The notes below the pieces were generated by a model that saw only the letters and a program-made list of their open reading frames with translations, made no database searches and was not told the origin of the DNA. From contig JASHRV010000412.1 in NCBI GenBank assembly GCA_030037175.1, positions 1-40,705 on the forward strand: a DNA stretch of 40,705 nt, read 5' to 3'. The stretch comes from Acetobacteraceae bacterium (lineage in GTDB: Bacteria; Pseudomonadota; Alphaproteobacteria; Acetobacterales; Acetobacteraceae). The position numbers and the translations under genes were made by a program. Shown one piece after another: positions 1-40,705 of this stretch; the first letter of the stretch is position 1, and every line of letters starts with the position of its first letter.

Positions 1-771
1 ATGATGAACGTCGTCAATTTCGCCCATGGCGACTTCGTCATGCTGGCGATGTACGTGGCGTTCTTCGCCTTCACCCTGCTCAAGGTGGGGCCGGTGTTCT
101 TCGTGCCGCTGGCGGCGGTGACGCTGTTCGTGCTCGGCGTCATCGTCTATCTCGGGCTGGTGCGGCACGTGATGCGCGGGCCGATGCTGGCGCAGATACT
201 CTCGACCTTCGGGCTGGCGCTTTTCCTCAGATATTCGGCCCTCTGGGCGTTCTCCGCGAATTTCGTCTCCCTGCCCGACGGGCTCGTCGGCGGCAACTAC
301 GATCTCGGCGGAATCCGGCTTTCCGCCTCGCATCTTCTGGCCGGGGCCACGGCGCTCGTGCTGACGCTCGGGATGCATCTGATGCTGACGCGGACGGATC
401 TCGGCAGCCGCATGCTCGCGGTTTCCGAGGACCGCGTGGCCGCCGCGCTGATCGGCATCCGCGCCGACCCGATGCAGGCGCTGGCCTGGGGGCTGGGTGC
501 CGCGGCGACGGGCGTTGCGGGCGGGCTGATCGCGCTTTTCTTCTATGTCTCGCCGGAGGTGGGGAATTCCTTCACGCTGCTCGCGTTCGTCACCGTTGCC
601 TTAGGCGGATTCGGCAGCGTGCCGGGGGCGCTGATCGCGGGGCTTGCGATCGGCGTGATCGAATCCTTTTCCGCCTATTGGCTCGGGCCCGCGACCAAGG
701 ACGTGGTGGTGTTCGCGCTCTTCGTGGTGCTGCTCTGGGTGCGCCCGCAGGGGCTGCTCGGGCGCGCATGA
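1..771 (+). CDS. livH: Branched-chain amino acid ABC transporter permease LivH (5' partial; window starts inside the gene)
   Basis: Translation VVNFAHGDFVMLAMYVAFF... is the LivH N-terminal core. The expected upstream residues are missing, so the gene probably starts before base 1. Followed by livM, livG and livF. Confidence 0.88.
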   Translation: MMNVVNFAHGDFVMLAMYVAFFAFTLLKVGPVFFVPLAAVTLFVLGVIVYLGLVRHVMRGPMLAQILSTFGLALFLRYSALWAFSANFVSLPDGLVGGNYDLGGIRLSASHLLAGATALVLTLGMHLMLTRTDLGSRMLAVSEDRVAAALIGIRADPMQALAWGLGAAATGVAGGLIALFFYVSPEVGNSFTLLAFVTVALGGFGSVPGALIAGLAIGVIESFSAYWLGPATKDVVVFALFVVLLWVRPQGLLGRA

Positions 772-1736
772 GGGTTTCCCTGCGCGCCGCGCTGGTTCTC
801 GCTGCGATCCTGCTTGCGATCGCGCCGGTGCTGAGCGGCAATGCGTTCTATCAGCGGATCGCCGCACTGGTGGTGCTCGCGGCGATCTCGGCCTCGGCGT
901 GGAACGTGATCGGCGGCTATGGCGGGCAGGTCTCGTTCGGGCATTCGGTCTATTTCGGCATCGGCGGCTATGCGGCGCTGCTTTCCTTCACCAAGCTCGG
1001 GCTGCCGCCGATCGCCGGCGCGCCGCTCGGCATGCTCGCGAGCCTCTTGCTTTCGGCGATCGTCGGGCTGCCGAGCTTTCGGCTGCGCGGGCATTATTTC
1101 TCGATGGCAACGATTGCGATTGCGGCACTTGCGGAGCTGCTGGTGACGAACTGGGGATGGGCGGGCGGGGCGATCGGGCTGATGGGGCCGGCGACGCCGC
1201 GCTCGCCCGCCGATCTGCTGTTCCGGAGCGCGCTTCCCTATTACGCGATCTTCCTCGTCGTGCTCGCGGTGCTGCTGGCGCTCACCTGGTGGATGCAGCG
1301 GAGCCGGATGGGGTTCTATCTGCGCGCGATCAGCTCCGGCGAGCGGGCGGCCGAGAGCCTCGGCGTGCCGATCCGGCGCACCAAGCTCTATGCGCTCTTC
1401 CTCTCCGGCGCATTCACCGCGCTCGCCGGCTCCCTCTATGCGGTGATGATCGGATTCATCGACCCGGACAGCGGATTCGGCATTCTCGTCTCGGTGAACA
1501 TGGTGGTGATGGCGGCGCTGGGCGGGGCGGGAACGCTGTTCGGCCCGCTTGCCGGCGCGATCATCCTGGTGCCGCTCGAGGAGACGACGAACGCGGTTCT
1601 GGGCGGGGGCGGCTCGGGCGCGGCCTATGTCGCCTACGGCATCATCATCATGCTGCTCGCGCGGTTCAGCCCGGGCGGGCTCGCGCAATGGGTGCCGCGC
1701 CCCTCTGCCGAAAAGCGCGTGCGCCGTGCTGCTTGA
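768..1736 (+). CDS. livM: Branched-chain amino acid ABC transporter permease LivM
   Basis: MRVSLRAALVLAAILL...WNVIGGYGGQVSFGHSVYFGIGGYAALLSF is a LivM signature. ATGA overlap with the livH stop. The longer ORF start at 678 is not needed. Confidence 0.9.
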   Translation: MRVSLRAALVLAAILLAIAPVLSGNAFYQRIAALVVLAAISASAWNVIGGYGGQVSFGHSVYFGIGGYAALLSFTKLGLPPIAGAPLGMLASLLLSAIVGLPSFRLRGHYFSMATIAIAALAELLVTNWGWAGGAIGLMGPATPRSPADLLFRSALPYYAIFLVVLAVLLALTWWMQRSRMGFYLRAISSGERAAESLGVPIRRTKLYALFLSGAFTALAGSLYAVMIGFIDPDSGFGILVSVNMVVMAALGGAGTLFGPLAGAIILVPLEETTNAVLGGGGSGAAYVAYGIIIMLLARFSPGGLAQWVPRPSAEKRVRRAA

Positions 1737-2454
1737 GGCGAGCGGCATCGTCAAGGCGTTCGGGAGCTTCCGCGCGGTGGACGGGGCGGATCTCGCGCTC
1801 GCGGAGAACGAGCTGCTCGGGCTGATCGGGCCGAATGGAGCGGGGAAGAGCACTTTCTTCAACTGCCTGGCGGGCGAGGCGCGCCCGACGCGGGGAACGA
1901 TCCGCTTTCGCGGGGAGGATGTGACTATGCTCTCCTCGGCCGCGCATGCGCGGCTCGGGCTTGCGCGGACGTTCCAGGTGCCGGTCGTGTTCGCCGGTAT
2001 GAGCGTGCGCGAGAATGTGATGGTGGGTGCGTTCCTGCGCCACCCGGCAAGGCACAGGGCCGCGGAGAAGGCGGACGAGGTGCTGGAGTTCACCGGGCTC
2101 GCGGCGCAGGCCGAGACGCCGGCGAGCGCGCTCGGCACGGCGGGGCGCAAGCGGCTTGGGATCGCGCGGGCGCTGGCGACGGAGCCGCTTCTGCTGCTGC
2201 TCGACGAGGCGCTGGCGGGGCTGACCTCCGCCGAGGTGGAGGGCGCGATCGAGCTCGTGAGCCGGATCCATGCGCGCGGGATCACGCTGGTGGTGGTGGA
2301 GCACATCATGGAGGTGATCCATCGGCTGACGCAGCGCGTGCTGGTGTTCAACCAGGGGCGCGTGATCGCGGAAGGAACGCCGGCGGAGGTGACGGCCGAT
2401 GCGGCGGTGATCGAGGCCTATCTCGGGCGGCGTGCGCGGAGGCTCGCGAGATGA
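1726..2454 (+). CDS. livG: Branched-chain amino acid ABC transporter ATP-binding protein LivG
   Basis: Walker A GPNGAGKST, LLLLDEALAGL, VVVEHIMEVI. GTG start (VLLEASGIVKAFGSF) overlaps the livM end. Confidence 0.9.
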   Translation: MLLEASGIVKAFGSFRAVDGADLALAENELLGLIGPNGAGKSTFFNCLAGEARPTRGTIRFRGEDVTMLSSAAHARLGLARTFQVPVVFAGMSVRENVMVGAFLRHPARHRAAEKADEVLEFTGLAAQAETPASALGTAGRKRLGIARALATEPLLLLLDEALAGLTSAEVEGAIELVSRIHARGITLVVVEHIMEVIHRLTQRVLVFNQGRVIAEGTPAEVTADAAVIEAYLGRRARRLAR

Positions 2455-3173
2455 GCGAGGCGCTGCTTCGAGTTTCGCAGCTTGCCGTGCGCTACGGCGA
2501 TCTTGTCGGTGTGGCCGATGTTTCCTTCGCGGTCGGCGAGGGCGAGGTGGTGGCGCTGCTCGGCGCGAACGGCGCGGGCAAGACGACGACGCTGAACGCG
2601 CTCGCGGGGCTGGTGCGGCCGGCCGGAGGGGAGATTTCGTGGCGCGGCGAGCGGATCGATGGCGCGCCGGCGCACGCGATCGTGGCGCGGGGGATCGCGC
2701 TCTCGCCCGAGGGCTGGCGGCTTTTCGTGCAGCAGACGGTGGAGCAGAATCTGCGGCTGGGGGCGGCGGCGCTGAAGGAGCGGGCGCGCTTCGGGCCGCT
2801 GCTCGAGCGGGTTTTTTCGCTCTTTCCGCGGCTGGCGGAGCGCAGGCGGCAGAATGCGGGCACGCTTTCGGGCGGCGAGCGGCAGATGCTCGCGGTGGGA
2901 CGCGCGCTCATGAGCGATCCAAAGCTTCTCATGCTGGACGAGCCGAGCCTCGGCCTTGCGCCGGCGGTCGTGGATGCGATGTACGAGACGCTCGGGCAGC
3001 TCCGCGCGGAGGGGCTTACGCTGCTGATCGCCGAGCAGTCGATGGAGCTCGCCCTCGAGATCGCCGACCGGGCGGCGGTGCTGCAGACGGGACGGACGGT
3101 GCTTTCGGGAACCGCAAAAGAGATCGCGGAGAATCCGGACCTGCACCGGGCCTATCTGGGAGCGGCGCTTTAG
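2451..3173 (+). CDS. livF: Branched-chain amino acid ABC transporter ATP-binding protein LivF
   Basis: GANGAGKTTTLNALAG, LSGGERQMLAVGRALMSDPKLLMLDEPSLGLAP. ATGA overlap with livG. Confidence 0.92.
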   Translation: MSEALLRVSQLAVRYGDLVGVADVSFAVGEGEVVALLGANGAGKTTTLNALAGLVRPAGGEISWRGERIDGAPAHAIVARGIALSPEGWRLFVQQTVEQNLRLGAAALKERARFGPLLERVFSLFPRLAERRRQNAGTLSGGERQMLAVGRALMSDPKLLMLDEPSLGLAPAVVDAMYETLGQLRAEGLTLLIAEQSMELALEIADRAAVLQTGRTVLSGTAKEIAENPDLHRAYLGAAL

Positions 3174-3206
3174 GCCGGGTCCGGAAAGCGGGGAAAAGTC
3201 TTTTTG

Positions 3207-3238
3207 CTTCTTTTTCTTCAGAAAAAGAAGGTTTTTCC
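3207..3238 (+). terminator. Intrinsic terminator-like hairpin after the liv operon
   Basis: Perfect 10-bp inverted repeat CTTCTTTTTC-TTCA-GAAAAAGAAG followed by GTTTTT, 34 bp after the livF stop. Confidence 0.6.
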
Positions 3239-3270
3239 TTTCGATGCTTCATCAGGGTGCATAACACCCT

Positions 3271-3314
3271 CTAGAGCGGGATGCGTTCGCTCTCGCTCAC
3301 TTATCCCGCTCTAG
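3271..3314. repeat. Intergenic inverted repeat CTAGAGCGGGAT-N20-ATCCCGCTCTAG
   Basis: Perfect 12-bp arms at 3271-3282 and 3303-3314, between convergent livF and csoR. Confidence 0.7.
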
Positions 3315-3373
3315 GTCTTTGTTTTTCCCGCGTGATTCACGCCTTCGGTTCCCCCACCTCCGGCGATCACGCT

Positions 3374-3649
3374 CTAGCGCCGCATGCGTCCGATCGCTTC
3401 GACCAGCTCATCCACCTTGCGGCGCTGCTCGACAGCGCTGCCGGAGGTGAAGGCATCTGCCACGCAATGGCCGATGTGATCGCTCAGGATCTGTTCCTCG
3501 ACCTTATGCAGCGCCGCGCGGACGGCTGCGATCTGGGTGAGCACGTCCACGCAGTAGCGGTCTTCCTCGACCATGCGCAGGAGCCCGCCGACCTGGCCCT
3601 CAATCCGTTTCAGACGCGCGCCGACGGCGTCCCTGGTTGCCTCGTGCAT
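3374..3649 (-). CDS. csoR: CsoR/FrmR (DUF156) family metal-sensing transcriptional repressor
   Basis: [52 protein letters not shown] has the Cys...His...Cys arrangement of the family. Divergent from copA. Confidence 0.88.
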
Positions 3650-3665
3650 GGAAGGGTTGCCTTCC

Positions 3666-3693
3666 TTGATACTTTACCCCGGTGGGGTATATG
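3666..3693 (+). promoter_or_regulatory. copA promoter with embedded CsoR-type operator
   Basis: TTGATA (3666-3671), N16, TATATG (3688-3693). The spacer holds the palindrome TACCCC-GGT-GGGGTA (3675-3689). Confidence 0.65.
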
Positions 3694-3758
3694 ACCTCCC
3701 AAGATGGCGCTGGCAAGGGCGTGGCCTCGCCAGCTCCGGGCATGTTCGGGATGGAGAG

Positions 3759-6167
3759 ATGGTGATGAGCGGGCAGCGGGATTTGGCCGGGGAGCATCAT
3801 CATCACCCGCATCATCGTCATGGGGGAGGTGCGGAGAGCGGGGCGGGCGCGATCGATCCGGTTTGCGGCATGTCGGTCGATCCGGAACATTCGAGGCACC
3901 GGTTCCACTATGAAGGAAACGTTTTTTATTTTTGCAGCACGGGCTGCCGGGAAAAATTTGCCGCGGATCCGGGGCGATATCTGAAGCCGAAAGTCGCGGC
4001 GAAGGAGGAGGCGTCGCCGGGCGCGATCTATACCTGCCCGATGCACCCGGAAGTGCGCCAGGACCATCCGGGCGCCTGCCCGATCTGCGGAATGGCGCTC
4101 GAGCCGCTGGCGCCGACGGCGGAAGCCGGCGAGAACGAAGAGCTTCGCGATATGCGGAGGCGTCTTTGGACGGCGCTTGCGCTCGCCGTGCCGGTGGTGG
4201 TGCTGGCGATGGGCATGTATGTGCCGGGGCTCGGGCCCGCGCTCGAACGCGCTCTGCCGCGGATGCTCTCGAACTGGATTCAGTTGGTCCTGACGACGCC
4301 GATCGTGGCCTGGGCGGGCTCGGTGTTCTTCGTTCGCGGCTGGCGCTCGATCGTCAATCGCAGCCTCAACATGTTCACGCTGATCGCCCTCGGCACCGGC
4401 ACGGCCTATCTCTACAGCGTCGTCGCGACTGTTTTGCCGGGCATCTTCCCTGCCGGATTCCGCGGTGCCGACGGGACCGTGGGCACGTATTTCGAGGCGG
4501 CTTCGGTGATCACCGTGCTGGTGCTGGTTGGCCAGGTGCTCGAGCTCGGGGCACGCGAGCAGACCGGCGGCGCGATTCGCGCCCTGCTTCATCTGGCGCC
4601 GAAGACGACACGGAGGCTGCGCGGGGACGGGACGGACGAGGAGATCACGCTCGATCAGGTGCAGGTGGGCGACCGGCTCAGGGTTCGTCCGGGCGATGCC
4701 GTGCCGGTCGATGGCGTGGTGCTGGAGGGAAGCAGTTCCGTTGATGAATCGATGATGAGCGGCGAATCGATGCCGGTGCCGAAGCAGGGCGGCGATGCGC
4801 TGATCGGCGGCACGGTGAACGGCACCGGGTCACTTTTGATGCGCGCGGAGAAAGTGGGCGCGGATACCGTGCTCGCGCGCATCGTCGCCATGGTGAGCGA
4901 GGCGCAGCGCTCGCGCGCACCGATCCAGCGCCTGGCCGACCTTGTTGCCGGTTGGTTCGTGCCGGCGGTGATCGCGGTTGCGGTGCTGTCTTTTGTTCTG
5001 TGGGCGGTCTGGGGGTCGGCGCCGGGGCACCCCGGCGCGCTTGCCTACGGGCTGCTGGCGGCGGTTTCGGTGCTCATTATTGCCTGCCCCTGCGCGCTGG
5101 GCCTGGCGACGCCGATGTCGATCCAGGTGGGGGTCGGCAAGGGAGCGGCCGCGGGCGTGCTGATCAAGTCCGCCGAGGCGCTCGAGCGGATGGAGAAGGT
5201 CGATACGCTGGTCGCCGATAAGACCGGAACGCTGACCGAAGGCAAGCCGAATGTGACGCGTGTCGTGCCCGCGGCAGGCTTTGCCGAGGAAGAGGTGCTG
5301 CGGATTGCCGCGAGCCTCGAGCGCGCGAGCGAGCATCCGCTGGCGGCGGCGATCGTGCGCGCGGCGGATGAGCGGAAAATTGCTCTGACGGAGGCTGCGG
5401 ATTTCCGGTCTGTGACCGGGCAAGGCGTGCGCGGGCGGATCGAGGGGCGCGACGTCGCGCTCGGCAATGCGGCGCTGATGGAGGCCGGGAGTGTCGCGGT
5501 CGGGGCGCTGGGTGCTGCCGCCGACGAGTTGCGCTCGGGCGGTGCGACGGCGCTTTTCGTCGCCGTGGACGGCAAGCCGGCCGGGGTTGTGGCGATTGCC
5601 GATCCGATCAAGCAGAGCGCGCGGGCGGCGCTGGACGCGTTGCGCGCGGAGGGAATGCGCATCGTCATGCTGACGGGGGACAATCGGCGGACGGCGGAGG
5701 CGGTGGCGCGCGCGCTCGGCATCGACAGTATCGAGGCCGATGTTCTGCCCGACCAGAAGCATGAGGTGGTGCGCCGGCTGCGCGCGGAGGGGCGGGTGGT
5801 CGCGATGGCCGGCGATGGGGTGAATGATGCGCCGGCGCTCGCCGCGGCGGATATCGGCATCGCCATGGGTACCGGCACCGATGTGGCGATGCAGAGCGCG
5901 GGCGTGACGCTGGTGAAGGGCGATCTCGCCGGCGTGGTGCGTGCGCGGCGGCTGAGCCGGGCGACGATGCGCAATATCCGGCAGAATCTTTTCTTTGCGT
6001 TCATCTACAACGCTGTGGGCGTGCCCGTGGCCGCAGGCGTGCTTTACCCGTGGTTCGGCATTCTGCTGAGCCCGGTGATCGCGGCGCTGGCAATGTCTTT
6101 GAGCTCGGTCTCGGTGGTGATGAACGCGCTGCGCCTGCGCGGGCTGGATCTCGATTCAAAGCCTTAA
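3759..6167 (+). CDS. copA: Copper/heavy-metal translocating P-type ATPase with His-rich N-terminus, YHS domain and heavy-metal-binding (YTCPMHPE) domain
   Basis: His-rich [22 protein letters not shown] (YHS); [25 protein letters not shown] in [31 protein letters not shown]. Start chosen after GGATGGAGAG. Confidence 0.93.
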
Positions 6168-6211
6168 GTTTTTTAAGGCGGCGGGCCAGGCCTGGGCGCC
6201 GGAAGGCCCGC
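6161..6211 (+). terminator. Two consecutive hairpins at the copA 3' end
   Basis: GCCTTAA-N5-TTAAGGC (6161-6179, containing the copA stop codon), then GCGGGCC...GGCCCGC (6181-6211) enclosing the palindrome CCAGGCCTGG. Confidence 0.45.
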
Positions 6212-6377
6212 CCCGGCATTCGTGAGCGACATGGTGTGATGCGGGCCGCGAGGCTGGAAGGCCCGTGCCTGTGGTCCACATCAGCCGCGCCGGTCATCGC
6301 GAGCGGCCGTCCGAGAAAACGGTCTTTCAGGGCACCTGTCGCGCCGCGGCATTCCCTTGGTGCGCGTTTTTGGAGAG

Positions 6378-7550
6378 ATGGCCATGAAGAGACATGTTGT
6401 CATGGCGACCCTCTTGGTCGCGCTCGGCGCCGGTGGAGTGGCGGTCTGGCGCGTGCACGGGGCGGAACCGCCGCCAGCATCGCCGGCGCCGTTGCCGGCC
6501 GTGCCGGTGGTCGCGGCCAAGGTCGCGGTTTCCGATGTGCCGATCGAGATGACGGGCATCGGGACCGTGGTGGCGTACAACGTCGTGCACGTGAATGCGC
6601 GGGTGACGGGGACGATCGAGCGGATCGGATTCGTTGAGGGCCAGACCGTGCATCCGGGCAGCCTGATCGCCCAACTCGACCCGCGACCTTTCCAGGCTGC
6701 GCTCAAGGAGGCCGAGGCGAACCTGGCCCGCGACCAGGCTGCGCTTGCCAATGCCGAGATCAATCTCAATCGGTACATCCCGCTGCTGAAGCCGGGATAT
6801 GCATCCGCTCAACAGGTTGCCAACCAGCAATCGACGGTGAGTGAGCTGGTGGCGCAGATCGCCGCCGACAAGGCGGCAGTCTTCAACGCCAAGACGCAGC
6901 TCAGCTACACGAGGATCACGTCGCCGATCGACGGGGTGAGCGGGATTCTCAACGTCGATGTCGGAAATATCGTCCAGCCGGGCGGCGCGATGCCGATCGT
7001 CACGATCACGCAGATCCAGCCGATCTCCATCATCTTCACGCTGCCGCAAGCCGATCTGCCCGCGGTGCAGGCGGCGATGGCAGAGGGACCGCTGACGGCG
7101 ATCGCCTACGGGCAGGATGACCAGAAGGAACTCGGCAAGGGAACCCTTCTGCTGGTGAACAACACCATCAATCAGAGCTCGGGGACGATGCAGCTCAAGG
7201 CGACCTTCCCCAACGCCAATCGCGCATTGTGGCCTGGAGAGTTCGTCAATGTCCGCTTGGTGACCGCGATCCGGCATGATGGCGTCACGGTGCCGATGAG
7301 CGCCGTGCAGCAGGGACAGAGCGGCCCGTTCGTCTTCGTGGTCGGGCCGGCTGACACGGTACGAGAGCGCCCGGTAAGCATCGTCGAGACGATCGATGGC
7401 CGAGTCCTGATCGAAAAGGGGCTGCGAGCGGGCGAGACCGTCGTAACGCAAGGCCAGTATCGCCTCGCCGACGGCGCGAAAGTGGCGGAGGTCGGGGCGG
7501 GCAATCCCCAGGTGCAGAACGTTACCGAAGCCAGCGCGGGAATGCTCTGA
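6378..7550 (+). CDS. RND efflux periplasmic adaptor subunit (MdtA/AcrA-like)
   Basis: VEGQTVHPGSLIAQLDPRPFQAALKEAEANLARDQAALANAE, TQLSYTRITSPIDG; lipoyl/hairpin architecture of membrane fusion proteins. Overlaps the RND permease start. Confidence 0.9.
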   Translation: MAMKRHVVMATLLVALGAGGVAVWRVHGAEPPPASPAPLPAVPVVAAKVAVSDVPIEMTGIGTVVAYNVVHVNARVTGTIERIGFVEGQTVHPGSLIAQLDPRPFQAALKEAEANLARDQAALANAEINLNRYIPLLKPGYASAQQVANQQSTVSELVAQIAADKAAVFNAKTQLSYTRITSPIDGVSGILNVDVGNIVQPGGAMPIVTITQIQPISIIFTLPQADLPAVQAAMAEGPLTAIAYGQDDQKELGKGTLLLVNNTINQSSGTMQLKATFPNANRALWPGEFVNVRLVTAIRHDGVTVPMSAVQQGQSGPFVFVVGPADTVRERPVSIVETIDGRVLIEKGLRAGETVVTQGQYRLADGAKVAEVGAGNPQVQNVTEASAGML

Positions 7551-10500
7551 TGAGCCTCTCGGCACCATTCATCAGGAGGCCGGTGGCGACAGCGCTGTTG
7601 ATGGTGGCAATCGTCCTGCTCGGCGCCGTGGCTTACAACCTTTTGCCCGTCGCCTCGCTGCCGGATGTCTCCTTCCCGACAATCCAGGTCTCGGCGCAGC
7701 TGCCGGGTGCGGACCCGCAGACAATGGCATCCTCGGTGGCGACTCCGCTCGAGAAGCAGTTTGGAGAGATCCCTTATCTGACGCAGATGACGTCCACGAG
7801 CTCGCTTGGCTATACCAGCATTACGCTGCAATTCGCGCTGAGCGACAATATCAATGCCGCGGCCCAGCTCGTGCAGACGGCGATCAATGCTGCGGCGGGG
7901 CAGCTGCCGAAGAACATGCCGACGCCGCCGACCTATCACGAGGTCAATCCGGCGGATGCTCCTATTCTCGTGCTGGGCGTCACCTCGCATGTTTTGCCGA
8001 TAACGACCGTGGACGACTACGCCGAAAGCATCGTTGTGCAGAAGATCTCGCAGGTGCCCGGAGTCGGACTTGTCAATGTCGGCGGTGAGCAGCATCCGGC
8101 GGTGAGGCTGCAGTTCAACCCCGCGCAGCTCGCGGCCGACGGCCTCGATCTCGAGGATGTGCGGAACGCGCTCACCGATGCGAGCGTCGATCAGCCGAAG
8201 GGAAGCCTTTACGGCACGGCGCAGTCCTATACGCTGCAGACGAACGATCAGATCCTGAGCCGGCAGGAATGGGATCATCAGATCATCGCCTACCGCAATG
8301 GCGGGCCGATCACGGTCGCGGATGTCGGCCGAGCCGTCATCGGGCCGCAGGACATCACGCTCAAGGGCTGGGTCAATCGCCATCCCGGCATCATCCTGCT
8401 GGTCGAGCAGCTCCCCGGCGCCAACGTGATCAGCACTGTGCAGGCGGTGAAGAAGGCGCTGCCGCAGATCCAGGCTTCGCTGCCGCCGACGATCAAGATC
8501 TCGATTCTGTCCGATCGCACGACCAGCATTCGCGCCTCCGTCTCGGATGTCGAGTTCACGCTGATCCTGACGGTTGCGCTCGTCGTGGGGGTGATCTTTC
8601 TTTTTCTGCGCAGCCTCTGGCCGACGGTGATTCCGGCGGTTGCCGTTCCGGTTTCGATCATTGGCACGTTCGGCGCGATGTATGCGTTCGGCTACAGCCT
8701 CGACAATCTTTCGCTGATGGGGCTTTCGATCGCGGTCGGCTTCGTCGTGGACGATGCGATCGTGATGGTCGAGAACATCGCCCGGCACATCGAGATGGGC
8801 AAGGCGCCAATGCAGGCGGCACTCGATGGCGCGGGCGAAATCGGGTTCACGATCGTCTCGATGTCGATTTCTCTGGTCGCCGTGTTCATTCCGCTGTTGC
8901 TGATGAGCGGGATGGTAGGGCGGATGTTTCAGGAGTTCGCTGTGACCGTGGCGGTGACCATCGCATTTTCTTTGGTGGTCTCCCTGACGCTGACGCCGGC
9001 GATGGCCGCGCGGTTGCTGCGCAACGAGCATTCCGAGGATCGGGGGCGATTATCGCGCGGGCTCGAATGGTGCTTCGATGCGCTGCTTGGCGCGTACGAC
9101 CGTGCCCTGGTGGTGGCGTTGCGGCATCGCTTCATCACCTTGATGGTGATGCTGGCAACGGTGGCGGCGACGGCCTGGCTTTTCATCGTTATCCCGAAGG
9201 GGTTTTTCCCGGAGCAGGATACGGGCCTGATCCTCGGCGTGACCGAGGCGGCGGAGGATATCTCCCCCACAGGGATGGCGGCGCTGCAGCGGGAGGTGAT
9301 CGCGGCAGTGATGAAGGACCACGCGGTCGCCTCGATTGCCGCCGCGATCGGCGCCGGGGGCGCAACCTCGACGGAGAACCAGGGGCGCGTGTTCATCGCG
9401 CTCAAGCCACGGAACGAGCGCCCGCCGATCGAGCAGGTGATGGCGAGGCTCGATCGAGAGACGCGCGGAATTCCGGGGCTCAGGCTCTTCATGCAGGCAG
9501 TGCAGGATATCAATATCGGCGGCCGGCTGACCGCGACGCAGTATCAGTACACGTTGACGGATGTGGATTACAGCGAGCTGAACCAATGGGCGCCGGTTGT
9601 GGAGAGCGCACTTGCGAAGCTGCCGCAGCTCATCGACGTGACGAGCGATCAGCAATCTTCGGCACCCCAGCTGACGCTTGAGATCAACCGTAGCGTCGCT
9701 TCCCGGCTCGGGATCAATCCCGCCGATATCGACGCGGTGCTGTACGATGCCTTCGGACAACGGCCGATCGCTCAGCTCTATACCCGGCTCAATCAGTATT
9801 GGGTCATCATGGAGGTCAATCCCAAGTTCCAGCTTGGGCCCAATGCGCTGCAGCGGATCTATGTCCGCTCGCAGACGGCGGGCATGGTGCCGCTGAGCGA
9901 GCTCGTGACGCTGGAACACACGGTGGGGCCGCTCTCGGTCAACCACCAGGGCCAGTTTCCTTCGGTGACCATAAGCTTCAATCTCCGGCCCAATGCTTCG
10001 CTTGGACCGGCCGTGACGGCCATCAGGAAGGCCGTGGCGGCGCTCGAGCTGCCCCCGACGATCAGTGCCACCTTCCAGGGCAATGCGCAGGCATTCCAGT
10101 CATCGCTCGCGAGCACGCCGATCCTGATCGTGGCGGCGCTGATCGCTGTCTACATCATTCTCGGCATGCTCTACGAGAACATGATCCACCCGCTGACGAT
10201 CATCTCGACGCTGCCGGCCGCGGGGCTCGGCGCGCTGCTCACCCTCTACATATTCGGCCTTGGGCTCGACGTGATGGGGATGATCGGCATCATCCTGCTG
10301 ATCGGTATCGTCAAGAAGAACGGGATCATGCTGGTGGACTTTGCGCTCGAAGCAGAGAGGAACCGTGGATTGAGCCCCGAAGAATCGATTCACGAGGCCT
10401 GCCGGCTGCGCTTTCGTCCGATCTTGATGACGACGATGTGCGCCCTTCTCGGTGGTGTGCCGCTGATGCTGAGCACGGGCACGGGGGCGGCGCTGCGCCA

Positions 10501-10657
10501 TCCGCTCGGCTATTCGATCGTGGGCGGGCTCGCGGTGTCGCAGCTGCTGACCTTGTTCACGACGCCGGTTGTCTATCTCTACATGGAGAGGTTGGGACGC
10601 CTGGGCGTACGGAAGCGTGACGGAATGCGGGCGCCCACGGTGCAGCCCGCAGAGTGA
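7550..10657 (+). CDS. RND efflux inner-membrane permease (HAE1/MdtB-C-like)
   Basis: 1035 aa; [80 protein letters not shown]. Confidence 0.93.
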   Translation: [1035 protein letters not shown]

Positions 10658-10727
10658 GATCGCGAAAGAAATATTTCGCTAACGTACCGTTGCGTTATGC
10701 GGTCTGGACGCCACTCCGATTCGCTCT

Positions 10728-10742
10728 ATGCAATGTGTGCAT
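10728..10742. promoter_or_regulatory. Palindrome ATGCA-ATGTG-TGCAT upstream of the first small secreted protein gene
   Basis: Perfect 5-bp arms with 5-nt spacer, 128 bp before the start codon. The same arrangement precedes the paralogue (17325-17339). Confidence 0.5.
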
Positions 10743-10869
10743 GGCCGAATGACGCCGAGCGTGATGGCGAACCGGCGATGCGAGCCCTAGCTCAACTCAT
10801 GACGCAAGTGCGAAGAGGCCCGCCATTATAGGCCAGGGCAATCGCTTCGATAGAAAAGGAGTTGTTCCG

Positions 10870-11127
10870 ATGAAGATCTTCCTTGGTGCGGCGCTGGCAG
10901 CGCTTGTACTTTCGGCCCCGGTGCTCGCGACCGCTGCGACGATGGGGAGTGCCTCGAACCAGCCGACGATGGTCGCGGCAAACGATAGTGGCGCCTCACA
11001 TCCGTACGCAGTGCTGGACTACCAGGACGGGACGCATCTGATGCCGACCGCCCCGGTGAGCCGGAATGCCCAGATCCCGTACGACCATACAATGGTGCTG
11101 GTCAACAGGACCGGTGGGGAGCGCTGA
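10870..11127 (+). CDS. Small secreted protein (85 aa), paralogue of 17456..17710
   Basis: Signal peptide MKIFLGAALAALVLSAPVLATA; HPYAVLDYQDGTHLMPTAPV...LVNRTGGER. AAAAGGAG upstream. Conserved with the second copy. Confidence 0.8.
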   Translation: MKIFLGAALAALVLSAPVLATAATMGSASNQPTMVAANDSGASHPYAVLDYQDGTHLMPTAPVSRNAQIPYDHTMVLVNRTGGER

Positions 11128-11184
11128 AATTCCGCGGCCCGGATTGCAAATCCGCGCTGATCGCCGCTTCGTGGCGAAGGGACG

Positions 11185-11230
11185 GGGTGCGGACAACGGT
11201 CTGCGCCCCGACCCGTGTACGGGGTTTTGT
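11185..11230 (+). terminator. Terminator-like hairpins after the small secreted protein gene
   Basis: GGGGTGCGGA-CAACGG-TCTGCGCCCC (G-U pairs in RNA), then CCCGT-GT-ACGGG followed by GTTTTG. Confidence 0.4.
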
Positions 11231-11239
11231 GGGCTGAGG

Positions 11240-12106
11240 CTATTCGATGTCGCCTCGCGACAGAAGCCGTTCGCCATAGGCGAGGACCGCGTCGCCGAGC
11301 TGACGTGCCGGGGGGCGGAGGCTGCGGCCCGCGGCGCGGAGGACGAATTCCACCTCGCCGAGGTTGGGCAGCCTCGTGGCGGACAGCTCCTCCAGCCCAT
11401 GTGGGATTAGACCACGGGCGACGGCCAGCACGCCGAGACCAGCCAGTGCCGCAGCGCGCAGCCCGGTCAGGCTGCCGCTGGTGCAGGCCACCCGCCAAGG
11501 CTGCGACGCCTGCTCGAGCGACTGCAGCACGCGCATGCGTGTGATGCTGGGCGGAGGGTAAAGGATCAGCGGCAGTGGCTGGCGCGGGTCAAGCTCGGCA
11601 CCGGGCGCGCCGACCCAGACCAGCCGATCGCGCCAGACGAGACGTCCGCGTTCGTCACCTTCCGGGCGCTTGGCCAGCACCAAATCAACTTCGCCTTCCT
11701 CGAGCCTTGCATTGAGCCAGCCGCTGAGGCCGACGGTGAGCTCCAGATCCACGAGCGGGTGGAGGCGTGTAAAAGCGCGGAGTACTTCGGGCAGCCGGGA
11801 GAAGACAAAATCCTCGGAAGTGCCGAAGCGCAGCCGGCCCCGCAACTGCGCGCCCGCGAAATAGCGCTCAGCGCGGTCGTTTGCCGCGAGGATGTTTTCA
11901 GCGAACGCGGTCATGGCTTCGCCGTCCGGGGTCATTCGGACCGAATGGGTATCGCGCACGAAAAGGCGCCGGCCGAGATGCCGCTCGAGGCGGCGGATGT
12001 GCTGGCTGACCGCGGGTTGGCCGAGCCGGAGGCTGCGTGCGGCCTGGCTGAAACTGCGGCTCTGTGCGACCGCGAGGAAGCTCTTGAGTAGCAAAGGATC
12101 GAGCAT
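11240..12106 (-). CDS. LysR family transcriptional regulator
   Basis: MLDPLLLKSFLAVAQSRSFSQAARSLRLGQPAVSQHIRRLERHLGRRLFVRDTHSVRMTPDGEAM: LysR HTH. The N-terminal extension up to 12268 is rejected. Confidence 0.92.
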   Translation of the reverse strand: MLDPLLLKSFLAVAQSRSFSQAARSLRLGQPAVSQHIRRLERHLGRRLFVRDTHSVRMTPDGEAMTAFAENILAANDRAERYFAGAQLRGRLRFGTSEDFVFSRLPEVLRAFTRLHPLVDLELTVGLSGWLNARLEEGEVDLVLAKRPEGDERGRLVWRDRLVWVGAPGAELDPRQPLPLILYPPPSITRMRVLQSLEQASQPWRVACTSGSLTGLRAAALAGLGVLAVARGLIPHGLEELSATRLPNLGEVEFVLRAAGRSLRPPARQLGDAVLAYGERLLSRGDIE

Positions 12107-12114
12107 CGGGCTGC

Positions 12115-12133
12115 TTATCACGAACCGAGATAA
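12115..12133. promoter_or_regulatory. Candidate LysR operator TTATC-N9-GATAA (contains ATC-N9-GAT)
   Basis: Perfect inverted repeat in the LysR / BASS-transporter divergent intergenic region; also fits T-N11-A. Confidence 0.5.
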
Positions 12134-12207
12134 CAATAAGTGAAGGCGGATGCGTTCACAAGCGCCCGGCCTGCGCCCAAACCAGATGGCGAAGGCTAGA
12201 AGGGTGA

Positions 12208-13284
12208 GTGAGGTGCCGCATGTCCGTTCGCAACCCGTTCGTGAGCCGCGTGCTCCGCCGGATGCCACTCGATCCCTACCTGGTCGCGATCGTCTCGATG
12301 GCTGCGTTGGCTTCTCTCTTTCCTTGCCGCGGCGAGGTCGCCACCGGTTTCGACCGCGGCACCATGGTGGTCATCGGGCTGCTGTTCTTTCTTTATGGCG
12401 CGCGACTCTCCCGTCAGGCGGCGTGGGAAGGGCTGTCGCACTGGCGCCTGCAGGGGCTGATTCTGGCAAGCACCTTCGGGGTGTCTCCGCTGTTCGGACT
12501 CGCTGCGCACGCGCTGGTGCCGCGCATCCTTTCGCCCAGCCTCTATCCCGGTGTGCTCTTTCTCACCATGCTGCCTTCGACGGTGCAGTCCTCTATCGCT
12601 TTCACCTCGATCGCGCGCGGCAACGTTGCGGGAGCCGTCTGTGCTGCCTCAGCATCCAGTCTGGTCGGCATTTTCGCCACGCCACTGCTGGTAGGGATGC
12701 TGATGGGCGCGCAGGGGGGCATTTCCGTGCACAGTATCGAGGGAATCCTGCTCCAGCTGCTGGCGCCGTTCATCGCCGGCCAGATTGCCCGGCGATGGAT
12801 CGGGGAATGGCTCAGCCGGCATAAATGGGTCACCGGAATGGTCGATCGCGGCTCGATCCTGCTGATCGTCTATACCGCGTTCAGCGAAGGCGTCGTGGAC
12901 GGTATCTGGCATCGCCTCGACCTCCTCAGCCTTGGAAGCGTGGTAATGGTCAATATCCTTTTGCTGGGCGCGGTTCTGGTGACGACGACATGTCTCAGCC
13001 GAAGCCTGGGCTTCTCGCGAGAGGATGAGATCGCGATTGTCTTCTGCGGCTCAAAGAAGAGCCTCGCCAGCGGTATCCCGATGATCAACGTGCTATTTCC
13101 GGCGCCGATGGTCGGGTTGATGGTGCTGCCGTTGATCTTCTTCCATCAGATCCAGCTCATGGTCTGTGCCATGCTGGCGCGGCGCTATGCCCGATGCGGG
13201 GAGTTGTGCGGTGTCCGCCCTGCCGGCTTTGCCGAGGCGAGAAAGACGGCATCCGCCGCGAAGAAACTCGAGCCCGTGCCGTGA
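12208..13284 (+). CDS. Bile acid:sodium symporter (BASS)/YfeH-like family transporter
   Basis: DRGTMVVIGLLFFLYGARLSRQAAWEGLSHWRLQGLILASTFGVSPLFG, VLFLTMLPSTVQSSIAFTSIARGNVAGAVCAASAS. Start could instead be ATG at 12220. Confidence 0.85.
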   Translation: MRCRMSVRNPFVSRVLRRMPLDPYLVAIVSMAALASLFPCRGEVATGFDRGTMVVIGLLFFLYGARLSRQAAWEGLSHWRLQGLILASTFGVSPLFGLAAHALVPRILSPSLYPGVLFLTMLPSTVQSSIAFTSIARGNVAGAVCAASASSLVGIFATPLLVGMLMGAQGGISVHSIEGILLQLLAPFIAGQIARRWIGEWLSRHKWVTGMVDRGSILLIVYTAFSEGVVDGIWHRLDLLSLGSVVMVNILLLGAVLVTTTCLSRSLGFSREDEIAIVFCGSKKSLASGIPMINVLFPAPMVGLMVLPLIFFHQIQLMVCAMLARRYARCGELCGVRPAGFAEARKTASAAKKLEPVP

Positions 13285-13312
13285 TTCTTTTGTCTGCGAT
13301 TCTTTTGTCTGC
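13283..13312 (+). repeat. Perfect 2 x 15-bp tandem repeat (GATTCTTTTGTCTGC)
   Basis: Two exact adjacent copies beginning inside the transporter stop codon. Confidence 0.85.
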
Positions 13313-13370
13313 TCCGGGACCATTCGGAACGCGTATCGGCTGCTGTGAAAAGTTAATTTGCGGCCTTTGC

Positions 13371-13400
13371 TGGTGGACCAAATCTCTCTGGTAAGACCAG
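13371..13400. promoter_or_regulatory. Tandem GntR/FadR-like operator candidates upstream of the oxalate decarboxylase
   Basis: TGGT-GG-ACCA (13371-13380) and CTGGT-AAG-ACCAG (13388-13400). The second fits the FadR-subfamily consensus TNGTNNNACNA; 22 bp before the ATG. Confidence 0.55.
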
Positions 13401-13422
13401 CACGGGAGAAAAGGGTAAGATC

Positions 13423-14667
13423 ATGGATCCGCTTTCTCGTCGCAATATGCTTGTGCTCAGCGCGGCAGGAGCCACGGCGGCGGCAACGACCGCGCACGCG
13501 GCGAGCTATGGCAACCCTGATGAGCCGGCTCAGGGTGCGATCAATGCTAGTACTGGAGCCCGGCGCGATCCGGGACCGCAGAACTCCATGTTGGTCTCGG
13601 AATTTCCCGATGCGTTCAGTCCGCCACCAACCGATGTCGGCGGCATGGCGCAGATCTGGTCCTCGTTCAACAATGCGCCGAGACGCATCCAGGCTGGAGG
13701 CTGGGCGCGCCAGGTGACGGAGGCCGATTTCCCCATGTCCGAAGCCGTTTCCGGCGTCAATATGCGGCTTTCTGCGGGTGGGATTCGCGAGCTGCATTGG
13801 CACCAAGCAGCGGAGTGGGGCTTCATGACCTATGGCGGATGCCGGGTGACCGTGCTGGACGAAAAAGGGCGGGCCTATGTGCAGGATATCGGGGTGGGAG
13901 ACCTTTGGTATTTTCCGGCCGGTTTCCCGCACTCTCTGCAAGGCCTCGGGCCGGATGGATGCGAGTTTCTGCTCATCTTCGACAACGGCCGCGCCAGCGA
14001 GTTCAACACACTGCTGGTGACAGACTGGTTTGCCCATACGCCGCCCGAGGTTCTCGCCCTCAATTTCGGCATGCCAAGCGACGCATTCAGAGCGATTCCT
14101 CCGCACGATCTCTGGATCTTTCAGGGAAAGAGTCCAGGGCCACTTCCCGCCGCTCAGGCGGCCGTGGATTCCGGCGGTGTGCCGCCGCACCCCTTCACCT
14201 TTTCGCTCGGCGGCATGACGCCACGGCGCAGCAACCGGAGCGGTAACGTGCGAATCGCCGACAGCACGGTGTTCAAGGTGTCGAAGAGTATCGCGGCGGC
14301 GTTGGAAACGATAAGGCCGGGCGGCATCAGGGAGATGCACTGGCATCCGAACGCCGATGAATGGCAGTACTACGTCAAGGGGCAGGGCCGCATGACGGTC
14401 TTCAATGCAGGGCCTCAGGCGCAGACAATGGATTTCCGCCCTGGCGATATCGGCGTCGTCAAGCGCAACTATGGTCACTATCTCCAGAACACCGGGACGA
14501 GCGATCTCGTGATGGTGGCTGTGTTCAAGACCGACCAATATGCCGAGATCTCGCTTTCGGACTGGCTGACGCACACGCCTCCGGAAATGGTGGCGCAGAC
14601 GCTGAACATCGACCCGGCGTTGGTGCGGCGGTTCCCAAGCGATTCGCCGGGATTCCTCCCGACATGA
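13423..14667 (+). CDS. Bicupin oxalate decarboxylase family protein with Tat-like signal
   Basis: Signal SRRNMLVLSAAGATAAATTAHA; cupin 1 GGIRELHWHQAAEWGFMTYG...PAGFPHS; cupin 2 PGGIREMHWHPNADEWQYYVKG...RNYGHYLQNTG; LLVTDWFAHTPPEVLALNFG as in OxdC. Confidence 0.88.
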   Translation: MDPLSRRNMLVLSAAGATAAATTAHAASYGNPDEPAQGAINASTGARRDPGPQNSMLVSEFPDAFSPPPTDVGGMAQIWSSFNNAPRRIQAGGWARQVTEADFPMSEAVSGVNMRLSAGGIRELHWHQAAEWGFMTYGGCRVTVLDEKGRAYVQDIGVGDLWYFPAGFPHSLQGLGPDGCEFLLIFDNGRASEFNTLLVTDWFAHTPPEVLALNFGMPSDAFRAIPPHDLWIFQGKSPGPLPAAQAAVDSGGVPPHPFTFSLGGMTPRRSNRSGNVRIADSTVFKVSKSIAAALETIRPGGIREMHWHPNADEWQYYVKGQGRMTVFNAGPQAQTMDFRPGDIGVVKRNYGHYLQNTGTSDLVMVAVFKTDQYAEISLSDWLTHTPPEMVAQTLNIDPALVRRFPSDSPGFLPT

Positions 14668-17015
14668 CCGGCGGCGAGGCGCGGGCAGGAAGCCCAGGCG
14701 ATAGGCCGGACGACGCGATGCGCTTTGCGTCCTACGCCGCTCCGGCAGGCGGTTGGGGTGCGGCGCGGGCGACGACGAAGGCATTGCGTGAGCAGCTGAT
14801 CGCGCTCAAGGGCTCGAAGGCGTTGCTGTCAATGAATCAGCCGGGTGGTTTCGACTGTCCCGGCTGTGCGTGGCCGGAACCGCGGCCGACTCACAAGCTC
14901 GAGTTTTGCGAGAACGGCGCCAAGGCGTTGGCTTTCGAGCTGACGAGGCGGCGCGTATCCCGCGAATTCTTTGCGACCCACACCGTCCGCGAGCTGGAGC
15001 GGGGGAGTGATTACTGGCTTGAGGAGCAGGGACGGTTAACCGAGCCGATGCGCTACGATCGCGCGAGCGACCGCTATGTGCCGATTGGCTGGGATGAAGC
15101 CTTCGCGCTGATCGGCCGGGAGCTGAGCACGCTGGCTGACCCCAATGAGGCCGAATTCTATACTTCGGGGCGCACCTCGAACGAGGCGGCGTTTCTCTAC
15201 CAGCTTCTCGCCCGACGCTTGGGGACGAACAATTTTCCCGACTGCTCCAACATGTGTCATGAGCCGACCAGCATCGGCCTCCCCGAAAGCATCGGCATCG
15301 GCAAGGGGACCGTGGTGCTGGAGGATTTTACCCATACGGACGCGGTCTTTATCATCGGCCAGAATCCGGGCACCAACAGCCCGCGGATGATGACCGATCT
15401 CCGTACCCTCTCCCGTCGCGGCGTGCCGATTGTGGTGTTCAATCCGCTGCGCGAACGCGCGCTCGAGCGCTTCACTGCGCCGCAGGATCCGGTCGAGATG
15501 GCGACGTTCGGTGAGACGAGGATTGCGAGCGAATATTGCCAGGTGCGGATCGGCGGCGACGTTGCGGCGCTCAAGGGCGTGATGAAGCGTGTGCTGGAGC
15601 GGCACGACGAGGCGGTTCATGGCGGCCAGGAACCGGTGCTCGACCTCGCCTTCATCGCCGAGCACACGCACGGTTTCGACGCTTTCGCCGAAGATCTCCG
15701 CGCCATCGGCTGGGACGAGATCGTCAACGCCTCCGGGCTGACACGAGAGCAGATCGCACGGGTGGCCGAGATCTATCTCCGGGCGCGGGCAGTGATCGCC
15801 TGCTACGGCATGGGCATCACCCAGCACCGGTGCGGCACGGCGAATGTCCAGCAAATCGTGAACCTTCTGCTTCTGCGCGGCAATATCGGCCGGCAAGGCG
15901 CGGGGATATGTCCGGTTCGCGGGCACTCGAACGTGCAGGGTGACCGCACAGTGGGCATCGATGAGAGGCCGAAGTCTGAGTTCCTCGACCGACTCGGCGC
16001 GGTGTTCGAATTCGCGCCGCCGCGGGCGCGCGGGCACAATGTCGTGGACGCGGTCAAGGCGATGGAGGAGGGGCGCGCGAAAGTCTTCATCGGCCTCGGC
16101 GGCAACTTCATCCGGGCAGTGCCGGATTGGACCACGGCCGAAGCGGCGATGCGGCGGATGCGTCTCACGGTCGGGATCAGCACGAAGCTCAACCGGGGGC
16201 ACCTCATTCACGGCGAAGAGGCATTGATTCTTCCCTGCCTCGCCAGAAGCGATATCGATATCCAAGCGGGCGGGCGGCAGTCGATCACCGTGGAGGACAG
16301 CATGTCGATGGTCCATGCATCCACCGGACTCGCGCTGCCACCGAGCGCGGCGCTGAGATCGGAGGTTGCCATCGTCGCGGGAATGGCGCGGGCGACGCTG
16401 CCGAATTGCGGGATCGACTGGGATTTCTTCGTTGCGGATTACGATCGGATCCGCGACAAGATCGAAGCGGTATTCCCACACCTCTTCGCACGGTTCAACG
16501 ATCGGATCCGCGAGCCGGGAGGCTTTCACCTGTCCAATCCGCCGCGCGAGCGGGTGTGGAACACGCGGACGGGGCGTGCCAATTTCCTGATTTTTCCGGG
16601 TGTGGAGGAGGATCCTGAGATCGCGGCACATCCGGACGTGCTCCGGCTGGCGACGCTCAGGAGCCATGATCAGTACAACACAACGATCTATGGCCTCGAC
16701 GACCGCTATCGCGGGGTGTTCGGTGGTCGGATGGTGGTGTTCATGAACGAGACGGACATGATGGCGCGAGGCATCGCAGCCGGCGATCGGGTGGAGATGG
16801 AATCGCTTTCCGGCGATGGAAAGAAACGCATCGTGCGTGGTTTCCGGGCCAAGCCTCACAACATCCCGGAGGGCTCGGTCGGCGCCTATTATCCCGAGAC
16901 AAACCCGCTCTTGGCACTCTCTCATCATGACCCAGAGAGCGGAACACCTGCTGCGAAATCGATTCCAGTTCTGGTTCGCCTGCAAGAGGGAACAGGCGAT
17001 ACCACACCACAATGA
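14664..17015 (+). CDS. YdeP/FdhF-type molybdopterin oxidoreductase (formate dehydrogenase alpha-like)
   Basis: GGFDCPGCAWPEP, TSGRTSNEAAFLYQLLARRLGTNNFPDCSNMCHEPTSIGLPESIGIGKGTVVLEDF, LLLRGNIGRQGAGICPVRGHSNVQGDRTVGI. ATGA overlap with the cupin gene stop; the track ORF start at 14361 is an over-extension. Confidence 0.88.
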   Translation: MTGGEARAGSPGDRPDDAMRFASYAAPAGGWGAARATTKALREQLIALKGSKALLSMNQPGGFDCPGCAWPEPRPTHKLEFCENGAKALAFELTRRRVSREFFATHTVRELERGSDYWLEEQGRLTEPMRYDRASDRYVPIGWDEAFALIGRELSTLADPNEAEFYTSGRTSNEAAFLYQLLARRLGTNNFPDCSNMCHEPTSIGLPESIGIGKGTVVLEDFTHTDAVFIIGQNPGTNSPRMMTDLRTLSRRGVPIVVFNPLRERALERFTAPQDPVEMATFGETRIASEYCQVRIGGDVAALKGVMKRVLERHDEAVHGGQEPVLDLAFIAEHTHGFDAFAEDLRAIGWDEIVNASGLTREQIARVAEIYLRARAVIACYGMGITQHRCGTANVQQIVNLLLLRGNIGRQGAGICPVRGHSNVQGDRTVGIDERPKSEFLDRLGAVFEFAPPRARGHNVVDAVKAMEEGRAKVFIGLGGNFIRAVPDWTTAEAAMRRMRLTVGISTKLNRGHLIHGEEALILPCLARSDIDIQAGGRQSITVEDSMSMVHASTGLALPPSAALRSEVAIVAGMARATLPNCGIDWDFFVADYDRIRDKIEAVFPHLFARFNDRIREPGGFHLSNPPRERVWNTRTGRANFLIFPGVEEDPEIAAHPDVLRLATLRSHDQYNTTIYGLDDRYRGVFGGRMVVFMNETDMMARGIAAGDRVEMESLSGDGKKRIVRGFRAKPHNIPEGSVGAYYPETNPLLALSHHDPESGTPAAKSIPVLVRLQEGTGDTTPQ

Positions 17016-17324
17016 TTTGCCAGGGCAGCAATTGGGCTTGATGGCAGGGTTGCACCGCTCACGAGACGGCGATTTCGGGCGGCATAAGTCGAGCATCGAG
17101 ACAAGGACCACGTTGCGGGAATTGTCTGAAAAGTTGCACGGATGCAATCCGTTACGATCCAGAGGTCGGGTTCAGCTATACCAAAGAGAATCCGAGCGGG
17201 CCGGCTGAATCATCCGAGTTCAAGGGGTGAGGGTGGCTGGTCGGGCCGATAGCCGATGAAGCGGTGGAGGCCCTCCATGGCGGGCTGTTACGTTATGCAA
17301 TAAATACGTGGCTGGCCCAATTTC

Positions 17325-17339
17325 ATGCATTTGCTGCAT
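17325..17339. promoter_or_regulatory. Palindrome ATGCA-TTTGC-TGCAT upstream of the second small secreted protein gene
   Basis: Same arm sequence and spacer length as 10728-10742; extended to CATGCA...TGCATG. Confidence 0.5.
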
Positions 17340-17455
17340 GTGCGAATGGCGTCAATGACGGATGGCGCAGCGGCGCGGGCGGGCCAACTGTCACCATTAG
17401 CGGGCCATGGAACGGTGTCGTGAAAGGGCCCGCCAATAAATGACATGGAGTATGT

Positions 17456-17710
17456 GTGATGAAGACTTTCTTTGGTGTGGCGCTCTCCGCGCTGGTGCTC
17501 ATGGCTCCCGCTCTTTGCGAGGCTCAGAACGCGTCGCAGGCGGCGTTGTATGCGTCCAGCTACAATAGCCAGCATCCGTACGCGGCGCTCGACAATCAGG
17601 ACGGCATCCACCTGCAACCGGCTTCTCCGGTGGCCCATCACGCGAACCCTGCGGAAGCGCCGATCGACAGCTCGGCAGCGCTGGTGAACCAGACGGGCGG
17701 CAACCGCTGA
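17456..17710 (+). CDS. Small secreted protein (84 aa), paralogue of 10870..11127
   Basis: Signal MKTFFGVALSALVLMAPALCEA; HPYAALDNQDGIHLQPASPV...LVNQTGGNR. Start may be ATG at 17459. Confidence 0.8.
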   Translation: MMKTFFGVALSALVLMAPALCEAQNASQAALYASSYNSQHPYAALDNQDGIHLQPASPVAHHANPAEAPIDSSAALVNQTGGNR

Positions 17711-17767
17711 GCCTGGGTTCGGGGAGAGGAAAACCGGTCTGATTAGAAGTTTATTCCAACCAGAAGT

Positions 17768-17808
17768 GCGAGGCGCGCGCGAATTCGCGCGCCTCGCGCT
17801 TTTGTTTT
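17768..17808 (+). terminator. Intrinsic terminator
   Basis: GCGAGGCGCG-N10-CGCGCCTCGC followed by GCTTTTGTTTTT. Confidence 0.8.
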
Positions 17809-18038
17809 TCGGGACGGTTCGTTCGAATTCGCCGCGAACGAGCGCTGTATTCGGTGGCCATGGGGACGCGAGCTTCAAGGTGGAAGATGCATCCTCAGTA
17901 TGATCGCATGAGCAGGCTGCATTGGCGGACGAGAATCGAGGTGGCGAGATTATCGGCAGCAAGCGTGCTTTAACCGCGGCGTTTCTGCCCTCCGCTGTTG
18001 GATAGGTCAGGCCGCTCGCCAGAGGAAAGGAACTGACG

Positions 18039-18962
18039 ATGGCCTCGGTCACCTCCCCCCGCAGTCCTGATGCCAGCCTGTCGCGGTATCTCCGCGAGGT
18101 CCGCAAGTTCTCCTTGCTATCGGCTGAAGAAGAGGTGGCACTCGCCCGCCGTTGGCGCGACCATCGGGATGTCGAGGCGGTCAATCGCCTCGTCACCGCA
18201 CATCTGGCACTCGTGGTGAAGATTGCCCGCGGCTATCGCGGCTACGGGCTGCCGCTCGCGGAGCTGATCAGCGAGGGCAATATCGGTATGATGCAGGCAG
18301 CGATGCGATACGACCCTGAGCGCGGATTCAGACTCGCAACTTACGCGATGTGGTGGATTCGCGCCGCTGTCCAGGAGTATGTCCTGCGTTCCTCCTCGAT
18401 GGTTAGGGTCGGGAGCACGGCAGCACAAAAAAGGCTGTTCTTCAATCTGCGCCGGCTTAAGGTCCGCATGGACGTCTTCACTGACGGTGACCTCACGCCT
18501 GAGCAGGTGAGCGAGGTGGCGCAGGCGCTGGGCGTGGGGGAGCAGGAAGTGATCCGCATGAACCGGCGTCTGGCCGGACCGGACCGCAGCTTGAACGCGC
18601 CGGCGCGGACGGAGGGCGAGGAAGAATGGCAGGATTGGCTAGTGGACGAGACCGAGAGCCAGGAAATGGCGATGGCCGAACGCGAGGAGATGGACAGCCG
18701 CAAGATTCTGCTCGCCGGAGCGCTGAAGACGCTCAAGGAGCGCGAGCGGAATATTCTTTTCGCGCGGCGTCTTAAGGAGAAGCCGGCGACACTCGAGGAG
18801 CTTTCGCAACACTATCGCATCTCGCGCGAGCGCGTCCGGCAGATCGAGGTGCAGGCTTTTGGAAGGCTGCAGAAGGCGATCAAAGCAGAGGTCGCGAACC
18901 GTGAGAGCGCCAGCGGGCGCCCCCTGGCCAGGATGGGGCGCCTTGCCGGCGCGCGGCCATGA
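18039..18962 (+). CDS. rpoH: RNA polymerase sigma-32 family factor (RpoH-like)
   Basis: SRYLREVRKFSLLSAEEEVALARRWRDHRD, YGLPLAELISEGNIGMMQAAMRYDPERGFRLATYAMWWIRAAVQEYVLRSSSMVRVGSTAAQKRLFFNLRRLK (RpoH box). Confidence 0.9.
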   Translation: MASVTSPRSPDASLSRYLREVRKFSLLSAEEEVALARRWRDHRDVEAVNRLVTAHLALVVKIARGYRGYGLPLAELISEGNIGMMQAAMRYDPERGFRLATYAMWWIRAAVQEYVLRSSSMVRVGSTAAQKRLFFNLRRLKVRMDVFTDGDLTPEQVSEVAQALGVGEQEVIRMNRRLAGPDRSLNAPARTEGEEEWQDWLVDETESQEMAMAEREEMDSRKILLAGALKTLKERERNILFARRLKEKPATLEELSQHYRISRERVRQIEVQAFGRLQKAIKAEVANRESASGRPLARMGRLAGARP

Positions 18963-18996
18963 GCGGACCGGGGCGTCGGGAAGACTTCAGAGAGGC

Positions 18997-19791
18997 ATGA
19001 TGCTCATCGGCGGCTTGTCCCAAGCGGGACCATCGATGTTGGCGGCGTTCTTCGCCTCGTTGGTCGAGGGGGTCGAGGCACTGACGATTGTCCTGGCGGT
19101 GGGAAGCACGCGTGGCTGGCGCGGTGCGCTCGGCGGCAGCTTCGCGGCCCTCGTGACCCTTCTGGTAATCGTCGCGATTCTGGGCCGGGCGCTCACGCTG
19201 ATCCCGCTCGATGTCATCCAGGCCGGCATCGGTGTCCTGCTCCTGCTGTTCGGCCTGCGCTGGCTGCGCAAGGCGATTCTGCGCGCAGCAGGGTCCATCC
19301 CCTTGCGCGAAGAAAATGAAGTCTTCGTCCGGCAGACGAACACACTTCGCCGCCCCGGCAGGGCTGGCTCCGGCGATGATGGTCCCTGGGGGGACCGGCT
19401 CGGCTTTGCCACCAGCTTTCAGGCGACAATGCTTGAGGGGATCGAGGTGGTATTCATCGTCGTCGCCATTGGTGCGGGAAAGAGCGGTCTACTGCTGCCG
19501 GCGGGCCTCGGGGCGGTTGCTGCACTTCTTGCCGTTATCGTCCTCGGAATAGCCGTCCGTCGCCCGCTCTCAGCTGTGCCTGAAAATACGCTCAAGTTCG
19601 TGGTCGGCTGCCTCTTATCTGCCTTCGGCACGTTCTGGGTCGGCGAGGGGATCGGGGTTCGCTGGCCGGGCGCGGACTGGGCGATGATAGGCCTTATCGT
19701 CGGCTTTCTGGCGGTTGCGTCGGTATCGGTGCGGTTCTGTCGCGAGCGGGCGCGGTCGGTGCTACGCGAAAGCGGGGATGTGTTGTCGTGA
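18997..19791 (+). CDS. COG4280-type predicted membrane protein
   Basis: FFASLVEGVEALTIVLAVGSTRGWRGALGGSFAALVTLLVIVAILG...LLLLFGLRWLRKAILRAAGSIPL...FQATMLEGIEVVFIVVAIGA. Confidence 0.72.
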   Translation: MMLIGGLSQAGPSMLAAFFASLVEGVEALTIVLAVGSTRGWRGALGGSFAALVTLLVIVAILGRALTLIPLDVIQAGIGVLLLLFGLRWLRKAILRAAGSIPLREENEVFVRQTNTLRRPGRAGSGDDGPWGDRLGFATSFQATMLEGIEVVFIVVAIGAGKSGLLLPAGLGAVAALLAVIVLGIAVRRPLSAVPENTLKFVVGCLLSAFGTFWVGEGIGVRWPGADWAMIGLIVGFLAVASVSVRFCRERARSVLRESGDVLS

Positions 19792-20036
19792 AGCAGCTTG
19801 GTGGTACCCTTTCGGAGCTCTATGGACTGTTCGTGGACGACGGCCGCTTCGCGCTTTCCATTCTCGTCTGGATCGGCATTGTGTGGTTGTTGTTGCCGCG
19901 GCTCAATCTTGGCCCCGACTGGGACGGGGTAGCGCTTTTTGCTGGCCTAGCCGTGATCTTGATCGAGGGCGCAGTTCGGCGCGCCTGTGGGCAACATGTC
20001 CAAGGACATCACCCGATGGGGCCTCGACAGGGTTAG
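19788..20036 (+). CDS. Small membrane protein (82 aa), translationally coupled to the COG4280-like gene
   Basis: GTG start overlapping the previous stop; one clear TM segment FALSILVWIGIVWLLLPRL plus a second hydrophobic stretch. Confidence 0.65.
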   Translation: MKQLGGTLSELYGLFVDDGRFALSILVWIGIVWLLLPRLNLGPDWDGVALFAGLAVILIEGAVRRACGQHVQGHHPMGPRQG

Positions 20037-20068
20037 CCCTGCGCAGCCTGTAGCGGTGACGGGCACCA

Positions 20069-20974
20069 ATGAACTGGAATGCTTTCGACCTTAATCTCCT
20101 CGTTGTGTTCGATGCGGTCGTCGAGGAGAAGAACCTGACCCGCGCCGGGCGGCGGCTTGGAATGAGCCAGCCTGCTGTGAGTCATGCCTTGGCACGGCTT
20201 CGCCATATGCTCAATGACGAGCTCTTCGTGCGCTCGCCCGATGGGATGCACCCGACGCCGCGGGCGGAGCGGATGGTGGAGCCGGTGCGCACAGCGCTCC
20301 GGGAGCTCCAGGTGACGCTGGAGGCCGACGAGTTCGAGGCTGCGGAGGCCGAGCGGAGCTTCACGATCGCTGCGAACAATCATGCTGCGCGTGCGGTGAT
20401 CCCGGCACTTACCCGCCGGGTGGCAAAGCTCGCGCCGTCGGTGGTTCTCGACGTGCGGCCGGTCGGACTGATCGATGTGCTCGACCAGCTTGACAGCGGC
20501 GAGGTCGAGCTTGGGTTGAGCACGCTAACCGAGGGCGGCGACCGCTTCAAATGCGTGGGCCTCCTCGAGGATGATTACGTCGCACTTCTCTGGAACGGTC
20601 ATCCGGTGGTAGCGGCTGAGCGCGAACTCACGCTCGAACGGTTCGCCGGCCTGCCACATGTTAGCGTCACCTCGAGTGGCGATGACACACGCTTCATTGA
20701 CGAGGCGCTGTCGCTGCATGGCCTTGCGCGGCTGATTTCGGCGAAAATGCCGCTTCATTCCCTGATATCGGTGCTGGTCGGCTCGACGGCGCTCGCCGTG
20801 GTGCCGCGGCGGGTGGCGACGGATCTCATAGCCATCTGCCCGCTCATCATGAGAGCGCTCCCATTTCCTTCGGCGCGTGTCACGCTCTCGATGATCTGGC
20901 ACCGGCGGTTCGATAATCATTCCGCCCATCGCTGGCTGCGCGGCACGGTGCGGGCAACCGTTATGGGGTCGTAA
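20069..20974 (+). CDS. LysR family transcriptional regulator
   Basis: NWNAFDLNLLVVFDAVVEEKNLTRAGRRLGMSQPAVSHALARLRHMLNDELFVRSPDGMHPTPRA. Confidence 0.92.
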   Translation: MNWNAFDLNLLVVFDAVVEEKNLTRAGRRLGMSQPAVSHALARLRHMLNDELFVRSPDGMHPTPRAERMVEPVRTALRELQVTLEADEFEAAEAERSFTIAANNHAARAVIPALTRRVAKLAPSVVLDVRPVGLIDVLDQLDSGEVELGLSTLTEGGDRFKCVGLLEDDYVALLWNGHPVVAAERELTLERFAGLPHVSVTSSGDDTRFIDEALSLHGLARLISAKMPLHSLISVLVGSTALAVVPRRVATDLIAICPLIMRALPFPSARVTLSMIWHRRFDNHSAHRWLRGTVRATVMGS

Positions 20975-21098
20975 CCAGAGACACCGAAGCTCTGCCTCTG
21001 AGCTCTGGCAAAGGGCGCTGCCTCTTTCATGCCGCGCATGAATGAATCGCAAAGGCTCCGTCTTTGCCGGGGGCTCCTGGCGACGGAGCTCCGATATT

Positions 21099-22199
21099 TC
21101 ATCGTGTAAGACGGTACGAGCGCGCGCCGAGCTTTGTCACAATGCCGCGGTCGAGGACGAGGTAGTCGGTACGGATGGGCACACCGTCAAACCAGCATTC
21201 GAGGATCTCGCGGGTTCCGGCTGCGGCGCGCGCTTGCGCGGCGAGCGAGCCGCCTGCAAGGGGGAGCGGGCACGTGGCGGAGGTGTCCGCAGCATAGCCG
21301 GCGAGCTGTTCCGTTTCAAGCGCGCGAGTGATGGCACTCGGGTCGCAGATTGCGTCGCGCGCGGTGTTGACGAGATAGGCGCCGCGTTTCATCCGGTCGA
21401 TCATCGGCGCATCAAACAGGGACGCAGTTTCGGGGTTGAGCGGGCAATGGATCGTCACCACGTCGCAGATCGGCACCATGTCCGCCACACTCGGGTGGTA
21501 GGTGAGGCAGAGCTCCGTTTCGACAGCGAGCGGCAGTCGGCGCGGGTCGGTGTAGTGCAGGCGCACATCAAACGGTCGCAGCCGGTGGAGGACTGCGAAG
21601 CCAGCACGGCCGGCACCCACACTGCCGACGTGCATCCCCTCCACATCGTACGCGCGCCGGACCTGATCGGCGATACCCCGCCCTGACGCGCGTGTGGGCA
21701 GCGCGTTGTGGACGAGAGAGAGGATCAGCATCACTGCATACTCTGCGACGCTGATGCTTGCCGATTGGGTGACTTCCGCGACCGTGAGACAGCGCGCCGC
21801 AGCGGCCTTAAGATCGATGTGATCTGAGCCGACGCCGGCGGTGATCACGAGCTTGAGCTTGCGCGCGCGGGCGATTCGCTCCGCTGTCAGGCGCGCTGGC
21901 CAACTTGGTTGAGAGATGACGACGTCGGCGTCAGGCAATTCATGTTCAAAGAGGGAGTCCGGCCCGTTCTCGTCCGATGTGGCGATGAGCGTATGGCCGC
22001 GCGCGGTGAGGAAGCCTCGAAGCCCGAGCGCGGCGGAGAGATCCCCAACGAGCTGGCCTGGCCTGAATGCGATCGCAGCTGGCGAGGGCAAGGTCTGACC
22101 GTCCGGATACAGCTCGGTATCGGGAACCCCGTCCCTCGGGTACGCGAGCGGTTGGCCTCCGGCCGGATCATCGTAGAGGGTGCAAAGAATTCGCGCCAC
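21099..22199 (-). CDS. NAD-dependent formate dehydrogenase homologue (D-2-hydroxyacid dehydrogenase superfamily), likely catalytically impaired
   Basis: MARILCTLYDDPAGG...YPDGQTLPSP...FRPGQLVGDLSAALGLRGFL...SDENGPDSLFEHELPDADVVISQPSWPA...ITAGVGSDHIDL...VNTAR...AAGTREILECWFDGVPI closely follows bacterial FDH. Lacks the PHxSGT catalytic segment. Confidence 0.88.
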   Translation of the reverse strand: MARILCTLYDDPAGGQPLAYPRDGVPDTELYPDGQTLPSPAAIAFRPGQLVGDLSAALGLRGFLTARGHTLIATSDENGPDSLFEHELPDADVVISQPSWPARLTAERIARARKLKLVITAGVGSDHIDLKAAAARCLTVAEVTQSASISVAEYAVMLILSLVHNALPTRASGRGIADQVRRAYDVEGMHVGSVGAGRAGFAVLHRLRPFDVRLHYTDPRRLPLAVETELCLTYHPSVADMVPICDVVTIHCPLNPETASLFDAPMIDRMKRGAYLVNTARDAICDPSAITRALETEQLAGYAADTSATCPLPLAGGSLAAQARAAAGTREILECWFDGVPIRTDYLVLDRGIVTKLGARSYRLTR

Positions 22200-22340
22200 G
22201 CACTGGTTTCCTTCGGCAGTTCTCGGCCGCAGCGAGCGTTTCCCATTGCCTGGATATATCGTTCTCGGATGGGGTGGCGGTCATGACAAGGATGCATGTG
22301 CTGATGAAGGGACGGATGCGCGGCCAAGCGCGCGGACCTT

Positions 22341-22694
22341 TCAAAGGAACGGTGCGAATGCCTTTTCGACAGCGCCCGGATATTGCTCGCGAAGCGCGAG
22401 CCTGCCGACGGGAAGGCGAAGCGCGCGGATCTCTGGCAACGATGCAAGGGCCTTCTTCTTCTCCGCGGCGTGCCCTCCGAGGACCGCGGCATGTGGACGG
22501 AAGACGATCTCGACCAGCAGATGGGCGAGGAACGCGGCATAGGTCGCAGGTTGCCGGGCCTGGCGCAGGCGCGATTTCGTGCCGAAGCCAGGCAAATCCA
22601 TGGAGATGGTGGCGAAACAGCGGGAGACGCGCTGTTGCAAAGAATACCTCTCGCCGCGCGTCGAGATCGAACTCATCGCCGGCAGAAGAGACAC
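22341..22694 (-). CDS. Hypothetical protein (up to 117 aa)
   Basis: ORF upstream of the FDH homologue on the same strand; segment ATYAAFLAHLLVEIVFRPHAAVLGGHAAEKKKALASLPEIRALRLPVGRLALREQYPGAVEKAFAPFL looks coding. No family recognised. Confidence 0.35.
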   Translation of the reverse strand: MSLLPAMSSISTRGERYSLQQRVSRCFATISMDLPGFGTKSRLRQARQPATYAAFLAHLLVEIVFRPHAAVLGGHAAEKKKALASLPEIRALRLPVGRLALREQYPGAVEKAFAPFL

Positions 22695-23051
22695 GCTCGG
22701 ACCGGCATCGAGACGACGGAGTCCGGGGCGAACAGTGCTTCCTTCTCAATCCCAGTCAATCGTTTCGTCCGTTGCGCGTCCTCTGTCTGTTCAAAGGATC
22801 GCAGCAACCGGCAGACGCGACAAATGTGGCGAGCGGCCGTCGCCCTACAATTGACGCGGTATCCTCACATGAAAGCCAGAGGCGCACAGCAGTATTCGAG
22901 TCGAGAGGGGTGTCAGCCTCTCGTGCGCGATGACGAGAGACCCGGTGCGCTTCAGCGCGCTTCAGCGCTGGGATCTCGCCGATGGGCGTTTGCCCAGGCC
23001 CGGATGAGTGCCGGACCAAAAAAGGACAATCAAGGAGGATTGGAAGCAGCC

Positions 23052-23405
23052 ATGACAATTTTGAAAAGCCTTATCGCTATTGGCGCCATAGCCTTGATAG
23101 CCGGATGCGGTCAGCAGGAGCCGGGGCGGACGAGCGGTGGTGCGGCCGCCGGCGCGGCAACAGGGGCCGGGATTGGTGCTCTTGCCGGTCCGCCTGGCAT
23201 TCTCGCGGGTGCGGTGATCGGCGGCGGCGCTGGGGCTCTGAGCGGTGCGGCGACGAACCCGAACCAGCTCAATCTCGGCTCGCCGCCATGGACCAACCCC
23301 AACACGCGTGTGCCGACGCCGAACGGGCCTGTGGCGCCGGCTGGGGCGTCGGCGCCGACGGAGTCGCCGCCGTCTCCGTCATCGATTCAGGGCCAGGCGT
23401 ATTAA
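23052..23405 (+). CDS. Glycine-zipper-like lipoprotein
   Basis: MTILKSLIAIGAIALIAGCGQQ (lipobox) followed by GGAAAGAATGAGIGALAGPPGILAGAVIGGGAGALSGAA and a Pro-rich tail. Confidence 0.78.
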   Translation: MTILKSLIAIGAIALIAGCGQQEPGRTSGGAAAGAATGAGIGALAGPPGILAGAVIGGGAGALSGAATNPNQLNLGSPPWTNPNTRVPTPNGPVAPAGASAPTESPPSPSSIQGQAY

Positions 23406-24343
23406 GAGGCGCTTCCCACGGTGGCGCGTAGCCCTGCGCGTGACGGAGCCCCCGTGACCGCCTTTGCTGTATCGATGAAGGCGCGGAGCTTGGGTGCAAG
23501 CGCGGCGCGGCGCGGAAAATAAAGAAAGAGCCCGGGTTCTTCGATCGCCGCCCGCGCCAGGACCGGCGTGAGTTGGCCGGCTGCGATGTCCGCGCGGACA
23601 AGGGGCTCGAAGATATAGGCGAGGCCGATGCCGGCGAGTGCGAGCTCGCGCGCGTAAAGCGCGTCATCGACGATGATGCTGCCCGGGCTTTCGATCGCGA
23701 TGTCGCGGCCGTTTTCGTGGAGCTCCCAAGCATAGAGCCCGCCCGAGCGGATTCGGCGGAGAGCGATACAGTTGTGCCTGCGGAGATCTGCGATGTTCTC
23801 CGGCCTGCCATGGGTGGCGAGATAGGCGGGTGCGGCAACGATGATCGCCTTGAAGGACGGCGTCAGGCGGACCGTGACCATATCCTCGGCAATCATCTCG
23901 CCGAGGCGGATGCCGGCATCGAAACCATCCGCGACAATGTCCGCGATTGCGTTGTCCACTGAGATCTCGACGCGCACGCTCGGAAACCGCGCAGCCATCT
24001 CGCAAACGAGCGCGGTGACGACCATCGGCAGCGCGATGCTGGGCGCGTTGATGCGAAGAAGCCCGCTGGGGCGGCCTTTGATCGCACGTACATGCTCGAG
24101 CCGCTCGGCGAGGTCCTGCAAGGCAGGGCCCGCTCCCTCGACCAGAACGCGGCCTGCCTCCGTGAGCCTAACGCTGCGAGTGGTGCGGGCGAAGAGCGGT
24201 GTGCCGAGACGCTCCTCGACCAGTCTGACGCTGTGACTGACGGACGAAGGGCTCATGCCGAGGGAGGCTGCTGCGGCCGCGAAGCCTCTGCGGCGGGCAA
24301 CAGCGACGATAATGGGCAAATGGGGGAGGAGGTCGCGGTCCAT
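23402..24343 (-). CDS. LysR family transcriptional regulator
   Basis: DLLPHLPIIVAVARRRGFAAAAASLGMSPSSVSHSVRLVEERLGTPLFARTTRSVRLTEAG. Convergent 4-bp overlap with the lipoprotein gene end. Confidence 0.92.
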   Translation of the reverse strand: MDRDLLPHLPIIVAVARRRGFAAAAASLGMSPSSVSHSVRLVEERLGTPLFARTTRSVRLTEAGRVLVEGAGPALQDLAERLEHVRAIKGRPSGLLRINAPSIALPMVVTALVCEMAARFPSVRVEISVDNAIADIVADGFDAGIRLGEMIAEDMVTVRLTPSFKAIIVAAPAYLATHGRPENIADLRRHNCIALRRIRSGGLYAWELHENGRDIAIESPGSIIVDDALYARELALAGIGLAYIFEPLVRADIAAGQLTPVLARAAIEEPGLFLYFPRRAALAPKLRAFIDTAKAVTGAPSRAGLRATVGSAS

Positions 24344-24385
24344 TCACGCATAATATCGAATTGTACATGCAAATTGAACGTGATT

Positions 24386-24409
24386 ATCGCAGGATTTGGT
24401 TCCTGCGAT
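24386..24409. promoter_or_regulatory. Inverted repeat ATCGCAGG-N8-CCTGCGAT in the LysR/AKR divergent promoter
   Basis: Perfect 8-bp arms between the divergent starts 24343 and 24460. Confidence 0.5.
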
Positions 24410-24459
24410 CGTGCCTCTTGCGGTAGGCGCTGTGCCTCCCGCCTAGGAGGAAGAGGACG

Positions 24460-25581
24460 ATGAGCAGAAAAACCGGGCTTGACCGCTACGCGACGCTTGG
24501 CCGCACGGGCCTCAAGGTGAGCCCGCTCGCGCTCGGCACCATGACCTTCGGCACGGAGTGGGGATGGGGCGCGGATAAGGCCGCGGCGCGTAGGATTTTT
24601 GACGCGTACACCGAAGCCGGCGGCAATTTCTTCGATACCGCCGATCTCTACACCAATGGCACCGCCGAGACCTGGCTCGGCGAATTCATCGCCGAGCGGG
24701 GCCTGCGTCAGCGGGCCGTGATCGCGACCAAATTCAGCTACAACGCAAGCCCTGGCGACCCGAACGCGGGCGGCAATGGACGGAAGAACATTCTGCGCGC
24801 CGTCGAGGGCTCACTCCGAAGGCTCGGGATCGACGCTATCGATCTTTATATCCTGCATACCTGGGACCGCGTGACGCCGGCCGAGGAGGTCGTGCGCACG
24901 CTCGATGACCTTGTGCGCGCCGGCAAGGTCCTGCATGTCGGGCTTTCGAATGTTCCCGCCTGGTACTCCGCGCGCGCGCAGACGATCGCAGAATTTCGCG
25001 GCTATGAGCCGATCGCGGCGCTCCAGCTCGAATATTCGCTTGTCGAGCGGAACGTTGAGCACGAGTTCGTGCCGCTCAGCACCGAGCATGGCATGGGCAT
25101 CATGGCCTGGAGCCCGCTCGCGAGCGGCCTGCTTTCGGGAAAATACCGGCCGAGCGCAGCAGGAGATGAAAGGGCTGGCCGGCTGACGGTGATGCGCGGG
25201 TCATCCAACCCCGGTTTTCAAAAGCTCACTCAGCGGAACTGGGCGATCGTTGCCGAGCTCGAAGCAGTCGCGCGAGAGTTGGGCCGCGGCATGGCGGAGG
25301 TCGCGGTGAACTGGGTCGCCAACCGTCCCGGTGTCGCATCCGTAATCGTCGGAGCGACGACGCCGGAGCAGATCTCCGCCACCCTCACGGCACTTTCGTT
25401 CGCAATTCCCGAGCCGCTTGCCGCGCGGCTCGATGCGGCAAGCGCGTCGGAGCGGCCCTTCCCGTATAGTTTTTTCGGTGCCGAGATCCAGGGAATGATT
25501 CATGGTGGCGCTGCGGTCGCGGCCAAGCGGCGCGGCTATTTCCCGGAGGTGGAAATTTCCGGCGCTGGCGCATCCGTTTGA
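24460..25581 (+). CDS. Aldo/keto reductase
   Basis: RYATLGRTGLKVSPLALGTMTFGTEWGWG, GGNFFDTADLYTNGTAETWLGEF, IDLYILHTWDRVTPAEEVVRTLDDLVRAGKVLHVGLSN. Confidence 0.93.
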   Translation: MSRKTGLDRYATLGRTGLKVSPLALGTMTFGTEWGWGADKAAARRIFDAYTEAGGNFFDTADLYTNGTAETWLGEFIAERGLRQRAVIATKFSYNASPGDPNAGGNGRKNILRAVEGSLRRLGIDAIDLYILHTWDRVTPAEEVVRTLDDLVRAGKVLHVGLSNVPAWYSARAQTIAEFRGYEPIAALQLEYSLVERNVEHEFVPLSTEHGMGIMAWSPLASGLLSGKYRPSAAGDERAGRLTVMRGSSNPGFQKLTQRNWAIVAELEAVARELGRGMAEVAVNWVANRPGVASVIVGATTPEQISATLTALSFAIPEPLAARLDAASASERPFPYSFFGAEIQGMIHGGAAVAAKRRGYFPEVEISGAGASV

Positions 25582-25881
25582 GAGAAGCCGCGACCACGTT
25601 CATGCGAGCAGGGAGGAGATCCGGTTGTCGATTGCCGCGGCGTGCCGCCTCTGCGTCCTGGCGTCCTGGTCGGCGATGATGAAGCCCGGAAAGGTGGAGG
25701 GTAGATAGAACTGTCAAGCTGCTCGCCGGGAGAGATGTACGCCTGGGCGCTCGGTGGGGTGGCAGCTCGCATCGCGGATCGGGAGGATGGATGTGGCGGG
25801 GTCGGCGGTGACCTGACAGCTCGTAAGAAGCATCAAGGGCCTTCGTCTGGCTGGACCGTCGCGGTGAGCGCCTGTGAGCGC

Positions 25882-26385
25882 TCATCGCAGGCAATCGCCG
25901 GTTTCGAAATCGCCACGCTGAGGCGGGGCGATGGGTGTGAAAAGGCTGCGATCCGGCTTGAGATCGAGCAGTGGCGTTCCGTCAAGGCAATCGAGGCCGC
26001 GGACGAAGACAGTCGCGTCCTCGATACGGACGAGATGGGCGATCGCGGTGCCGATCGGGTTGGGCCGTACTGGCGAACGCAGCGAGAATGTGCCGCGTGC
26101 CGTACCGTCATTGGCCGGGCTTTGCTGCACAAGGTCGCGACGGGAGAGGTGCAGCCAGTAAATCACCTCGATGCGCGGGTAGCGCTCGACCCCTTCGAGC
26201 GCAGGCACCCATGGCGAAAAGATCTCGATGCGGCAAAGCGGGCCGTCGGGCCGGCCCTGGCGGGGTGCCGTGAGGCGCGATGTCCAGGGCGTATGGATAC
26301 GGCCGATAAAGATCAGGCCGGCATCGGTGGCGGGCGGCGGGTCGACGGCGATCTCGCCCGGGCGGATCTCATTTTCGCGGACCAT
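25882..26385 (-). CDS. trmO: tRNA (N6-threonylcarbamoyladenosine(37)-N6)-methyltransferase TrmO family
   Basis: IGRIHTPWTSRLTAPRQGRPDGPLCRIEIF, RYPRIEVIYWLHLSRRD, GTFSLRSPVRPNPIGTAIAHLVRIE. Confidence 0.9.
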   Translation of the reverse strand: MVRENEIRPGEIAVDPPPATDAGLIFIGRIHTPWTSRLTAPRQGRPDGPLCRIEIFSPWVPALEGVERYPRIEVIYWLHLSRRDLVQQSPANDGTARGTFSLRSPVRPNPIGTAIAHLVRIEDATVFVRGLDCLDGTPLLDLKPDRSLFTPIAPPQRGDFETGDCLR

Positions 26386-26911
26386 GGCTCACTGTGTCAT
26401 GGCAAGACCGGTCAGGCGAGCGTGCCGCGGTTGGACGGTTTGGAAGCCGGACGAGCGAGACAACGAGGGCGGCCAGGGTGCCGATCACGATCTCCGCGAC
26501 CCGCTGCATGGGAAGCTGGAAGGTAGGGCCGCTGGCGGGAGCGAGAAAGACGATGGTGAACGTGATGCATGAGAGGCGAAGCGTTTGCCAGGCGGCTGTG
26601 AGCAGGACGAGCGGCACCATGCCGGCGGCATAGAGCGGCAATGTCGGCAACCCGTGCTCGCGCCCGACGATCGCAAGCGCGCCGGTGGCCGCGCCGATCA
26701 GCGTGCCGAAAATGCGGTTGCGGCTCGCGGTCACCGTTCCCGGCAGGTCTGGCTGGGTGACGATGACCACAGTGATGAGCGACCAGTACGCTTCGGGCAG
26801 GACGAGCAACTGGGAGGTGCCGTAGGCAAGCGCGCAAGCGGCCAGCATCCGCATGGCGTGGCCGAGCTGCACCGGGCCGAAGGGGGGAAGAGTTACGCGC
26901 ATCGGCGCCAT
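26369..26911 (-). CDS. FUSC family (aromatic acid exporter-like) membrane protein
   Basis: HAMRMLAACALAYGTSQLLVLPEAYWSLITVVIVTQPDLPGTVTASRNRIFGTLIGAATGALAIV. Overlaps the trmO start by 17 bp. Confidence 0.8.
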   Translation of the reverse strand: MAPMRVTLPPFGPVQLGHAMRMLAACALAYGTSQLLVLPEAYWSLITVVIVTQPDLPGTVTASRNRIFGTLIGAATGALAIVGREHGLPTLPLYAAGMVPLVLLTAAWQTLRLSCITFTIVFLAPASGPTFQLPMQRVAEIVIGTLAALVVSLVRLPNRPTAARSPDRSCHDTVSHGPRK

Positions 26912-27026
26912 CCGTTCCGGAGGTGGGTATCATGGGTGGGAACGAAGCGGAACGGCAAGGAACGAAGCTGCCTTGCCAAGGTGCCGTGTGCCGCTCAGGG
27001 TGCACCGCCCCATCCGGAAAGTGCAC

Positions 27027-27932
27027 ATGGCAGGCCCGCCGACCTTTGCCGTACCGCCGAGCTTTCTCGGCGTGACCCGGCGCAACCGGGATGCCGCGTT
27101 CGCGGTGGCCGGCATTCCGCTGGATGTCGGCACCACCAACCGCGCCGGCGCGCGCGAAGGGCCGGCGGCGATCCGCCGGGCGAGCCGCATGCTGGTGGAC
27201 GGCGCGCATCCGCATTCCTGGCTGGAGCCGGCCACGCTCGATCTTGCCGATATCGGGGATTTCCATCTCGCGCTCGGCGACATTCCGGGCTCGCTCGCCG
27301 GGATCGAGGACCAGGCGGCCGGGCTTCGTCATCTGGTGGCGCTCGGCGGCGAGCACGGAATTACGCTGCCGCTGCTCCGCGCGCTCGCGCGCCGCCTCGG
27401 CGAGGCGCTCGCGCTGGTGCAATTCGACGCACACGTGGACACTTGGCCCGACAATTTCGGCCAGCGTTTCGGCCATGGGTCGGTCTTCTTCCATGCGATC
27501 GAGGAGGGGCTCGTCGTGCCCGCCCGTATGGCTCAGGTCGGGATCCGCTCGCCCGTGCAACGCGAAGTGTGGGACTGGACGATCGAGCAGGGCGTCACTG
27601 TGCTCAGCGCCGCCGAGGTGCATGAGATGGGGCCGGGAAGCGTCGCGGCGCGGATCCGCGCGGTGATCGGCGACGCACCCGCCTATCTCAGCTTCGACAT
27701 CGATGCGCTCGATCCGGCCTGCGCGCCGGGAACCGGAACGCCGGAGATCGGTGGCCTCGCCTCCTGGCAGGTGCAGGCGATCCTGCGCCGGCTCGGCGGC
27801 ATTTGCTTCGTCGGCGCAGACGTGGTCGAGGTGGCGCCCGCCTACGACACGGCCGAGATCACCGCCCTCGCGGCCGCCACCGTGGCCTGGGAGTATCTCG
27901 CCCTCGTGGGATCGGCGGCGCGCGTGGAATAA
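27027..27932 (+). CDS. speB: Agmatinase/arginase (ureohydrolase) family protein
   Basis: GIPLDVGTTNRAGAREGPAAIRRAS, LGGEHGITLPLLRAL, QFDAHVDTW, FGHGSVFFHAIEEGLV, LSFDIDALDPACAPGTGTPEIGGL: the Mn-binding motifs. Confidence 0.9.
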   Translation: MAGPPTFAVPPSFLGVTRRNRDAAFAVAGIPLDVGTTNRAGAREGPAAIRRASRMLVDGAHPHSWLEPATLDLADIGDFHLALGDIPGSLAGIEDQAAGLRHLVALGGEHGITLPLLRALARRLGEALALVQFDAHVDTWPDNFGQRFGHGSVFFHAIEEGLVVPARMAQVGIRSPVQREVWDWTIEQGVTVLSAAEVHEMGPGSVAARIRAVIGDAPAYLSFDIDALDPACAPGTGTPEIGGLASWQVQAILRRLGGICFVGADVVEVAPAYDTAEITALAAATVAWEYLALVGSAARVE

Positions 27933-28064
27933 ATCCAGTCCGGATGCAAGAAAGGTCTGGCAACTCGGAAGAATTTGCATATCTTCTTCGCGCCGGGGTG
28001 CGTATAAGCGCGCCCCCGCCCCGCTCTTACGGGCGGGAGGTTTGACGCATCGCACGTGCCGCGA

Positions 28065-28300
28065 GCCCCGCGCCGAAACCCGGGGCACAGCAACGACGGG
28101 AACGCGTCCTTTTCGGTCGAGCCGGCCATCCGTGGGCCGGGGTCGTTAGGGAGCCGCCTATGTTGGCTGATCGGTTGGCTGCGATGCCGAGTACTCGTAG
28201 CCGCATCTGAGCGCATCGCCCGGCGCAACCGCGCCCGGTGATTTCGCTCTCTTTCCCGCTTTCTCCGTTTCACGCGCCCGGCGCGCAGCGCGCGCCGGCG
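28065..28300 (+). ncRNA. Structured 5' leader of the ornithine decarboxylase gene; candidate alphaproteobacterial speF RNA motif
   Basis: GCCCCG/CGGGGC (28065-28070/28081-28086); AACGAC/GTCGTT (28092-28097/28142-28147) enclosing CCGGCC/GGCCGG; GCGATGC/GCATCGC (28181-28187/28213-28219) enclosing CGAGTACTCG; strong GC hairpin 28275-28300. Sits directly before the ODC gene. Confidence 0.5.
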
Positions 28301-28322
28301 GATGCCTGCGAGGATTGCCGCG

Positions 28323-29567
28323 ATGAATCTCTCCCGTGTCCGTGTTGCTGTCACCCCGCTCGCCCGCCGCTTCCCCGCTGCGGCGGCCCTCTTGCCCACC
28401 GTCGATGCACTGATCGCGCAGGAACGGCCCGAGGAGCCCGTGCATTGCTTTCGCCCGGAAGCGGCTGTTGCGGCGGCCCGCGGCTTCGTCGGCGCGTTCT
28501 CCGGCAAGGTGCTTTACGCCGTGAAGTGCAATCCCGAGCCGGCGATGCTGCGCGCGCTTCACGCGGGCGGCGTAGATGATTTCGATTGCGCGTCGATTAC
28601 CGAGATCGCGCTGGTGCGCCAGATGTTCCCTGAAGCGGCGATCCATTTCATGCACCCGGTCAAGGCGCGCGGCGCGATCCGCTCCGCCTGGGCGCAGCAC
28701 GGGGTGCGCGACTTCGCGCTCGACAGCGCCGACGAGCTTGCGAAGATCCTGGCCGAGGTCCGCGCGACGGACACGGAAGGTACGCTTGGCCTCATCGTGC
28801 GGCTGGCGCTGCCGAAAGGCGGCGCCGTGCTCGACCTTTCAGGGAAATTCGGCGCGGCGGCGGAGGAGGCCGTTTCGCTCTTGCGCGCGGCCCGGCCGCA
28901 CGCGGCCCGGCTCGGGCTTTCCTTTCATGTCGGCTCGCAATGCCTCGACCCGCTCGCCTGGCGGGCCGCGCTGGCTGAGGTCGCGGAGGTGGTGCGGCGC
29001 GCAGATGTCGCGATCGAGGTGATCGATGTCGGAGGCGGCTTCCCGGTCGCCTATCCGGGCATGGAGCCGGCGCCGCTCGGCGCCTATCTCGCCGAGATCG
29101 AAGCCGGCTTCGAGCGTCTCCGCCTGCCGGAAGCGGAGCTCTGGGCCGAGCCAGGGCGCGCGCTTGCGGCTGGCGCCGGATCGGTCGTCGTGCAGGTTCT
29201 GCACCGGCGCGGCGAGGCGCTCTATATCAATGACGGCGTGTTCGGCAGCCTCGCGGACGCCGGCACGCTCGGCTTCCGCTACCCGGTGCGGCTGATCCGG
29301 CCCCAAGGGCCGGCGCCATCACGGCGGGAGATCGGTTTTTCGTTCTTCGGACCGACATGCGACAGCGCGGATGCGATGTGCGGGCCATTTTTCTTGCCTG
29401 CGGACGCGGGGGAGGGGGACTGGATCGAAATCGGCCAGCTCGGCGCCTATGGTGCCTGCCTGCGCACGGGTTTCAACGGCTTCGATCGCGCACGTCTGGT
29501 CGCGGTGCGGGACGCCCCGTTCACCGGCAGCCCAGCCTTGGCGCTCCCGACCTCTGTTGCCGCCTGA
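28323..29567 (+). CDS. Type III PLP-dependent ornithine/lysine decarboxylase
   Basis: LYAVKCNPEPAMLRALHAGGVDDFDCAS (PLP Lys), SFHVGSQC, VIDVGGGFPVAYP, WAEPGRALAA, GPTCDSADAMCG. Confidence 0.92.
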   Translation: MNLSRVRVAVTPLARRFPAAAALLPTVDALIAQERPEEPVHCFRPEAAVAAARGFVGAFSGKVLYAVKCNPEPAMLRALHAGGVDDFDCASITEIALVRQMFPEAAIHFMHPVKARGAIRSAWAQHGVRDFALDSADELAKILAEVRATDTEGTLGLIVRLALPKGGAVLDLSGKFGAAAEEAVSLLRAARPHAARLGLSFHVGSQCLDPLAWRAALAEVAEVVRRADVAIEVIDVGGGFPVAYPGMEPAPLGAYLAEIEAGFERLRLPEAELWAEPGRALAAGAGSVVVQVLHRRGEALYINDGVFGSLADAGTLGFRYPVRLIRPQGPAPSRREIGFSFFGPTCDSADAMCGPFFLPADAGEGDWIEIGQLGAYGACLRTGFNGFDRARLVAVRDAPFTGSPALALPTSVAA

Positions 29568-29598
29568 CCCCCACCCGCCCCGGAAAGGAGTTCGCCCG

Positions 29599-31008
29599 AT
29601 GGAAAAAATCCCCTTCGCCGGCCGCCTTGTCATGCTCGGCTGCGGCAGCATCGGCCAGGGCGTTTTGCCGCTGATCCTGCGCCATATCGACATGCCGCGC
29701 GAGCGCATCCACATCCTCACCGCCGATGAGCGCGGCCATGACGTTGCGAAGGAATCGGGCGTCGCGATCACGGTCAAGCCGCTCACGCGCGAGAATTACC
29801 GAGCGCTGCTCACGCCCCTGCTCGGAGCCGGGGATTTCCTGGTCAATCTCTCGGTCGATGTCTCTTCGGTCGCGCTGATCGCGCTCTGCCGCGAGCTCGG
29901 CGCGCTCTATCTCGACACCTGCATCGAGCCCTGGGCGGGTGGTTATACGGACCCGACGCTCACGCCCTCCCAGCGCTCGAACTATGCGCTGCGCGAAAGC
30001 GCCCTGGCGCTCGCCGGCGGTGCGTCCGGCGCGCCCACCGCGCTGCTCACACACGGCGCAAATCCCGGTCTCGTCTCGCATTTCGTCAAGCAGGCTCTGC
30101 TGAATATCGCCCGTGACACGGGCGTCGAAGCCGATATGCCCGCTGGCCGGGACGAATGGGCTGCGCTCGCTGAGCGGCTCGGCGTGAAGGTGATCCATAT
30201 CGCCGAGCGGGACACGCAATCGGCCGATCAGGCAAAGGCACCGGGCGAGTTCGTCAACACCTGGTCGATCGACGGCTTCGCGGGCGAGGGTCGCCAGCCG
30301 GCCGAGCTCGGCTGGGGCACGCATGAGCGGACATTCCCCGCCGATGCGCGGCGCCACGAGTTCGGCTGCGGAGCCGCGATCTATCTTCTCCGTCCCGGTG
30401 CGGGCACGCGTGTTCGGACCTGGACGCCGCTCGAGGGGCCGTTCCACGGCTTCCTCGTCACCCACAACGAATCGATCTCGATCGCCGACTATTACACCCG
30501 GCGCGGCGCGAACGGGACCGTGATCTACCGCCCGACCGTGCACTATGCCTACCACCCTTGCGATGACGCGGTGCTGTCGCTGCATGAGATGGCCGGCAAG
30601 AACTGGGAGCTTCAGAAGCGCCAGCGGCTGATGATGGATGAGATCGCGCGCGGCATGGACGAGCTTGGCGTGCTGCTGATGGGCCATGCACGCAATGCCT
30701 ATTGGTACGGTTCGCGCCTTACCGTCGAGGAGGCGCGGCGGCTCGCGCCATACAACAACGCGACCAGCCTGCAGGTGACGGCAGCCGTGCTCGGGGGCAT
30801 CGTTTGGGTGATCGAGAATCCCCTCGCGGGCATCGTCGAGCCCGATCATATCGATCATGCGCGCGTGCTCAAAATCGCGCTGCCCTATCTTGGCGAGATG
30901 GCGGGCGCCTACAGCGACTGGACGCCGCTCGTCGGGCGCGGCGTGCTTTTCCCCGAGGAGGTGGACACGAGCTCGCCCTGGCAATTCGGGAATTTTCGGG
31001 TGTCCTGA
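29599..31008 (+). CDS. hss: Homospermidine synthase
   Basis: RLVMLGCGSIGQGVLPLILRHIDMPRERIHILTADERG, LYLDTCIEPWAGGY, LTHGANPGLVSHFVKQAL, WGTHERTFPADARRHEFGCGAAIYL. Confidence 0.94.
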   Translation: MEKIPFAGRLVMLGCGSIGQGVLPLILRHIDMPRERIHILTADERGHDVAKESGVAITVKPLTRENYRALLTPLLGAGDFLVNLSVDVSSVALIALCRELGALYLDTCIEPWAGGYTDPTLTPSQRSNYALRESALALAGGASGAPTALLTHGANPGLVSHFVKQALLNIARDTGVEADMPAGRDEWAALAERLGVKVIHIAERDTQSADQAKAPGEFVNTWSIDGFAGEGRQPAELGWGTHERTFPADARRHEFGCGAAIYLLRPGAGTRVRTWTPLEGPFHGFLVTHNESISIADYYTRRGANGTVIYRPTVHYAYHPCDDAVLSLHEMAGKNWELQKRQRLMMDEIARGMDELGVLLMGHARNAYWYGSRLTVEEARRLAPYNNATSLQVTAAVLGGIVWVIENPLAGIVEPDHIDHARVLKIALPYLGEMAGAYSDWTPLVGRGVLFPEEVDTSSPWQFGNFRVS

Positions 31009-31043
31009 CAGGAGGCATCGCAAGCCCCAAAGGATTTTGCTCC

Positions 31044-32168
31044 ATGAATCCGGGGGAATTGAGGGTGGCCTCGGGCAGCATCGTCGCCTATCGCCTGTTC
31101 GATATCGCCTATGCCATCGATCTGCCGGCCGCCGAAAAACTCTGGACCGAGCGCTCGCGTGCTCCCGGCACACGGGCGCGGTTGAGCGCGACGCCGCCGG
31201 AGGCGGTCGCCTTCGGCGTGCCACCCGTCGAGTTGGCGCTCGAGCCGGTTTCGCTCACGCTCGGGGCGGGGTCCGTGCGCGCCGAGATCATCGTCCGTTT
31301 TTATGATTTCGGTGTCGTGACATTCGCGGTGCGGGTGCCGGCGGGCGATCTCGCCTGGTCGGATTATGCCGAGCGGATGAACGAGGTGGACCGGACTCTC
31401 CGTGAGGACGGAGCGGACGCCGGCGTATGGAGCCGGCTTTTGGATGAGGTGCAGGGGCTTTTTGCACCCGCCTTTGTGCGGCCGGCGAAGTCGGCAGTCG
31501 AAGAGGATTATCTGATCGGAATCGTCTCCGCGTTCAACGAGACGCTGACCGCGGAGGCGGTGCAGCGCCGGATAGATTTGGCTTCGCTGCTTTCCGGGGA
31601 GCGGCGGGCGCTTTCCGAAGGAGCGCGTCAGGATCTGCTTCGGCAGCGCTTCTCCTACTACACGGACGACCTGGTGGTGCTGACCTGGGATCGAGCGTTC
31701 ATCTATGAGCCCAGGCAGGATTCGGACGTGGCGGATGTGCTCGAGGTGGCGAACGCGCAGCTGGTCGAGATGCGCTATTACGACGAACTTCTCGATGCCG
31801 AGCTGCCACGAATGTACGACCTCATCGAGCAGACGCAGCGGGCGACGCGGCTGCTCGCTTCACGGCGTTTCGCCGACCTCGCCCGACGGCTCTCGGGGCT
31901 GGTGGCCGAGGTCACAGAGCTGACCGAGAGGGTCGATAACGCGCTCAAGGTGACCGAGGATGTCTATCTCGCCCGCGTCTACGCCGCCGCGCTCGATCTT
32001 CTCCGCGTCTCCGTTGTTGGCGCGGCGGTCGATCGCAAGCTCGCGATCATCCGCGAGACCTATGCTGCTCTTTACCAGGAGGCCTCGGCCGCGCGGGCGG
32101 AGCTCATGGAGGCGATTATCGTCGTGCTGATCCTCGTCGAGATCGTCCTCGCCCTGGCCAAGCTCTGA
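31044..32168 (+). CDS. RMD1/DUF155-like protein
   Basis: GSIVAYRLFDIAYAIDLPAAEKLW...IIVRFYDFGVVTFAVRVP...VEEDYLIGIV...C-terminal helical region ending MEAIIVVLILVEIVLALAKL. Starts 35 bp after hss. Confidence 0.65.
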   Translation: MNPGELRVASGSIVAYRLFDIAYAIDLPAAEKLWTERSRAPGTRARLSATPPEAVAFGVPPVELALEPVSLTLGAGSVRAEIIVRFYDFGVVTFAVRVPAGDLAWSDYAERMNEVDRTLREDGADAGVWSRLLDEVQGLFAPAFVRPAKSAVEEDYLIGIVSAFNETLTAEAVQRRIDLASLLSGERRALSEGARQDLLRQRFSYYTDDLVVLTWDRAFIYEPRQDSDVADVLEVANAQLVEMRYYDELLDAELPRMYDLIEQTQRATRLLASRRFADLARRLSGLVAEVTELTERVDNALKVTEDVYLARVYAAALDLLRVSVVGAAVDRKLAIIRETYAALYQEASAARAELMEAIIVVLILVEIVLALAKL

Positions 32169-32240
32169 TCACGCCCCTTTTGGTCATGAGCCCATTGGGT
32201 CATGAGCCCCATCAGATCATGAGCCCCATCAGATCATGAG
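32167..32240. repeat. Degenerate ~17-18-bp tandem repeat (GATCATGAGCCCCATCA-like), about 4 units
   Basis: GGTCATGAGCCCATT / GGGTCATGAGCCCCATCA / GATCATGAGCCCCATCA / GATCATGAG, plus a degenerate first unit GATCACGCCCC. Confidence 0.8.
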
Positions 32241-33586
32241 ATTGTGCGCGAGGCGAGATCGACGGTGACAACATCGTCGGGTGTCTTCGCGAAAGGACCA
32301 TCGCTCGCCGGATGGTATTCGATGCGCAAGTCCGACGACGACACGATGACGCGCAGATAGCCGTAGTCCCGATCGTCGTAATTGTCGAGCACGACCTCGT
32401 CGCTGCCGTCCTCGGCGGCGCGGATGACGCGCGGAGCGCGGAGCACATTGCCGCGGCGGGAGAGGCGCGCGAGCCCGTGGCCGCCATTGCCGGCGATCAG
32501 ATAGGGGATCTCCATGTTGGCGCGGCGGCGGGTGAAGCGCTGGTAGTTGTGCGCGTGGCCGGCGAGCACCGCGTGCGGCCAGACCCCGAGCTGATCGCAG
32601 ATCTGGTCGATCTGCTCGCCCATCTGCGGGCTGCCGCCATGCTGGGAGTCGGCGACATAGACCGGATGGTGGTGGGCGATGATGAGCGCACCCTGGAAGT
32701 TCTCTTCCCGGACACGCTGAAGGGCCGCCTCGAGGTAGCGGAGCTGCGAATCGCCGATGCGGTCGTCGGCGATGACGCCCGGATCCTCGAGCGTGTTGGA
32801 ATAGAGCCCGAGCACGCGAAGGAAGGGAGCCTCGAACGTGAAGAACACGCCTGGTGCGATCTGTGCGGTGCGCGAGAGGCCGCCCGCCTCGGGCGTGACG
32901 ACAAAGTCCTTTTGGCAGAAATTCTCGAGGAAAGCAGCAAGTGTTTTCGCGCCTGACTCCGGCGCCACCATGCCGTCATGGTTGCCGGCTATGGCGATGA
33001 TAGGAGCGGGGTAGTCGCGGTACGGTTCGTAGAACTGATCGTAGTAATAGGCTGCCTCACCGAAGCTGTAGACGACATCGCCGAGATGGAAGAAAAAGCG
33101 GGGTATGTCGGCCGGATCGGCCTCGTCGAAATCGCTTGTCATCTTGTCGGAGACACGGTTCTGCGTCTCCGGACCGCGCGTGCTTCCGGTATCGCCGACG
33201 GTATGGAAGACCATACGGCCGGCAGACTCGATCGCAGCGATAGTCTCCTGATCGCCGCCGAGCACGTCGGCCAGGGTGAGACGGGGCTCGACGCCGCCCC
33301 GCGGCGCCGGGAAGGACATAGGGACGAGCCTGTGCTCGCGGTTCAGCGCATCGATCTCGCGATAAGCCTGCCGGTCCGAGGCGTGCCGCACGGCGAAGCG
33401 GGTCGGATCCGACGTCGGCTCTGGCTGCGCGAAGACGGGGCCGCCGACCGCGCTCGGCTCAGTCGAGCTCCTCGGCCCGGAGGGAGCGTCTTCGGCGCGC
33501 CGGTGCTCGCCGTGCCCGCGATGATGCGGCTCCCTCTCGTGCCTTCCTTCGTGATCGCGCGGTTCTCTCGCCATGCTCATCCCCAC
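32234..33586 (-). CDS. Metallophosphoesterase (calcineurin-like)
   Basis: HTVGDTGST, FFHLGDVVYSFGEAAYYYDQFYEPY, IAIAGNHDG, IIAHHHPVYV, VLAGHAHNYQRF. Confidence 0.88.
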   Translation of the reverse strand: MGMSMAREPRDHEGRHEREPHHRGHGEHRRAEDAPSGPRSSTEPSAVGGPVFAQPEPTSDPTRFAVRHASDRQAYREIDALNREHRLVPMSFPAPRGGVEPRLTLADVLGGDQETIAAIESAGRMVFHTVGDTGSTRGPETQNRVSDKMTSDFDEADPADIPRFFFHLGDVVYSFGEAAYYYDQFYEPYRDYPAPIIAIAGNHDGMVAPESGAKTLAAFLENFCQKDFVVTPEAGGLSRTAQIAPGVFFTFEAPFLRVLGLYSNTLEDPGVIADDRIGDSQLRYLEAALQRVREENFQGALIIAHHHPVYVADSQHGGSPQMGEQIDQICDQLGVWPHAVLAGHAHNYQRFTRRRANMEIPYLIAGNGGHGLARLSRRGNVLRAPRVIRAAEDGSDEVVLDNYDDRDYGYLRVIVSSSDLRIEYHPASDGPFAKTPDDVVTVDLASRTIS

Positions 33587-33701
33587 CGATTCGCGTGCGG
33601 ATGATGCGACAGGGCGAATGTACCGTGTGTGACGATGGTGCTAATCTCTTCTCGATCGGTCGTTGCATCGCCGCGGGGAGAACGGGGAGGGACGCCTGGG
33701 A

Positions 33702-34118
33702 ATGCCGGCAAGGACGCGGAAAGCGGGTGGTTTCGGAGAGCGGCCGGGAGACGAGTTCGCGGCGTTCGTGGCCGAGATGTTCGCTTCGCTCGGCGCGGTG
33801 CAGGTAGGGCGGCTCTTCAGCGGCCATGGCTTCAAGCTCGATGGCGTGCAGTTCGCCATGATTCTTCGCGGCGTTCTTTATTTGCGCGCGGATGCGGAAC
33901 TGGCGGCGGAGCTTTCCGCTCTCGGCGCGGAGCCCTTCGCCTATCGGACGAAGCTCAGAACCGTCACGGTCGGGTCCTATTATGCGGTGCCGGAGGATCG
34001 GCTCGACGAGGCCGAGACCGTGCTCGAATGGGCACGCCGCGCCGTTGCGGCGGCGCGCGCGAATGCCGCGCTGACCAACCCCGGCGGCGGTCGTCGTCCG
34101 CGCAAGACCAAGTTATGA
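33702..34118 (+). CDS. TfoX N-terminal domain protein
   Basis: DEFAAFVAEMFASLGAVQVGRLFSGHGFKLDGVQFAMILRGVLYLRAD...SYYAVPEDRLDEAETVLEWARRAVAAA. Confidence 0.85.
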   Translation: MPARTRKAGGFGERPGDEFAAFVAEMFASLGAVQVGRLFSGHGFKLDGVQFAMILRGVLYLRADAELAAELSALGAEPFAYRTKLRTVTVGSYYAVPEDRLDEAETVLEWARRAVAAARANAALTNPGGGRRPRKTKL

Positions 34119-34178
34119 GTTTCCAAGGGCATCGTCCTTGACGGAAAGCAGGGACAGACCCCCTGCACCTTCTCTCCT

Positions 34179-35891
34179 TCAGAGTCGCGCCAGCCAGACA
34201 TCGACGACGGCGGCGCGATTGTCCTCGCGTACGGCTCGAAAAGCATCGGCGAAGGCTGCGTCCAGCTCGTCTGGCCGGCGGACGGTCGCCGCAAAAGCGC
34301 CGCCGGCGGCGGCCGCGATGGCGGCGTAGTCCGGCGGGGGATCGAAGGAGACGCCAAGATCGTTGGCGCGGCTCGCATAGCCCGCAGGATGGATGGCGAG
34401 GGCGGAGAGCTTCGGCGATTTCCAACCGCGATTGTTGAGCACCAGGGTGAGAAAGGGCGCCTTGTACTGTCGCGCCATCCAGTGCACGGTGGATGGCACC
34501 GAGAAAAGATAGGAGCCATCGCCGGTAATCGCGACGACGGTCTTCCCGGGCCGTGCGAGCCGCGCGCCGATCGCGGCTCCGCCGTGCCAGCCGAGCGAGC
34601 CGGCGCCGCTCGAGAAGCACGCGCCGGGCGGAAGCGGGCCGAGATGGTCGTTGACAAGCGAATAGCTCGAAATCGCCTCGTTGAGGATGATCGTATCGGC
34701 ATCGATATAAGAACGCAGGGAGGCGATCGCGAATTCGGGGGTGATCTCGCCTCCGGTGCGACGCTCGCGCTCGGCGAGCAATGTCGTGCGTTCGGCGTGC
34801 CGGCGCGCGAGACGGGTGCGGCGGATGGCGAGTCGGGCCTCGTAGAGCGGCTGCTTGGAGAGATTTTTGTTGATCTGGCAGAGCGCGGTCGCCGCGTCGG
34901 CGCGAAAAGCACGGCGGGCGCGAATGTACCAAAGCGGAAACCGTTCCTTCAGCGGATCGACATCGATGTGATAGATCCGCGCCTCCGCCGCCGGGCGGTT
35001 TACGGTCGGGATCCAGGGCACGTCGCTGTCGATCACCAGCACGAGGTCGGCCTCGGCGAGCGCCGGGTTCTGGCGCTGCTCGTTCCAATAGACACCCTGC
35101 CAGGCAGGATCGTCGCTCGGGAAATTCATTGCGCTCGGCACGGATTCGATCACGCCGATTCCAAGCCGGCGGGAAAGATCGACGAGAGCGGGCACCGCGG
35201 CGGGGTTGCGGCCGAGATAGGAGGTGACGATGAGCGGACGTTCCGCGACCAGCAGATCGGCGACGAGCGCTTCGAGATCCGGCTCCGACAAGGCCGAGGG
35301 TGAGATTAGCGGGAAGTCGGCGCGCTTTGGAGCGGGTGGAGGGATCTCCTCCTCGAGCACTTCGCGCGCAGCGGTGAGATAGACGGGCCCTTTCGGATCG
35401 CTTTGCGCGATCTGGAGCGCGCGATGGATGATCTGCCTTGCATTGCGGCCAGAGCGGATCTCGTTCTCGTACTTGACGTAGCCGCGGAGAATTCCGCGCT
35501 GATCGGGTACGTCCTGGAGCCAGTGGATGAATTCGTTGCGACTGCCGCGAAGCTCACCCTCCTGCGTGGCGGGCGAAAGGCCCGCGAAAATCAACACCGG
35601 AACACGGCCGCGAGAGACGTTGTGGACGGCGCCGGCGAGCGCCTGGGTGCCGCAATCGACATGCACCAGCACCGCCTCGGCGCGGCCGGTGAGAAGAGCT
35701 GCACCATGGGCGGCGCTGAGCGCCACCATCTCGTTCGGGCAGGTGATGACGGCGGGCACGGCCCGCCCGCTCACCCGGGCGGCGGCGAGGGCTTCGATCA
35801 GCGCCGGGTGATCGGAACCGAAATTGGCGAAGAGGAAGGAAACGCCTGCCTCCGCCAGCGTTTCGAGGAAGGCGGTGGCGGTGGTGTACAC
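34179..35891 (-). CDS. Thiamine-pyrophosphate-dependent enzyme (acetolactate synthase/benzoylformate decarboxylase-like)
   Basis: VYTTATAFLETLAEAGVSFLFANFGSDHPALIEAL, ITCPNEMVALSAAHGAALLTG (catalytic Glu), VVAITGDGSYLFSVPSTVHWMARQYKAPFLTLVLNNRGW (TPP-binding). GTG start assumed. Confidence 0.85.
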   Translation of the reverse strand: MYTTATAFLETLAEAGVSFLFANFGSDHPALIEALAAARVSGRAVPAVITCPNEMVALSAAHGAALLTGRAEAVLVHVDCGTQALAGAVHNVSRGRVPVLIFAGLSPATQEGELRGSRNEFIHWLQDVPDQRGILRGYVKYENEIRSGRNARQIIHRALQIAQSDPKGPVYLTAAREVLEEEIPPPAPKRADFPLISPSALSEPDLEALVADLLVAERPLIVTSYLGRNPAAVPALVDLSRRLGIGVIESVPSAMNFPSDDPAWQGVYWNEQRQNPALAEADLVLVIDSDVPWIPTVNRPAAEARIYHIDVDPLKERFPLWYIRARRAFRADAATALCQINKNLSKQPLYEARLAIRRTRLARRHAERTTLLAERERRTGGEITPEFAIASLRSYIDADTIILNEAISSYSLVNDHLGPLPPGACFSSGAGSLGWHGGAAIGARLARPGKTVVAITGDGSYLFSVPSTVHWMARQYKAPFLTLVLNNRGWKSPKLSALAIHPAGYASRANDLGVSFDPPPDYAAIAAAAGGAFAATVRRPDELDAAFADAFRAVREDNRAAVVDVWLARL

Positions 35892-35898
35892 GGCGGCG

Positions 35899-36276
35899 TC
35901 ACCTCCGTTTCCTGTTGTCGCGGTCTTCCTTTTGCTGGGCGCGAATGGGTATCTGCATGAAGGCTGCGGCGCGATAGACGCTCTGGTCGTCAGCGTCCCA
36001 GCAGTGATAGCCGCGGCAGTCCGTCGGCCGCGCGGCATAGACGGTGCAGCGGCGCCTCGCATCGAGGAACTGACAGGTCTCGAATTCCGCTTTGATGTGC
36101 TTCTTGCCCCGCCGCGTGCGCTCGACGATATGCTTCGCCTCGAATTCGCCTTTGGTGAGGCCGAGGAATTTCGCCAGACGGCGGATGTCGTACTCGCTCA
36201 CCTCGACATAGCCTGCAATCTTGCAGCAGAAGGCGGGACAGCGCAGGCAGTCGAGTGGCCGCGATTCGTCGCTCAT
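35899..36276 (-). CDS. YkgJ-like cysteine cluster (zinc/iron-chelating) protein
   Basis: LDCLRCPAFCCKIAGYVEVSEYDIRRLAKFLGL...CQFLDARRRCTVYAARPTDCRGYHCW. Confidence 0.85.
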   Translation of the reverse strand: MSDESRPLDCLRCPAFCCKIAGYVEVSEYDIRRLAKFLGLTKGEFEAKHIVERTRRGKKHIKAEFETCQFLDARRRCTVYAARPTDCRGYHCWDADDQSVYRAAAFMQIPIRAQQKEDRDNRKRR

Positions 36277-36325
36277 GAGCGTGAGCTTAGGCCAGCTTGG
36301 GGGCCTGCGGAAATGCCGGCGCTGC

Positions 36326-37546
36326 TCAGGCGCGGCGAAGGGCGCGGCCCTCGCGGCCGATATCGGGCAGCAGGATCGCGAGCAGCCCGATTGCCGGGAG
36401 GAAGGCGCAAAGCCGATAGACGAACTCAATGCTGGTCCAGTCGGCGACCGCGCCGAGCACGGCCGCGCCGAGGCCGGCAATGCCGAAGGCGAGGCCAAAG
36501 AAGAGGCCGGAGATGGCGCCGACGCGCCCGGGCATCAGCTCGGTGCCATAGACCAGGATGGCGGAGAAGGCCGAGGAGAGGATGAGGCCGATCAGGATGC
36601 TGAGCGCGATCGTCGTGCCGAGGCCGACATAGGGAAGCACGAGGGTGAAGGGCAGAACGCCCAGAATCGAGCCCCAGATCACGTATTTGCGGCCGATACG
36701 ATCGCCGAGCGGTCCGCCGACGAGGGTGCCGGTGGCGACCGCAGCCAGGAAGGCGAAGAGACAGATCTGAGCCGAGGCCGTGGTGAGGTCGAAATGCTCC
36801 ATCAGGTAAAAGATGTAAAAGTTGGTGATGCTCGCGAGATAGAAGAATTTCGAGAAGATGAGCGCGATCAGCACCGCGAGCGCGCGGCGGACGATCGGCA
36901 GCGGCAGGGGGGATTCGGCATGAAGCCCGCGGATGCCGCGCGGGCGTGCTTGGCCGCTTGCCTGGTACCAGCGGCCGAGGCCGGTCAGCAGCACGATCCC
37001 AAGCAGGGCGAGAGCAGCGATCCAGGCGAGGCTGCTGCGACCATGCGGGAGGATGAAGAAGGCGACGACGAGGGGCGCCAACGACTGACCGAGATTGCCG
37101 CCGACCTGGAACACCGATTGAGCGAGGCCGAAGCGTCCGCCCGAGGCGATGCGAGCAAGACGCGACGATTCCGGATGGAAGATCGATGAGCCGACGCCGA
37201 TGAGAGCGGCTCCGAGGAGGAGCGGCGGGTAGCTGCCGGCCCTGGCGAGCACCAGGATGCCCGCCATGGTGAAGGTCATGCCGACGGGCAGCGAGTAGGG
37301 CTGGGGATGGCGGTCGGTGAAGCGGCCGACGAAGGGCTGCAGCAGCGATCCGGTCACCTGGAAGGCGAGCGTCAGCAGACCCAGCTGGACGAAATTGAGC
37401 GCAAGGCCACTGCGAAAGAGCGGATAAAGCGCGGGCAGCAGCGTCTGGAGCGTATCATTGAGAAGATGGCAAACGCTGATCGCGCCGAGAATGGCGAATT
37501 CTGTCTGCCCCGTGTTGGGGCGGGCACTCGCGATCGTCTGGCCCAC
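36326..37546 (-). CDS. MFS transporter, Fsr (fosmidomycin resistance)-like
   Basis: ILGAISVCHLLNDTLQTLLPALYPLFRSGLALNFVQLGLLTLAFQVTGSLLQPFVGRFTDRHPQPYSLPVGM, GSSIFHPESSRLARIASGGRFGLAQSVFQVGGNLGQSLAPL. Confidence 0.9.
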   Translation of the reverse strand: MGQTIASARPNTGQTEFAILGAISVCHLLNDTLQTLLPALYPLFRSGLALNFVQLGLLTLAFQVTGSLLQPFVGRFTDRHPQPYSLPVGMTFTMAGILVLARAGSYPPLLLGAALIGVGSSIFHPESSRLARIASGGRFGLAQSVFQVGGNLGQSLAPLVVAFFILPHGRSSLAWIAALALLGIVLLTGLGRWYQASGQARPRGIRGLHAESPLPLPIVRRALAVLIALIFSKFFYLASITNFYIFYLMEHFDLTTASAQICLFAFLAAVATGTLVGGPLGDRIGRKYVIWGSILGVLPFTLVLPYVGLGTTIALSILIGLILSSAFSAILVYGTELMPGRVGAISGLFFGLAFGIAGLGAAVLGAVADWTSIEFVYRLCAFLPAIGLLAILLPDIGREGRALRRA

Positions 37547-37824
37547 GCTGGCCGCTCCACTTCCAATGCCGCAGGCGCAACATTAAGGGAGACCCAGTGC
37601 TCCGGCACCCCGCGAGGCGCGCATCAGCCATGCCGCGGCAAAGATCTGTACCATCTGGCCCGTTCTCGTGTTTTGTACGGAGTTAATTATCTGAAAATAA
37701 ACAGTATTTTTCGTGATGTCGGGACCGGGCCGCCGCCCGGATCGGCCACAGAATGTTGCAAGCGTGCAGCCGGGACAGGCCTGGGAGCTTCCATTGGCGG
37801 GGTCTCAAACGGGCGGCGTGCTCC

Positions 37825-38316
37825 ATGTTGGTCGGCATGACCAAGTCACTCATTGTTCTGCTGCTGCTGATGCTCTCGTCCTGCGCTCCCTCGGGCCCGG
37901 ACCCAGGATATGCGGCGGCGTCCCTGCCGCCGGCAAAAGAGGCGCCGCTCCTGCCGCCCAACGCCTGCACGCGGCCCATTCCGGCCCCGCAATGCGGCAA
38001 GGGAACGCCCGGCACGCCGCTCGCCCCCGCGCTCTTCAGCAGCCCAGCCTTGGGCATGGCTCCACCCCCGTCACCATCGCTGGTTCCGGTCGGCGCGCCG
38101 GCCGCGCCGCCGCAGCCGAGCCTTCCCGCGCTCGGCTCGCCCGTGTTCGGGCCGACAGGCGTTGTGGGCACGGTCGTCAACCACGCGGGCAGCAACGCCA
38201 TCGTCGCGCCCGTCGGCGGCGGCGCACCCGGGATCTACGTGCCCAACGGCAACGGCACCGCGACAATCTTCCAGCCGGGCGGCGTGCCCACCGTGGTCGC
38301 CGCCCCGGTGCCGTGA
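37825..38316 (+). CDS. Pro/Gly-rich putative lipoprotein
   Basis: MTKSLIVLLLLMLSSCAPSG lipobox, followed by a Pro-rich linker and VVGTVVNHAGSNAIVAPVGGGAPGIYVPNGNGTATIFQPGG. Confidence 0.65.
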   Translation: MLVGMTKSLIVLLLLMLSSCAPSGPDPGYAAASLPPAKEAPLLPPNACTRPIPAPQCGKGTPGTPLAPALFSSPALGMAPPPSPSLVPVGAPAAPPQPSLPALGSPVFGPTGVVGTVVNHAGSNAIVAPVGGGAPGIYVPNGNGTATIFQPGGVPTVVAAPVP

Positions 38317-38317
38317 A

Positions 38318-38610
38318 CAAGGGGGCTTTGCCCCCTTGACGGGTCCTCAACGCGTAAGCGCGTTGGGAGCCCCACCCCCAGCAAGGGGCTCTGCCCCTTG
38401 CGACCCCGGCAAAGGCGGAGCCTTTGCAATCCATTCGTTTGTATAAGAATATCTTTGAAAACCTATAAGAAAAACTATGGGGGGTCTGGGGCCTCCCATA
38501 CTTGAACCTTTGGGGCCCCAGCGGGTCCAGGGCGGAGCCCTGGCGGGGTCGGGCTCCCAACGCGCGTTGCGCGTTGGGGACCCGTCCAGAGGCGGAGCCC
38601 CTGGGTCAGT
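38318..38610. repeat. Composite intergenic inverted-repeat element built of triloop hairpins around an AT-rich core
   Basis: Arm 1 GACGGGTCCTCAACGCGTAAGCGCGTTGGGAGCCC (38338-38372) is nearly the reverse complement of arm 2 GGGCTCCCAACGCGCGTTGCGCGTTGGGGACCCGTC (38551-38586). Flanked and filled by GGGGGC-TTT-GCCCCC, AAGGGGC-TCT-GCCCCTT, CAAAGGC-GGA-GCCTTTG and CCAGGGC-GGA-GCCCTGG. Confidence 0.8.
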
Positions 38611-40705
38611 CGGCGTTCGCGCCGAGCTTCGAGGCCAGCGCCGGGTAGTGCCTCGCACTCGCGGGGGCGAGCCAGCGCTGCAGCCGGTCGAGATAGAGAT
38701 AGACGACGGGCGTCGTGTAGAGGGTGAGAACCTGGCTCACCGCAAGCCCGCCGACCATTGTGTAGCCGAGCGGGCGGCGCAGCTCGGAGCCGGCGCCGTG
38801 GGAGAGCATCAGCGGCAGGCCGGTGAAGATCGCGGCCATGGTCGTCATCAGGATCGGGCGGAAGCGCAGCAGGCAGGCCTCGCGGATTGCCTCGAGCGGC
38901 GGCTTGCCGTCCCGCCGTTCGGCGGTGATGGCGAAATCGACCAGCATGATGCCGTTCTTCTTGACGATGCCGATGAGCAGCAGGATGCCGATCAGAGCGA
39001 TCACCGAAAGATCGTAATGCACGGCGAGCAGGATCAAGAGCGCGCCGACGCCCGCCGAGGGGATCGTGGAGAGGATCGTCAGCGGCAGGATGTAGCTCTC
39101 ATAGAGGATGCCGAGGATGATGTAGACGGCGACGATCGCGGCGGCGATCAGATAGGGCTCGGATGCGAGCGAGGATTGAAAGGCAGCCGCCGTGCCCTGG
39201 AAGCTCCCGCTGAGCGAGGCGGGCGGATGGAGCGCGGCGACCGCCTTCTCGATCGCCTGTACGGCATCGCCGATGGCCGCGCCCTGCGCGAGGTTGAAGG
39301 AGAGCGTTACCGCGGGCATCTGGTTGGCGTGGTTGACCGAGAGCGGGGCGACCTTCTGCGAGTCGATATGCACGAGGTTGGAGAGCGGCACCGGCGCGCC
39401 GGTCGATGACGGCACGTAGAGCTCGTTCAGCGTCGCGAGGTCCTGCTGGAGGCGGGGCAGGACCTCAAGGATCACGTAGTAGGAATTGGTCTGGGTGAAA
39501 TACTGGGTCACCTGGCGCTGGCCGAAGGCGTCGTAGAGGATATTGTCGATCGCGGCCGGCGTGATGCCGTAGCGGGCGGCGGCGTCGCGGTCGATGGTGA
39601 GCGTCGCCGAGAGGCCGGACATCTGCTGGTCGGTCGCGAGGTCGCGCAGCATCGGTACCCGGCGGAGCGCGGTGAGCACCTTCGGCGCCCATTGGTAAAG
39701 TTCCGCGAGATCGGCGTCCTGCAGCGTGTACTGATACTGGGTGCGGGAGATGATGCCACCGACATTGATGTCCTGCGCCGCCTGCATGAACATGCGCGCG
39801 CCCACCATCTGCGCGAATCTGGGCCTCAGCCGCGCGATCACCTGCTGGGCGCTCGCATTGCGCTGATTGAACGGCTTGAGGTTGATGAAGAAGCGGGCGT
39901 CGTTGCCGGTCTGGCCCGCGACGCCGGCACCGAGAACCGAGATGAACGTCGTGACCGTCGGATCGCTCTTGATGATGGCGTTGGCCTGCTCGACCAGACG
40001 TTCCATTTCCGGAAACGAGACATCCTGGTTGGCCTCGAGGATGCCGACGATGAGGCCGACATCCTGGGGCGGGAAGAAGCCCTTGGGAATGACCACGTAG
40101 AGATAGGCCGAGAGGCCCATGGTCGCGAAGAAGACCATGAGCGTGACGAAGCGGTGGCGCAGCGCCACGCCGAGCGAGCGGCGGTAGGCGCCGGCGAGAG
40201 CCTGGAAACAGTATTCGGCGGCCCGGTAGAGCGCGCCGTGCCGGGTTTCATGACGGAGGAAGCGCGAAGCCATCATCGGCGTGAGCGTGAGCGAGACGAA
40301 GGCCGAGACCGCGACCGCTATGCTCACGGTGACGGCGAACTCGCGGAAGACGCGCCCGACGATACCGCCCATGAGCAGGATGGGCAGGAAGACGGCGATC
40401 AGCGAGGCGCTGATCGAGACGATGGTGAAGCCGATTTCGCCCGCGCCCTTGAGCGCCGCCTCCATCGGCGCCATGCCCTCCTCGATGTGGCGGAAGATGT
40501 TCTCGAGCATCACGATCGCATCGTCCACCACGAAGCCGATGGCGATGGTGAGGCCCATCATCGAGAGATTGTCGATGCTGTAGTCCGCGACATACATCAT
40601 CGAGAACGTGCCGATGAGCGCGATCGGAATGGTGATCGCCGGGATCACCGTCGCCCAGAGGCTGCGCAGGAAGATGAACACCACCATGACGACGAGGGCG
40701 AGGGC
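38606..40705 (-). CDS. RND efflux inner-membrane permease (5' end beyond window)
   Basis: VGFVVDDAIVMLENIFRHIEEGMAPMEAAL, GIVKKNGIMLVDFAITAERRDGKPPLEAIREACLLRFRPILMTTMAAIFTGLPLMLSHGAGSELRRPLGYTMVGG. The reading frame continues to the window edge. Confidence 0.92.
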   Translation of the reverse strand, partial: ALALVVMVVFIFLRSLWATVIPAITIPIALIGTFSMMYVADYSIDNLSMMGLTIAIGFVVDDAIVMLENIFRHIEEGMAPMEAALKGAGEIGFTIVSISASLIAVFLPILLMGGIVGRVFREFAVTVSIAVAVSAFVSLTLTPMMASRFLRHETRHGALYRAAEYCFQALAGAYRRSLGVALRHRFVTLMVFFATMGLSAYLYVVIPKGFFPPQDVGLIVGILEANQDVSFPEMERLVEQANAIIKSDPTVTTFISVLGAGVAGQTGNDARFFINLKPFNQRNASAQQVIARLRPRFAQMVGARMFMQAAQDINVGGIISRTQYQYTLQDADLAELYQWAPKVLTALRRVPMLRDLATDQQMSGLSATLTIDRDAAARYGITPAAIDNILYDAFGQRQVTQYFTQTNSYYVILEVLPRLQQDLATLNELYVPSSTGAPVPLSNLVHIDSQKVAPLSVNHANQMPAVTLSFNLAQGAAIGDAVQAIEKAVAALHPPASLSGSFQGTAAAFQSSLASEPYLIAAAIVAVYIILGILYESYILPLTILSTIPSAGVGALLILLAVHYDLSVIALIGILLLIGIVKKNGIMLVDFAITAERRDGKPPLEAIREACLLRFRPILMTTMAAIFTGLPLMLSHGAGSELRRPLGYTMVGGLAVSQVLTLYTTPVVYLYLDRLQRWLAPASARHYPALASKLGANAD

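Follow-up and report, generated by a model that had tools for sequence, protein, structure and literature searches.

We identified a family of small proteins with export-type signals that has been found so far in a single genus among the Acetobacteraceae genomes sampled (398, a sample and not all genomes of that bacterial family). Its members are dispersed over the genome, and they are recognised by a signature at the very end of the protein, approximately D-S-T-x-x-L-V-N-x-T-G-G-x-x-stop. We tentatively propose, with a probability of roughly 0.4, that they are partly co-regulated exported proteins, probably disordered, whose tail docks on a common partner in the cell envelope. The window, that is, the whole stretch of 40,705 nucleotides analysed here, encodes two of them, P1 and P2. 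It is contig C135 of genome G000, whose draft assembly comprises 429 contigs (4.43 Mb) and is 87% complete, and it was compared with four genomes of the same genus (G001, G002, G003 and G004); the assemblies are draft and MAG-type, and G003 is 77% complete.

Small proteins with a conserved C-terminal tail

P1 and P2 (Table 1) are homologous. A single BLASTP comparison gave 40 identical residues out of 88 (45%, E = 5e-23), and tblastn within their own genome gave 50% identity (E = 1.2e-15). As read from the sequence, both begin with methionine and lysine followed by a long hydrophobic stretch, and a pattern scan revealed no lipobox in either. For P2 the ATG is the better start (MKTFFGV...), the GTG adding only one residue; a GGAG lies a few bases upstream of the ATG. 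Because a strong terminator-like hairpin follows its stop codon, P2 is probably a one-gene transcript.

Table 1. Positions in the window of P1, P2 and the elements associated with them
Feature	Position	Strand	Remarks
Dyad ATGCA-ATGTG-TGCAT upstream of P1	10728..10742	+	Candidate regulator site; starts 142 bp before ATG
P1, family member, 85 aa	10870..11127	+	Signal sequence, variable middle, tail DHTMVLVNRTGGER-stop
P1 C-terminal tail codons and stop	11083..11127	+	Family-wide signature
Dyad ATGCA-TTTGC-TGCAT upstream of P2	17325..17339	+	Candidate regulator site; starts 134 bp before ATG
P2, family member, 83 aa (84 aa from GTG 17456)	17459..17710	+	Signal sequence, variable middle, tail DSSAALVNQTGGNR-stop
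P2 C-terminal tail codons and stop	17666..17710	+	Family-wide signature
Terminator-like inverted repeat GCGAGGCGCG...CGCGCCTCGC, then T run, downstream of P2	17768..17809	+	Read from sequence

No significant family match for P1 or P2 was found in Pfam, NCBIfam, PHROGs or PDB; the best weak matches, in the signal region or elsewhere, were CsgA (E = 0.02, far under the cut-off), a PDB match (0.17), a PHROGs match (0.014) and Pfam LPAM_1 (0.053). Viral and plasmid searches gave no match for the family, Rfam gave none in the window, and a literature search found no such family described. An earlier note on this DNA had thus been right that the two ORFs, at the coordinates and on the strand it gave, are homologous, carry signal sequences and belong to no recognised named family, and its idea of a duplicated small-protein family with export-type signals is supported, all 14 members now recognised having signal-like N-termini.

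The 14 members are 73–102 aa long. Hydropathy and A-x-A scans revealed in all of them a basic start followed by a hydrophobic stretch and in most an A-x-A site, as in a Sec-type export signal with its basic N-terminus, hydrophobic core and region of cleavage. A lipobox-like sequence was detected by pattern scan of the 14 in two G003 members only, C329 (LMGC) and C615 (LAGC). The middle region is variable, rich in A, G, S, P, T, N and Q, cannot be aligned between distant members and is probably disordered. AlphaFold2 predicted only the signal helix of P1 (mean pLDDT 49); this is compatible with disorder, weakly so given an alignment of three sequences.

Conservation is greatest at the C-terminus: mean pairwise identity is 0.52 over the last 14 residues, 0.39 over the first 14 and 0.11 between residues -40 and -15. 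Asparagine at -7 and glycine at -4 are invariant, leucine at -9, valine at -8 and threonine at -5 are nearly so, and three residues always follow the T-G. The same tail is present in soluble and lipobox-bearing members alike. The HPYA-LD-QDG-HL core singled out in the earlier note is indeed present in P1 and P2, and also in the C574 member of G003, but it is found only partly in others and is a feature of a subset, the best block family-wide being the last 14 or so residues. A tree built from the 14 short sequences left most branchings unresolved.

For three syntenic G000/G003 ortholog pairs dN/dS was about 0.44 (0.38/0.87; C94/C8), 0.46 (0.39/0.84; P2/C574) and 0.32 (0.46/1.42; C367/C463). 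Given that dN is below dS in these pairs and that ribosome-binding and upstream sequence is conserved among members, the genes appear to be genuine, fast-evolving coding sequences under moderate purifying selection; chance ORFs are ruled out by homology, synteny and dN/dS. The orthologous pair of G001 and G004 gave about 0.8, with few changes. This value and the divergent tails of the pair (LANQRGGGH and VANQRGGGH) indicate that the constraint on the tail residues is not absolute.

Distribution and genomic surroundings

The earlier note regarded P1 and P2 as a pair; G000 in fact carries at least seven members on six contigs (two on C135, and C27:41279+, C94:5850+, C328:15238+, C238:9018- and C367:3866+). 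Five were found in G003 (C574, which is the ortholog of P2 by synteny, C329, C8, C463 and C615), one each in G001 (C92) and G004 (C73), and none in G002; since the assemblies are incomplete, these counts are minimum values. The family HMM gave no convincing match in the 393 sampled genomes outside the genus. Weak matches (E from 8e-4 to 8e-3) occurred in G012, which on reading was not convincing as a member, and in G030, G326, G331 and G435, which were judged to be chance by their score and their partial coverage without the tail. At the DNA level, the pattern DxTxxL[VA]NxTGxxx-stop matched in G000 and G003 only, in the sampled genome collection. On contig C26 of G004 (L012 1438-1986; also L097), a sequence ending ...ADQTGGGR without a stop lies upstream of an EmrA-type gene and may be a decayed member; an EmrA neighbour is common to this possible copy and the intact C27 member of G000.

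The note had also linked the two proteins to the oxalate/formate genes that they bracket. In the window, the order is LysR (minus strand), BASS, oxalate decarboxylase (TIGR03404), FdhF/YdeP (TIGR01701), P2, RpoH, OFeT, hydrolase and LysR. In G003, it is LysR (minus strand) and BASS (contig C213, whose end overlaps C574), the small protein, a frame-broken OFeT-like gene, hydrolase and LysR; no oxalate decarboxylase, YdeP or RpoH gene lies beside the small gene, and no counterpart of P1 was found upstream of LysR. None of the four congeners yielded TIGR03404, the absence from G003 being less sure at 77% completeness, and three of them (G001, G003 and G004) still carry the small-protein family. 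Within G000, five other copies stand away from the block, and a second oxalate decarboxylase (C316) has no member next to it within the 4 kb that were read. That the proteins help an oxalate decarboxylase/YdeP-based acid or oxalate response, as two flanking copies in the window might suggest, is therefore given very little credence. Synteny revealed no recurrent pairing or association with oxalate genes, on which the note had made the linkage depend, and a paired duplication around these genes was rejected on comparative position. The bracketing is specific to G000, the G003 block and the other loci being different, so it appears to carry no functional weight, P1 and P2 being neighbours of the block by accident. 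A stress-response role of the family is possible.

The block itself offered further observations. The oxalate decarboxylase and FdhF/YdeP genes (13423-17015) overlap by 4 bases and are for this reason probably one operon, and the decarboxylase has an export-like N-terminus (SRRNML...). It has been speculated that formate breakdown by YdeP might sustain the oxalate-based acid resistance of E. coli (PMC4283999); a direct oxdC-ydeP operon would be a natural case on which to test this idea. Downstream, a 99-aa hydrolase ORF (22341-22640) is apparently what truncation has left of a 285-aa gene that is intact in G003, while the OFeT-like iron-permease gene is intact in the window (19000-19791) and frame-split, probably a pseudogene, in G003 C574 (L041 872-1410).

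The remaining members have other neighbours; the ORFs come from a simple script based on codon usage and not from a trained gene finder, and for some neighbours the identity was read from the sequence, not obtained by profile search. Flagellar genes and a glycosyltransferase-4 gene lie near C94, the latter shared by G003 C8. An ECF sigma factor gene (PhyR_sigma2/EcfG-like) and a putative zf-HC2 anti-sigma gene are directly upstream of C367 in G000 and C463 in G003 (L040 2301-4165, L044 990-2768). An EmrAB-type pump is encoded near C27 and a regulator-ATPase near C238. The G001/G004 member stands beside an Mla-like ABC operon, and an ECF sigma factor is encoded close by. At the counterpart locus only 15 bp separate the flanking genes in G002 and 39 bp in G003, and G000 has a different ORF, so that this copy was either gained there or lost elsewhere. 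In G004 C73 (L046 6191-10254), a segment of some 4 kb that encodes an ECF sigma factor and a beta-lactamase-fold protein as well as the family member lies between SDR and PqiC-like genes, which are 15–39 bp apart in G002 and G003. Sigma-factor genes thus occur near several members (C367/C463, the G001/G004 member and, with RpoH, P2). As regards a possible mobile-element origin, the regions that were compared showed no conservation of flanking DNA outside the upstream elements. These unrelated neighbourhoods would fit single-gene units acting in trans.

The upstream dyad and candidate regulation

A dyad, ATGCA-N5-YGCAT, precedes many of the genes. All 10 positions are matched upstream of P1, P2, C94, G003 C574, G004 C73 and G001 C92, and nine of 10 upstream of C27. 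At this threshold (at least nine of 10 positions) it was found for 7 of the 14 members versus none of 124 control genes, and in those seven it starts 119–142 bp before the start codon. It is absent upstream of the other seven, three of which (C367, with one change, C328 and G003 C463) have in common a different element around ACGCATRGAAGAA. The dyad is probably kept by selection, because the sequence around it has diverged in large part, and copying of genes together with their promoters may in part contribute to its being shared; the sites of G001 and G004 do not count as independent.

A genome-wide search revealed no clear wider regulon, since most of the non-family sites read fall inside genes. 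One dyad that lies downstream of a DedA-like gene, and is conserved between G001 and G004, has no family ORF after it. A perfect ATGCA-N5-TGCAT dyad was also found at L073 2840-2854 (G000 C81:6339-6353), 128 bp before a gene for an ABC-type substrate-binding protein; the distance is as in the small-protein family, and this gene is a possible further member of the regulon.

Possible roles of the family

According to the reading that we favour, a Sec signal peptide would direct each protein into the envelope or out of the cell, where the conserved tail would be the working part, binding a single partner shared by the members, be it an envelope protein, a protease or some component of the surface, and the variable middle would serve as a spacer or display region. 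A dimeric regulator binding the dyad would control many members together. Docking by the tail is proposed because the tail is the best conserved mature part and occurs in both soluble and lipobox-bearing forms.

The same architecture could be that of secreted precursors of peptide signals, in which a protease would free a C-terminal peptide (about LVNxTGGxR) after Sec export, to act as a quorum or contact signal, with the paralogs as its variants. The C-terminal peptides of Bacillus Phr proteins act as signals, and Phr precursors, like the present proteins, have a signal sequence, a variable pro-part and a conserved C-terminal peptide; moreover, the tails of the paralogs differ at few positions only. 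However, the family proteins are about twice as long as Phr, and the lipobox-bearing ones are hard to square with a free peptide. Phr genes normally adjoin rap genes, whereas no rap-like receptor gene was seen beside any copy examined (read by eye, partly with Pfam), and no receptor or protease gene recurred as a neighbour at the loci examined. We regard a peptide signal as unlikely. Were the tail a sorting or secretion signal of a general kind, borne by many exported cargos with P1 and P2 as small ones, this would account for the extreme C-terminal position and the fixed distance to the stop codon, as in PEP-CTERM and GlyGly-CTERM proteins, whose conserved motif also stands at the extreme C-terminus of exported proteins. 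But the pattern LVNxTGxxx-stop matched 11 genes in the five congeneric genomes (none in the reversed-pattern control), and 11 of 11 are small family members with no larger cargo among them; nor does the tail have the hydrophobic membrane segment, the basic cluster or the diverse cargo of those systems. Such a role seems highly improbable.

That the proteins are bacteriocin-like and take part in antagonism would agree with their being multi-copy, fast-evolving, lineage-specific and exported, and the C615 member of G003 comes immediately after a gene whose product has a Rap1a immunity-protein domain. This is, however, the only examined locus with such a neighbour. The mature parts have a net charge of -4 to +1 and almost all are cysteine-free, the N-termini are Sec-like rather than double-glycine leaders, and no peptidase-transporter was seen beside the copies; we consider this reading quite improbable. 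In being small, signal-bearing, fast-evolving, narrow in taxon, multi-copy and scattered, the family resembles orphan families of small exported proteins; it differs from those described in having a conserved C-terminal tail of its own and, in many members, an upstream dyad. Asr-type enterobacterial stress proteins are likewise small, exported, of low complexity and probably disordered. The differences are that the family has no Pfam or NCBIfam match and that acid induction is a trait known for Asr.

Returning to tail docking, a stronger form of it, which we consider doubtful, is that the common tail serves as a recognition tag of a new sort, extracellular or periplasmic, for which there would be one dedicated partner, the genus-specific, partly co-regulated paralogs being variants of one signal or envelope-coat module.

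In summary, a misleading link between these small proteins and oxalate/formate metabolism is removed. What stands in its place is an undescribed family of putatively exported proteins with a testable C-terminal recognition motif, together with a dyad that may be a regulator site, in a group of Acetobacteraceae that has been little studied. If the tail is a recognition tag, it would amount to a new, if small, principle of signalling or of how the envelope is organised; otherwise, the family would be an ordinary lineage-specific one.
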